A stretch of DNA of 64,000 bases, taken from Hexactinellida sp. DTS-2022 (lineage: Eukaryota; Porifera; Hexactinellida). Within the stretch, counting starts at the first letter, position 1. Every line of letters starts with the position of its first letter. Shown here piece by piece: positions 1 through 64,000 of the stretch. Below the pieces are notes generated by a model. It did no database searches. It saw only the letters and a list, made by a program, of their open reading frames with translations, and was not told the origin of the DNA. Both the position numbers and the translations under genes were made by a program. The DNA lies in NCBI GenBank assembly GCA_028753945.1, contig JAPNXP010000005.1:3844001-3908000 (forward strand), in the 5' to 3' direction.

Positions 1-90
1 ACTAATCCGAACGAATTCACTAATCGGAACAGAAGATTTTTGAATCGGAACACCTCTGTTCGTATTAGCGAGGGTGTACTGTACTACGTA
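1..90. mobile_element. Pogo/Tigger-like MITE fragment cut by the window edge
   Basis: Short AT-rich stretch with the motif 'cggaacacctctgttcg' and an end reading (reverse complement) TACAGTACACCCTCGC. Similar ends occur near 2546-2605 and 16062-16101 ('ggttcggattagcgaggg...tatactgta'). TA-flanked CAGTA-type ends suggest a Tc1/mariner-pogo derivative. Only one end is in the window, so the assignment is tentative. Confidence 0.4.
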
Positions 91-198
91 ATAGTAGTTA
101 TATGAGATGTCAACCAAATTGTCCATATAATACATTTATAGTTGACTAAATAAATCTATATGATCAATAGACAGACCAATAATAGAAATATTTATCTA

Positions 199-659
199 TC
201 TATACTATTAAAACACAAGCCTGGGTATATATGTGTATATATTTGTTTGTATGTTACGAGTTGATTGAAGAAAGTGGACGGTTTCCAAATGAGATTTTTG
301 GCATATAGGGGTAACTTTTGGCACCCGTCAACAAGTTGAGGTTTCCACTCAAAATTTCTCACACCTCGACAAGTTATGACGTCATTTTCACATTTCGTGA
401 ATCCTGAAAATTAACTTAATCGCACATAATTCGCGACATTTAAGAGATAAAAATCTGAAAGTTTAATAGAACATGTACATTAATGATGCGGACACGTTGG
501 TCACACCAGATCACAATATGCTTACTCATTATCGCATGATGACGTAATCACTAAAATTTCACATTGTTACGCTGTATAATCAATGTTAGAAGTATATAAA
601 CCACACATCAACCGCGAAGCGGTTGGTGTGTGGTTGTGTTCTGCCGCGAAGCGAGCTAG
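199..659 (+). mobile_element. Non-autonomous Helitron
   Basis: Starts TCTATACTATTAAAAC immediately after an A (198) and ends CTAG immediately before a T (660), the classic A^T insertion without target duplication. A short 3' palindrome (accgcgaagcggt) and a gccgcgaagcg element precede the end. No Rep/helicase coding is present in its 461 bp. A second copy lies at 3954-7846 (interrupted) and a 3' fragment at 8227-8320. Confidence 0.8.
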
Positions 660-833
660 TCTAATGATATACAAAAAAGTAAAACAACAACAAAAATATA
701 ATACAAAATTATGTCCAAAAATAAAAGAAATCTGAAAAATTGCAGTCCAAAAATATACACAAATGTAAAGAATACAGTTAGTCTGTTCTAGAGGGGTTAC
801 TTACTATAGACAAGAAAGCTAACATACAAAGAA

Positions 834-2318
834 TCAATTGTCCTCAGATTTAACTCCCTTCTCAAACTCCTGACGCGCATTAACAGCTGATCGCATAATA
901 TCCAACTTGTGCATCTCAAAGGTAGCTTCCTCAATAACCTCCTCGAAGAATCCTATTAGTCCCTTGATGTCTGTGTCTAGATCGATATCAATGGTAATGC
1001 CTCTCTCCTTGAGAGCGCTGTCGAGACGCTTCACTGCTGCCTCAGCCTGTCGTAACCGCTTGTCACTCATTATCCTACTTTTGTGCTCACTGATATATTT
1101 GGTCTCAGCGGTTAACTTTTCATTGGAAAGCGCCTTGATGTGAGATTCTAACTCCGAGTACTGCTTGCGGTAATCCTCTGCCTCGTTCTGTAGCTTGGAA
1201 GCCTCCTTTATCTGCAGAGACAGTTCTCTCTCCATCTTCATCTTACCTTCGCTAATTAACCGGGAGCGAGACTCCATCTCAGTCAGGTCCTGATTAAGAA
1301 TTTCTGTTTTCTTCTTGAGTTCTTCTTTTTCAGTGCGTAGAGCCTCAGACACGGCGAGATTCTTCTCCAGCTCCTTCTCAGATTCTGCCTTCTCGGTCTC
1401 AATCACCTGCAGCATTGACTGAAGATTCTGGCGATCTAACTGGAGATTTTCTCTTTCTTTGTCCAGCAATTTAACTTTGTTCATGGCATCTTCTAGTCCA
1501 GCTTCCGAGACGTCTTTCTCAGCTCGAAATTGGTTAGCGTGTTCTTCTAGCTTGGCTTTTTCATCGGAGAGACGCTTGGAGAGTTCCTCCAATTCATCTT
1601 TCCTTTCTCTCTCCCCAGCCAGAGCATCCACCTCCTTATCAAGTTTATCAATAAACTTCTGTTTGTCTTCGATCAGGTCATGTGTGTGCTGAGTGAAATC
1701 CTGCACAAGTTTAGCGCCTAGCGCGCTGTTCTTCCAAGTAACACGACTGCTAGCAGCAATCTTATCAACCCATATGTCCTGAGACTTTTTATCACTCGTA
1801 GCCATTACAACAGCTCCGCCGAAGAAATTATCATGATGGATTGCTATCGAGTTCCTATGGCCTGGAACTTCCACTCGACTCACAGTACAGCCGCCTAGTG
1901 GGATTACCCCTTTCGGGTGTATGTTGAAGAGATTGCTCTTCTCAAAGGTACGACCTTCATTCTCAGAATAATACAACAGGAAACCTTCTTTTATTACGAA
2001 AAACCTTCGCTGCCAACGCTTCGACTTATGACCGAACGGTTTTTTGTAGATATAGCCAGAAAACTGGACTTTAGCATCAATGTTGAAAGATTCATCGTCT
2101 CCAACGAATATATTGTTACTCAGCCCGAATGAGAAATCGGATTTAGAACGCTGCGTGAATTCATCAATGTCAGCAATACTCTTGCTCTTCTGGCGTATCA
2201 GCTCTCCTCTTTCCTTCTTATCCACATTTATTTCTGGCAGACAACTAGTGTCATTAGTCTCCGGGCTAAGCAGGATTACATTCGCCTCTCCTATGTCATT
2301 GAACTCCACATCTGCCAT
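834..2318 (-). CDS. PLEKHD1-like PH-domain coiled-coil protein
   Basis: Uninterrupted 494-codon frame starting at an ATG. Residues ~84-192 form a pleckstrin homology domain (KRWQRRFFVIKEGFLLYYSE; then FNIHPKGVIPLGGC), closely resembling the PH domain of vertebrate PLEKHD1, including the conserved segment VTWKNSALG just after it. Residues ~205-450 are heptad-rich and charged, a long coiled coil as in PLEKHD1. The role of the family is poorly known; PH domains typically bind phosphoinositides or proteins, so a membrane-associated scaffold is inferred. Length is near that of the vertebrate protein (~500 aa). The N-terminal ~80 residues are acidic and unlike any domain I recognise. The gene is a single exon, whereas vertebrate PLEKHD1 is, to my knowledge, multi-exon. 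Neighbours are repeats. Confidence 0.85.
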   Translation of the reverse strand: MADVEFNDIGEANVILLSPETNDTSCLPEINVDKKERGELIRQKSKSIADIDEFTQRSKSDFSFGLSNNIFVGDDESFNIDAKVQFSGYIYKKPFGHKSKRWQRRFFVIKEGFLLYYSENEGRTFEKSNLFNIHPKGVIPLGGCTVSRVEVPGHRNSIAIHHDNFFGGAVVMATSDKKSQDIWVDKIAASSRVTWKNSALGAKLVQDFTQHTHDLIEDKQKFIDKLDKEVDALAGERERKDELEELSKRLSDEKAKLEEHANQFRAEKDVSEAGLEDAMNKVKLLDKERENLQLDRQNLQSMLQVIETEKAESEKELEKNLAVSEALRTEKEELKKKTEILNQDLTEMESRSRLISEGKMKMERELSLQIKEASKLQNEAEDYRKQYSELESHIKALSNEKLTAETKYISEHKSRIMSDKRLRQAEAAVKRLDSALKERGITIDIDLDTDIKGLIGFFEEVIEEATFEMHKLDIMRSAVNARQEFEKGVKSEDN

Positions 2319-2344
2319 AGCTCTAAATAGCTATATTATATAGT

Positions 2345-3720
2345 AATTAGATGTTTCTTATCATTAGAGGTAAGTAAGTACCGTATTTAGGAAACCTAGT
2401 GTTTATGTTTGTGCCTTATTAATTAATTAATATATTTTGAGAAATTTCATTTCATTAGGAATGCACTATATGTTAGGTTCGAACTTTGAATTGATAAGGT
2501 TCTCATTATATATACGTAGATGCCTATAGAAAATGTATTACTTCACTATTCGGAAGATAAATTTTTGAATTAGAACACCGCTGCTCGGATTAGCAAGACT
2601 GTGTACAGTTAAAACCGGATATTTTTAACAATCGGATATATTTTTAAGACATTTTCTTGTAAATAATTAATTATTGTTGTTGTTGTTGTAAAATCGGGTA
2701 TTTTTAACAATCGGATATTTTTAACAAATTTTCGTTAAATGAATGTGTTAAAAATATCCGGTTTCAACTGTACTAACATAATATTATATAATAGCGATTC
2801 CGCTAAATTAGTACACAAGCGTCTAATCGAGATAAATACATGAATGTGAGCATTTATTTTACAATAAGTATATTCTGGTACCGAATAAATTACACGTATT
2901 TATTATAGAGAATCCTTATTGTATAGAGCTGAGCTTTGTAGAGTTCAGATTTTTTCCCATACTAAAAGCCCAGGCTTACTTTCTAAAGGTCAATTTCAAA
3001 GCTTGGAAAAAAACTGACCTTTCTCAGTGCCTGAATACACACATACTGAAAAACTGAACTCTACTAGAGCTGAGCTCTATATATAAAGTAATTCCTTTAT
3101 TATATCCCTAATTAATTAATGTGTGTTTCCTGTATGTACATATCAGTAAAGTTCCAAGTGTGGACTTCTCAAGTTAAGTTAAAAGATTTGAATTTACTTT
3201 TATAACAAAGCTACTACTAGTTGATGTGGATACTAATAGCAACTGTAATACTACATTGTATATAATTGATCTAATCAAGTTAGGTTTCTAGATAAAATTA
3301 TGAACTGTACAACGTTGACAAACTATAATACAAAGTTCAAGAAGCTAGAAGAGCATAAATTAATAAAAAATAGTGTAATCCAAAAAATTACGGAATTCTT
3401 GGTAGGTATCTAGTTAATTTATTAGATAATTAAAAAACAATCGAATATACATATATTCACTATATTGGTAATTAGTTGTTATATATTTTGCGATGTACGT
3501 AAAGCAGCGGTGTATCCTGCTATATAATTAATATTGGGAGAGCCAATATAGTATCAAACTCTAGTATGGTTACTGGTTAGTACGAAACTATATTAATGTG
3601 ATAAATAATAATTGACTTAAGATCTTGTTTTTAGTTTTTATAATATTTGTTGTATAATATATTTTAATGATAAATACACATAAAATTAGGTAATTGGAAT
3701 ATTATTATCTCCTCAAAATC
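2345..3720. other. Intergenic AT-rich stretch; one TA-flanked MITE
   Basis: No credible coding region. At 2606-2770 a small MITE begins CAGTTAAAACCGGATATTTT and ends with its inverted form (AAAATATCCGGTTTCAACTG), flanked by TA on both sides, as in Tc1/mariner-type elements. The motif 'actgaactctactagagctgagc' around 3050-3075 echoes 2925-2945 and may be another short palindromic repeat. The rest shows nothing I can name. Confidence 0.55.
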
Positions 3721-3723
3721 ATA

Positions 3724-3795
3724 TTTCGGGGGGGGGGGGGGGGTTACTGGAGGGGCATGGCCCCTTGACCCTCCCCCCTGGCTACGCCACTGACG
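3724..3795. mobile_element. hAT-type MITE end fragment
   Basis: A G-rich run followed by 'ggggcatggccccttgaccctcc' and ending CTGGCTACGCCACTG. The inverted form (CAGTGGCGTAGCCAG) is the same kind of end seen on hAT-like copies at 4032 and 24952. The other end is missing, so this is a truncated copy. Confidence 0.4.
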
Positions 3796-4031
3796 TACAG
3801 TCAGTTTCTCTAATAGTCTCTATTTATCTATGTTAGTACTTAGTTGTATACGTATATTACCAGGGTTGCCAACTCTCCCGCTTTTTCCCGTCAAACTTTT
3901 CAAACTCCCGATTTTTTGGAAATTATTTCTATATGTATTTAGATTTTATAATATCTATACTATTAAAACACAAGGCTGGGTCATAGCATTCTATACTCTA
4001 AGGCAATGCCGCGGTTGAAAGTACTTGGGCC

Positions 4032-4609
4032 CAGTGGCGTAGCTAGGGTTTCGGGGCCCCCGGTTCAAAAGTATGTCCGGGGTCCCTGGCCCCATTGGAG
4101 TAGTATATTTTAAGTTCGCGGCATGCATCTGAGTAAATTTTGTTTCGGAAATGGCATTTCCCGCATTTTGACGAATTAGATTGAAGTATATCTGCATATG
4201 GAGAATTTTGGAATATTTGCATACCTGCCAACCGTACAGGGATTTGAACCATTTTGGATAATTTGTACAGGCGTCCAGGTATTTTATATTTATCAATTAG
4301 GAGTTAAAATAATGCCTAAAAATTTCTACAGTGATCATAGTGTATTCTGCCATCATTCTGCATTTAAGCGTGCTTTCTCTTTTCCAAAGTGTTATTTTTA
4401 TATGTAAGTGAACAGTAATCCCTGGGCGAGCGAGCTCAGCGAGCGAGAAAATCTTTGGGAGGTATATAGGGATTTTGGCCAATGTACAGCGGAAAATTGG
4501 AGCCCTGTACAGGACACAAATAGATTGGCAGGTATGCCTTTGGGGGGCCCCGACACATTGGGGGCCCTGGTTCAATGAACCGCCTGAACCGCCTATTGCT
4601 ACGCTACTG
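4032..4609. mobile_element. Non-autonomous hAT element inside the MULE left arm
   Basis: Begins CAGTGGCGTAGCTAGGG and ends GCTACGCTACTG. It is flanked by 8-bp direct repeats, CTTGGGCC (4024-4031) and CTTGGACC (4610-4617), with one mismatch. The uninterrupted right arm of the MULE shows the empty site (ggacttggaccatgg), confirming insertion. No transposase is present. It includes short ORFs with no recognisable product. Confidence 0.75.
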
Positions 4610-4997
4610 CTTGGACCATGGATGAACTAGTATAGTCAACTAAATATATGCAATGCAATTATTCTTCGAAATAAGTAATCCAAGGTGCTTCTACTTATGT
4701 AATTGCTTTATATAAAGGTGGTCATATACAAGACGCATATTTTTGAGGTGCCACTTGGTCGAAATGACGTCACCGTATTATCTAATAGGCAAAATATGCC
4801 AAAACTTTGACCGCATGTAAAATGTTCAATTTCGCTTTTTCAAACAAATTGCTGTGACTAACCCATCTAGGAGTTATTTTACATAAAATATCTCAGAATA
4901 AATTTTGGAATGTTATCACATTCCTCTGTTGCCTTGGAAACGTGAATTCAATGATTGAGGTAATATCTCGAGTAGGAATATAGTTACAGCGAGGCGC

Positions 4998-5325
4998 ATG
5001 CATTTGTCCGAATTTCTAAGTCGTCATTTGTCCGAAATTTCAGAGTTTGGATTATTGTCATTTGTCCGAATCGATTTTTAGATTATTGTCATTTGTCCGA
5101 ATCGATTATTAGATTATTGTCATTTGTCCGAATCGATTTTTAGAATATTGTCATTTGTCCGAATCGATTTTTAGAATATTGTCATTTGTCCGAATCGATT
5201 TTTAGATTATTGTCATTTGTCCGAATCGATTTTTAGAATATTGTCATTTGTCCGAATCGATTTTTAGAATATAGTCATTTGTCCGAATCTATTTTTAGAT
5301 TATTGTCATTTGTCCGAAAGTGAAT
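4998..5325 (+). repeat. Subterminal tandem array of the MULE, left copy
   Basis: About ten units of ~31 bp, 'tcatttgtccgaatcgatt' plus 'tttagaatattg', with small variants. The same array appears inverted at 6415-6740, next to the other arm, so together they flank the ORF symmetrically. There are no unique spacers between units. Subterminal arrays of this kind may bind transposase, but that is inference. Confidence 0.8.
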
Positions 5326-5564
5326 TTAATAAACAAATCCATATCTATAGGTTATGATACTATTAAAACATCCAAACTGTCTTTTATCACACCTTAAGAA
5401 TCATTATAGATTACTGTAATGTTCATAATATTTTATTTTCGCGAATCTATCGATTACAAATTTCAATTTATCTTACCAGTATAAAAGGGTATAAAATTGC
5501 ACGTGGAATTATATCACATTATGGAGTTCATTTCTGAAGAGTATAAACGCTGTATAGGAACGTT

Positions 5565-6254
5565 GTGACTACTACTGACGGTTACAAGTATGTTCAATCC
5601 AAAGTCAATGAGAATTATATCTACCTTAAGTGTGCCATATTTAGGGGTGGATGCAGGGGAACTGGTAAGATAAATCGAACTAGAAACTTGTCAGAAGAAT
5701 TGTCAGTTTACAACTTGAATATAGCTACCAATAATGGTGCAGAGAGCTATCATTCGAAATTGAAAGCAAGAATAAAGACCAGACATCCAAGAATATGGAC
5801 GTTCATGTCCTACATAAACGAAATAATTATTGATGTAGACAATGACATCGGGCGGATACGATTAGGAAGAGAAATTTCTCGGCCCAGAAAAACAACAAGT
5901 ATTCGAAATGAAGGACATAGAGCGCTCCTTAAACAGAAACTTAGTGTTGGAGAGTTTACACCATGGCAATTCTTGCAATCTATCAGTCATACTGTTGGCT
6001 GCATGTCCACTATACAACATACCCAATTAAGCGATTCAGAAGATTCAGAAGATGACTCCGAAGAGCAAAACAGCAATACACCCGAACATTTATGTGTTGT
6101 ATGTCTCTCGCCTAGAACTATAACGTGGATTTTCATGCCATGTAGGCATGCGAGTTTTTGCGACGTATGCAGTCAACAAGTAATCGAACTAGAGTCACGA
6201 TGTTCTATATGCCGGACCAATATAGAGAGCCGGTTCGAAATATTTACTGATTAG
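5565..6254 (+). CDS. FLYWCH / MULE-tail / RING-finger ORF from a deleted MULE
   Basis: Open frame of ~229 codons. The first ~40 residues resemble a FLYWCH zinc finger (DGYKYVQSKVNENYIYLKC). Residues ~54-75 (NNGAESYHSKLKARIKTRHP, then RIW) match the motif found after the catalytic core in MULE transposases; compare TNNAVEAWHRSF in the transposase at 43626. Residues ~178-219 are a C3HC4 RING finger (CVVC, CRHASFCDVC, CSIC), usually E3 ubiquitin ligase-like and of the type that ends IAP proteins. The whole DDE core is absent, so this is a deletion fusion. The frame starts at GTG, not ATG; an ATG at 5521 lies in another frame and would need a splice or frameshift. Expression is uncertain. Confidence 0.6.
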   Translation: MTTTDGYKYVQSKVNENYIYLKCAIFRGGCRGTGKINRTRNLSEELSVYNLNIATNNGAESYHSKLKARIKTRHPRIWTFMSYINEIIIDVDNDIGRIRLGREISRPRKTTSIRNEGHRALLKQKLSVGEFTPWQFLQSISHTVGCMSTIQHTQLSDSEDSEDDSEEQNSNTPEHLCVVCLSPRTITWIFMPCRHASFCDVCSQQVIELESRCSICRTNIESRFEIFTD

Positions 6255-6414
6255 TTATTCTTAAATATTATCTTTCATATATAGTACATCACCTCTGTTC
6301 ACACGCCTATATTTATAAATGCATTAATCTTTGTGTTAGTTCAAAATTAAAATCAATTTGAATACGCGTCTAGATCCCAAATTCATTCTTCTCGTATTGT
6401 GCATTTTGCAAGGA

Positions 6415-6740
6415 TAAAAGAAATTCGGACATAGAAACTTCTAAAAATCGATTCGGACAAATGATAATATTCTAAAAGTTGATTCGGACAAATGACAATA
6501 ATCTAAAAATCGATTCGGACAAATGACAATATTCTAAAAATCGATTCGGACAAATGACAATATTCTAAAGTTGATTCGGACAAATGACAATATTCTAAAA
6601 ATCGATTCGGACAAATGACAATATTCTAAAAGTTGATTCGGACAAATGACAATAATCTAAAAATCGATCGGACAAATGACAATAATCTAAACTCTGAAAT
6701 TTCGGACAAATGACGACTTAGAAATTCGGACAAATGCAGC
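6415..6740 (-). repeat. Subterminal tandem array of the MULE, right (inverted) copy
   Basis: About ten units of 'attcggacaaatgacaatat' plus 'tctaaaaatcg', the reverse complement of the array at 4998-5325. A few units differ ('aaagttgattcgg'). Confidence 0.8.
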
Positions 6741-6748
6741 TCCCCCGT

Positions 6749-6953
6749 TACAGCTTAGTCAATGGATCCAATCGATAGCCCGTCCTTAATTTCCTATTCA
6801 ATGATAATACATAATCATTTGAATGTATTTTACAATAATCACAATTCTCAGAAGATTGGTTGGAGATAGAGCATGGAAATGTATTATCATTGAATAGGAA
6901 GTTAAGGACGGGCTATCGATTGGATCCATTGACTAAGCTGTAACTATATTCCT
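6749..6953. mobile_element. Palindromic MITE within the MULE right arm
   Basis: About 200 bp with ~50-bp inverted ends (cttagtcaatggatccaatc ... gattggatccattgactaag). The left arm of the MULE lacks it, so it arrived after the arms formed. No coding. Related text at 22490-22550 (cattgaataggaag-like) suggests a family. Confidence 0.55.
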
Positions 6954-7971
6954 TCTCGAGATATGACCTCAATCATTCAAATCACGTTTCCATAGCACAG
7001 ACGAATGTGTCAACATTCCATAATTGATTCTGAGATATTTTATGTAAAATGACTCCTATATGGGTTAGTCAAAGCAATTTGTTCTAAAAAGCGAAATTGA
7101 ACATTTTACATGCGTTCAAAGTTTTAGCATATTTCGGCTAATAGACAAAACGGTGACGTCATTTCGACCAAGTTGTACCTAAAAAATATGCGTCTTGTAC
7201 ATGACCACCTTTATATAAAACAATTACATAGTAGAAGCACCCTGGATTACTTATTTCGAAGAATAATTACATTGCATATATTTAGTTGACTATACTAGTT
7301 CATCCATGGTCCAAGTCCATTCAACCGCGGCATTGCCTTAGAGTATAGAATGCTATGGCTGGGTGTATATGTGTGTGTATATATATTTGTTTGTATGTTA
7401 CGAGTTGATTGAAGAAAGTGGACGGTTTCCAAATCTGATTTTTGGCATATCGGGGTCACTTTTGGCACCCGTCAACAAGTTGAGGTTTCCACTCAAAATT
7501 TCTCACACCTCGACAAGTTATGAAGTCATTGTCACATTTCGAGAATCATGAAAATTCACTTAATCGGACATAATTCCCGCCCTCAAAGAGATAAAAATCT
7601 GAAAATTTAATAGAACATGGACATTAATGATGCGGACACGTTGGTCACACCAGATTGCCAATATGCTTACTCATTATCGCATGATGACGTAATCACTAAA
7701 ATTTCACATTGTTAAATTCTACTATTTAGGCCTATTTACGCTTTATAATCAATGTTAGAAGTATATAAACCACACACCCAACCGCGAAGCGGTTGGTGTG
7801 TTGTTGTGTTCTGCCGCGAAGCGACCTAGCAAGCGAAGCGCGCTAGTATAAGTAAATAACGGGATTTTTTGCTAAAATCAGTCAAGATACGATTACCAGT
7901 TTTAGTCTACTCATATAATTAACTAACGTAAGTTAGTTAATTAAGAATTTAATCCAAATTAAATTAAATAA

Positions 7972-8325
7972 TAAAAATCCAAAATTGCAGCCTGTGCCGA
8001 CGCATGTTCCTTTGGTGGCACTATATTTAGTGGTGGTTTATTGATAGTGCCTCCAAAGGAACATGCTGTCGGTACAGGCTGAAATTTTGGATTTTTTTCG
8101 CATGTCATCATCAATATGAAGGTGTTAAATTATTTCAAAGAGGTGTTTCGGAAGGCAACGACCGTTAGAGTGGTGGAAGTTTCGTTTTAGCTCACTTCAT
8201 TTCAGAGATATTCAAGTTTCAGTATAACTAGTGGGCTTCGCTTGCTAGGTCGCTTCGCGGCAGATCACAATCACACACACCAACTGCTTCGCGGTTGGTG
8301 TGTGGTTTATATACTCCTAATATCT
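7972..8325. repeat. Hairpin repeat plus reversed Helitron 3' fragment
   Basis: 7972-8095 is a hairpin with ~45-bp arms (aaatccaaaattgcagcctg ... ) enclosing a short loop; the same hairpin recurs in each unit of the tandem array at 59963-64000 and at 37020-37128. It continues to about 8225 with sequence matching that array in inverted orientation. 8227-8320 is the reversed 3' end of the Helitron family (cgcttcgcggcag, then accaactgcttcgcggttgg). Confidence 0.6.
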
Positions 8326-8745
8326 ATATTATTAAATCTCGATTGTTGTGTGCACGTGTGTGTGTGTGTGTGTGTGTTTGTGTGTTGTTTGTCAGGATTG
8401 TATTAAAGTGATGGGGGAATAGTAACCGCATTGATAATTGAGATAGAGACTATGTCCCAAATGTTATAATAGGTAAACAAGTACTATGCTGATTTCGAAT
8501 TTCGCGTTTTAAAATTTCTAATACTATGAAGTATTTGTTGCTGTTGTTTACACAAATAGGTAACAAATTAATGAAAATTCAAAATCAACCTAGAAGTTTG
8601 CTTTCAGTGGATATTATAGGTAAACAAGTATGCTGAGCACTAATTTCACTTCTATAAATTTAGAATATGAAAAACAAGTTAAAACTATGGAAATATTATA
8701 GAGGGATTATTATTAGCTGTACATCGATGTTTGAGTGTCTAAGAT
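8323..8745 (+). mobile_element. Truncated Helitron/Helentron-like repeat element
   Basis: Begins TCTATATTATTAAATCTCG followed by a (TG)n tract and 'ggattgtattaaagtgatgg', the 5' signature of a family with at least eight copies in this window. It runs through one 'gtaaacaagtatgctgagc' minisatellite unit and stops without the family's 3' GAGACCGAAGGGCTCGT end. A hAT-like fragment (8755-8845, ending ggatacgccactg) follows. Confidence 0.55.
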
Positions 8746-8979
8746 TTTAAAAAATTCTGGGAGGGGGGTTGCCCCCCAGATCCCCCTTACCGTCGCTCGC
8801 TCCAGAGCACCCCCCTCCCGATAATCCTGGATACGCCACTGTCACACCATTGTGTGTTAATAGTCTAGAATATATAGATCATAGCATTCTATGTAGATAA
8901 GTATGTAGATAACTATATAGCTAAGTATAGTATACTATAAGTTATCATCTTTGAAGGAAAACCCACACTTGTTAGCTTC

Positions 8980-10752
8980 ATGTCTGCATACCAGAAGGTA
9001 CCAAAAATTTTGCTTCCTCAGTTGGAAACTTGTCTAAAGAACTACTGTAACGCTATGAGACCTTTGTACAAACGGACTACATTCTCAGAAGTGGAATATT
9101 ATTCGAACATATTCACAAGGGGAGAAGGGTACTATTATCAAAACTGCATGATTGAGCTTTCTGAACAGACTGTTAACTGGGCATCCAAAGTATGGGTGAA
9201 TCACAGTTTCTTTGAAAACCGACAATCCTTGATTTATACAAACGAAATGAGAAGGTCGGTGGATAAACTAAGTTGGACCACCACATCTCAGATGCTAGCC
9301 GTTATATCCCAGTACATATCAGATATCCTACAATTCTGGGAGGATATAAAACAGCAGCGGATAAGGCAGGATTATGTTGGCGATATGCCTCAGTGCATGG
9401 ATCAGTTCAAACGTATTATGGGTGTACACAGGAAATCTCTACCAAAAAAAGATAACTGGCGAATCGTACGCTACAGTAAACACATTATCGTGATGCATGG
9501 AGGGCGAGTGTTCGAAATGCGGGTGTATGACATGAAGGGAATGTATCCTATTTCAAAGGAGGAAATCCTTAATGGTTTATCACAAATAGTGTCTTACCCC
9601 GCAGAAGATGCATACCCAGGAGCTATAGGGACTTTAACTGCATTGGACAGAGATAACTGGTATTGCATTAGAGAAGAAATGAGAAGATCAGAACTCAACA
9701 TAAAGTCTCTGAGATCAGTTGAAGAGTGTTTGTTCGGTTTATGCATTGATGAAGCTCTATCGGAAAGCGATGACAATGTTATGAATCAAACAGCCTATGG
9801 AGATCATCGAGAGGATTTTAAGAACTTCAATCGGTGGTTTGACTTAGGATTGCAGTGTGTATTCAGTAAGGATGGGCATTTCACTTGGATTACGGAGCAA
9901 TCTATATTTGACGGTTCGATTATCCTACAGCCTAATCCTACACACACGGTAGATGGAGCTGCAAACAATTCAATCAAAACAAGCCAAACTCCTGTTCAAA
10001 TACTCAAATGGGATATTTCGAAGACAACAATAAACAATATTGAACGCGGGAAAAAAGTACTAATAAATTTGTCTGAGAAGACAGATTCTTATTTGTATGA
10101 ATTTACAAATTTTGGACAAGATTTTATCGGAAAGCATAGCTCACATCCCAATGGGCTGGTACAACAAGCTATTATACTTGCCTACTACCAGCTGTACGGT
10201 CGATTGGATACTATGATACAGCCTGTCTCCCTCAGACGCTACAGAGAGGGGAGAATGGAGCACCCTCGCATCATCACATGTGAAAATAAAAAGTTCGTAG
10301 AGGCAATCACGATTAAGGAGTTGGATAATGAAGAAATATTGGAACTGATGGAGAAGGCGGTTGATAAACATAATCGGTTAATTGCTGATGCTTCTCATCT
10401 TAACCATTACGTTAAGAATATATTAGGTCTTAAATGGTTTATAGAATTAGAGCATATTTATTGTGATTTTTTCCTAGTTCGCTATTTTGATTACTTCGCA
10501 AACCCAAGAGTAATTATAATTAATTCTACCACACAAGAACCGATAATAACAAGCGGCATACCAACATATGGGAGTGGACATTATATCTACTTTCATCCTA
10601 AGAAGAATTCAATTTTGTTTTCAATCAACACTGTTCTAAAGCCCCGAGAGTTTAAAAGTTCAATTTCCTTCGTTAATGCTTTAGAAAAGTCTTTGATGCA
10701 AATTAAACAACTAATTCAAAGTCAAAACATACTAGAACTTAGCAAGTTATAA
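8980..10752 (+). CDS. Carnitine/choline acyltransferase-family protein, catalytic His replaced
   Basis: Single-exon 590-aa frame from an ATG. Family members move acyl groups between CoA and carnitine or choline and are ~600-650 aa. Landmarks in order: DNWRIVRYSKHIIVMHGG (~158-175), RWFDLGLQCVFSKDG (~285-299), AYYQLYGR and SLRRYREGR (~405-427), GLKWFIELEH, an STT in place of the STS motif near residue 527, and a closing YGSGHYIYFHPKKNSILFS. The catalytic histidine normally sits in an EH(S/A)xxxG motif after the RWFD block; here the motif reads TEQSIFDG, with codon CAA (9898-9900) giving Gln307. The enzyme is therefore predicted to lack normal acyl transfer, while the fold and frame look maintained. 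It could be a pseudoenzyme, a young retrocopy, or a diverged paralogue. Flanks are repeats. Confidence 0.85.
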   Translation: MSAYQKVPKILLPQLETCLKNYCNAMRPLYKRTTFSEVEYYSNIFTRGEGYYYQNCMIELSEQTVNWASKVWVNHSFFENRQSLIYTNEMRRSVDKLSWTTTSQMLAVISQYISDILQFWEDIKQQRIRQDYVGDMPQCMDQFKRIMGVHRKSLPKKDNWRIVRYSKHIIVMHGGRVFEMRVYDMKGMYPISKEEILNGLSQIVSYPAEDAYPGAIGTLTALDRDNWYCIREEMRRSELNIKSLRSVEECLFGLCIDEALSESDDNVMNQTAYGDHREDFKNFNRWFDLGLQCVFSKDGHFTWITEQSIFDGSIILQPNPTHTVDGAANNSIKTSQTPVQILKWDISKTTINNIERGKKVLINLSEKTDSYLYEFTNFGQDFIGKHSSHPNGLVQQAIILAYYQLYGRLDTMIQPVSLRRYREGRMEHPRIITCENKKFVEAITIKELDNEEILELMEKAVDKHNRLIADASHLNHYVKNILGLKWFIELEHIYCDFFLVRYFDYFANPRVIIINSTTQEPIITSGIPTYGSGHYIYFHPKKNSILFSINTVLKPREFKSSISFVNALEKSLMQIKQLIQSQNILELSKL

Positions 10753-10795
10753 GATTAATATTACTCCTTTCCTCTGTTTAGTATGTTGATATGTA

Positions 10796-11426
10796 TCTAT
10801 AATATTATTAAAACTCGATTGTTGTGTGTGTGTGTGTTTGTTAGTTTGTTAGGATTGTATTAAGAGATGGGGGAGGGAAACCACATTAATATTAGAGAAA
10901 CTATCTTCCAAATGTTATAATAGGTTAACAGGTACGTGCAGTAGAACCTCCCCAATCCGGGCAGCCTCGTCCGGAGGGTGCCCGGATCTTAGAATTTGCC
11001 CGGATCTCGGAAATAATCATAATTTCTATTGTATAATCAACTAGTGTTTATGTTCTGATGTATCAATACCTGTTGTCTGACCTGATACGCACCTCCGACA
11101 TCTGATCTTGGTATAAGTTTACCCAAAGAAGTCCATAAATTTCGAATATGAATCGTATTTAAGTAGCGAGATTTACCATATGGCCAAATCCAAACCAATA
11201 TTTACCGCCCAGATGAGGGTGGTTCTACTTTTAGTAACATGTTTGACATACTAATCTGCAAAGATAAACTATATTTGGGGCTAATTCCCAGAAAAATGGC
11301 GAATTAATTTTGAACTTATACAAAATATTGCCCGGTTTAAGGAGGTGCCCGGTTCTGAGAGGTCCGGATCTGGGAGGTTCTACTGTATGTTGATTTCGAA
11401 TTTAACATTTATAAATTTTAATATGA
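10796..11426 (+). mobile_element. Helitron/Helentron-like element with a pogo-type MITE inserted
   Basis: 5' signature TCTATAATATTATTAAAACTC plus (TG)n. After ~140 bp it is interrupted by 10939-11385, a ~447-bp element with ends CAGTAGAACCTCCCC... and ...GGGAGGTTCTACTG, typical of pogo/Tigger MITEs. It resumes (tgttgatttcgaatttaac) and stops where the inverted copy at 11427 begins. Confidence 0.6.
10939..11385. mobile_element. Pogo/Tigger-type MITE
   Basis: Terminal inverted repeats CAGTAGAACCTCCCC and GGGAGGTTCTACTG, with internal copies of 'gcccggatct' in both orientations. About 447 bp, no transposase. The CAGTAGAACC type of end is common in pogo/Tigger derivatives; another instance begins at 22298. 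Confidence 0.65.
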
Positions 11427-12629
11427 ACGAGCCCTTCGGTCTCGGTCGCTTTGCGACGGATCGGTGCTACGCACCTCAAGTTAACGGCCGCTGTGCGGCC
11501 TTACTCCTCACCCTTTCTACCATGGAAAATGGCAGAAAGGGACTATATACAACCCTTTAGAAAATTTCATAGTTTTAACTTGTTTTTCATATTCTAAATT
11601 TCTAAATGCGAAATTCGTGTTCAGCATACTTGTTTACCTATAATACCTGTTGAAAGCTAACTTCTAGGTTGATTTTTAATTTTAATCAATTTGTTTACCT
11701 ATTTTGTGTAAACAACAACAACAAATATTCATATTAGAAATTTATAAATGCGAAATTCGTGTTCAGCATACTTGTTTACCTATAATACCCGTTGAAAGCT
11801 AACTTCTAGGTTGATTTTGAATTTTAATTAATTTGTTTACCTATTTTGTGTAAACAACAACAACAAATATTCATATTAGAAATTTATAAATGCGAAATTC
11901 GTATCCAGCATACTTGTTTACCTATAATACTCGTTGAAAGCTAACTTCTAGGTTGGTTTTGAATTTTCATTAATTTGTTTACCTATTTTGTGTAGACAAC
12001 AACAACAAATATTCATATGAGAAATTTTTAAACGCGAAATTCGTGTTCAGCATACTTATTTACCTATAATACCCGTTGAAAGCAAACTTCTATGTTGATT
12101 TTGAATTATAATTAATTTGTTTACCTATTTGTGTCAACAACAACAACAAATATTCATATTATAAATGCGAAATTCGTGTTCAGCATACTTGTTTACCTCT
12201 AATCTCAGTTGAGAGCAAACTTCTGGGTTGATTTTGAATTTTAATTAATTTGTTTACTTATTTGTGTCAACAACAACAACAAATATTCATATTAGAAATT
12301 TATAAATGCGAAATTCGTATCCAGCATACTTGTTTACCTATAATACCCATTGAAAGCTAACTTCTAGGTTGATTTTGAATTTTAATTAATTTGTTCACCT
12401 ATTTTGTGTAAACAACAACAACAAATATTCATATTAGAAATTTATAAATGCGAAATTCGTGTTCAGTATACCTGTTTACCTATTATAACATTTGTTACCA
12501 ATTATAACATTTGACAGTTAGTTTATATCTCATATATTAATGCGGTTTCTATTCCCCCATCACTTTAATACAATCCGGACAAACAAACACACAAACACAC
12601 ACACAACAATCGAGATTTAATAATATAGA
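11427..12629 (-). mobile_element. Helitron/Helentron-like element with ~6 minisatellite units
   Basis: Complete inverted copy. The minus-strand 3' end GAGACCGAAGGGCTCGT is at 11427 and the 5' end (cgagatttaataatatagat on plus) near 12629. The core holds about six copies of a ~130-140-bp unit (11575-12480), each with gtttacctattttgtgtaaa, aacaacaacaacaa and cgaaattcgtgttcagcata. Short palindromes near the 3' end (ggccgctgtgcggcc; gtgctacgcac; gtcgctttgcgac) can fold into successive hairpins. Tandem-repeat cores between fixed ends are known for Helentron-associated elements; the assignment is by analogy. Confidence 0.6.
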
Positions 12630-12808
12630 TGTTTATTGTTGTTTACAAAAATAGGTAAACAGTTAATGAAAATTCAAAATAAGCTAGACTAGACTAACTT
12701 CCGAATGTTAGAAAGGTAACCAAGTATGTTGATTACGAATTCAATTTTTCAAATTGTTGATGTATATTTATTGTTTATGGAAAAGAGCGAGACCGAAGGG
12801 CTCGTACT
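12630..12808 (+). mobile_element. Fragment of the same minisatellite element
   Basis: Contains 'attgttgtttacaaaaatag' and the 3' end cgagaccgaagggctcgt, with a short core and no 5' end. Confidence 0.5.
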
Positions 12809-12814
12809 ATTAAA

Positions 12815-13159
12815 TCAGTGATGTGCTCCGTTACTCAGTTACGGAATAACGGTAACGGTGACGGAAAAAAGTAACGGTAACGGACATCCGTTATTTTTTA
12901 CTAGCTACCGTTGTCTTTAAACTGTTACTCTAACTTTTACATTACCGTAACACTGTTACAGTTACTACGTTAAACATATTCTATTTCCGTTACTCCGTTA
13001 ATTATAATGAGTTACCATTACATTAAAGATAATCGTAGTAACTAACAAAAGTAACGGAGTAACGGTAACGTAACGGGAGAAATAAAGTAACGGTAACGGA
13101 AGAAAAAAGTAACGGTAACGGAGTAACGGAAGATTTAGTAACGGAGCACATCACTGATT
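12815..13159. mobile_element. hAT-like MITE with 'gtaacgg' repeats
   Basis: Terminal inverted repeats CAGTGATGTGCTCCGTTACT and AGTAACGGAGCACATCACTG. The interior is built of 'gtaacggtaacgg' repeats in both orientations. Flanks 'attaaat' and 'attaaaa' resemble a decayed 8-bp duplication. About 345 bp, no coding. Confidence 0.6.
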
Positions 13160-13880
13160 AAAATATCAAAAGAAAGTTTCCTATATTTATATTGGATCAA
13201 AAGCAAAGGTTTCTAATGTAAAATTCATTATTTTGGTGCAGTATGGGCTCTGAAAATAATTTTATACCATTTGACCAGTTTGTTTGCATGCAATACGTAT
13301 ACGTATATCAGTAGACTCTCGTTGATACGAATTTATCGGTTAAGGAGCACAAGGTTTAACTATTTAAAATTTGTATTACAAACCTATTACGGGAAATGGT
13401 AGATAATCTTTAATATTTGCTAAAGTTTGGGAATCGCTGCCGAAACCATTCAAGTGACTCCAGTTAATATTAACAAATTTCCACTGTCCCCTGGCCTGGA
13501 GTCTCATGGAATAAGGAATTTTATGCTATTAGTGGCCGTTCAAACGATACACAACGCAAAATTAAATTCCAAGAAAATTATACTTCTCCCCTCCATATAA
13601 CACGCTTTTTGACCTGTTTGTTATACAAAAAGGATGGACTGTCAGACTGTCACACGTTGGTTGAAAGCGTTACGTAACGTTTGACAGGGACCTTAACCCA
13701 AGCCCCTACTTGATAGAGTTGTATGCAATTAACACAAAATTTAAGTCTATGACTGACTGAAATTGTATAAATTTTTGAAATGAGAAAACAACAATCAATT
13801 TATACAAATAATATAAATATAGAGCTCAACAATTTCAGTCCAAATAAAAAGTTAAATAGTTCCACACTTCATACTAACTG
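13160..13880. other. Intergenic, no gene seen
   Basis: AT-rich sequence with one possible pogo-type end at ~13311 (cagtagactctcgttgatac). No frame, tRNA or clear repeat boundary identified. Confidence 0.4.
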
Positions 13881-13892
13881 TTGGTTAACATT

Positions 13893-14552
13893 TTAGAAAG
13901 CAGGCATGATTCTCTTCTCTTCTTGAGAAGGCTCGATTGGCGGCAAGTCAAGCTTAGTATACTTCTTAAGTACAAAATTAGCCATCATTATGAATCGACG
14001 TTCTGCTTCCTCCTTGAAAATATTCTTTTGACAAAACCAACACTCCCAGCGGTACCTCTCCTCCGGTTCTTCCTCCCAATCAGGTCTCTCTTCAAAGTTA
14101 TCTCCAACCACAACCTGTTTGTATAGGCCATACAGTTCTGCCATCTCTCTACGCGTGGGCTTAGTCTTCATTTCTAACAGCTGATACATTCGTTCCTCCA
14201 CAAGAGCTATGGTGCGGGAAACTGCACCCACTAACTCGTCCCATTCGATCTCATACGGGTGCTCTGTCGGGCGATGGTGAAAATGGAGAGGAATCTTATT
14301 CATTTCCTCGTTATGCGTGCGAGGGTATAAAACGAACCCCTTGTTATGCTGCAGCTTCCGAAGTTCTTCCACGCCTTCCCCTAGCCATTTAGGAGTTTGG
14401 TACACAGGCACTTTGTCGTAATCCTCATCATACTCGTCACTGTCATCCAGATAGAAGGGAGTTTCCGGTGGAACCTTCCTCGTGGTAGATTCCATCAGGA
14501 AATAGTCGTCTGTAAATTCAGACTTCAACACCGTATTGGATATGGTCGACAT
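13893..14552 (-). CDS. Acyl-CoA-binding (ACBP) domain protein with N-terminal extension
   Basis: Single-exon 219-aa frame from an ATG. Residues ~105-200 match the acyl-CoA-binding fold: MKTKPTRREMAELYGLYKQ followed by VVVGD, RPDW, RWECW and KEEAERRF, mirroring the ACBP pattern (YxxYKQAxxGD ... KWxAW ... SKEEAxxxY). ACBPs bind long-chain acyl-CoA esters in the cytosol. The helix-2 tyrosines and lysine (Y141, Y144, K145) are kept. The residue matching the ligand-binding Lys54 of ACBP is Arg168, and the Tyr73 position is Phe187, so affinity may be altered. Residues 1-100 are an acidic/proline-rich extension that I do not recognise, without a signal peptide. Flanking sequence is repeats. Confidence 0.75.
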   Translation of the reverse strand: MSTISNTVLKSEFTDDYFLMESTTRKVPPETPFYLDDSDEYDEDYDKVPVYQTPKWLGEGVEELRKLQHNKGFVLYPRTHNEEMNKIPLHFHHRPTEHPYEIEWDELVGAVSRTIALVEERMYQLLEMKTKPTRREMAELYGLYKQVVVGDNFEERPDWEEEPEERYRWECWFCQKNIFKEEAERRFIMMANFVLKKYTKLDLPPIEPSQEEKRIMPAF

Positions 14553-14734
14553 ACTCTACAAATAATACTGTTGTACTTAGCTACTGAATTAGAGAATAAA
14601 GATATATTCATTCTATCTACAGATTTATTGGAATTGGAGTGAGCCTAATAATAGAATTCGATTATGTAATTAGAAATTGTCTATGTAATATTGTGCATAT
14701 TACTTTCTAAAACTAAAGCAATTCTATAATAGAA

Positions 14735-15142
14735 ATTAAGACAAAGTTTGACTCTCTAGCTTATATACTTTCCGACTTACAGCAAGTATGTGAATATGGA
14801 ACTGAATGACAAATCATTGTTTCATCATTCTGAAAATTCTGACTGATCACCCACGTAGGAATGTTTCATCATTCTGAAAATTCTGACTGATCACCCACGT
14901 AGTGTGAAAAGTAAACACTAGATCAAAAATACCCACTGACGCCCCCGTGATATTACTTATAGTACTAACTATATTGACATTAACATCGCATTGATAATAA
15001 CCCTATTTCCAGAAATTTTCTTATTATAGAGAAATTTCAATTAATGTTATGGTAAATGATTTGTCATTCAGTTCCATATTCACATACCTTGCTGTAAGTC
15101 GGAAAGTATATAAGCTAGAGAGTCAAACTTTGTCTTAAATAA
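14735..15142. mobile_element. Inverted-repeat element with ~88-bp arms
   Basis: 14735-14820 (gacaaagtttgactctctag ... atgacaaatcattg) is repeated inverted at 15054-15142. Inside the left half a 54-bp direct duplication occurs (atgtttcatcattctgaaaa, twice). No coding. A MITE-like origin is inferred. Confidence 0.6.
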
Positions 15143-15162
15143 TTTATCAGATGCCAAAATAT

Positions 15163-15408
15163 AAAATACGACCTTTCGGTCTCAGTTCATTTTGAATTTT
15201 AATTAATTTGTTTACCTATTTTTGTAAACTCCAATAAATATTCATACGTATTAGAAATTTGTAAATGTGAAATTCTTAAGTAGCATACTTGTTTACCTAT
15301 TATAACATTTAGAAGTTAGTCTATCAAATATAATGCGGTTTCTATTCCCCCATCACTTTAATACAATCTGGAAAAACAAACAAACAAACACGACAATCGA
15401 GTACCTCC
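15163..15408 (-). mobile_element. Short copy of the minisatellite Helitron/Helentron-like family
   Basis: Inverted: 'gacctttcggtctcagttc' (3' end), one core unit, then 'gcggtttctattcccccatc' and 'cgacaatcgag' (5' end). Confidence 0.55.
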
Positions 15409-15647
15409 TTCAATCGGGCACCATTATTGATGTAAAAACAAGCAATAAAAGTAGGTATTTTAACCAGTAATGTATTGGAGTTTAACGACAAAATTGTATA
15501 AGAGATACGTATTTTATATCATCCACAACCCGTTAAAAAAGTTATATTTTTGAAGGAATATAGTAAATAAGGTTTTAGACACTTTAGTATTGCGCATGCG
15601 CGCATGTACTAACCATTGAAATTCTGAGATCCGGGCTGAGTCTGAGC

Positions 15648-15800
15648 AGGGTTGCCGTGGGAGTGGAATTTCCATTCCCACAGGATTTCTGTGGGAATTC
15701 CCATTTGGATCCCCATATTAATCAGCAAATAAATCTTGTGGGAATAAGATGGGATTCATGGGAATGGGAATAGAAATTCCAAATCAAATTATTACTTAAT
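15648..15800. mobile_element. hAT-like MITE fragment with 'gtgggaat' repeats
   Basis: Starts CAGGGTTGCCGTGGGAG, the same kind of end as the 38696 element (CAGGGTTGCC), and consists of 'gtgggaattcccat'-type short palindromes. The right end is unclear. Similar text occurs near 18215-18320. Confidence 0.4.
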
Positions 15801-16149
15801 TGTCACATTTTGGCTATAACTCACGCCCGGGGAATTCCATGTCAAGTCGACCAGTCATTTCACCACTATCAATCGATTTGTCTGTAAATTGCTGTGTAAC
15901 AAGCTACAAGCAAGTCTATACTTTCCTCAAAATTTTAGACTAATCGGTTGAGTGGTTTTTGATTTATGACGTCACAGATTTTCATTTTTTTGTTGATACT
16001 GTATATACAAATATTTATGATTTACCCTCTTTTATATGAAAAATATTTTGGTATCTCCTGTTCGGACTAGCGAGGGTTCGGATTAGCGAGGGTATACTGT
16101 ATTTCCAAATCGATTCCGTACGTTTATATATTTACAATTTAATCTCTTG

Positions 16150-16473
16150 CTACATTTGAAAATCAGTAATTAGCTTCATGTCCATAGATGAGATTTTGAA
16201 CTTCCTTGCACATTTTGAAGAAGTTTTTGGAGTGGATATATAGCCTATTACATCATTTTTAGGGACATAACAAACGTCTTCTGTTGAGTGCCAATAGAAA
16301 CTATTTTCAGGACGCCCTGGTCCTTTTGGATGCATAAAGCTGACTTCTATATCACTTTCTTCCTCACAGACTTCTTTAATCACACAAATATACCAATCTT
16401 TGTCATACATACATACGACATAATTACCTATAGTTAAGTATGGCAGCTGTGTAGAATATTTATAGTTTGTCAC
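16150..16473 (-). CDS. Orphan ~107-aa SH3/Tudor-like tail fragment
   Basis: Open frame whose translation reads VVCMYDKDWYICVIKEV, FMHPKGPGRPENSFYW and DVCYVPKNDVIGYIS. This all-beta pattern (basic/aromatic strands, a 'FMHPxGP' turn, 'CxVP') recurs, as I recall, at the ends of many uncharacterised invertebrate proteins, several of them transposon-related, and looks like an SH3/Tudor-type barrel. There is no ATG at the beginning (the first codon is GTG with a stop just upstream), so it is probably a last exon or a remnant. Function unknown. Confidence 0.4.
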   Translation of the reverse strand: MTNYKYSTQLPYLTIGNYVVCMYDKDWYICVIKEVCEEESDIEVSFMHPKGPGRPENSFYWHSTEDVCYVPKNDVIGYISTPKTSSKCARKFKISSMDMKLITDFQM

Positions 16474-17280
16474 ACGATTTCATTTAAATTCATATGTTAT
16501 TGTGTAATCTAATTGGTCACTAATTCGCTTTCTCCTATAAATTTTGCACTTATTGGAGTGTATTTATGGTAAGTACGTGTCACTGGTATAGTTTTGATGT
16601 TATCATATCTAAAACATAATTAAGTGTACTACAAAATAATCTAAGAGCTCTACGTATATTAAACATTTGAATAAGTGATATATATTATCTTCTTTTGGTC
16701 GCTGTAAACTTGCTCGGGCGGTAACTCTTTTTACTGTACCTCCAATGTCATCACAAGTTAATTTTCAGTGGGAGGTAACAAAAAAAATTGATTTCAAAAT
16801 TCAGATTCGAAGTGATGCAAATAAATAGAATCAATAGATAATAATCAAGTTTCACAACTTTTATGCTGTAATATTAACTTCACAGCTCAATAGTTTAATA
16901 AATTGCATTCTTATTAAACATAGCAACAATACTAATGCATTATAATTTACATGGTAGTGTATCGGAGGTCAAACATACCACAAACCACAAATTTCTGATA
17001 CATACGTATATCAATTGTATAATGGTGTTGGAATGAGTGATAATCAAGGAATTATCCAGGAGCGCGAGACGCTCCTTTTGGAGTATGATTTTTGGAAAAT
17101 TGGAATTTAGGAGCGCGAAAATTTGGAATCCTCTCCTATACGGTAACAATAATTTGTGATTTAGGCGTATGAAATTGCATCAAACCAGGATTAGGAGCGT
17201 ATTTAAAAATGGCTGTATAATACACTGGTGATAATAATTATTTAAATATGAAATATTTATCAATATGATAGAAATAGAGT

Positions 17281-17600
17281 AAGGTTCTAGCCAGTATTCG
17301 ATTTTTATAAAGAACATTAATAAGTTGTAGTATCACTTAAATAGCGTTTAGAGGACAAAAATGTGAATAACTCAATGGGAAGATATGGAAACCATAATGA
17401 AATTTTCTACACAATGACTTAAGACTACATAGAATAAATTACCAAAAAATAAAAGAGATCCGAAAATATACATTTTTGCTACGTCATGGTTCCGGTTCTA
17501 CTTCCGGTATTGGTTTCAGTTCTAATTTTCACTAATAAAAACAACTGATAACTTAATATATCCATCTGATTTGAATTCTCCATATATAAAAACATAAGTA
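17281..17600. repeat. Dispersed repeat, intact copy of the split 34261/36443 sequence
   Basis: 'ttctagccagtattcgattt' through 'cacaatgacttaag' and on to 'ctccatatataaaa' is homologous to 34261-34400 joined to 36443-36600. It shows the uninterrupted state of the site used by the 2.0-kb TTAA element. No coding. Confidence 0.6.
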
Positions 17601-18720
17601 TAGCAATTTTTAAAAGAATTGGATAATTATATCAAAAGTTATACGAGTTTGAAGTGAGATGGTGCTTCAACATTTTGAAAAATGTTTGGATAATCAACAA
17701 AAAAATGAAAATCTGTGACGTCATAAATCAAAAACCACTCAACCGATTAGTCTAAAATTTTGAGGAAAGTATAGACTTGCTTGTAGCTTGTTACACAGCA
17801 ATTTACAGACAAATCGATTGATAGTGGTGAAATGACTGGTCGACTTGACATGGAATTCCCCGCCCCATTAAAGCTATAAAGCTAGAAGGTTGACTGTGCG
17901 GATAGAATGCATAACAGATACTTATATGTGAGCAAATCATATCAAAAACTAAATGGAAATTATAGTGACCAATTTTATATTGTGAGAATTCAAATTTTCC
18001 ATCCTCAATCTGACAGGCCCGGAGGGCGGAAGAAGCGAAATTAAACTGGTAAATCAAAAATTCTAAAGAGGTCGTGCAATATTTGATGGTCATTTCAGGC
18101 GCAACATTGGTACGCCATTTGCAACTTTGCAAATAGGCTGCTGGAACAATTCAGAAAAAAAGTAGTAGTGAAATTTCTTAACTGGTGTAACGGCCTTGTA
18201 TCAGTTGTATTGATATCCATAAGGATGTCCTATGGCTATGGGGATCCATACGGGAATTGCCTAATAATGGAGATCCATATGGGAATCCCCACAGGGGAAT
18301 ATCTGATCCTGCCGGGCACCTCCCAGACGAAAGTTCCCGGGTAAGGGAGGTTTGAGTTTATAGATAAAAATAGGAAGTATACCGCATTAGTACGAATTAA
18401 ACAAGAGCCTATATCGAATTCCCTTAAGAATTTCCACAAGAAAAATGATCTACATTATAATTCAAACAGCACCAGCAACCTTTGATAAAACGCTCCATGA
18501 ATTAACGCGAATTGCTCCAAATCGCGTTAATCTCCTTAATTAAGCGTTAGTTTCCATGACGATAATTCCTGAACGTTAATTTCCATGACCTTAATTTCCA
18601 GCACAGTTAATGGATATGCAAAATTGCAAGCTAGATATCTCCAATGTGCAAAATACAGGATACCATGTCTATCAAGTTGATTGGAAGCCTATATTTTGGG
18701 GAGAATTTAATAAGGATTTT

Positions 18721-20070
18721 TTGTTTGTTTGTTTGTCCGGATTGTATTAAAGTGATGGGAGAATAGAAACCGCATTAATTTATGAGATATAAACTAACTG
18801 TCAAATGTTATAATTGGTAAACAAATGATATAGTAGGTAAACAAGTATGCTGAATAAATTTATAAATTTTAATATGAATATTTGTTGTTGTTGTTTACAC
18901 AAAAAGGTAAACAAATTAATGAAAATTCAAAATCAACCTAGAAGCTAGCTTTCAACGCTTATTATAAGTATTTAACTATGACAAATATTACTAACTATGC
19001 AATCAATTGTTTAGTGAGGAGTAAGGCCTGTTGTATGACAGTTTTACTACCATGACAGACTTACTACCTCTATTACTAGTACCATGGATGTTCTCTATCC
19101 ATGACAGATTTACTACCTTACATGACAGAATTACTACCCTTTGATCATGACTTGACTATTACTATGCACTTCTAATGGTTTCTTTCTTTCTTTCTTCAAC
19201 TTGACTAAATACAAACAGCATGTATTCAATATAGGAAATGGTAATTCATTTATATTATTTATTCTACTCATCGATTTAAGAAAGTACACAAATTATAGTC
19301 TTGATTCAAGAAATTACATACAATAATGAATATCTCTGAATATTCAAAGCTTGTGAATTTCTTTCCCATGTGATTTTGCCGAGCGATTTATTGAACTCAA
19401 CAAAATTCGCGAGACGAAATTTTAAAATGCCAGCCTCAGGCTATCAACTTAGTGAAGTTATTGACAGGATACATTGTCGTACTACAACTTTTTTTTACAC
19501 AGACGGCTTCAGCAATGCAATGATCATTGAGTAGAGGCTGTAGAGCGATACGGTTTTTGACAGCTAATATATTCTCAGATTCCCAATAGGTTATGTATTG
19601 TTAAATCCATTAAAAGGTCCTATCTACGATGTTAAAATAATTATCTATACCGTTCACAATGCTATACATATTAATTAACCTAGTAAATAATGAATACGGG
19701 GAAGGTGAATGTGGAAATGTCAATTATACAGATGATTGAGCAAGTCAAATTCAATAAAACTTTTAAAAGATACTAGTAAATACTTCCTATATTGAATACA
19801 TGCTGTTTGTATTTAGTCAAGTAGAAGAAAGAAAGAAAGAAAGAAGCCATTAAAAGTGCATAGTAATAGTCAAGTCATGATCAAAGGGTAGTAATTCTGT
19901 CATGTAAGGTAGTAAATCTGTCATGGATAGAGAACATCCATGGTACTAGTAATAGAGGTAGTAAGTCTGTCATGGTAGTAAAACTGTCATACAACAGGCC
20001 GCGTAGCGGCCGTTAACTTGAGGTGCGTAGCACCGATCTGTCGCAAAGCGACCGAGACCGAAGGGCTCGT
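18721..20070 (+). mobile_element. Minisatellite Helitron/Helentron-like element split by a 968-bp insertion
   Basis: 5' truncated (starts in the TTTG tract), with one core unit, then 'gtgaggagtaaggcc', then the insertion 19029-19996, then 'gcgtagcggccgttaacttg' and the 3' end gagaccgaagggctcgt. Copies at 26690-26770 and 33700-33786 show the undivided sequence. Confidence 0.6.
19029..19996. mobile_element. Ginger-like non-autonomous element with GGCC duplication, copy 1
   Basis: Ends are inverted repeats TGTTGTATGACAGTTTTAC, followed by arrays of 'catgacagatttactacc' in both arms. It is flanked by GGCC at 19025-19028 and 19997-20000, and the undisturbed site in related elements has one GGCC, so a 4-bp target duplication is directly supported. 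A second copy is at 37727-39378. The interior (~19200-19830) has no coding. TGT...ACA ends and 4-bp duplications are features of Ginger-type DNA transposons; the family link is inference. Confidence 0.6.
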
Positions 20071-20204
20071 TTTATGTATTTGAAAATGTTTTGCTATAAA
20101 TCGCGTTAATTTCCTTGAAGTAATTTCATGGAGCGTTAATTTCCTATAATAAGGTATACGTAAAAAGCTCACAATGACTTTGAGCGGTATTTATTTCAAT
20201 AACA

Positions 20205-20472
20205 GAGGCGGATCCAGGGGGGGGGTCTGTCCCCCCCCCCCTTAGAAAACGGAAATTGATGCTGAAATTGACAAAATAAATAAGGAACTTCAGCCTCAAG
20301 TTTGAATTAGGGCTCCTTAAACAAAATTAGAATTTAAAATTACTTCTGAGTGTATATAAGTGAAAAAAATTCTGGGGTAAGGGGTAACCCTCAGAACTCC
20401 CTTATAAGTTGCTCGCAACCCTCGCATGAATTTTTGGGTCACCTCTTTTCAACATTTCTGGATCCGCTAGTG
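20205..20472. mobile_element. hAT-like MITE
   Basis: Ends CAGAGGCGGATCCAGG and CTGGATCCGCTAGTG, with a poly-G/poly-C hairpin at the left. No clean 8-bp duplication. About 268 bp, no coding. Confidence 0.5.
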
Positions 20473-20613
20473 AATAAGATTATAATTGGATATAGGCATG
20501 CCCTTGATAAAACAGAAAAGTTTTCGTATAAAATATAATTACAAATAAAAGAACTGAAAAGGTAATAATGTAACTTTATGTAAGGTAATATAATATTTCT
20601 ATAATCTTATCTA

Positions 20614-20861
20614 CAGTCAACTCCCGTTATAACCAAATCGGATATAACGATATTCCGCTTATAACGAAGTCATTTATTATATAAGTTATGCCTCTAAGCA
20701 GACTAAGCTATTGATTTTACTCCGGTTATAACGAACTCCGTATATAATGAACTCCGGTACAACGAAATCAGCTTGATTTGAACTCTTTTAAGATCGAACT
20801 CCGCACTTATAACGAAATGAAACTACGGTTCCGAGCACTTCGTTATAACGGGAGTTGACTG
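20614..20861. mobile_element. Tc1/mariner-pogo type MITE just downstream of the amylase gene
   Basis: Ends CAGTCAACTCCCGTTATAAC and its inverse, flanked by TA (612-613, 862-863), with internal 'gttataacg' motifs. It ends 21 bp from the amylase stop codon on the 3' side, so it may supply part of the 3' UTR. A partial copy is at 26826-26960. Confidence 0.75.
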
Positions 20862-20881
20862 TAATATACTAAATTAAGAAT

Positions 20882-22267
20882 TCAGTTAGGAAGATATAGC
20901 TTGGGTTGCCCATTCCAAATATTAACCTGAAACTTCCCATCATTGACTGTAACTCTATCAGTCGCATTCAGAGCATTACTGAGATTAGTATTATCGCTAT
21001 AAGGATGGTATGTGATGGTGTGAGAGCTGTGTCCACCTGAGCCTAGGTTACTCACAGCCACAAACAACATACCTCTTGTGAATGCGTAGAAATTATTATC
21101 AGAGTATCTCTGAATTTGTTTTGCATTATAAACACTTTCTCCTTGTGTTAATTTGAATTTATTAATCTTGCTAATAACCTTGTACAACAAGTGGTCTTGA
21201 TTGAAGTTTCCGAACATACTCTCTCTATTCTGAGGATCAGTTCCCCCTGCAAATCCCTGCTCACTTCCGTAGTATATAATAGGAATTCCTTCTAGGAAAA
21301 TCGTGAACACCAGAGCATTAATAAGAAGAGTATAGTCACTGTTCTGGTTGAGAAACCTAGTGTTGTCGTGGTTGTCAATAAAATTACCCAAAATAGTTAT
21401 ATCAGGGAAGGAATGTTCTTCGTTAATTCTGCTTTGAATGTTATTCATACTGTAATTCCTCAAGAACACATCTCTCAGTGTAAAGTACATTGGGTAGTTC
21501 AGCATTCCGTTAATAGCATTCTCATAATGCTCTACATAAGGTACGTTTCCATTCAAACACTCACCTAACGAGTACACTCCAGCTGAGCTAGCATATTTGA
21601 CCCAGAAATCGAATGGAACTTCTGGTACTGTATCGATTCGTATTCCATCGAATGAGTAGTTAGTTACAATCTCCTTAATCCAGTTAAGGAGGGTCTGGGA
21701 TACGAAACTATTCGACTGATTCAAGTCCGGGAGACCCGCCAGCCTGCATACCTCTACCTCGTTCTGGTTGCTCCAATCCTGTATAATACAATACTTATGG
21801 AAATATTCCGCTCTATTGAATGGATCGAAATGACTGAAATCATTGATATTCCCGCTATCCTGGTTGCCCATGTGATTAGCAACTACATCTAGCATAACCC
21901 ATATGTCCCTAGAATGACAAGCTCTTATCAGATCCAATAGATCCTGGACTGTACCGAAATGCGGGTTTATTTGGTAAATATCCTGAGCCCAGTAACCATG
22001 GTAACCATTATTAGTCTGTGCAATGATGGGACTAATCCAAATAGCGTTTATACCGAGGCTGTGTAGGTAGTCTAGATGTTTGGCAATCCCATTGAATGTA
22101 CCTCCGCAGTAGGAGGAGAGATCCTGGCATGGAGCAGCCGGGTTAGACTGGGAGAAACGGTCGGTGAGAAGTTGGTAGATTATTCTACTCTTCCATTCTT
22201 GTGGAGATTTAGCGAGAACTGATGCAAAGCTCGTAGCGATACACAAGAGGTACAATATGTACCTCAT
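20882..22267 (-). CDS. Secreted alpha-amylase, GH13 (fungal/sponge-type, subfamily 1-like)
   Basis: 461-aa single-exon frame. I start at the ATG at 22265-22267, which gives a signal peptide (MRYILYLLCIATSFASVLA); the frame upstream opens only with GTG and runs into a transposon. Alpha-amylases hydrolyse internal alpha-1,4 bonds of starch and glycogen. All four conserved regions are present: DVVANHMG (D127, N131, H132), FDGIRIDTVPEV (nucleophile D212), LGECLNG (acid/base E236), FIDNHDN (D301). IIYQLLTDRFS, CGGTFNGI and GYHGYWAQDIYQINPHFGT closely resemble Taka-amylase-type enzymes rather than the chloride-dependent amylases usual in bilaterians. The length is about that of the catalytic A/B domains plus domain C. 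No starch-binding domain. Extracellular digestion is the likely role. Confidence 0.9.
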   Translation of the reverse strand: MRYILYLLCIATSFASVLAKSPQEWKSRIIYQLLTDRFSQSNPAAPCQDLSSYCGGTFNGIAKHLDYLHSLGINAIWISPIIAQTNNGYHGYWAQDIYQINPHFGTVQDLLDLIRACHSRDIWVMLDVVANHMGNQDSGNINDFSHFDPFNRAEYFHKYCIIQDWSNQNEVEVCRLAGLPDLNQSNSFVSQTLLNWIKEIVTNYSFDGIRIDTVPEVPFDFWVKYASSAGVYSLGECLNGNVPYVEHYENAINGMLNYPMYFTLRDVFLRNYSMNNIQSRINEEHSFPDITILGNFIDNHDNTRFLNQNSDYTLLINALVFTIFLEGIPIIYYGSEQGFAGGTDPQNRESMFGNFNQDHLLYKVISKINKFKLTQGESVYNAKQIQRYSDNNFYAFTRGMLFVAVSNLGSGGHSSHTITYHPYSDNTNLSNALNATDRVTVNDGKFQVNIWNGQPKLYLPN

Positions 22268-22297
22268 TGTCCTATCTCTAATCCTATATGCTATGTA

Positions 22298-23000
22298 CAG
22301 TAGAACCTGTTTATAAAGGCACTTAGATTGGTCCCCACATGACTTCACATATTATAATCAACCTGTGTATAGCGATCACCAGTACATAACGGCCATTTTT
22401 CGCCAATTCTTAGATGCGATAATGAGATTATTAGCACTTAATTCTTTATATGATAAAACACTCATTATCTCAAAGATTATTGAAGTTAGGCCTAGAAAAT
22501 GTATTATCAATGAATAGGAAGTTACCAATTGCGAATGGATCAGTACTAGCATAGTTTACATAAGATAGATAGTTTTTGAGTTATGGCTCATTTTAAGAAA
22601 TATGCATTTACCTGGCAACCGAGGAATGTGTGAACATTCCAATTATAATTTCGATATATTTCATTCAACGAGTTATGGATATCCTCATGTTCCAATTTTG
22701 AACATTTATAACGCGTTTAACTATGTTAAAAGCAGGCTATAAAAACACGATAATTCCCACGAAAAATAGCGATTACGTAATCAAATGGTGATATATCACA
22801 ATTCTAAAGGGTGTTATGTATGCCTTAATATCATGTTCCTAACTTCCTATACAATTATAATGCATTTCTCAGGTCTGTCATAATGTCATTACTAGCTATT
22901 GAGATAAAGATATGTCAGCTAATAATCAATGGTCTTTAAGTAATCCATGGTTCCGAGTAGTAGTAAGGCCTTCTATAACGAAGGTCACGATAGCATCTAT
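22298..23000. mobile_element. Tigger-like element beginning 30 bp upstream of the amylase ATG
   Basis: Starts CAGTAGAACCTGTTTATAAA after a TA (22296-22297). A decayed inverted end may lie near 22970-22990 (cttctataacgaaggtcac). No transposase frame. The sequence 'cctagaaaatgtattatcaa' near 22490 echoes the MITE at 6749. It occupies the expected promoter position of the amylase gene. Confidence 0.5.
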
Positions 23001-23302
23001 ACTAACTTTATAGCAAGAGAATGAGGTACGGATTCATGATATTTCGCGGTACATCTTAAATTAGTTTCATTTACGTAATAAGTTGACAATTCATCATAAA
23101 ATAACAAGTACTGTATTGCTTCGAATAAATTTCAGGCGTTTATTGTTTTCGTGGGCCAAAATTGTACTGAATTTTTTTTTTAACCCAGAAATGTTTCTCA
23201 CCGACAGTATGCATACTTAAGTTGCCAAAATCAATGGAATTACACACCAGTGATCAACTAATGTGTTTAAATTTTTATCATATCAATGTAATATTTATTG
23301 AC

Positions 23303-24209
23303 CCGGTGTCAGAGGAGATTCTGTTCCCCCGTGAAAATTGTTCCCCCGAACAATTTTTCCTAGGAAATATTGTTCCCCTCTAGGGAATCTTGTTCCCCTC
23401 TGCCTAGTAGAAAATATTGTTCCCCCAAACAGTATTCACTAGAAAATATTGTTCCCCCGAACAGTATTCGCTAGTAAATATTGTTCCCCCAAACAGTATT
23501 CACTAGGGAATACTGTTTCCCCTTTTAGTACAGTAGTAATATTAACATCCGTACAGTATGTTATATTGATATGACACAATCGAAAGTGAATTCGAGAAAA
23601 TCCAATTAGTAGTTATCTCATAAATTAATTAAACAATTATAGAAACTAACATATTCGCATTATTCTGCATTTATCCATAACACAATGGAGAAATTCTACC
23701 ATATTCCATATATTGAAAAGTAGACAACACATGTGTACTTTTCAATACCTCCATATTCGCCTATATCTTCCGAGGGGAAAGTATACAGCTTGGTGTTCAA
23801 AGAGCGAGAAGTATGTAATAATAGGTAATTCACAACTTTTCTACATATTCTAGTACCCTTTGTTCCATTTTGTATTGAGGGGAAGATAATTTTCTAATGA
23901 ATCTGTTCGGGGGGACAATATTTACAAGCGAATACTGTTCGGGGGAACAATATTTACTAGTGAATATTGTTCGGGGGAACAGAATTTACAAGTGAATATT
24001 GTTCGGGGGAACAGAATTTACAAGTGAATATTGTTCGGGGGGAACAAAATTAACCAGGGGGAAACACTCGGGGAGTACATTATCCCCTAGGAAATATGGT
24101 GTGGGGAACAGGATTTCCTAGGAAATATTGTTCGGGGGAACAGTATTTCCTAGGAAATCCTGTTCGGGGGAACAAAAAGTTGGGGGAACAGGATTTACAA
24201 TGACACCGG
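23303..24209. mobile_element. 'GTTCCCCCGAACA' repeat element, copy 1
   Basis: Outer ends CCGGTGTCAGAGGAGAT and (inverted) CCGGTGTCATTGTAAATC. Each arm is a tandem array of ~35-bp units containing the near-palindrome TGTTCCCCCGAACA, plus 'aatatt' and 'cctagg' variants; the arms face each other around a ~350-bp AT-rich centre (23530-23880). A second copy is at 54256-55173. No coding. Superfamily unknown. Confidence 0.65.
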
Positions 24210-24281
24210 CGCTTATTCAAGCCCCCGGTACTTATTCGGGCCGGGGAATACGATAAATTAAATTTTTTGCATATATCTATT

Positions 24282-24651
24282 CAGTGGCGGCGCGAGACCA
24301 AAATGAGCGATGGGGCTGGCCGGGGCAAGGAACATTTGAGATGGGGCAAAATGTTTAACTATAAAACCACTATCAAAAAATATAGGTAGACACACAATAG
24401 TGGGATGGTGAAATTTCATGGTAAGACTAACAGTAACAACAAGGTTTAAAACATGAAAACCAATTCAAACGTAATCCATGCAACAAAATTGGGTTCAAAA
24501 AGCGTCCTATTAAGAAGACGAGCGAAAAAAACTTCAAAAGCGCCCAAATAAATTATAAGCTATTGATAAGGCTTGCCCCACCAGTGGTGGGGCAAGCCGA
24601 AGGCCAGGTGGGGCATTTGCCCCACCTTGCCCCAGCGTGGCGCCGCCTCTG
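24282..24651. mobile_element. Non-autonomous hAT element
   Basis: Ends CAGTGGCGGCGCGAG and GTGGCGCCGCCTCTG, flanked by perfect 8-bp duplications TATCTATT (24274-24281, 24652-24659). 370 bp, no coding. Confidence 0.85.
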
Positions 24652-24909
24652 TATCTATTTAATAGTACAGAATATCTAAACAAAAAATACATCTATTTAA
24701 TTCCTTGTTATTATATCCGCCTTTTATTATAACATAATTAGCTATTACCGCTGTTGAACCTGTTTCCCTAGTGAACATTCTTATAAACGGACGCGAGACA
24801 TTCGTTTAATACCGTACTTACTCGGATAGTAGCCCCCACCGCGAACAATAAGGATTAATTGGAGCTATTTAAAAGTACCTGGCGCATGCGCTACTACACA
24901 TTTAATACA

Positions 24910-26770
24910 TCCATATTATTAAATCTCGATTGTTGTTTGTGTGTGTGTGAGCAGTGGCGTCAGGTTCCGGGGGGGCGGGGGGCTCGCCCCCCCTGTTTTG
25001 AAATGAGCCAAAAACCGGGGGGGCCGCCCCCCCCGTTTCTTTTCAAAAATTATGCTCACTTTAAAGGTATTTTGATCGTAGTTTACTCAATGTGCTGTGA
25101 ATAAATATGCAGTGCGTGATTGCAATACTAGATACTACTGATTATATATTATTTAGTTATGTATTTGAAATGTATACGTGTAATATAAGCCAATTAACAT
25201 TATCATAAACAAATTAATGTCATTATCTTATTTTAAGAATTCCTCAAGCTATCTTTACTTAGCTTGAGGAAATGCAGACATTGAACGCAGACATGAAGGA
25301 TTCAAAAGATAATTGATATTTCTATTCATTTTAATTTGTGTATTTGACATATTGAATGAACTAGTACAACGGCCCGGGCCAGTGGCGTCGAACTTTTCCA
25401 TTTTTCGGAAAATAATGACGGGGCGAGCTATGAAATTTTTAAAATATCACCTAGTATAAAACGTGTCTCAGAAAAGTTGTTTTACATATTGTATAACTTT
25501 TTTCCAAAGGTTGGGTTTATCTTGATGAAAATTTCCCGATAAATCGCTTTCTTTGATCTTTCTGACACAACAAATACATTGCATCATTGCTATAAACATG
25601 GCGGCTTTAATGGTTCGAATTAAGTTCGGACAAACCTAATTAGTTTAGTTCTCAGCGAACTAAATAGGTTCATCCGAATCAAATAGGTTCGTGCTGAACT
25701 ATGATTAAAAAAACTTTTGCCGAGGATGAATTTCAACTGTCAATAATTTATGTTAATTAATTACCTTTCGAAAAGAGCAGAGATGATATGGATCAATTTA
25801 GAATTTTTAGTTCAGCCGAAACCAAAATTTTTGGGTTCCAATCGAATCCAATCGAATTTATGCCGGGGCGGAACAGTGGCCGCCTCGGCATGATTTTCTC
25901 ATGCCGGGGCACGCCCCGACCGGCATGGTCGACGCCTATGACGGCCCCCCCGCTTTTTTGGTCAACCTGACGCCCCTGTGTGTGAGTGTGTGTGTGTTTG
26001 TTTGTCCGGAATCCGGATTGTATTAAAGTGATGGGGGATAAGAAACCGCATTTATAATTTTGATAGAAACTAACTTCCAAATGTTATAATATGTAAACAA
26101 TTGTTATAATAGGTAAACAAGTATGCTGATCACGAATTTCGCATTTACAAATTTCTAATGTGAATATTTATTGTTGTTGTTTACAAAAATAGGTAAATAA
26201 ATTATTGAAAATTCAAAATTAACCTAGAAGTTAGCTTTCAACGGGTATTATAGGTAAACAAGTATGCTGAACACGATTTTCGCGTTTAAAAATTCTAATA
26301 TGAATATTTGTTGTTGTTGTTTACACAAAATAGGTAAACAAATTAATGAAAATTCAAAATCAACCTAGAAGTTAGCTTTCAACGGGTATTATAGGTAAAC
26401 AAGTATGCTGAACACGATTTTCGCGTTTAAAAATTCTAATATGAATATTTGTTGTTGTTGTTTACACAAAATAGGTAAACAAATTAATGAAAATTCAAAA
26501 TCAACCTAGAAGTTAGCTTTCAACGGGTATTATAAGTAAACATGTGTGCTGAACACGAATTTCGCATTTATAAAATTCTAATATGAGTATTTGTTGTTGT
26601 TGTTGTTGTTTACACAAATAGGTAAACAAATTAATGAAAATTCAAAATCATAACGTCCCTTTTTACCATTTCCATGGTAGAAAGTGTGAGGAGTAAGGCC
26701 GCATAGCGGCTGTTAACTTGAGGTGCGTAGCACCGATCGGTCGCAAAGCGACCGAGACCGAAGGGCTCGT
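24910..26770 (+). mobile_element. Minisatellite Helitron/Helentron-like element split by a hAT
   Basis: 5' end CCATATTATTAAATCTCG, then (TG)n interrupted by the hAT at 24952-25978, then 'ggattgtattaaagtgatgg', about four core units of ~133 bp (26090-26650), the hairpin block (gcatagcggctgttaacttg) and the 3' end gagaccgaagggctcgt. Confidence 0.6.
24952..25978. mobile_element. 1.03-kb non-autonomous hAT element inserted in a (TG)n tract
   Basis: Starts CAGTGGCGTCAGGTTCC and ends AACCTGACGCCCCTG, flanked by 8-bp duplications TGTGTGAG (24944-24951 and 25979-25986). G/C-rich blocks lie at both ends. A second 'cagtggcgtcgaac' end at ~25380 paired with 'gtcgacgcctatg' at ~25928 suggests another hAT nested within it. 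No transposase frame. Confidence 0.75.
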
Positions 26771-26825
26771 TTAATATATAGGGCCAGGCAACATTCATAT
26801 TAAATGTGAGTTTCCAATGTGAATA

Positions 26826-26960
26826 CAGTCAACTCCCGTTATAACGAAGTGCTCGGGACCATAGTTTAACTTCGTTATAAGCGGAGTTTGTTATAAACTG
26901 ATTTCGTTCTAACCGGAGTTCGTTATAAGCGGAATTTCGTTATATCCGACTTGGTTACAG
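26826..26960. mobile_element. Truncated copy of the CAGTCAACTCCCG MITE
   Basis: Starts after TA with CAGTCAACTCCCGTTATAAC and carries the family's 'gttataagcggag' motifs. The far inverted end is missing. Confidence 0.6.
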
Positions 26961-27596
26961 GACCGGCGGAAGCTCCTGAGAGTTGGGGCGGCCATGTATT
27001 ATGATGATAACTGTGAGGATTTCAGAGTTAAAAAACACGCCCGCGAAATTTCAGAGTCAGATTTCAGGTCAGAATTTCAGATAGTGCCCAGTATTCAATA
27101 TTTATTATTTAAAACGAAAGCCTATTTAATTAATACAGACCTCATATACGGATGTTGCGTCACACGAGTAGCGCATGCGCCAGGTACTTTTAAATATATG
27201 GATAATTGCTACATATACCTACATCTAAGTTAAGTATTTACTAGGAAATCCAGGAATAAAAAGGCGATTATTCGAGTAGGGGGGGGGGGGGGGGGGCAAG
27301 GGGGCCATGATCCCCCCCGAAATATTTGCTCATTAGTTACAATTATATATATATATATCCAAATCAGTGGAAAACCCATGGGACTATGGGTTTGGAACTA
27401 CCTTGCCCCCCCCCGAATAAAAAAGATGGCTACGGTACTGTAAGAGACGGTATTAAGAGCTTAAGAGAAACTACGGGTCTTTGTCAAGTATTACTTCAAA
27501 TAATGGGAAATACAAAGCAACCAATTATTTAAATAGGGATAATAATGTTACTATAAAATAACTGGATTAACAGTAGACTTGTTAGTATGAACCAGG
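26961..27596. other. Intergenic, no gene seen
   Basis: Contains a G-run followed by 'gggggccatgatccccccc' (27278-27325) and 'ggaactaccttgcccccccc' (~27400), probably the two ends of a short G/C-ended MITE. The left part resembles 24700-24900 (gcgcatgcgccaggtactttt in inverted order). No credible coding frame. Confidence 0.4.
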
Positions 27597-29267
27597 TTAA
27601 CGGCGTACAATGCGAAAATGCGTTCTGTAGCGAGGAATTCCTTTAATGAGTCTCCACATTCTAACGTACATGGTTGATATGCCAAATCCGAAATAAGGAG
27701 TGAAGTATATTAAGAAGCCTGCTGTACCGAACACGTTATCAAGCACAAGAGAGATAGCTAGGAAATCTGAGATTAGGGGATTGGTATTGCGATGACTGTT
27801 GTAACATAAGAAATATCGAAATTCTGTGAATTATAATTGTTCAAAACTATTTTTGCAACCAACAAAACATCGCGAAAATATTCAATAAATATCGTAACTA
27901 CTGTTCCTACCCAAATAAAGTTGAATACATAGTTGAAGATTCGTTTCTGGGCGATGTATTTATTTAGCAATTTTCTGTTGTTATTACTTATTTCTAAATC
28001 GGTAATCGTCCATTGAATAACCAAATTAAGTTTCTTGTATTGCCTTACAGCCATGAGAAGGGATAATGTCAGCAACAGAGTATTAAACCACTTTGGAATA
28101 ATTACAATGGAACAGAACAGGGAAATGATTTGAATAGCTGCCATGCAGGGAATGAAAGGTTCACGAACGAACTTATTGAACTTGAACTGAACGAACTGAA
28201 CGCAGGGCTTTTAAGGGATTCACGGTGAACGAACTGAACGAACCTCAACGGTTTCCGAACGTCAGTTGAACGAACTGAACGAATTGAACGGATTGAACGA
28301 ACTGAACTGAACGAATTAAACTGGATAAAGTTGAAGTATAAATATAGATCCATTAAATATAATTGGTGACTGCATAAATGCTAATTCCGGCATCAATAGT
28401 GGATTCATGTCTCTTAGTTTTGATTCTAGCTTCTTAACCTGAACTTCAATAACAGCTTGGAGGATTGAACAGTCTCTCATAAACGGAATAGTTCGACCCA
28501 CTCACTGTACACTGAACGAATTGAACGGATTGAACGAACGCGGGTTAGCCCGTGAACGAACTGAACGAACGCTGGTGGAGCTGAAGTTAGGAGGTGAACT
28601 TGAACGAACTGAACGTGCGTAAATTTGAGATGAACTGAATTGCGTCTTTTCACTCCGTTCGTGAACCTTTCATTCCCTGCTGCCATGTATACCACAAATA
28701 TAGTGAACAATTGGATCTTATGGTTGATGTAATCCAACTAACTTGTGAATATCTAGCAGCTAATACTCGCACAGACAAGCGATCAATACCAAACCCAATA
28801 TTATCAGGTTATCACATACAGATAGAAAGTTAGTGAAGAGGAAAGTGTCGTAACTCATCTCGGTTGCTGTAAGGAAACATGGAATTTTAAGATGGCTATT
28901 ATTATATTCTGTATTGTTTTGTATGCTTCCAATAGAACATTGCATGTGGCTTTGATACAGTTCATACCAATAAATAATTATGTTAAAGATATATGCCAGC
29001 CATTCCACAATATTCATAAAGAACAGGAATACATTCTTCACGAATTCGGTTTCGGTATTGTAGACTACCATTTGTTCTTGGGAACCGCACTCTCCGAGTT
29101 CTACACATCTCAATGCAATTCTGTAGATCTTCGTTTTTTGTATAATTTCCTGAAATAAGTAAACAAACCAAAACAAAATACAGAAGTTATAAAAATTGTT
29201 ATTAAACCATAAGGCTAAATGTCCCCGGTGAATCCTGTGGTCCGATTGCTCCCTTAGCCCCTAACAT
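27597..29267 (-). pseudogene. Multipass membrane protein gene (possible 7TM), disrupted by a hAT MITE
   Basis: Reconstructed on the minus strand. Exon 1 at 29208-29267 (MLGAKGAIGPQDSPGTFSLM), a 58-nt intron GTTTAA...TTTCAG, exon 2 at 28790-29149 (120 codons), a 52-nt intron GTATTG...GTTAG, then exon 3 from 28737. At the codons for MAA the 534-bp hAT element (28146-28679) interrupts the frame, which resumes at 28137 as IQIISLFCSIVIIPKWF. A last segment, 27597-27770, continues in another frame (VFGTAGFLIYFTPYFGFGIS, ending RIVRR, stop). Hydrophobic stretches (e.g. NVFLFFMNIVEWLAYIFNII, IWVGTVVTIFIEYF) indicate six to seven membrane spans. I cannot assign a receptor or channel family. With the insert present, translation ends after ~65 element-encoded residues, so this copy is probably non-functional; the final frame change is unresolved. 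Confidence 0.55.
28146..28679. mobile_element. hAT MITE inserted in coding sequence, carrying an internal ORF fragment
   Basis: Ends CAGGGAATGAAAGGTTCACG and its inverse, flanked by perfect 8-bp duplications CTGCCATG (28138-28145 and 28680-28687). The arms consist of 'tgaacgaactgaacgaat' repeats. The centre (28332-28500) is unlike the arms and encodes on the minus strand an open stretch including AVIEVQVKKLESKLRDMNPL, with biased hydrophobic/charged composition as in real protein. This could be a remnant of the parent transposase or a captured host exon. Confidence 0.8.
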
Positions 29268-30064
29268 GTTTTTATTATTGTATTAGCTATCTTTGAATAA
29301 AAAAGAAATCGTGTCTAGCTCTTATACTTTTCGAGTTACAGAATTATTTGTCAAACTGGAACTATTGTATAAATGTATGTATTTATATGTAACCAGTGAT
29401 TTCATAATAAAAGTATATAAAGCTACTTTAAACCACTTATTGTCAGATTTATTAAAAACCACATTTTAATATTATTTAATTATTTACTAAAGATATTCCG
29501 TTTAATATGAATCAATAAAGTATATATAATGCAAGATATATGATTAATCGGAAGATTCTGAACGTATAACTTGGGTTATCTTCGTTTTTATGAGAGCATT
29601 CTCAGAACAAGTTCTAATTTAATGATATTTCCTAGTTTGGGTATAAAATGGTTTATAATTGAATAAATAAAATAGATCCAAATACGGATTACAATTTACA
29701 AATAAACATATTAATTTTCCCTTCATAATTTATTGCCCACGCTAGTAGATTTAAGGAAACCACACCTCTTAATCGTAACATATTATGTTTCTGTATTAAT
29801 TAAACGGTGGCTCTATAAACAGAGTCTACTGTATGTGTTATAGGAAAAATTCGAGTTGTGCGTACGTTAAATAATAATTTCAGAGAGTACTAATTTTAAG
29901 AAGCTCATCTTATAAATTAGTTCATGAACATAATTCAGTCATAAAATAACTCTAATCGAAGAGTTCATTTCGTGTAGAATAAATACATTCTTCCTCACAA
30001 ATTAAACCTATTAAATTTCACACGCATAGCTACAAATTATGAAACTAAGCAATTCACAAATTAC
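29268..30064. other. Intergenic AT-rich, no gene seen
   Basis: Upstream of the multipass gene. No coding frame, RNA gene or terminal-repeat pair recognised. Confidence 0.4.
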
Positions 30065-30515
30065 TAGGGCTGAAAACGAATATTCGAAATGTAACGAACA
30101 AACCTTTTTCTAAACGAAAGAATATTCAAATATTGTTCGTTTTGATCACTAAGCAATAATAAATCTAATTCAAGACTCAAATTACAGTTGATAATAGTTT
30201 CTTGTTAATTAATTAATGTTACAATAATTTTATCATATTTACAAAGTGTATTAGACACAAAATAGACATAAAAAACAGGTAGGAATTTATATTTACAATC
30301 TCTCTTAATAAACAAAAATCATGTTGTTGTCCAAAAGAAGTCAACGAATATCCGTTCAACGAGCATTCGTTTGGAAAAGAACGAAATATTCGTTCAATTT
30401 TTTCGAACGAATGTATATTCGAATATACATTCGTTCGAAAAAATTGAACGAATATAGAATATAATAATATAGAACGAATATAATAGCTGAAACGAATATA
30501 TTCGTTTCAGCTCTA
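30065..30515. mobile_element. Non-autonomous hAT element rich in 'cgaatattcg'
   Basis: Ends TAGGGCTGAAAACGAATATTC and TTCGTTTCAGCTCTA, flanked by 8-bp duplications CAAATTAC (30057-30064 and 30516-30523). Interior palindromes of cgaacgaat/attcgttcg. 451 bp, no coding. A diverged partial copy occupies ~31110-31400. Confidence 0.8.
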
Positions 30516-30842
30516 CAAATTACAATAGTACAAATCGTGTATAAGAAAAAAAAAACATTATTTCAATTTTCTTTTCTTTAATATTCACTATCTTCTCCTC
30601 TTGAGGCTATACATGAATTATAAGTCTTAACCATATTAGAGATAATACATATTTAAGCGACAAGACACAGTGGGCAGGTACATCAAGGTAATAGGTATTT
30701 GTGTACAAGTTAGAGGCGTTAAATGTATTAGTTACCTATGGGTTACCGACTATATTTCAAGAATAAAGAGTAAAGAAATGTTACAGTCTATTAGTGATTA
30801 ATAATCAATTCTATCACAATGGAATAGTCTATGAAAGCTAAT

Positions 30843-31034
30843 TTATGTTTTTAACTTATTTTTATCCATACACAACTTGAATTCCTTCATTTCTACAGCA
30901 CAACTCTTCCAATCTCTATTCTTATCATAGCAGTCTTGTAATTGAAAATGGAAATCGCTACATCCAGTTCTCTCGATGATGGAATAGAACGGATCTTCCT
31001 CTGTAGTATTTTCCGTAGGAGGTACAGCTGACAT
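30843..31034 (-). CDS. COA4-like twin CX9C protein (cytochrome oxidase assembly)
   Basis: 63-aa frame from the ATG at 31032-31034 (a longer reading would begin at TTG). Sequence EEDPFYSIIERTGC, then CX9C (CSDFHFQLQDC) and a second CX9C (CAVEMKEFKLC), with the D-W spacer, matches COA4 (CHCHD8), a small protein of the mitochondrial intermembrane space needed for cytochrome c oxidase biogenesis. Twin CX9C proteins fold as a helical hairpin held by two disulfides and are imported through Mia40. COA4 proteins are ~70-90 aa, so this copy is slightly short, with a brief N-terminus. Single exon. Other CX9C families are possible, but the 'EEDP...RTGC' lead-in favours COA4. Confidence 0.75.
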   Translation of the reverse strand: MSAVPPTENTTEEDPFYSIIERTGCSDFHFQLQDCYDKNRDWKSCAVEMKEFKLCMDKNKLKT

Positions 31035-31109
31035 ATCCAGACTTCCGATATAAATATATATAATAGATATGTAAGCCAAGGTATAACTACTATCTAATGA
31101 CTAAAAGCA

Positions 31110-31400
31110 AGACTGAAACGAATAAAGAAATGTAAAGAACGAATTTTAGAATATTTGTTCGTTTTTAATTAAATAAAATTCAACTCAAAATACTGTGGAA
31201 TGTAGTTTTTGTTAAGGTTACAATAAAATAAAATATCGTCCTTAATCATAATTACAATGTGTATTATACATAGCTTTTAATTAACTAGTTTAGGTAGGAT
31301 TTTAGAATTACGATCCCTCTAATAAATATAAAATCATATTGTTGTCCAAAAGTAGTTCTAACTTATATTCGTTTAATCATTTCGAACGAATATTCGGTAC
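31110..31400. mobile_element. Diverged partial copy of the 'cgaatattcg' hAT element
   Basis: Shares 'gaaacgaataaagaaatgta', 'ttgttgtccaaaag' and 'cgaacgaatattcgg' with the 30065-30515 element, but lacks clean ends. Confidence 0.45.
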
Positions 31401-31574
31401 GGTCGAAACCTGTTTTCTAAACAATTCTCTGCATTAAAATAAAGCAAGAAAAATCCGATAGTTAGAATAAACGAATTTAAGATTGAACAAAATTGGAATT
31501 TCTTACACATTTAGAATAAATAGTTAGTTAGAAATACCCGGTGTTAGAAAAAACCGGTTTCGACAGGACCTATA

Positions 31575-32148
31575 ATATCCGTTGAAAGGAAAATTCTAGG
31601 TTAATTTTGAATTTCATTAATTTGTTTACCTATTTTGTGTAAACAACAACAACAATATTCATATTATAACTTTAGAAACGCGAAATTCGTGTTCAGCATA
31701 CTTGGTTACCTATAATACCCGTTGAAAGCTAACTTCTGGTTTGATTTTGAATTTTCACTAATTTGTTTACCTATTTTGTGTAAACAACAACAACAACAAA
31801 TATTAATATGAGAAATTTCTAAATTCGAAATTCGTGTTCAGCATACTTGTTTACCTATAATACCCGTTGAAAGCTAACTTCTGGTTTGATTTTGAATTTT
31901 AATTAATTTGTTTACCTATTTGTGTAAATAACAACAACAAATATTCATATTAGAAATTTATAAATGCGAAATTCGTGTTCAGTATACCTGTTTACCTATT
32001 ATAACATTTGTTACCAATTATAACATTTGACAGTTAGTTTATATCTCATATATTAATGCGGTTTCTATCCCCCCATCACTTTAATACAATCCGGACAAAC
32101 AAACACACAAACACAACACACAACAATCGAGTTTTAATAATATAGATA
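31575..32148 (-). mobile_element. Minisatellite Helitron/Helentron-like element, inverted, 3' truncated
   Basis: About three core units, then 'gcggtttctatccccccatc' and 'caatcgagttttaataatat'. It abuts head to head with the copy at 32149. Confidence 0.55.
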
Positions 32149-32928
32149 TCTATATTATTAAATCTCGATTGTTGTTTGTGTTTGTGTGTTTGTCCGGATT
32201 GTATTAAAGTGATGGGGGAATAGAAACCGTATTTATATATGAGATATAAACTAACTTTCAAATGTTATAATAGGTAAACAAGTATGCTGAACACGAATTT
32301 CGCGTTTATAAATTTCTCATATTAATATTTGTTGTTGTTGTTTACACAAAATAGGTAAACAAATTAATGAAAATTCAAAATCAACCTAGAAGTTAGCTTC
32401 CAACGGGTATTATAGGTAAACAAGTATGCTGAAGACGAATTTCGCGTTTATAAATTTCTCATATTAATATTTGTTGTTGTTGTTTACACAAAATAGGTAA
32501 ACAAATTAATGAAAATTCAAAATCAACCTAGAAGTTAGCTTCCAACGGGTATTATAGGTAAACAAGTATGCTGAAGACGAATTTCGCGTTTATAAATTTC
32601 TCATATTAATATTTGTTGTTGTTGTTTACACAAAATAGGTAAACAAATTAATGAAAATTCAAAATCAACCTAGAAGTTAGCTTTCAACGGGTATTATAGG
32701 TAAATAAGTATCCTGAACACGATTTTCGCGTTTAAAAATTTATAATATAAATTCTTGTTGTTGTTGTTTACAAAAAATAGGTAACAAATTAATGAAAATT
32801 CAAAATCATAACGTCCCTTTCTACCATTTCCATGGTAGAAAGTGTGAGGAGTAAGGCCGCACAGCGGCCGTTAACTTGAGGTGCATAGCACCGATCTGTC
32901 GCAAAGCGACCGAGGACGAAGGGCTCGT
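32149..32928 (+). mobile_element. Complete minisatellite Helitron/Helentron-like element
   Basis: 5' TCTATATTATTAAATCTCG, (TG)n, ~4 core units of ~133 bp, hairpin block (gccgcacagcggccgttaac) and 3' 'cgaagggctcgt'. The next copy begins immediately after, at 32929. Confidence 0.65.
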
Positions 32929-33786
32929 ATATTATTAAATCTCGATTGTTGTTTGTTTGTTCGTTTGTTGGTTTGTGTGTGTGTGTTGTTTGTCCGGATT
33001 GTATTAAAGTGATGGGGGAATAGAAACCGCATTTATATATGAGATATAAACTAACTTCCAAATGTTATAATGGGTAAACAAACGTTATAATAGGTAAACA
33101 AGTATGTTGAACCCGAATTTCGCGTTTATTAATTTGTAATATGAATATTTGTTGTTGTTGTTTACCAAATAGGTAACAAACTAATGAAAATTCAAAATCA
33201 ACCTAAAAGTTAGCTTTCAACGGGTATTATTGATAAACAAGTATGCTAAACACGAATTTCGCGTTTATAAATTTGTAATATGAATATTTGTTGTTGTTGT
33301 TTACCAAATAGGTAAACAAACTAATGAAAATTCAAAATCAACCTAAAAGTTAGCTTTCAACGTGTATTATTGATAAACAAGTATGCTAAACACGAATTTC
33401 GCGTTTATAAATTTGTAATATGAATATTTGTTGTTGTTTGTTGACGCAAATAAGTAAACAAATTAATGAAAAGTCAAAATCAACCTAGAAGTTAGCTTTC
33501 AACGGGTATTATAGGTAAACAAGTATGCTGGATACGAATTTCGCATTCATTAATTTCAAATATGAATATTTGTTGTTGTTGTTTACAGAAAATAGGTAAA
33601 CAAATTAATAAATATTCAAAATCAACCTAGAAGCTAGCTTTCAACGCTTATTATAAGTATATAACTGTGACAAATATTACTAACTATGAATCAATTGTTT
33701 AGTGAGGAGTAAGGCCGCGTAGCGGCCGTTAACTTGAGGTGCGTAGCACCGATCTGTCGCAAAGCGACCGAGACCGAAGGGCTCGT
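32929..33786 (+). mobile_element. Second tandem copy of the same element
   Basis: Begins atattattaaatctcg directly at the end of the preceding copy, with ~4 core units, and ends gagaccgaagggctcgt. The tandem arrangement suggests end-to-end insertion or an unequal exchange. Confidence 0.6.
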
Positions 33787-34260
33787 AAACACTATAGTAT
33801 ATATTATATACAATCAAGTTAAACATATTTGATGTGAATATTAACAAATTGGTAAGGAGAAGAAAAAGTAATTGGTTGTTAGATTATAACAGGAGAAATT
33901 AGTCAATTCTTCAAGTGAAACAAAAAATAGTGTCAGAAAAAATTAACAATTAATAATGTTTAACAAATATACCACCCAAATTATGAACATGATATGAAAA
34001 CAAATATAATTAACTTAAATGGATTCAGGAACATCAATATACAGTTATAACAGATTTTCATAATACAAAATGAAAAATTATCAACAGATCATGTGTTGAG
34101 TAACTTGAGTTATAAGTTTTAAATTCCATTTAGAGAATATAACACATGCCACTAACCTGTTCAACAAATTTGGAACAGAACGGTCAATTGGTTAACGAGA
34201 TACTATTGGTTAAAGACTGCTCACAATTTGCTGCATACTTTCGCAGCTAACTCTACACTC
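33787..34260. other. Intergenic AT-rich, no gene seen
   Basis: Nothing recognisable. Confidence 0.4.
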
Positions 34261-34400
34261 GTTGGTTCTAGCCAGTATTTATTTATATAAAGAACATTAA
34301 TAAGTTGTATCACATAAAAAGAGTTTAGAGGAACAAAAATGTGAATAACTTCATTGGGAAGATAAGGAACCATAATAAAATTTTCTACACAATAACTTAA

Positions 34401-36442
34401 GGGTGCTCTGTACTGATATTTTGACACCCGACGACCTAATGTTTTTATTGCGTTTTTGGATAGTACTAATATATCTAAGATATCCCTGAAAATATTAGAG
34501 TTCTACTATGTATATATCCTTAGTTATGAACTAGACAATGTCAATATAGGCCTAATCGATACTAGCCAAATATTTAAAAAAAAAATTTATGTTAGTTTTT
34601 AGCGCGAAACATGTCAATTATAAAATATACCTGAGTCAATACTCAATGTTTTAAATCGAACCGAAATATGCTTTTTCTTTAATCTACTCTATTTTATTGT
34701 CATTTTTGTGAAAATGGTCAAAAATTTCCCACTATTTTTCATTAAAAGTATACTAATTCAATTTTTTTGTATTATATTGCCAAAACTGCCCGCTTTTAAA
34801 ACATGCGCCTACATATACTGAGCATTTTAAAAAAAAGTTTGACTTTCTAGAATAAAAATCCTCCTTTTTACATCCATATGCCCAAATGGTCTTTTTTTAC
34901 ACCTTCATAATTAGCATTTAATTAATTTGTGTCGAAGTGGCTGAGTCCAGATTATGAAAGTGCGAGGAAAAGGAGTTCAAAAATGTAAAAATAGATAATG
35001 TCATTTGAAATTGAATTAGAGTATTTTTAGCAATTTAGAGCTAAGCTCTATCTCATTTGGATCAGAAGTTGGATTTTTGTCAGCTTTTTAACATATTGCC
35101 ACTTTGACACCACCATATTTGGGCATTTGAAATCAGAACACATCATTCGAATTATAATATAATCCCAAAAGTTTATCCAATGAGTAAGAAATAGTATCAT
35201 GATGTGACTAGAATTTTAGAGCTAGTCTCTGCTGTCCAGAGATCAAGAGTTACAAAATTTGCTTCGTCATCAAAATTGGGCACATCAAATTACCATATAT
35301 GGTCATGTTAAAAAGTGTGACACCTAGAGTCCTAAAATGTATTATAAACGTATAGAAAGTCAGGTATTTACAGTATTTTCTAATGCCTATGATCATTTTA
35401 TCTCAAAGCGTTTCTGAAATATCAACAGGTGTGAAATGTCAGATTTTTTGCCCCCTTCTGTGGCCCAAAAGTCCATAACTTATCGAATAATGATTGGATC
35501 GTGTTGTGTAACGTCTCATTTTGTGCGCAAATGCTATTTCCATATTTGTATTACCAAATTGGTGTTTTATATAATACATTATTGTATATTTGAGGGCCTT
35601 GAGGTGTGAAAATATGACAAAACAGACAAAACCATAGTCATAAATTGGTCATAACTCATGATATATTATTGTAAAAGTGTTGAAAACAAATGCTACGCAT
35701 AGATAAGAAGCTGGCGCATTTTTATGAAGAATAACAGAATTATTCTGCTGTCCAATTTCCCACAGTAATATATGATCACCGGGTACTTGCATACCCTTCA
35801 TATTCTTTTATGCCCCTAATTTCCTAATTTTTGACATATTCCTGAACTTTATGACGTGAACCTGTATATTTTGGCCTGTAGATTCCGAAATTTTTAATTT
35901 TGGGAACAATATATGGCAGTGTAGAATTTTATCACCTCTTTTGATGTTGAAATTCGGAAAAATTCGTGGGCCGCAGCCTTAGAATGCTTATAAAACCAAA
36001 AATAATAATCAGAAAGTCAAAAAATTTCTCTGGGGTAACACATGATCCATCCTCGGACCCTTGAACTAGAATTGAAAAATTTTTCTTCTAACATTTTATA
36101 ACGATAGTTTAGTGCACGACTGCGTTTTATGAATATTTTGAAAAAATGCCCTTTAGCATCGTTTCTTCTGCAAAAATAAATAAAATAAAAATTATTACTG
36201 AGAGGAAATAGTCTCATAATAATATGTTCAAAAATTCAAAAAGATTCAACAATTTTTGAAAAAATGTCATGCCCATATAAGGAAGTCGACGTCCTATTTT
36301 ATTAAAAAACACCATCTTGATTGAAAATTAAGAAAAAAAAAATCATAGAAGTCAATCTCTATCTCATCTAGAGTATTCCTAGTAGTAAATTATGCAATTC
36401 TGAGATTCACCGTGAACGCCCGAATATCAATACAGATTACCC
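34401..36442. mobile_element. 2.04-kb TTAA-target element (piggyBac/Kolobok-like)
   Basis: Ends GGGTGCTCTGTACTGATATT and, inverted, GGGTAATCTGTATTGATATT, flanked by TTAA on both sides (34397-34400, 36443-36446). The flanks joined match the uninterrupted repeat at 17281-17600, which confirms insertion. No long frame survives inside, so it is non-autonomous or decayed. TTAA duplication is shared by piggyBac and Kolobok; the ends do not decide between them. Confidence 0.7.
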
Positions 36443-36585
36443 TTAAGACTATATACAATAAATTACCAAGTCATGGTTCCGGTTCTATAACCAGTATTAC
36501 GTATTGGTTCAGTTCTAATTTTCATTAATAAAAACAACTGATAACTTAAAATACCCATCTGATTTGAATTCTCCATATATAAAAT

Positions 36586-37720
36586 CCAAAATTGCATCCT
36601 GTGCCGACGCACTTCCCTTTGGAGGACAATACACTTGATGGTTGGGTAACTAGTAGTCGTGCCTACAAAAGAAATACTGTAAAATAATTGATTGACATAA
36701 CTGATGGAACACGAATAACTGATTGGTTGCTTGAATATACTCTCGACCAATTAAATTACAGACTCTGTTAGGCATTCTATAATGCACACTAACAATTGAT
36801 AGAAAATCCTTTCATACTAATTGGATGCTAGCTGCTAATCAATACTGGGACAACCCTCGAATTTAATTGGTTATAAGCCATAATTGGAATAAAAAGGTGG
36901 TAAAATTATTGATCAGAAATCGTAACCCCAGGTGCAAATTAGAAGGGCACTCAGCACCTACATGCCAAGTTTAAGCCCTCACTGTATAAAGGTGTACCTA
37001 GGGCAACGTATACGGAAAAAAATCCAAAATTGCAGCTGTGCCGTCGCACTATCTTTTGATGGCTACTGGTAACTGATAGTGCCTCCAAGGAAATGCTATC
37101 GGCACAGTTGCAATTTGGGATTTTTTCGCCAGGGACATCATCACTGAAGGTGTTAAATTATTTCAGAAAAGTGTTTCAGAAGGCAATTACCCTTAGAGTG
37201 GTGGAAGTTCCTTTTAGCTCACTTCATTTTAGTGATATTCAAGTTTCAGTAGAATATAATAGGTGATGGATGACTCAGCATTTTTTATGTGCGTGTTGGG
37301 TACTCACCCAACGCCAACCAACACATACGAAGTGTCAAATTCACAAAACTGTAAAAACCACATTTTTTTGACGATGTCATCATCACCTCAAGGTGTCAAG
37401 ACACATTCGTAGAGGTATTACGTGGCATATGGATCAATTGATTAATTGCAAGTTTGTTTCTATCTTGTATCATCTCTGAGATTAATGATATTTAGCTAAT
37501 TAGCATAAATAATAATTAATACTATTAATAATTTAACAACAATTTCAGTGTCAACTTAAATTTATTAAGTTTAATTAATTGTAATAAAGAGTAAATAGAA
37601 TTAATTTGGCGATTAAATTTCAATTCTGCCCGCTCGATAACCGCTAATAAACAAATTGGAAGCTTCTATATAAGTCAAATAAAGACTGAATTAATTACGT
37701 CAGTCATAGCCTACATACAT
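36586..37720 (-). repeat. Single inverted, diverged copy of the ~1.2-kb array unit
   Basis: Contains the aaatccaaaattgcag hairpin (37020-37128), 'atgtcatcatcacctcaagg' (~37370) and 'cgctcgataaccgctaataa' (~37650), all in reverse order relative to the array at 59963-64000. This shows that the array unit also exists dispersed. No coding. Confidence 0.55.
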
Positions 37721-37726
37721 AAGGCC

Positions 37727-39378
37727 TGTTGTATGACAGTTTTACTACCATGACAGACTTACTACCTCTATTACTAGTACCATGGATGTTCTCTATCATG
37801 ACAGATTTACTACCTTACATGACAGAATTACTACCCTTTGATCTTTACTTGACTATTACTATGCACTTTTAATGGTTTCTTTCTTTCTTTCTTCTACTTG
37901 ACTAAATACAAACAGCATGTATTCAATAAAGCAAATATTAACTTGTATCTTTAAAAAATTTTTATTGAATTTGACTTGCTCAATTATTTATATAATTGAC
38001 ATTTCCAAATCCGCCTTCCCCGTATTCATTATTCACTAGGTTAATTAATATGTTTAGCATTGTGAACGGTATAGCAAATAGACAATTATTCTAACATTGG
38101 AGATAGGACCTTTTAATGGATTTAACAATACATAACCTATTGGGAATCTGAGAATATATTAGCTGTCAAAAACCGTATCGCTCTACAGCCTCTACTCAAT
38201 GATCATTGCATTGCTGAAGCCGTCTGTGTAAAAAAAAGTTGTAGTACGACAATGTATCCTGTCAATAACTTCACTAAGTTGATAGCCTGAGGCTGGCATT
38301 TTAAAATTTCGTCTCGCGAATTTTGTTGAGTTCAATAAATCGCTCGGCAAAATCACATGGGAAAGAAATTCACAAGCTTTGAATATTCAGAGATATTCAT
38401 TATTGTATGTAATTTCTTGAATCAAGACTATAATTTGTGTACTTTCTTAAATCGATGAGTAGAATAAATAATATAAATGAATTACCATTTCCTATATTGA
38501 ATACATGCTGTTTGTATTTAGTCAAGTAGAAGAAAGAAAGAAAGAAACCATTAGAAGTGCATAGTAATAGTCAAGTCAAGATCAAAGGGTAGTAATTCTG
38601 TCATGTAAGGTAATAATTCTGTCATGGATAGAGAACATCCATGGTACTAGTAATAGAGGTAGTAAGTCTGTCATGGTAGTAAACTGTCATACAACCAGGG
38701 TTGCCAATCCAATCCAATCGAGAGAACTTATCGATTATCGATTGCTGAATTTTGTATCGATTGGATTATCGATTGGATTGCCCAAAGTCTTCATCGATTG
38801 GATAATTATCGACGAATTTTTATCGATTATCGATTTTTTTCGATTTTTTCGATTTTTTCGATTTAGCGAGTAAAGGCGATAAATTATAATAATTTATACA
38901 CAATCGATGGATAATCAATGCATAATTGATAGAAAATCGACAAATAATATATAATCAATATAAAATCGATAAATAATCCATAGATAATCCATAGAAAATC
39001 CATCAATAATCGATAGAAACCCATAAATAATTGATAGATAATCGACTATTTAAATGATAAACAGTCTATAAATAGTCTATAAATTTTATCGATAGAGATC
39101 GACAAGTAATCGATAAATAAGCGATAGAAAATCGACAAATAATCGATAGAAAATCGATAAATAATCGATAGAAAATCGACAAATAATCGATAAACAATCG
39201 AAAGAAAATCGATAAATAATCGATAAATAATCGATGATTTTTATCGATTATCGATTGGATTGGATTGTCAGATAATATCATCGATTGGATTGGTTATCGA
39301 TATCGATTGCCAAAATTTATATCGATTGGATTGGATTATCGATTGGATTGGATTGGATTGGCAACCCTGCATACAACA
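37727..39378. mobile_element. Ginger-like non-autonomous element with GGCC duplication, copy 2 (interrupted)
   Basis: Same TGTTGTATGACAGTTTTAC ends as copy 1, flanked by GGCC at 37723-37726 and 39379-39382. Removing the hAT insert (38696-39369 plus 8-bp duplication) leaves 970 bp, versus 968 bp for copy 1. The central part runs in the opposite orientation relative to copy 1. Confidence 0.6.
38696..39369. mobile_element. hAT MITE made of 'atcgat' repeats
   Basis: Ends CAGGGTTGCCAATCCAATCC and GGATTGGATTGGCAACCCTG, with perfect 8-bp duplications CATACAAC (38688-38695, 39370-39377). The interior is a dense run of 'aatcgataaataatcgatag' variants. 674 bp. Confidence 0.85.
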
Positions 39379-39854
39379 GGCCTAACATCAAAATGGGATT
39401 TTGGACCAGGGATGGGTTAGCCGATATAAACGATAAAATACAGGCAATAGCAAATTTAGAGAAGATGTATATTTTTAGTCAGTTAAACCTTTCTAAAGGC
39501 TTTAGAACCATCATATCACTGATAATACGGTTTCCACCCCATAAGCATACTAAAATTGAACACAGCTGATTTAATATTAAATTAATATATAATTCAACAT
39601 ATATTTAGTTACACAGGTCACTAATGAGGCAACACGATACATTCATCACTCATTAGTTTCATCAAACATCTCGCAACAGCATCGAACTTCTCATTATTAC
39701 ACTAATTTATTATTCTGACGGGAACATCACTAAATCTTTCTGTTACCTATTGTAAAATTATAAAATATATTTGTGGTTCCAATTAACATTACACGAAATC
39801 AAATCAACTGAAAATACACACATGAATACATATTATTTAATGCATAGCCTACTC
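39379..39854. other. Intergenic, no gene seen
   Basis: No supported feature between the GGCC element and the small hAT MITE. 39835-39854 ('tttaatgcatagcctactc') matches sequence next to the other P copy (46630-46615 inverted) and may be the edge of the P element. Confidence 0.4.
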
Positions 39855-40070
39855 GGTATGCTGGAAATGGTTCGAAAAACTAAAACCGGAAATTGTTCGA
39901 AAAACCAAAACCGGAAATTGTTCGAATTTTTGTATTGTTGCACCATGGATATGAGAAAATCCCGGCTTGAATCCATGGTCCAACAATACAAAATGAAATT
40001 CGAACTACTATTTCCTTTTTTGTTCGAACTATTTCCTATTTTGAAAAAATCGAACCATTTCCGCATTACC
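39855..40070. mobile_element. 216-bp hAT MITE
   Basis: Ends GGTATGCTGGAAATGGTTCG and CGAACCATTTCCGCATTACC, with perfect 8-bp duplications GCCTACTC (39847-39854, 40071-40078). A near-identical copy at 59003-59216 has its own duplication TATTCAAG. Confidence 0.85.
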
Positions 40071-40339
40071 GCCTACTCTATATAAGGCCTACCATCAAAT
40101 GTACCATGGATGAAGTAGTGTACGATGAGAAAGTGATAAACACAGTTCAATGTTTTCAACTTCATTTAGAAATTAATCTGTCATAATAAATAATTCTAGT
40201 AAATTAATAGATTTTCTCTATTGAGTCTTTATTGCTCACTTACAACAATGATAAGAATACATAAAGAATAATGTGGGTTCAAATAACAATAATACTAACA
40301 ATATAATAATAGAAGAGTAGCCTTCTGGTGTATTTCATT

Positions 40340-43128
40340 AATGTGAGAACTTCTTCAGTTTTCGCTTTTCTATTCCTTTAGATGCAACAGCGGGGTTATA
40401 ATTTTTAACCTTGTTAGCTTTAGCATAGTCAAAATAGAGACACCACAAGAAATGCAACTCGATTTAGCAATCGCATCAGTCTCTTCTAAGAATATCAAGG
40501 TTACTTCCACAATAATTTTTCTGGATGATCCTTGCATCAATATCGCCAACAAGTTTTCTTTGCTTTCAATTGCAATTAACGTCTTCCATAAAGTTACTAT
40601 AGATTCGAGGATAAACTCAGATGGATACTTTAGGCCACCACGGTCAGTTAATTGCAAAAGCCTGAACTCGGGTTGTGAATCTTCATCAAAGATAAAGTAT
40701 TTGTCAATGGTCAAAAGATCAATGCAAACATGACATGGCTGAGTTCTCTAAATATATTTATGTACTGCATAACCAGCAATAAAAGCTAATGGCTGAAGAG
40801 TCTGTAAACTACATTCAATGGAAGTTAGATCATCAATTTCATCTCAGACTAGTTGGACATCGATTTCATCGCCATTATTCGTATCAAGGGATGAGTATGA
40901 ATCAATAAATGTCTGAATTGAACATAAGCCACAATCTTGTTGTGAAGCAAAAATCTTTAATATGTTGGAATACTTGAGGCGGCGTTCAGTTTCAAGGATT
41001 TGAAGATACGAGATATGATAGTTTGAACCTGACATCATACAATATAGGCCAAAGTGATGTTCCAATGGATCTGTCTGTAAAAAGGATGTAAAAGATAGTT
41101 AAATCCACAAAATTTAGTTAAATGATCAGTTATCTGAGGCAATACAGTACAAGCATGTTTAAAACTGGTAAAAGTTTGTTTACTTAACTCTCCTACATTT
41201 CCTGGCAAGGCCAGCCAAGTCTCTAACCAAATAACAACACAAGCTAAGAATGAAAATCGTTCGTCCTGGTATGTTAGAGGTCTTGAGATATCATCATTCA
41301 AACGTTTACGTTAAGTGGGGTATTTATGTTGAAAAGTTTCCAAATTTGAAGAAGCATTTCAACAAAGTCGTGTGTATTGTTTCGGTCTTCTTGGTTACGG
41401 AGTTCATTCTGTAACTTCAGAGCTGTAACAGTTAATTCGTTGAATACTTTCAAAACAAGTTTCATATTTTGTCGCTCAATAGCAGAAGGATAACAAGCTT
41501 TGATAGTCAAGCTAGGAGCTAACTTAGCTAAGGTTTCTTTCTCTAAATTATAGAGGAGACGCACATCACTAAAAGATGCAGAGTAAACTTGAACAGAAAA
41601 GTTGGGAAAGTGAAAGGTTTTCCGAATATCTTTCTGATTCAACCAGTTGTTTCGAATACTTTTAAAAATGTGCACAAAGTCAAAAGTAACATAGAGTTTT
41701 CTTTTATTATCAGAAGGGTGTGGTACACTAGTCTCTAACTGTTTAGTTGGAGAAAATAACTTGAATAAGTTCACGTTTAAAGGGTAATTGTCGGTAGAAA
41801 TAATCTGTACTTTCAAACCGCAAGATTCGATATCCAAAATACAACACTTAATTATAGGAAAAGGTATTCAGCAGATATAGATGCGAAGGTATCAAACGAG
41901 AAATACAGGACCATTTTTGGTGTAAACTAGAAACCATGATAGCAAATACAGTTTTTGTGGGGTTTTCAGGGGATAAGTTAGGACCAAATATTTTTTCACC
42001 CTAATATGAGATATAGACTTAACGTGGATCTCATCCATCTGAATAATTACATTCTTCTCTTGAGAACTTAAAGAAGAAGTTACCTGGCTAAGGTAAGTAC
42101 AAGAGTCGTTTTTCCAACCCAAAAGAAGAGTACAACATTTCTAGTGTGTGAACATGTGGAAAAGAAATGCATTCTGAACTTTGGAGAAATTTGTAACTAG
42201 AAGGAGAAACCAGATGCGTTTTTATGGCCAGAATTTGTGTAATAACATTATAATTCCTCTCTTCTTGTAAATACCCACATTCTCTATTTGGCCAAAAATA
42301 AATTGTAATCTTGGCAAATCGGAGCAATTGGATTCTGTTTCATCACTATCTAATAGATTACATATGGCCTCCTCAATATGTTCTTTTGCTTTAGAGATAT
42401 GGTGAGGATGTTTCTTCAGAGGAGAAGAGCTAAGTTTCAGAGTAATCTCTGTAAACATCTTTCAATTTGTCGAATAACAGTGATAGAGATAAGAGAGAGA
42501 GAAATGGATTCCCCATATATATATCCGTTCACAGATAAAAAATAATTTATTTCAAGAGAAACATCTGCACAAATATCATTATTTTCCATCTTAGGCAAAA
42601 AATCTCACACAATTATCTGTTTGAATCCAAACTAACCAGTCAGTTGGGATTGTTATCAAAGCTAACTTATCTCGTATTTCTTGTATACAAGTAATACAAC
42701 CAACACGAAACTTCTCCATTTCTGTATTCTCTGATCTCAAGCTGAGATTAGTTGCTTGGTTCAATAAATCTTCCTCTTGGGAGTAGTAAGAGAACCGAGT
42801 TCGTATGATTCTAATTGAAGGGGTAGAGGAATAATAAGACGGACAACCAGGAAGGAAGAGCGGACAGCGCCAGGATTTAATGTGGGTCTTCCTCGCGGGA
42901 CCTCATAGGATGTGCCATCTCCTCTGTGTACCGTGTGAAAATATTGAATATCTTCCTTCGGAAAATGCATAGCACACACATACACCATTTGAGGTCAGAA
43001 ATATCCTCACGATGGAGCACGTATCCAGGCATGTCGTAACTCAGGTGGACCATCTGCAAGTTTAAAAACTGGGACGCGTCTTCTGGGGTATAATTACCCC
43101 TACAACCAGGGGCAGAACAGTTCGGCAT
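40340..43128 (-). pseudogene. P-element (THAP) transposase, decayed copy 1
   Basis: On the minus strand, pieces follow in the right order across frames. A THAP zinc finger runs from 43128 (MPNCSAPGCRGNY), with frameshifts and in-frame stops, to AMHFPKEDIQYFH and PRGRPTLNPGAV near 42880. The helical region and 'VIIQMDEIHVKS' (~42050) follow. The RNase H-like core carries 'STDNYPLNVNLFKLF' and 'TFDFVHIFKSIRNNWLNQKD' (41800-41640). The C-terminal part reads LEHHFGLY-type (EHHFGLYCMMSGSNYHISYL, ~41060) and DRGGLKYPSEF (~40640). P/THAP9-type transposases cut and paste DNA with 8-bp duplications. At least four frame breaks make this copy dead. The non-coding tail 'tataaggcctaccatcaaat' (40083) recurs at the other P copy. 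Confidence 0.8.
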
Positions 43129-43352
43129 TGAGAAAAATTAAATATCTAACTATTAAAAGAGAAACAAAGTCAAATATAGTACTAGGAAGTGCTTAAAATA
43201 TCGGTAGAAGGAGAATTGTATTAATTAATTACTAAAAACCCCTCACAGACGGGATGGGAGTGTGCTCCTTCTGATTACACTTCCCCAATGTTTAATTTAA
43301 CTAGAATTTCAATATTCAAATTACATTTCATCTTAGTGTAATACGGAATACA

Positions 43353-43474
43353 GACTTTTCGTGACAAGACTTTTCGTGACGAGACATTTCGTGACGGACT
43401 ATTCGTGACACGACTTTTCGTGACAAGACTTTTCGTGACAGGGACTTTTCGTGACAAGACTTTTCGTGACAAGA
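43353..43474 (-). repeat. Inverted subterminal array of the MULE, left
   Basis: Seven or so units of 'gacttttcgtgacaa' (~15 bp). The complementary array 'ttgtcacgaaaagtc' is at 45668-45765. Any frame through it translates to a simple SRK-type repeat and is not a gene. Confidence 0.75.
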
Positions 43475-43625
43475 TGGGTACTCTTTACACATGGATACAT
43501 GGAATAATTATATAATCGTGGGGTTACTGAATCAAGCTTACAATTTTCTATAAGTAGGGAGTTCAAATATTTATGGTGTATATCGTTAAATATATTATTT
43601 ATTCGTTAACGTAAGAGTATTCGTT

Positions 43626-45326
43626 ATGAGTTATACTAAATGCCCGCCTACTGGTAACAATTCGCCAGAGAACGACCCTGTACATTACAATCCAATGCAC
43701 TCAACATTAACAGACTATGGTTCTAGTGACACATATGATTTACCTCCAGGTCCATTGTCAGTGTTTTCAGTTTCCCCTGAAGATGACGAAATCGTCAATT
43801 TATCGGATCCATTTTCGCCAGATCACTCTACACCTACTGTTTCACTTTCATGTGTGGACGACGAAGATTACGATGAGTTGGATAGTTACATAGGTAATCC
43901 TACACTTGCTGAACTAGCGTTCTGTGAAACATCTAAGGGTGGATTGATGATGTTAGAAGGCGATTTTTCTTATTCTAAACACCGTGTTACCGGAGATGTT
44001 ACACAATGGCAGTGTGTTCAGAGAGATTACTGCAAAGCAAGGTTGCACACAAGGGGAAATGAAATAATAGCCAGAAAGAATATACATTCTCATGAGTGTA
44101 ATCCTCATATATTTTTCAACAGTCAGGCTAAAGCTGGAATGAAACGCAAAGCTTCTGAAAGTCAGGAAGCAACGCATTCAATCATGACAGCTTCTATTAG
44201 CGAATTGAATGATCAATCTGCTGTTCATCTACCCAAAATCAATAGCCTGAAGAGAACTATAGTGAGAAGCAGAAGAAAAGCCGAGAATGTTCCGCCTGAA
44301 CCATTATCACTACATCATCTCTCTATACCACAAAGCTATACTAAAACAAAAAAGGACCAACAATTTTTGCTCTACGATTCTGGTGCGGAAAGTGGAAATC
44401 AGAGGATTGTAATCTTCGGAACTCAGGCTAATGTGGAGTTACTCTCATCTGCAACTGTTTGGCTAGCTGATGGCACCTTTAAAACAGTGCCTAGCTTGTT
44501 TTATCAACTCTACGTGATACATGCTTTGAAAGGAGGTCCTGATTTGATTTTCACCGGTCATATTTTTCCAAGTTTATACATATTGCTACCGAACAAGACC
44601 CAGCAAACATATTCAAACATGTGGAATAAAGTACTTGATTTATGTCCAACCGCTTGCCCGGCACATCTAATTGTGGATTTTGAAATTGCCTCGATTAATG
44701 CATTTTCACAATACTTCCCAACTACAAAGGTTCAGGGCTGTTTTTTTCACCTATGCCAAAATGTCTGGCGTAAAGTTCAACATTTTGGACTAGCAGCAAG
44801 ATATAAGCAAGATGTCGAATTTGCAATAAAAGTGCGAATGCTACCTGCACTCGCGTTTGCAACTCCTACTGACATACCCGAACTTTTCAACAACCTTTTC
44901 TTGCAACTACCTGTGGAAGCTTACGATCTGGCACTATACTTTGAAGCGACTTATATTGGTAGACATATCGCTAATTCCCCCCTTTTGTCATCACCATTAT
45001 TTCCAATGGAAATGTGGAACAACCACTTCATGGTTCAGCATGGGTTACCAAGGACAAATAATGCAGTTGAGGCATGGCACCGCTCATTTGCTTGTCACAT
45101 GTCTTGTCACCATCCTTCTGTATGGCGTTTTCTAACCATACTTAAGAGAGAACAGGGGTTGGTTGAAGTAAAACAGGCGTTTTATATAAGTGGGCGCAAT
45201 CCATCGAAACGCAGAAATTTTGAAGATAGAGAAAAAGCGTTAGAAAATTTAGTTGAGAGCTATTTACTGCGGCCAAAGTTTGAGTTCTTAAGGGGAGTTT
45301 CCTATCATTTTACTTTTCATGATTGA
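43626..45326 (+). CDS. MULE transposase with FLYWCH zinc finger
   Basis: Intact 566-aa frame from an ATG. Residues ~103-157 form a FLYWCH/WRKY-like DNA-binding finger (W128, C130, C136, H154/H156: QWQCVQRDYCKARLHTRG ... HSHECN). The MULE domain follows: first catalytic Asp in VWLADGTFKTVP (D282), second in LIVDFEIAS (D351), then the GCFFHLCQNVWRKV block with C-x2-H (C372, H375), and the terminal TNNAVEAWHRSF motif (~477-488); the catalytic Glu is probably E440 or E482. The N-terminal ~95 residues are acidic and proline-rich. The enzyme would excise and insert elements carrying the matching ends. No stop or frameshift is seen, so this is a plausible autonomous source for the MITE copies at 57 and 58.4 kb. 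It acts in the nucleus. Confidence 0.9.
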   Translation: MSYTKCPPTGNNSPENDPVHYNPMHSTLTDYGSSDTYDLPPGPLSVFSVSPEDDEIVNLSDPFSPDHSTPTVSLSCVDDEDYDELDSYIGNPTLAELAFCETSKGGLMMLEGDFSYSKHRVTGDVTQWQCVQRDYCKARLHTRGNEIIARKNIHSHECNPHIFFNSQAKAGMKRKASESQEATHSIMTASISELNDQSAVHLPKINSLKRTIVRSRRKAENVPPEPLSLHHLSIPQSYTKTKKDQQFLLYDSGAESGNQRIVIFGTQANVELLSSATVWLADGTFKTVPSLFYQLYVIHALKGGPDLIFTGHIFPSLYILLPNKTQQTYSNMWNKVLDLCPTACPAHLIVDFEIASINAFSQYFPTTKVQGCFFHLCQNVWRKVQHFGLAARYKQDVEFAIKVRMLPALAFATPTDIPELFNNLFLQLPVEAYDLALYFEATYIGRHIANSPLLSSPLFPMEMWNNHFMVQHGLPRTNNAVEAWHRSFACHMSCHHPSVWRFLTILKREQGLVEVKQAFYISGRNPSKRRNFEDREKALENLVESYLLRPKFEFLRGVSYHFTFHD

Positions 45327-45667
45327 AGAGTTCCTTACGTAGGGATAATTATTTATATTTCTTTTAGCAAGGGTTAGAAATATTTACAAATACTATCACT
45401 TATATTTTATGTTCACAATAAAATCATCATGACTTTGTCTTACATCTCTTGTTATATAAGCTTGATTCATTAACCACAACAATTATAGAACAGGGCCGTA
45501 GCAAGAGATCTGCGGTCCGGAAATTGCCGGAACAGTTATATATTAAACAATGTTAATTTATTGTTGAAGGGCAGCTATACTGATGATGGCCGGAAGTGTT
45601 TTCATGAACTTGATACTGCCATGTAGAATATTAAATTATTACATGTATCCATGTGTAAAGAGTACCC

Positions 45668-45765
45668 ATCTTGTCACGAAAAGTCCCTGTCACGAAAAGT
45701 CGTGTCACGAAAAGTCCGTCACGAAATGTCTCGTCACGAAAAGTCTTGTCACGAAAAGTCTGTAT
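45668..45765 (+). repeat. Inverted subterminal array of the MULE, right
   Basis: Six or so units of 'cttgtcacgaaaagt'; inverse of 43353-43474. Confidence 0.75.
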
Positions 45766-46631
45766 CCCGTGTAATATAATTCAATTAATGTTTGAATTGT
45801 GAAGACTTCAAATGTTTAATTAAATTAATTAAAGATTAATTATTACAAATAGAAATTAGGAATACGTGCTAGTATTTACGTTACTATCTTGAATAATAGA
45901 TTGACATCATCATCATCAACTTGTAAAATATTCCAACTTCCAAGTGTTTCAATTGCACTTGTATGAAACACATATTCACTTACAAACTAATTAATAACAG
46001 TCATTATCTAGCAGATAGTATGTAATAATCTATAGTATTCAGTATACTATAGAGTAATTACAATATGGAGAAGATGGCTGATTTATGTAAATACTCGTTA
46101 ATAAATCCTAGAGTTGGTTAGCGACCTATTCATTTTAATTGATAAATAGAAAGAACATCCTTAGAAGAATACAACCTCTATAATTTCAATTGATAATTCG
46201 AATTATTAAAGAGTCACTGGACCAGAATACAAATTTCGATATAACTGACGAACAAAAGCGAAATTGAGAAATCAGGCTTCGAGGTGATCATCTCCAGGAA
46301 ATTCTATATCTCCTGTCAAAATTTGAAATCTCTATCACCAATGGTTTAGTCAGGCCATCGCGTACGGCCGGCCGGCCGGAAGTCCGACAGAGGTAAATTC
46401 AATAGTGTGCACTTATAGTATAAAACTATAGTAGGACCCTACTATAACGTTTTTTACTAGAAGAAGCACACTAAAAATTAACAAAAATCAGTAACAAGTT
46501 GATCCAACTATTTTTTAAATATTTATAACTGTACAGAGATAAATGTAAACAACTATGGGTCAATAATAATATCGTACACTACTTCATCCTTGGTGCAAAA
46601 TATCAGCTTTGATGGTAAGCCTTATATAGAG

Positions 46632-46896
46632 TAGGCTATGTTTAATGGTATTTTTTTTAACTTTCGCTTTTCAGTATTCTTGAAAATCACCATGAATTGT
46701 AATTTTTAACCTTATTCGCTAAGAAACAATTTCCAGCTACGAATACAACCTTCTGAAGGACATGGGAACCATTCACACTTCTCTCTCCATAATTGACAAC
46801 TAATAATACATTCATAGATAAGTCAACAATAATTTTTCTACAATGACCTTTCACAAATATCTCCATTAGTTCGCTATCATTTTCTATGCAAATAAA
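46632..46896 (-). pseudogene. P-element transposase C-terminal piece, copy 2 (separated by insertion)
   Basis: Minus-strand reading IFICIENDSELMEIFVKGHC followed by RKIIVDLSMNVLLVV aligns with the C-terminus of copy 1 (LIAIESKENLLAILMQGSS, then RKIIVEV). It ends in KNYNSW, stop, near 46692. The piece is joined at GATC (46897-46900) to the Ginger-like element; its other half begins at 54110. The non-coding tail to 46580 matches 40083-40130. Confidence 0.75.
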
Positions 46897-46900
46897 GATC

Positions 46901-47028
46901 TGTTTCGTAAAAATATGTCCAGTCGTAAAAATATGTCCAAGTATAAATATGGACAGTATTTTACAAAACCATGGATATGCTGTAAAAATATGTCCAGTTG
47001 TAAAAATATGTCCAATCTTTAAGTATAC
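46901..47028 (+). repeat. Left terminal inverted repeat of the Ginger-like element
   Basis: Begins TGTTTCGTAAAAATATGTCC and ends ccaatctttaagtatac. The copy at 53982-54109 differs by one base in the comparable stretch I aligned (aatctttaa versus aatttttaa). Four direct or inverted 'aaaatatgtcca' motifs inside are candidate transposase-binding sites (inference). Confidence 0.85.
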
Positions 47029-48772
47029 AATTATAGACGTGGAGAAATTAATTCTGGAGTCAAGATCTTTTACTTTAGCAATTAATACACCAAGCAATAG
47101 GCATAATACACTCCCTGGCCAAATGTATTTGAACAAAATGTAGACACAATAATCTTCTAACAGAGTATTAATTAAAGGCCATTTTACAGAATAAAATGAC
47201 TATAAATATTATAGTGCTGTATTTATGAATTTCTATATCATCATAATTTAGGTCATTTTCAGCCAATATCCATTGAGTGGCATAGTGTCCCTACCACTTG
47301 TGGCACAAGTGACACAAATGGGTATGTCTCTGTATCTCAGTATAAAATTATCCTTTTTCATAAATTTATTAAATTAATCCTAACAAACCAACGTGTGTAT
47401 TATCACATATTGGAAGTCCCGTTCAGAGTGTACTTCCACTGAGAAATTACGAAATGTCATGAATGTATGTCAATGTATGTTAAAAGGTACTCCCTAACAT
47501 TTGGCCACCTAGTATACTATCGACCAACATTACTATGTAACCTGCAGAAAAGGGGTTTCCAAATATAACTAGGTTCCCAAGCTCCCCCCACTCCTAGTAG
47601 ATAACACGCAGGGGTTTATATAAAACCCTGGTTACACTATATTAGAAGATATATAACATGATTATAAAGCTAAACAGCATTAGGGTGTAATTTTTATTAC
47701 ATGTAATTCAGTTTAAAGTACGTATATCTCACTGGATTCTGTTCTACCAAAATATAGTAATATATATAATTGTTCCTATTTATTCTTTACATACTAATAT
47801 ATAACATAGAATATTTATTTTCTGGCTCTTCCTTAAGCGAAGGTTCTTCTGAGATTTGGTCAGTAAGAAATCTGTGTCCAATCCGTCATATAAAAACCAC
47901 CCCATTGTAGTTTGGATATTCATTGTGAAATGAAGTGTGTTGGAATTGTAAATTGAGAAATATAGAAGTTGATACCTACATTAAAGTGTGTGTTATGCAG
48001 GGCCGTAGCAATCAGAATTAATTAAATTGGTCAGGTTTGAATCGTACTTAGCACCAACCTGACTATCTCCTGCTATTGGCATGTTATGTCGTTTTTGTTT
48101 ACAAATTGCGTGTTAATTCCATAAAATCGATATTCAAACATATAGATTATTGATTTTTACAAAAATCAAAATTTAATTACAATTTTTATATTATAATATC
48201 TAGACCTTAACAAAAATAGGTAATATATATATATATATATTGCTTAAACTCTACACATTATATCAAAAACTAAAAAAATTATCATTGTGTATCAAAGCTT
48301 CAAAGGTAACTTACTTTAAAGTCCCATTACTTGACGGAATACACAAGTATTCAGAAAGCCAGCTTGCTTTTAATATTCTATAAATGAATACATAAAATTA
48401 CAGGAAATGCCTTACTTTACTATTTAAGTAGAAATGGCCTTACATTCCTGTTTTGCCAATTTCTATAAACATCATAGTAGGAATTGCTTCAAAATGAGAT
48501 TTTGCTAAATCTGGGACACAATTTCCTCCACATATTTGACTAAAAGATATAAATCACATAATCAATAACTAGAAAAAGACGAGATAATAATGGAGACTCC
48601 TTTATTAGTGTAAAACAATTAGTACTATATAAGGTAAAGTTATAGACTTACAGTATGCATTTCTGTATGTAGATCTTATTCTCAATACTCGTGGCTATGT
48701 CTTTCTTAGGATGGCTACAAAATGATTATTAATATGTATACTTATTTAAGTATGATACTATATAAATCTAGC
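47029..48772. other. Non-coding 3' region of the Ginger-like element
   Basis: 1.7 kb between the left repeat and the stop codon. No frame with domain similarity on either strand. Contains 'gcagggccgtagcaatcag' (47998), the start of a dispersed repeat family also seen at 56237. A regulatory or 3' UTR role is possible. Confidence 0.4.
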
Positions 48773-51700
48773 CTAATTAAAATTAGTACGTATTTGAGAA
48801 TATCTCTTCGCTAACCTTAGCAATCCGATGTCCTTTGCGCGAATAAAATGTTGATGATATTTAGTGCAAGTGTAATCAATCTTAAATGAATCAGCAGAGA
48901 ATCCCATTTTTCTAAGAACACGAACCAATTTGTGTTCACCACCAAAGAGGTCAAGATAAGGAGAATGTTTAAAACCCATATATTTGGCCAATATAAGTTT
49001 AGCTGAGACAAATTCCTAAAGTACGACAACATGATGCTAAACATAGTTGAATACCCAAATACTTTAAGTAAGGGTTAAACATCTCACCTTTGCGTGTAAA
49101 TGTATTCTGATTTTTTGCAAACAAGTATCTTGATAAAAGTATTCTGAAATAGTGATTGCTTTATCTACATCGCTAGTACAAACACTTAAGCTGGTCAGAA
49201 AATTGTCAATTGGGCAGGTATTAGTTAGATATACTTCTTTGTTTTTTCCTCCCCATGATAAACATCGACTTAAATATTCTAAATAGATGGTATATACATA
49301 TTAATAGGAGAATAATTCAAATCTAGATAGAAAATACCTTCTATAATGGGTTCTTGCGTATATATACCAGAAGTACTTATAGCCCCTGTGTATTTAAACT
49401 CTGTAGTGAAGAGCAGATCAAGCTAGGTAAATACATAAATGGGTTTAATATATATTATACATGTTGATTAGGACAGGCACTTAACTACTTAAATTTAAGT
49501 TTGAGCACTGGATAGATTCATCTGAAAACCGTTACAAACTAACCGTTGGTAATGCCACTTGATATGCATAATGAGAAGGAGCTTTAGGATCTACATTTGC
49601 AGTATCCATTGCTTCTCTACAAATATCCACGACAAGCTGGAATATTTTTTCAGACTAAACAAAGAGATGGAGGGAATTAAGATCAAGGTTCAACAATTAT
49701 AAATAGTTAGAAAATTAACCTCAGCACTTTCCTCCCCTCCACGTAAGAGTAAGCTACAACATGGTGGAATAGATTCATAACGTTTTGGGTTTGAAAAATA
49801 TCGTTTCTCTAGTTCGATTTGTAAATTGTTTAGGGGTTTCTTTTCTCTTATTGATTTCACGAGTTGCTCCTATAATAAGGGAAGTCAATTATTTGTAAAT
49901 TTCATGTATACACTTATTCTTACTCTGAGTGAGATTATTTTTTCAGTAATTTGAGTGATTGGTATCATCAAAGGACTTTCAGCCTTCAAATCTTCATTGT
50001 GAATTTCCTTTATATCTAATAAAATATAGTAGGGTTTTGGTCACAAATAGTAGCTTGACAAACAAGGGGAAGTAGAAGGTGCAGATAGATGGGCATTATG
50101 TCGTTCTGTACGAGGTACAATTAAGCATTCTGGGTGCTAAATCCCCACAGTCCAAATAGAATAAAATAACTTTACTAACCTAACAAATCTATTATTCCAT
50201 CCTCTTTTGAATCATTCTATAAGAAAATTGGAAATTTTATGAATACTAGTTTATAATATATAAATCTAGTAATGTAGCTTGATTAGATAAACGTAACATG
50301 TATTTACCTCAAACACTGCATTGATTAAGTCGTAATTACTACAGTCACTATCAGCATCACTATCAACATAGTCCTTAAATTGAGAAATTTCTTTCAATGA
50401 ATTTACCAAGGAATCTTGGTTTACATGTACCGACGGATTTTGATCAGGAAATCCTGCCTTTAAATAGGTTTGAATCATATCCATACTAGTATCATCAATC
50501 TAAATTTACAATCTATATTATAAATCTCGATTGTTGTTTGTTTGTGTGTGTGTGTGTGTGTTTGTCCGGATTGTATTAAAGTGATGAGGGAATAGAAACC
50601 GCATTTATATATGAGATATAAACTAAGTTACAATTGTTATAATAGATAAACAAACGTTATAATAGGTAAACAAGTATGCTGATAACGATTTTCGAATTTA
50701 TAAATTCAGAATATTAATAATTGTTGTTGTTGTTTACCTAAAATAGGTAAACAATTTAATGAAAATTCAAAATCGACGTAGAAGTTAGCTTCTGAGGGGT
50801 ATTATTGGTAAACAAGTTAAAACTATGGAAAATGGTAGAAAGGGTTGTATATAACGTCCCTTTCTACCATTTCCATGGCAGAAAAGGGTGAGGAGTAAGG
50901 CCGCACAGCGGCCGTTAACTTGAGGTGCGTAGCACCGATCCGTCGCAAAGCGACCGAGACCGAAGGACTCGTAATTAACAAAACTACAGTGTAACCTCTA
51001 TAAACTGGAAATTTTGGACAATTCACATTTAGCCCATCCCATGCTTCCTTAGTAATTGAAGTTATGCTGAGGAGCATGCAATTGATCGAATACAATCTTT
51101 AGATCGAAAATCTAAAGTTTGTCATTGATCAAAAATATGAGGAATATATTATTCATATTCCAAACTGTGTTGCGATGATCAACAAAATTATTTTAAAATC
51201 ACCTTATCTATGAATATTTTTGTAGTAGATTCTTTTCGCTTTTTAAATGGTCTAACAGATTCAATTTGAAAGTTCCTCGTCTTACTACCAATTGCAACCT
51301 TGACGATAGATCCATGAACATCTTCCACTTTATATGGACCTGACCATTTTGATTGATATTTGCTTCCCGGTAAGTGCTTACGCTTTGCTTGATTGATGAC
51401 CAAAACGAATTTTCCTGGTTGTATCTGCTCCCTAATACAAATAAACAGATTGTGAAATTTTTAGCCAATTCATGAAAATCAGAATCATTACCTGGGAGCT
51501 TTCTTTAACTTCTTGTCATAAATCGTCTTCATTGACTTTTGAGCAGATCGAATGTTATTTTCTGCCACTTGATGGATTTTCTGCATTATCTTTTTGGAGG
51601 CCTCAATGAATTTATTAACATCTTCATCCCACTTTTCATTAGGAGCAGATATAATGTCATCAATTCCATCTGATTCCCCCAAAGCTTCTGCTTCTATGGG

Positions 51701-53927
51701 TAAACGAGCCTTTCTTCCATACATCAACTCGTGAGCAGAGTATCCTGTTGCTTCACGTATTCTATTATTAATTGAAAATGTAGCCGCTTCAAGGAAATCT
51801 CCCCAGTGATCCAAATGTCCCATCAAGATTTTCTTTAAGGTACTAATGGTGATAGAGAATTAAAGGCGAATTTAATAATAATTGCACATTATCACAATAT
51901 CATGCCCCTGCAGTCTAATTTGAATTGGTCAGATTGAAAGCGTATTAATAGTACAACCTGACTAAATATGATCAAATTGCATAATACATTTTGTATAAAC
52001 TGTTGGTCTGGTTTCAACCTGACTAACCTGATTGTATCATAAGCCGTGGGTCGCAGTAGATAGTCCAGATAGACAATTTAATATGGCGGACAATGTATGA
52101 AGTAACAGATAGTGTTCAATCTTAATCATTAATTCTAAATTCCATATTTTGATCACTTACTGTTGAATTGATTTGTTGGTAGATTCGTCAAGACCGTTTG
52201 TTCGTGGATGGTAGGGAGCAGCAAAACATAATTGGGTGTTAGAATGCTTTTGTAACTCTTTGTTTATCTAAGATAGAATTATAATCTTTGTTAAACCAAG
52301 AGATGTATTAATTATATTAAGTAAGGGATTATTTGAATCAAATAGTAGGTACAGGGATAATATTTTAATAGAATGCCAATATTCAAAATATATTTAATCA
52401 ACATTAAATTTAATAATATAAAATCCTAAGAAATTTAAAAGAGGCTTTAAATTATTACAAAAATTTAATAAGTCTTTCATACTAATTAAGCTAGAAATCG
52501 TTAATCTCAGAGGTGATACAAGATTGAAACAAAACTTCCAACTTATCAATAGTTCTTATGGCACGTAACACTATTACAAATTGTTAATGTCCTAATTGTA
52601 AAGAATTCAAACAAGAATCGGCTTTACCCTTCGTTGCACAGGAAACTGAAACTGAAACTGAAAGTTAATTCACTTTCAATTTCTTTAAATGGGATTTTCA
52701 AATTATACATTTTACCCCAAGTGTGTTTTAATAATTAATTAAAATAAGTACGTGTATTAACTATTACAAATAGAAAGTCTAGTATTTAATTAAGTTACTC
52801 ATTTGAATAATAGAATTGTTATCATCATTTCAACTGGAAAATGTTCAAGTGTTTTCATTGTGTTTGATGAAACACGTCTTCACTTTAGAAACAACTTACA
52901 TAATAATAATAACAGTCATTATCAGGTAGTACAATGTAAATAAGTTATATAGTGTAACTGTGTAAGTTTAATGTAGTGTAATTACAGTATGGAGATGGCA
53001 TATTTACGTAAAACCGTTAATAAAACTTGGAATTGGATTAAAAGCACAATTATTGCGTGTGTTTGTGAGTTTGTCCAGAATTAATAGGAAAGACCATATG
53101 AACTAGAAATCAGAAAATTTGCATGCAGGGGATAATTTTTCACGTTGGCAACGATCTATTGTTGTTCTAAACGAAATAACGGGATTAATTTATTAACACT
53201 TTTTATAATACCTGTCTTGATAAACAAATAATAAAATGATTACTTACTTTGCTTGTAAAACAAGTTCCGTTATCTGTAATTATTCTCACTGGAGCGCCCA
53301 AGTGGCAGTATATAGAAAATATAGCTGAAGCAACTTCTGGAGCTTCTTTAGATTTAAGTGGTCGCGTTGCAACATACTTTGTAAAGTAATCTGTCATGGA
53401 AAGAAAATATTGGTATCCATTTTGGGTTATCACTAAAGGGCCCACCAGATCCATTCCACACATATACCATGGTTTTGCTGTAACTTCTATTACTTTTAAC
53501 GGACGTGTTGATTTGAGATTGGAGAATGAGTTGGCCTGGCAACTAATACAAGACTCAACCTAGAATAATGAAATAAAATTCAAGTAATACACCATATAAG
53601 AATCTGTAATAAAGAGAGATTCCTCACATAATTTTTGACCTCTTGGTACATTCCATGCCAGAAGTATCTTTGTTTTATTAGACCATATGTACCATGTATC
53701 CCTTTATGTCCTCCTATATCGTCATGACATTCCTTAAGGATATTAGCAACCTGCTCACGTTTGATTACTAAAAGGCAGTTATCATCAACTAATTTATATA
53801 ATCTATCGTTCTTTAATATCATCTCAGCTGCATATCTCCGAATTTTCTTTCTCAGAGATGTATTAGTTGATTGATAAGTTTTAGAAAAGAGGTAGAGACA
53901 TACATGATTGTAAAGTTGATGTTCCAT
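48773..53927 (-). CDS. Ginger-like integrase/transposase, 13 exons, 799 aa
   Basis: Exons (minus strand): 53628-53927, 53248-53559, 52161-52267, 51492-51842, 51203-51431, 50308-50499, 50180-50216, 49924-50015, 49720-49869, 49544-49654, 49338-49422, 49088-49278, 48773-49015. Every intron is GT...AG, phases match, and the sum is exactly 2,400 nt including the stop. Start chosen at ATG 53927 (MEHQLYNHV). HHCC zinc finger H68, H74, C104, C107; integrase core D137 (CGMDLVGPL), D196 (IITDNGT), E232 (NGLDEST), spacing D-58-D-35-E; GPY/F motif at 388-390 (KWSGPYKVED). Residues 434-799 are an unidentified region including YLTNTCPIDNFLTSLS (Cys677). It would catalyse transposition of this element. Odd: the C-terminal region, and a 703-nt fifth intron holding a Helitron-like repeat. 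A domesticated gene is less likely given intact terminal repeats. Confidence 0.8.
50512..50972 (+). mobile_element. Helitron/Helentron-like element inside intron 5 of the Ginger-like gene
   Basis: Starts TCTATATTATAAATCTCG at 50512, only 12 bp from the start of exon 6 (50499), has about one core unit, the hairpin block (gccgcacagcggccgttaac), and ends cgagaccgaaggactcgt at 50972. It lies antisense to the gene. The splice acceptor (TTTAG, 50500-50504) remains intact. Confidence 0.65.
51880..52045. repeat. Dispersed 'ggtcagg / cctgacc' repeat in intron 3
   Basis: Contains 'tttgaattggtcagattgaa', 'caacctgactaa' and 'ataagccgtggg', the same vocabulary as 47998-48070 and 56237-56510. Probably a small MITE family with ggccgtagc ends. 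Confidence 0.45.
52720..53060. mobile_element. Diverged MULE-derived MITE in intron 2 of the Ginger-like gene
   Basis: Follows the order of the MULE right arm (45840-46110): 'tattacaaatagaaa', 'gaataatag', 'cttcactt', 'aacagtcattatc', 'gtaattacagtatggagatg', 'taataaaacttgg'. It is more diverged than the copies at 57-59 kb and lacks clean ends. Confidence 0.5.
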
Positions 53928-53981
53928 AATAATAGATTGACAAAATAAATATAGAATTTGAGTAAACAAATTCATGTATTA

Positions 53982-54109
53982 GTATACTTAAAAATTGGAC
54001 ATATTTTTACAACTGGACATATTTTTACAGCATATCCATGGTTTTGTAAAATACTGTCCATATTTATACTTGGACATATTTTTACGACTGGACATATTTT
54101 TACGAAACA
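53982..54109 (-). repeat. Right terminal inverted repeat of the Ginger-like element
   Basis: Inverse of 46901-47028. The GATC duplication follows at 54110-54113, and P-element coding resumes directly after it. Confidence 0.85.
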
Positions 54110-54255
54110 GATCTTCCAAATAGTGACAATAGATTCTAGGACTACCTCCGATGGATATTTCAAACCTCCGCGATCAGAGAGTTCTAATAGTTTGAACTTA
54201 GATATAGTATCAGATTCATCGACGAGTAAATCTCTTTCAATAGTCAAAGAAACCC

Positions 54256-55173
54256 TGTGTCATAGTAAATCCTGTTCCCCCATCTTTTTGTTCCCCCGAA
54301 CAGGATTTCTTAGGAAATACTGTTCCCCCGAACAATATTTCCTAGGAAATCCTGTTCCCCACACCATATTTCCTAGGGGATAATGTACCCCCCGAGTGTT
54401 TCCCCCTGGTTAATTATGTTCCCCCGAACAATATTCACTAGTAAATTTTGTTCCCCCGAACAGTATTGACTAGTAAAATATTGTTCCCCCGAACAGTATT
54501 GACTAGTAAATATTGTTCCCCCGAACAGTATTCGCTTGTAAATATTGTTCCCCCGAACAGTGCAGATTCACTATAAAATTATCTTCCCCTCAATACAAAA
54601 TGGAACTAAGGTTACTAGAATATGTAGAAAAGTTTTGAATTACCTATTATTACATACTTCTCCCTCTTTGAACACCCTGCTGTATACTTTCCTCCCGGAA
54701 GATATAGGCGAATATGGAGGTATTTGAAAAGTACACAACACATGTACCTAAGGCACATGTGTTGTCTACTTTTCAATATATGGAATATGGTAATACTGTT
54801 TAGTTTCTATAATTGTTTAATTAATTTATGGATAACTACTAATTGAATTTTCTCGAATTAACTTTTGATTGTGTCATATCAATATAACATACTGTACGGA
54901 TGTTAATATTACTACTGACTAAAAGGGGAAACAGTATTCCCTAGTGATTACTGTTCGGGGGAACAATATTTACTAGCGAATACTGTTCAGGGGAACAATA
55001 TTTTCTAGTGAATACTGTTCGGGGGAACAATATTTTATAGTGAATACTGTTCGGGGGAACAATATTTTCTATTAGGCAGAGGGGAACAAGATTCCCTAGA
55101 GGGGAACAATATTTCCTAGGAAATATTGTTCGGGGGAACAATTTTCACGGGGGAACAGGATCTCCTCTGACAT
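54256..55173. mobile_element. 'GTTCCCCCGAACA' repeat element, copy 2
   Basis: Ends TGTGTCATAGTAAATCCTG and (inverted) ATGTCAGAGGAGATCCTG, matching the two ends of the 23303-24209 copy. Tandem units of ~35 bp with TGTTCCCCCGAACA lie in both arms. It separates two adjoining parts of P copy 2 (QPCRIC... and LTIERD...). Frames through it (PRT-type repeats) are not genes. Confidence 0.65.
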
Positions 55174-56236
55174 CGGCATATACGACATGGTTGACTACGT
55201 TTCAAGTATTGATGTACTGAATAGCCAGCAATAAAGGCTAATGACTGAAGTACCTGAAATTTACAGTCAATGGCTGAGAGGTCTGATAAAGCGTGAGCGC
55301 TCAAGAAAGGATCAAGGTCAACTTCACTGGTAGAATCTGCGCTATCCGATGGTGAAAATGATTGATTAACTCTTGCAAAGAAGTACTAGAATCATTCTGA
55401 TTGGAAAATAGACGTAGTATATTGGATACTTTAAGACGACGTTCTGATTCTAAGATCTGAAGATAGGAAACATGATAATTAGCTCCTGACATCATACGAT
55501 ATAGTCCAAAATGATGTTCAATGGATCAGTCTGCAAGAATAATGTCAAGAGGTATGAAAACCCAAGGTCCTGAGTTAGAAAATTTGATATCTGTGGCAAC
55601 ACGAGGTACGCATGTTTGAAGCTGGTAAACGTCTGCTTGCTTAATTTGTCACCTTTCCCAGACAGTCAGTGACTCCCAAGCTTCTAGCCAAAAGACAATC
55701 CTAGTCAGTAAGAGAAAACGCTCATCGTTAAATCTTATTGGATTAGACAATGGGTCGTTCAACTTGATATGTTTATATGGCATATTGATATTGAAAATTT
55801 CCAGAGAGATAGGAGAATTCCAACGAAATCAGAGGCGTTGCATTTGAATGCAGGAGAACGCTGCTCATCCTGGATAGATAGAGCAGCAATTGTAGATTCG
55901 TGTACTACTTTTAGGACCAACTACTTAACATTTTTTCGTCATCCTTGTCCTCTAGAGATAGACGTGTGCGTTTGGTGGCAGCATGAGCGTGGACATCCTG
56001 GTAAAATAGTTGGCACAGCTCCATCTTTCAGCTTAGGACGGTTTCTTGGTATTTCTCGATAACTTCCGTCTCCATTGGGAACTTTGTGTGTTGTTTCGAC
56101 TTCATCTTCTCTAAAATGTTTGAGCACACGTACACGACTTTCAGTTCATCTATGATTCTATATCATCTCTGTGTAGCGCTCGTAACCAAGCATGTCTCAG
56201 TTCATCCGGCTTCTGTGGCATCTTGAACACAGGTAT

Positions 56237-56510
56237 TCTCAGGGCCGTAGCCACCAAAATCAAAGTGGTCAGGTTAATATGACCAACCTGACAGAGTGGT
56301 TAGGTTAATCTGACCAATCTTACCGAGTTGTAAGGTTAATCTGACCAACCTTACCGAGTGGTTAGGTTAATTTACCAACCTGACAGAGTGGTTAGGTTAA
56401 TCTGACCAACCTTACCGAGTGGTGCCATATTGGGAAATTAATCAACCAAAAGTGGTCAGGTTGAAACCTGACCAACCTGACCAGTGGCTAAGGCCCTGAT
56501 TCTGTCGGTT
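56237..56510. repeat. MITE with 'ggtcaggtt' repeats inserted in the P-element THAP region
   Basis: Begins CAGGGCCGTAGCCACC and ends GTGGCTAAGGCCCTG, inverted versions of each other. Inside are about five tandem units of 'gagtggttaggttaatctga' plus 'ccaacctgac'. It interrupts THAP coding of P copy 2. Confidence 0.65.
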
Positions 56511-56540
56511 GGGTCATAATTGCTTTTACAAACTGGTGCA

Positions 56541-57071
56541 GAACAGTTGTTGTGATAATAGCTAGGTAAACGGAAACAGATTGGAAAGTATCAGAAAGGT
56601 GGATTAATAATGAGAAATAGTGAGAAATAACGAGATATTAGAAAATAGAAATTTTTAGATAAATGTTTATACTGGTAAACCTCCCAAAGCGGCACCTCCG
56701 AGTAGCGGCAACCTCCGAGAAGCGGCACAAAATCATTCTCCCGATGGGTGCCGCTTTGGGAGGTTTACCTGTACGAGCAACCTACCGGGTAGCGGCAACC
56801 TCCGTTAAGGGAGGTAATAAAAAGTCGAGTGTGCATGCACATAAGGTCGAGAGTGCATGCACACTAAATATATATAATTAGGTCCAGTGTGCATGCACAC
56901 TAAATTTATATAATTAGGTTGAGTTTGCATGCATTTAGGGTTAATGATGCCATCATCAGGAATCCAGATAATTTCGGGATAATACACCTATCTATTTCAT
57001 ATATTAAAAATGTCTAGGCGCTAGTGGAGGTGTTAAAAATGTCTAGGCGCTAGCGCCTACACATTTTTAGT
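56541..57071. other. Repeat-rich spacer: Tigger-like MITE and 'tgcatgcaca' repeats
   Basis: 56673-56774 is a ~100-bp MITE with ends GGTAAACCTCCCAAAGCGGC and GCCGCTTTGGGAGGTTTACC. 56825-56950 is about three tandem units of 'gtgtgcatgcacactaaat' plus 'tatataattaggtc'. 57007-57060 repeats 'aaatgtctaggcgctag' twice. No gene. Confidence 0.55.
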
Positions 57072-57857
57072 GTGCTTCTTCTAGTAAAAAACGTTATAGT
57101 AGGGTCCTACTATAGTTTTATACTATAAGTGCACACTATTGAATTTACCTCTGTCGGACTTCCGGCCGGCCGGCCGTACGCGATGGCCTGACTAAACCAT
57201 TGGTGATAGAGATTTAAAATTTGGACAGGAGATATAGAATTCCCTGAAGATGATCACCTCGAAGCCCGAATTCTCTATTTCGCTTTTGTTCGTCAGTTAT
57301 ATCGAAATTTGTATTCTGGTCCAGTGACTCTTTAATAATTCGAATTATCAATTGAAATTATAGAGGTTGTATTCTCCTAAGGATGTTCTTTCTATTTATC
57401 AATTAAAATGAATAGGTCGCTAATCAATTCTACGTTTTATTCACGATTATTTACATAAATCAGCCATCTTCTCCATATTGTAATTACTCTATAGTATACT
57501 CAATACAATAGAACATATTACATAAGCCTACTATCTGCTAGGATAATGACTGTTATTGATTTGTAAGTGAATATGTGTTTCATACAAGTGCAATTGAAAC
57601 ACTTGGAAGTTGGAATATTTTACAAGTTGATGATGATGTCAATTTATTATTCAAGATAGTAACGTATTCCTAATTTCTATTTGTAATAATTAATCTTTAA
57701 TTAATTTAATTAAACATTTGAAGTTTCACAATTCAAACATTAATTAAATTGTATTACAATTAAGATGAAATGTAATTTGAATATTGAAATTCTAGTTAAA
57801 TTAAACATTGGGGAAGTGTAATCAGAAGGAGCACACTCCCATCCCGTCTGTGAGGGG
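57072..57857 (-). mobile_element. Non-autonomous MULE derivative 1
   Basis: Carries the right arm (gtgcttcttctagtaaaaaa, then the cggccggccggccg segment) joined to the left end (gatgggattgtgc-type; cccatcccgtctgtgagggg) of the 43239-46469 MULE in inverted orientation, without transposase or arrays. ~786 bp. No clean target duplication. Confidence 0.65.
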
Positions 57858-58415
57858 GTTTTAATACCTCCTCTATTTATAATATTATATTACAAGTTAA
57901 TATTCAGTAAGTACTCTGTCGTTTTACTAACAGGACTAATTAGTTCTGAAGGAAGTAATATTAAATGCTCGTTGAGGGACTTTTCGGGACGATGCAACTA
58001 GTTTACCACTATTAACTAAGTACTTCCGGGAATATTTTGGGACACTTTCCACTGATTATAACTAAACAGGGTAAGTATTTGGAAAGTGTCTCGATGGTCT
58101 ATGTAACGACTGATTCACTTAAGCCATCTCCGTTTAAAATAATTGTCAGTAGGAGGACATCTAAAATGGAGCAGTAGAGAACAGAATAACTATAACATTC
58201 TCGCTGATCAACTATTCTTCCTTGACTATACTAATTGTTGTTCATATCCTAGATATTGAAATAAATAACCAGCGAAATTCTAGCGAAATAAGTTATACTC
58301 AGCTCTACGATAGCACATATTTCTATTGTATGAATTCAGTTCTAAGAAAGGTCAGTTCTTGGAAAGTAAGCCTGCGAAGAAGTAATCCTGGGTCTTATAT
58401 TGTTAATTTATTAGT
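57858..58415. other. Spacer between two MULE derivatives, no gene seen
   Basis: Short frames only. 'aggtcagttcttggaaagta' (58350) resembles 2990-3010, perhaps a minor repeat. Confidence 0.35.
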
Positions 58416-59436
58416 GTGCTTCTTCTAGTAAAAACGTTATAGTAGGGTCCTACTATAGTTTTATACTATAAGTGCACACTATTGGATTTACCTCTGTCGG
58501 ACTTCCGGCCGGCCGGCCGTACGCGATGGCCTGACTAAACCATTGGTGATAGAGATTTAAAATTTAGATAGGAGATATAAAATTTTCTGGAGATGATCAC
58601 CTCGAAGCCCGAATTCTCAATTTCGCTTTTGTTCATCAGTTATATCGAAATTTGTATTCTGGTCCAGTGACTCTTTAATAATTCGAATCAGTTATTGAAA
58701 ATATAGAGGTTATATTCTCCTAAGGATGTTCTTTCTATATATCAATTAAAATTATTAGGTCGCTAATCATTTCTAGGTTTTATTAACGGTTTTTTATGTA
58801 AATCAGCCATCTTCTCCATATTGTAATACTCTATAGTATACAGAATACTATAGAACATATTGCATAAGCCTACTATCTTGTAGGATAATGACTGTTATTG
58901 ATTGGTTTGTAAGTGAATATGTGTTTCATACAAGTGCAATTAAAACACTTGGAAGTTGGAACATTTTACAAGTTGATGATGATGTCAATTATAGTATTCA
59001 AGGGTATGCTGGAAATGGTTCGAAAAACTAAAACCGGAAATTGTTCGAAAAACCAAAACCGGAAATTGTTCGAATTTTTTTGTGTTGTTGCACCATGGAT
59101 ATGAGAAAATCCCGGCTTGAATCCATGGTCCAACAATACAAAATGAAATTCGAACTATTTCCTTTTTTGTTCGAACTATTTCCTATTTGAAAAAATCGAA
59201 CCATTTCCGCATTACCTATTCAAGATAGTAACGTAAATACTAGCACGTATTCCTAATTTCTATTTGTAATAATTAATCTTTAATTAATTTAAACATTTGA
59301 AGTCTTCACAATTCAAACATTAATTGAATTATATTACACTAAGATGAAATGTAATTTAAATATTGAAATTCTAGTTAAATTAAACATTGGGGAAGTGCAA
59401 TCAGAAGGAGCACATTCCCATCCCGTCTGTGAGGGG
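58416..59436 (-). mobile_element. Non-autonomous MULE derivative 2, with a hAT MITE inside
   Basis: Same structure as 57072-57857, but interrupted at 59003-59216 by the small hAT MITE; without it and its duplication the length is ~799 bp. The two derivatives lie in the same orientation ~560 bp apart. Confidence 0.65.
59003..59216. mobile_element. 214-bp hAT MITE
   Basis: Same ends as 39855-40070, with perfect duplications TATTCAAG (58995-59002, 59217-59224). Confidence 0.85.
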
Positions 59437-59442
59437 TTTTTA

Positions 59443-59960
59443 CTGTGCCGACTATACTATAGTATAGTGGCCCAGTTCTAATCTTAGTGCTTTGGTTAGT
59501 TATTATTATTATTACTGTGCCGACTATACTATAGTATAGTGGCCCAGTATTGGAATCACTGCCTTTATTATTATTACTGTGCCGACTATACTATAGTATA
59601 GTGAGCCAGTTCTAATCTTACTGCCTTTATTGTATATTATTATTACTGTGCCGACTATACTATAGTATAGTGGCCCAGTTCTAATCTTACTGCCTTTAAT
59701 AATATTATTATTACTGTGCCGACTATACTATAGTATAGTGGCCCAGTTCTAATCTTACTGCCTTGGTTAGTTATTACTGTGCCGACTATACTATAGTATA
59801 GTGGCCCAGTTCTAATCTTAGTGCTTTGGTTAGTTATTACTGTGCCGACTATACTATAGTATAGTGGCCCAGTTCTAATCTTAGTGCTTTGGTTAGTTAT
59901 TACTGTGCCGACTATACTATAGTATAGTGGCCCAGTATTGGTCTTAGTGCTTTGGTTATT
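59443..59960. repeat. Tandem array of an 18-bp perfect palindrome, 8 units
   Basis: Units of ~60-70 bp, each with 'actgtgccg' + ACTATACTATAGTATAGT (a perfect palindrome) + 'ggcccagttctaatcttagt', separated by variable (TTA)n and 'ctttggttag'. Eight copies start at ~59453, 59513, 59573, 59643, 59711, 59772, 59836 and 59897. Frames crossing it are repeat artefacts. Confidence 0.85.
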
Positions 59961-59962
59961 AT

Positions 59963-62900
59963 TATTGGTCCGTAGATCCTCCACAGAACAGAGTTTTAGT
60001 AACTAAGAACTGAAATTTTCAGGATATGTGTCTCATGAGTTACAGATGTGCACCTGGGGTCACGATTTTTATTACATTTTTTTGGACACATTTTTGCACC
60101 TGTTTAATATTGGAAAAATAACATTAAATAGTGCGAGAATATTTAATTTATATGCATTCGATAGAGAATTAAATTCTACACCTTTTCACAGTGCACGAAT
60201 TTTCAAATTGCGCTTCGTTTGTGCCACAATTGAGTTGCAAAATCCCTTTGTTTACTAACACTTCAGTTCAATTGAAGTGTTAAATCTAATTCTATTGTTT
60301 CAACTCGTTATTATTATATTGATTCAACTTGTGAGATCGAGTAGGCTTCTATTTTCTAATAGAAAACTAAGATTTTACATTCCATAACAACGACAGATTA
60401 TGTGATTATATTTATTTCTGCTTAGAATATTCTTGCACAATGGATACATGACATATTTAATTATAATTAATTCGTTCTGTGTTTAACTTATAGAGACGGT
60501 TCCAATTAGATTATTGGGGTTATCGAGTGCGCTGAATTCAATTATTATAATGAAATGAAATTAAAATTAATAATAATTGCAAATAATTGAACTTCATTTA
60601 TTTTGATATACATAATATTGGTGTCAAATTATTAATAAATTAATTAAATATTTATACTAATTAGCTAAATTTCATTAATCTCAGAAATTATATCAGATAT
60701 AAACAAACTTTCAATTTATCAATTGGTCCATATGGCACGCACCACCTATACAAGTGGGTCTTGACACCTTGAGGTGATGATGACATCGTTAAAAAAATGT
60801 GTTTTTTCAATTTTGTTAATTCGATATTTAAAATGGGTTAGTTGATGTTGGGTGTGAACCAACACTCACATAAAAAATGCTGAGTCATCATCTATTATAT
60901 TCTACTCAAACTTGAATATCTCTAAAATGAAGTGAACTAAATGGAAACTTCCACCACTCTAAGGGTCGATGCCTTCTCTAACACCTTTTTGAAATAATTT
61001 AACACCTTCATAGTGATGATGACAATGCGAAAAAAAATCCAAAATTGCAGCCAGTGCCGATAGCATGTTCCTTTGGAGGCACTATCAAAAAACCACAATC
61101 AAAATATAGTGCCACCAAAGGAACATGCGTCGGCACAGGCTGCAATTTTGGATTTTTATTATTGGTCCGTAGATCCTCCACAGAACAGAGTTTTAGTAAC
61201 TAAGAACTGAAATTTTCAGGATATGTGTCTCATGAGTTACAGATGTGCACCTGGGTCACGATTTTTATTACATTTTTTTGGACACATTTTTGCACCTGTT
61301 TAATATTGGAAAAATAACATTAAATAGTGCGAGAATATTTAATTTATATGCATTCGATAGAGAATTAAATTCTACACCTTTTCACAGTGCACGAATTTTC
61401 AAATTGCGCTTCGTTTGTGCCACAATTGAGTTGCAAAATCCCTTTGTTTACTAACACTTCAGTTCAATTGAAGTGTTAAATCTAATTCTATTGTTTCAAC
61501 TCGTTATTATTATATTGATTCAACTTGTGAGATCGAGTAGGCTTCTAATTTCTAATAGAAAACTAAGATTTTACATTCCATAACAACGACAGATTATGTG
61601 ATTATATTTATTTCTGCTTAGAATATTCTTGCACAATGGATACATGACATATTTAATTATAATTAATTCGTTCTGTGTTTAACTTATAGAGACGGTTCCA
61701 ATTAGATTATTGGGGTTATCGAGTGCGCTGAATTCAATTATTATAATGAAATGAAATTAAAATTAATAATAATTGCAAATAATTGAACTTCATTTATTTT
61801 GATATACATAATATTGGTGTAAATTATTAATAAATTAATTAAATATTTATACTAATTAGCTAAATTTCATTAATCTCAGAAATTATATCAGATATAAACA
61901 AACTTTCAATTTATCAATTGGTCCTTATGGCACGCACCACCTATACAAGTGGGTCTTGACACCTTGAGGTGATGATGACATCGTTAAAAAAATGTGTTTT
62001 TTCAATTTTGTTAATTCGATATTTAAAATGGGTTAGTTGATGTTGGGTGATGAACCAACACTCACATAAAAAATGCTGAGTCATCATCTATTATATTCTA
62101 CTCAAACTTGAATATCTCTAAAATGAAGTGAACTAAATGGAAACTTCCACCACTCTAAGGGTCGATGCCTTCTGTAACACCTTTTTGAAATAATTAACAC
62201 CTTCATAGTGATGATGACTTGGCGAAAAAAAATCCAAAATGCAGCCTGTGCCGACAGCATGTTCCTTTGGAGGCACTATCAATAAACCACCACAAAATAT
62301 AGTGCCTCCAAATGAACATGCGTCGGCACAGGCTGCAATTTTGGATTTTATTATTAGTCCGTAGCCTCTCTACTGAACAGAGTTTTACTAACTAAGAGCC
62401 CAAATTTTCAGGATATGTGTCTCATGGGTTACAGATGTGCACCTGGGGTCACGTTTTATTATCACATTTTTTTGGACACATTTTTGCACCTGTTTAATAT
62501 TAGAAAAAGAACAATAAATAGTGCGCGAATATTCTATTTATATGCATTCGATAGAGAATTAAATTCTACACCTTGTCACAGTGCACGAATTTTTAAATTG
62601 GGTTTCGTTTGTGCCACAATTGAGTTGGAAAATTCCTTTGTTTACTAACACTTCAGTTCAATTGAAAGTGTTAAATCTAATTCTATCGTTTCAACTCGTT
62701 ATTATTATATTGATTCAACTTGTGAGATCGAGTAGGCTTCTATTTTCCAATTGAAAACTAAGATTCTACATTCCATAACAACGACAGATTATGTGATTAT
62801 ATTTCCTTCTGCAAGAATACTCTTGCACTGTTAATATACTGACATAATTAATAATAATTAATTAAGTCAGTATATGACTTATATAGATGCTCCCAATTTG

Positions 62901-64000
62901 TTTATTAGGGGTTATCGAGTGTGCGGAATTGAAATTTGATAGCCAAATTAATTAATTAATTATTTATGACAAAATAATTAAACTTAATAAATATAAGTTG
63001 ACATTGAAATTGGTGTTAAATTATAAATATTATTAATAATTATTTATACTAATTAATTAAATATCATAAATCTCAGAGATCATAGAAGATAGAAACAAAC
63101 TTTCAAATTATCAATTGGTCCTTATGGCACGTGCCACCTATACAAGTGGGTCTTGACACCTTGAGGTGATGATGACATCGTTAAAAAAATGTGTTTTTAC
63201 AATTTTGCTAATTTGATATTTAAAATAGGTTAGTTGATGTTGGGTGATGACCTAACACTCACATAAAATATGCTGAGTCATTAGCTATTATATTCTACTC
63301 AAACTTGAATATCTCTAAAATTATATGAACTAAATGGAAACTTCCACCACTCTAAGGGTCGATGCCTTCTGTAGCACCTTTTTGAAATAATTTAACACCT
63401 TCATAGTGATGATGACATGGCGAAAAAAAAATCCAAAATTGCAGCCTGCGCCGACAGCATGTTCTTTTGGAGGCACTATAAATAAACAACCAACAAAATA
63501 TAGTGCCACCAAAGGAACATGCGTCGGCACAGGCTGCAATTTTGGATTTTTTTTATTATTATTTTTGGTCCGTAGATCGTCCACTGAACAGAGTTTAATT
63601 AACTAAGAACCCAAAATTTCAGGACAGGTGTCTCATGGGTTACAGATGTGCACCTGGGGTCACGATTTTTTACTACATTTTTTTGGACACATTTTTGCAC
63701 CTGTTTAATATTAGAAAAAGAACAATAAATAGTGCACAAATATTTAATTTATATGCATTCGATAGAGAATTAAATTCTACACCTTTTCACAGTGCACGAA
63801 TTTTTAAATTGAGTTTCGTTTGTGCCACAATTGAGTTGCAAGTTTCCTTTGTATACTAACACTTCAGTTCAATTGAAGTGTTAAATCGAATTCTATTGTT
63901 TCAACTTGTGATAATTACATTGATTCAACTTGTGAGATCGAGTAGGGTTCTATTTTCTAATTGAAAACTAAGATTTTACATTCCATAACAACAACAGATT
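59963..64000. repeat. Tandem array of a ~1.2-kb unit, 3.4 copies, open at the window end
   Basis: Units start near 59963, 61158, 62346 and 63551, each with 'ggtccgtagat', a conserved ~70-codon frame (e.g. 60028-60258), an AT-rich middle, 'ttgacaccttgaggtgatga', and a hairpin ending in 'ctgcaattttggattttt'. Units 1 and 2 are nearly identical; 3 and 4 are more diverged from them. The hairpin and its flank also occur singly at 7972 and 36586, so the array seems to be an amplified mobile repeat. I do not annotate the frame as a gene. Confidence 0.8.

Follow-up and report, generated by a model that had tools for sequence, protein, structure and literature searches.

A Ginger-like DNA transposon of a hexactinellid sponge with a gene for an integrase joined to a USP-like domain

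The element described here is very probably a Ginger-like cut-and-paste DNA transposon, with a 17-exon gene encoding a 924-aa protein that joins an integrase to a USP-like protease domain, and with the mechanism proposed below. It lies in a 64,000-nucleotide stretch of the genome of Hexactinellida sp. DTS-2022 (the window, meaning the whole stretch analyzed). Among DNA transposons, Ginger elements are the equivalents of the gypsy and retroviral integrases. The window element is a variant within this kind, set apart by its GNNC target, 16 introns and USP-like tail.

Element ends, target sites and genomic copies

The element is bounded by a left terminal inverted repeat beginning TGTTTCG (46901..47033, plus strand) and a right one (53977..54109, minus strand). 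Measured from their TGT/ACA ends, these arms are 133 nt long with 3 mismatches, while the full inverted arms (46895-47033 and 53977-54115) reach 139 nt at 98% identity. An earlier note on this DNA had described near-identical terminal repeats of ~128 bp starting with TGT and a 4-bp GATC duplication; both are present, the duplication at 46897..46900 on the left and 54110..54113 on the right. The left repeat contains four exact copies of GTAAAAATATGTCC and two with three mismatches, and copies of the motif occur in the right repeat as in the left.

A search of the 112-Mb genome with the terminal repeat, as the earlier note had proposed, yielded 43 matches. Matching 4-bp duplications flank 15 of the 16 elements with both ends read, and their sequence is GNNC in all 15 pairs, though common flanks in L012, L013 and L019 mean that these insertion sites are not fully independent; the sole element without a matching duplication is L017, the flanks of which differ (GTAA vs GGCC). 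The 43 matches and the GNNC duplications at 15/16 elements indicate that the terminal-repeat element is more than a chance arrangement. Empty sites had also been suggested as a check: junction-spanning paralogous ones were found for three of 14 elements examined, including one within the window (40506..40715, plus strand), which is 69% identical to the element's joined flanks and unbroken across the junction.

A 17-exon gene and its integrase part

The gene is encoded on the minus strand and comprises 17 exons, 16 introns and 924 codons, ending at 47780. The 13-exon, 799-aa gene of the earlier note was reproduced as an open frame with GT-AG at its 12 introns, but it is truncated at the 3' end, its exon 13 running on into an intron to a stop at 48773 and four exons being missing. 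Exon 1 (53628..53927) holds the protein start and most of the H2C2 zinc finger, exon 2 (53248..53559) the zinc finger CxxC and catalytic D137 and D196, exon 3 (52161..52267) catalytic E232, exon 4 (51492..51842) the end of the integrase core and a linker, and exon 5 (51203..51431) the GPY-type module. These are followed by exons 6 (50308..50499), 7 (50180..50216; not located in L011 or L016), 8 (49924..50015), 9 (49720..49869), 10 (49544..49654) and 11 (49338..49422), then by exon 12 (49088..49278), with the protease Cys box NTCPIDNF, and exon 13 (48816..49015), with its donor at 48816. Absent from the first model are exons 14 (48652..48714), 15 (48444..48539; second zinc-ribbon cysteines), 16 (48315..48377) and 17 (47780..47975), the last carrying the His box LHFTM, the Asp box YDG and the stop codon.

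Several observations bear on the added exons. Exon 17 is matched at 7.8e-7 by a profile built without the window, the GT and AG of all 16 introns are kept in L009, and exons 13-17 have identical lengths and conserved AG/GT borders in the diverged copy L011; in the L011 comparison, a simple exon placer set only part of the borders. Over 603 codons of the 17-exon model, pN is 0.178 vs pS 0.657. By their own substitution pattern (pN 0.183 vs pS 0.74, 201 codons), exons 13-17 are under purifying selection.

The predicted protein contains, in order, an H2C2 zinc finger, a DDE integrase core, a GPY-type module and the USP-like domain. Its integrase part matches Integrase_H2C2 (4e-19) and rve (4e-10), as well as the PFV and Ty3 integrases in the PDB. 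The D-58-D-35-E spacing over two exons claimed earlier is confirmed, with D137 and D196 in exon 2 and E232 in exon 3. The GPY motif, recognized by eye against the published GPY/F, reads KWSGPYKV in exon 5 and KWLGPYRI in L037, and a stretch upstream of the zinc finger, aligned by eye to YPYY, has YP in L037/L038 and YQ in the window.

Since the integrase is of gypsy type and Ty3/gypsy elements with reverse transcriptase (RT) are present in the same genome, an ordinary Ty3/gypsy integrase fragment, or a host gene, might have come by chance to lie between inverted repeats. This is highly improbable, given that other copies share both ends and gene, each with its own duplications. The earlier note had named LTRs or RT of the element's own as evidence against its reading, and neither was found: a direct-repeat search gave no LTR-sized repeat belonging to the element, and two gypsy pol proteins from the genome align to it solely in the integrase part, so that no RT was found in the element. 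An 11-row tree from the same genome likewise groups the window with L011 (99/100) and, with less firm support, with intron-less rows (88/93), and sets the gypsy rows apart (99/97). The claim of an intron-rich, gypsy-type integrase in a Ginger-like cut-and-paste element is backed by ends, duplication, relatives and empty sites.

The C-terminal domain and a proposed mechanism

The four added exons complete a Cys-His-Asp domain at the C-terminus of the protein. With them, the large extra C-terminal region of the earlier note becomes a USP-like cysteine-protease domain by homology, with putative protease activity. In profile comparison with a three-row USP template, of which two rows were real sequences and the third a typed consensus, the match probability is 90.6% (local) and 93.9% (global), with 0 of 60 shuffled decoys per mode reaching the score, and the same comparison gives 0.15% for OTU and 0.25% for Ulp1. 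The profile alignment places the Cys, His and Asp boxes in USP order with cysteine clusters between them.

Searches by other routes gave no such match. Pfam listed no UCH/USP match at E up to 10 for any of six members, their best match, to a zinc finger (E 0.0056), being at chance level, and the C-terminal alignment, run as a profile against the PDB, likewise returned nothing beyond chance (best E 0.13). The Pfam model of Peptidase_C98 (USPL1) had no match in the genome, in a search with nearly silent controls that is therefore uninformative. The Pfam wnt model, used as an animal marker, had no match either, with silent controls. Scans of viral contigs produced 18 pattern matches with the protease alignment and 36 with the integrase alignment, of which none was confirmed. 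Literature searches found no description of a fusion of an integrase and a USP-like protease.

With USP similarity visible only profile against profile, Gln at the aligned His column in L038 and one zinc-ribbon cysteine missing in the window copy, the domain could be USP-derived but non-cleaving, serving as a protein-binding or multimerization module. This is rather unlikely, as Cys and Asp are kept in 6/6 and His in 5/6 of the aligned proteins, and exons 13-17 are constrained as described above. On the preferred reading of a USP-like protease, the integrase part would bind the GTAAAAATATGTCC repeats in both ends, pair the ends and cut them, and insert them into A-GNNC-T palindromes through joints staggered by 4 bp; the GNNC duplication would then arise on repair. 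The most likely substrates of the protease part would be the transposase itself or host proteins at the insertion site, from which it would strip ubiquitin or a modifier resembling it and so preserve the transposase or help repair.

Mobility, relatives and comparison with known systems

The lineage of the window element moved recently. A sister copy ~99% identical to it lies at a different GNNC site (three DNA-level match rows were used, with coordinates consistent with L009, the closest sister). The undamaged coding and recent or current activity claimed for the window copy are upheld in part by this copy and by the open frame, in which all 17 exons are intact. Against the claim, a zinc-ribbon cysteine conserved in 9/9 compared relatives is changed in the window copy, and its current activity is therefore unproven. 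The spacing of its second cysteine cluster also differs from the CxxC of other branches. That this copy is now immobile, with recent movement of the lineage due to other copies, is a distinct possibility though not the likelier outcome: the lost cysteine, an Arg at the glutamine position of HPQTNG (Gln in 6/7 relatives) and frame-breaking indels in exons 1, 13 and 17 of L009 point toward it, and the 17/17 open exons, the near-identical arms, the ~99% identical sister and the basic residue (Lys) at the same HPQTNG position in L032 point away.

Intron-less relatives in the same genome carry the same fusion; one of them has 225 identical terminal bases. The L037/L038 branch has 0 introns vs 16 in the window gene, and both its members share the end sequence TGTTT with the window element. 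The 16 introns of the window branch are host-like, whereas the sister branch beside it is intron-free. In L042, the same protease module follows a much more divergent integrase; only one of its two ends fits TGTNR, and its duplication is GNNC too. A receptor-kinase-like frame adjoins L042. Given the common module and GNNC duplication, the integrase lineages may have swapped the module or inherited it from a common ancestor.

It is an even call whether these elements form a distinct group of A-GNNC-T-targeting integrase-type transposons with a USP-type deubiquitinase, a third class of ubiquitin/SUMO protease on Ginger-like elements, in which the module would have been exchanged or ancestrally kept for the advantage of protecting the transposase against ubiquitin-dependent removal. 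Repeated fusion with OTU, Ulp1 and, here, a USP-like domain suggests that control of such marks belongs to element movement, and the open intron-less copies provide material for testing the role of the protease. With intron-rich and intron-free branches in one genome, the gain or loss of introns in a mobile gene becomes testable, and the GNNC target broadens the familiar range of target choice for integrase-type enzymes.

Helitrons with OTU and VTD domains (PMC9741609) likewise have a transposon protein with its own deubiquitinase-class domain, but belong to another transposon class and carry other protease classes; VTD activity was assayed there, whereas the protease of the window element is predicted from its sequence. 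GIN1/GIN2 and Imagin (PMC2836005; PMC12863088) are also multi-exon genes for Ginger1-type integrases. Unlike these host genes, which are without ends, the window element is multi-copy and has ends, and its D58D35E is intact, in contrast to the defunct DDE motif of Imagin (PMC12863088). Ginger2/Tdd (PMC2836005) share integrase-type cut-and-paste movement, inverted ends and, in most, 4-bp duplications; Ginger2 is described there as without GPY/F and preferring RTATAY, whereas in the window element GPY is present and the target is GNNC.

Ginger1 is described as having inverted ends of ~40-270 bp with TGTNR, a 4-bp duplication specific to CCGG or CCGT, 0-4 introns (Table 1), a YPYY motif preceding the zinc finger, a GPY/F motif and a protein of about 500-800 aa with OTU or Ulp1 at the C-terminus (Bao, Kapitonov and Jurka 2010; PMC2836005). 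The window element resembles it in being a cut-and-paste element with a gypsy-type integrase (H2C2, DDE and GPY), 133-bp ends within the 40-270 bp range, a 4-bp duplication, introns and a C-terminal domain of a ubiquitin- or SUMO-protease class. It differs in its GNNC rather than CCGG/CCGT target, TGTTT rather than TGTNR ends, 16 introns and 924 aa, and in a tail that matches USP (90.6-93.9%) rather than OTU (0.15%) or Ulp1 (0.25%).

Ends, copies and target sites

The element occupies positions 46901-54109 (7,209 bp) of the window, which corresponds to C14:3844001-3908000 in the 112-Mb, 18-contig genome. As the earlier note had claimed, its inverted terminal repeats are near-identical (133 bp, three mismatches, beginning TGTTTCG), and the GATC that it described as duplicated is present on either side. 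Each arm contains four exact and two three-mismatch copies of GTAAAAATATGTCC. Elsewhere in the window, 54288-54561 / 54925-55119 and 23322-23522 / 23879-24174 each hold two facing arrays in which a 32-bp unit around GTTCCCCCGAACA is repeated in tandem; these may be the termini of a further inverted-repeat element.

The genome search with the terminal repeat that the note had proposed yielded at least 43 matches (139-bp arm as query; a lower bound, with 40 of 44 first-look candidates scored); the shortest element bounded by the repeat at both ends is L020 (846 bp) and the longest L016/L039 (about 10 kb). Identical 4-bp duplications flank 13 of the 14 elements in the main flank comparison (GGCC five times, GAAC and GACC twice each, and GATC, GGTC, GTAC and GGAC once each), the flanks of L017 having no matching duplication. 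Including GGCC at L016 and GAGC at the divergent L042 (read by eye), 15 of 16 elements have a matching duplication, every one of the form GNNC. An A precedes or a T follows the duplication on 23 of 26 sides in the 13 elements with matching duplications. The sites of L012, L013 and L019 are not fully independent, since each flank of L019 recurs at another copy, one at L012 and one at L013. The copies L012 and L013 are oppositely oriented and separated by about 10 kb (C14:3819786-3831506), and L019 lies at C15:2200620-2202389; their flank sharing looks like the result of inversion through recombination between copies. Over 35 bases, the flank of the L016 left end is an inverted copy of the flank of the L039 right end (C3:1307158-1317072), which places this copy at the centre of a perfect palindrome.

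Empty sites, also sought at the note's suggestion with joined flanks as query, were represented by junction-spanning stretches for three of 14 elements (the window element, L019 and L037). Those for the window element are repeats at 40506-40715, 69% identical to the joined flanks and one base shorter at the corresponding spot, and at L016:2944-3068, with a single GGTC where the window element has two flanking GATC. Those for L037 fall in three places in L026 (89-92%).

A longer integrase gene model

The 13-exon, 799-codon model in the earlier note could be rebuilt, with GT-AG at all 12 introns and the catalytic spacing D137-58-D196-35-E232 correctly given, but it ends too early. Two intron-less relatives with single open frames, L037 (922 codons) and L038 (886 codons), have a C-terminus extending past its last exon, and counterparts of this extension were found in the window. 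On the minus strand, exon 13 ends with a donor at 48816 and is followed by exons 14 (48714-48652), 15 (48539-48444), 16 (48377-48315) and 17 (47975-47780), joined by four phase-2 junctions to give 924 codons in total. Against a profile built from five relatives with the window left out, the 924-aa protein scores 145.7 bits versus 90.3 for the 799-aa version. In the window's six frames, this profile alone recovers pieces with exons 12, 13 and 17 (6.6e-12, 3.3e-6 and 7.8e-7) but misses exons 14, 15 and 16.

Related copies retain the splice borders. All 16 acceptor AG and all 16 donor GT dinucleotides are present in L009, the closest sister (the donors of exons 1 and 13 as read off the alignment, the other 14 as printed). 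In the more distant L011, whose pieces are 43-86% identical to the window gene, exons 13-17 equal those of the window in length (200, 63, 96, 63 and 196) and have AG/GT borders; across its whole gene, 14 of the 16 acceptors show AG and 11 of the 16 donors show GT at a consistent distance, with exon 7 and one of the two borders in each of exons 5, 6, 8, 11 and 12 not placed. L016 presents a similar splice picture, though its frame is broken because exons 2, 13 and 17 are off by one base in length. A comparison of the window gene with L011 over 603 codons (exons 2-5, 9, 10 and 13-17, exon 5 only in part) gives a pN of 0.178, a pS of 0.657 and a dN/dS of about 0.13, dS being close to saturation; for exons 13-17 (201 codons), pN is 0.183 and pS 0.740. 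Intron 5 (50500-51202) and intron 2 (52268-53247) contain stretches resembling repeats found elsewhere, as expected if these introns are spliced out.

A C-terminal USP-like domain and intron-less relatives

The C-terminal domain of the window protein was aligned with those of L037, L038, L040, L041 and L042. An NTC-x-x-DN box and a YD box occur in all six proteins and HF in five, L038 having Gln at the His column. Between the boxes, two CxxC pairs are found in the five relatives; in the window protein the first pair lacks one Cys and the second cluster is spaced differently. Pfam and PDB searches with the domain gave chance-level matches only. Profile against profile, it matched a USP template (USP8, USP15 and a typed USP consensus) with a probability of 90.6% locally over 148 columns and 93.9% globally over 230 columns, or 92.6% and 93.9% with the window protein omitted; OTUD1/3/5 and Ulp1/SENP1 templates reached 0.15% and 0.25%, respectively. 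The Cys box, cysteine clusters, His box, Asp box and closing strand all coincide with those of USP when aligned globally. In each mode, 60 column-shuffled decoys all scored below the USP match (best 23.4 vs 53.7 local; 9.6 vs 44.5 global), and the reversed profile likewise fell short. Given the small template set, the domain is termed USP-like. USP-like domains with no integrase in the same frame occur at L040:842-2155 (438 codons) and L041:917-2218 (434 codons); each may represent the second frame of an element that has been split, a remnant or a domesticated gene.

Among 150 integrase-core matches scored out of 1,028 genomic candidates, at least 39 cover 158 or more of the 190 query residues in a single frame (49-56% identity), spanning the positions of window introns 2 and 3; 32 of these 39 are stop-free, all counts being lower bounds. 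The two ends of L038 are identical over 225 bases; they enclose an open frame of 886 codons and are flanked by GAAC duplications. L037 has a GGAC duplication. The shorter L012-L015 retain the ends and an exon 1 remnant, and we infer that they moved in trans. L042 (L042:362-3923; C1:752000-756700) combines, in a 972-aa frame, a far more divergent integrase core (rve 8.8e-5) with the same USP-like domain; inverted ends enclose it, with GAGC on either side. In an 11-row tree of sequences from this genome, the window element groups with L011 (99/100), four intron-less rows group together (95/97) and these six rows unite (88/93); four gypsy-type rows stand apart (99/97), L042 forms a long branch, and the deep placements are uncertain. 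L043 and L044, in the same genome, are gypsy elements with RT, RNase H, protease and integrase.

Activity and comparison with Ginger elements

The proposal of an undamaged, recently or currently active element holds in part. The frame is open throughout, and the lineage has moved recently, since L009 is 98.9-99.4% identical in three blocks (3,680, 813 and 2,568 columns) and occupies a GAAC site of its own; L009 carries indels in exons 1, 13 and 17. Current activity of the window copy is nevertheless in doubt because two conserved residues are changed: a zinc-ribbon cysteine kept in all nine relatives compared (L009, L011, L016, L027, L037, L038, L040, L041 and L042), and the HPQTNG glutamine, Arg in the window copy, Gln in six of seven relatives and Lys in L032. 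Current activity looks likelier for the intron-less branch.

No USP-type domain on a Ginger-like element was found in the literature searched, which included few subscription papers and had Repbase outside its scope, and an earlier description may exist. In the portion of the Ginger description consulted (Bao et al. 2010, PMC2836005), Ginger1 targets CCGG/CCGT, has TGTNR ends, zero to four introns and GPY/F and YPYY motifs, and carries a C-terminal OTU or Ulp1 domain, none being seen in one family; Ginger2 is without GPY/F and prefers RTATAY. Measured against that portion, the window element resembles Ginger1 in its way of working; its target sequence, terminal pattern, number of introns and type of C-terminal domain all depart from those stated for Ginger1, and it is therefore filed as a Ginger-like variant rather than Ginger1 proper.
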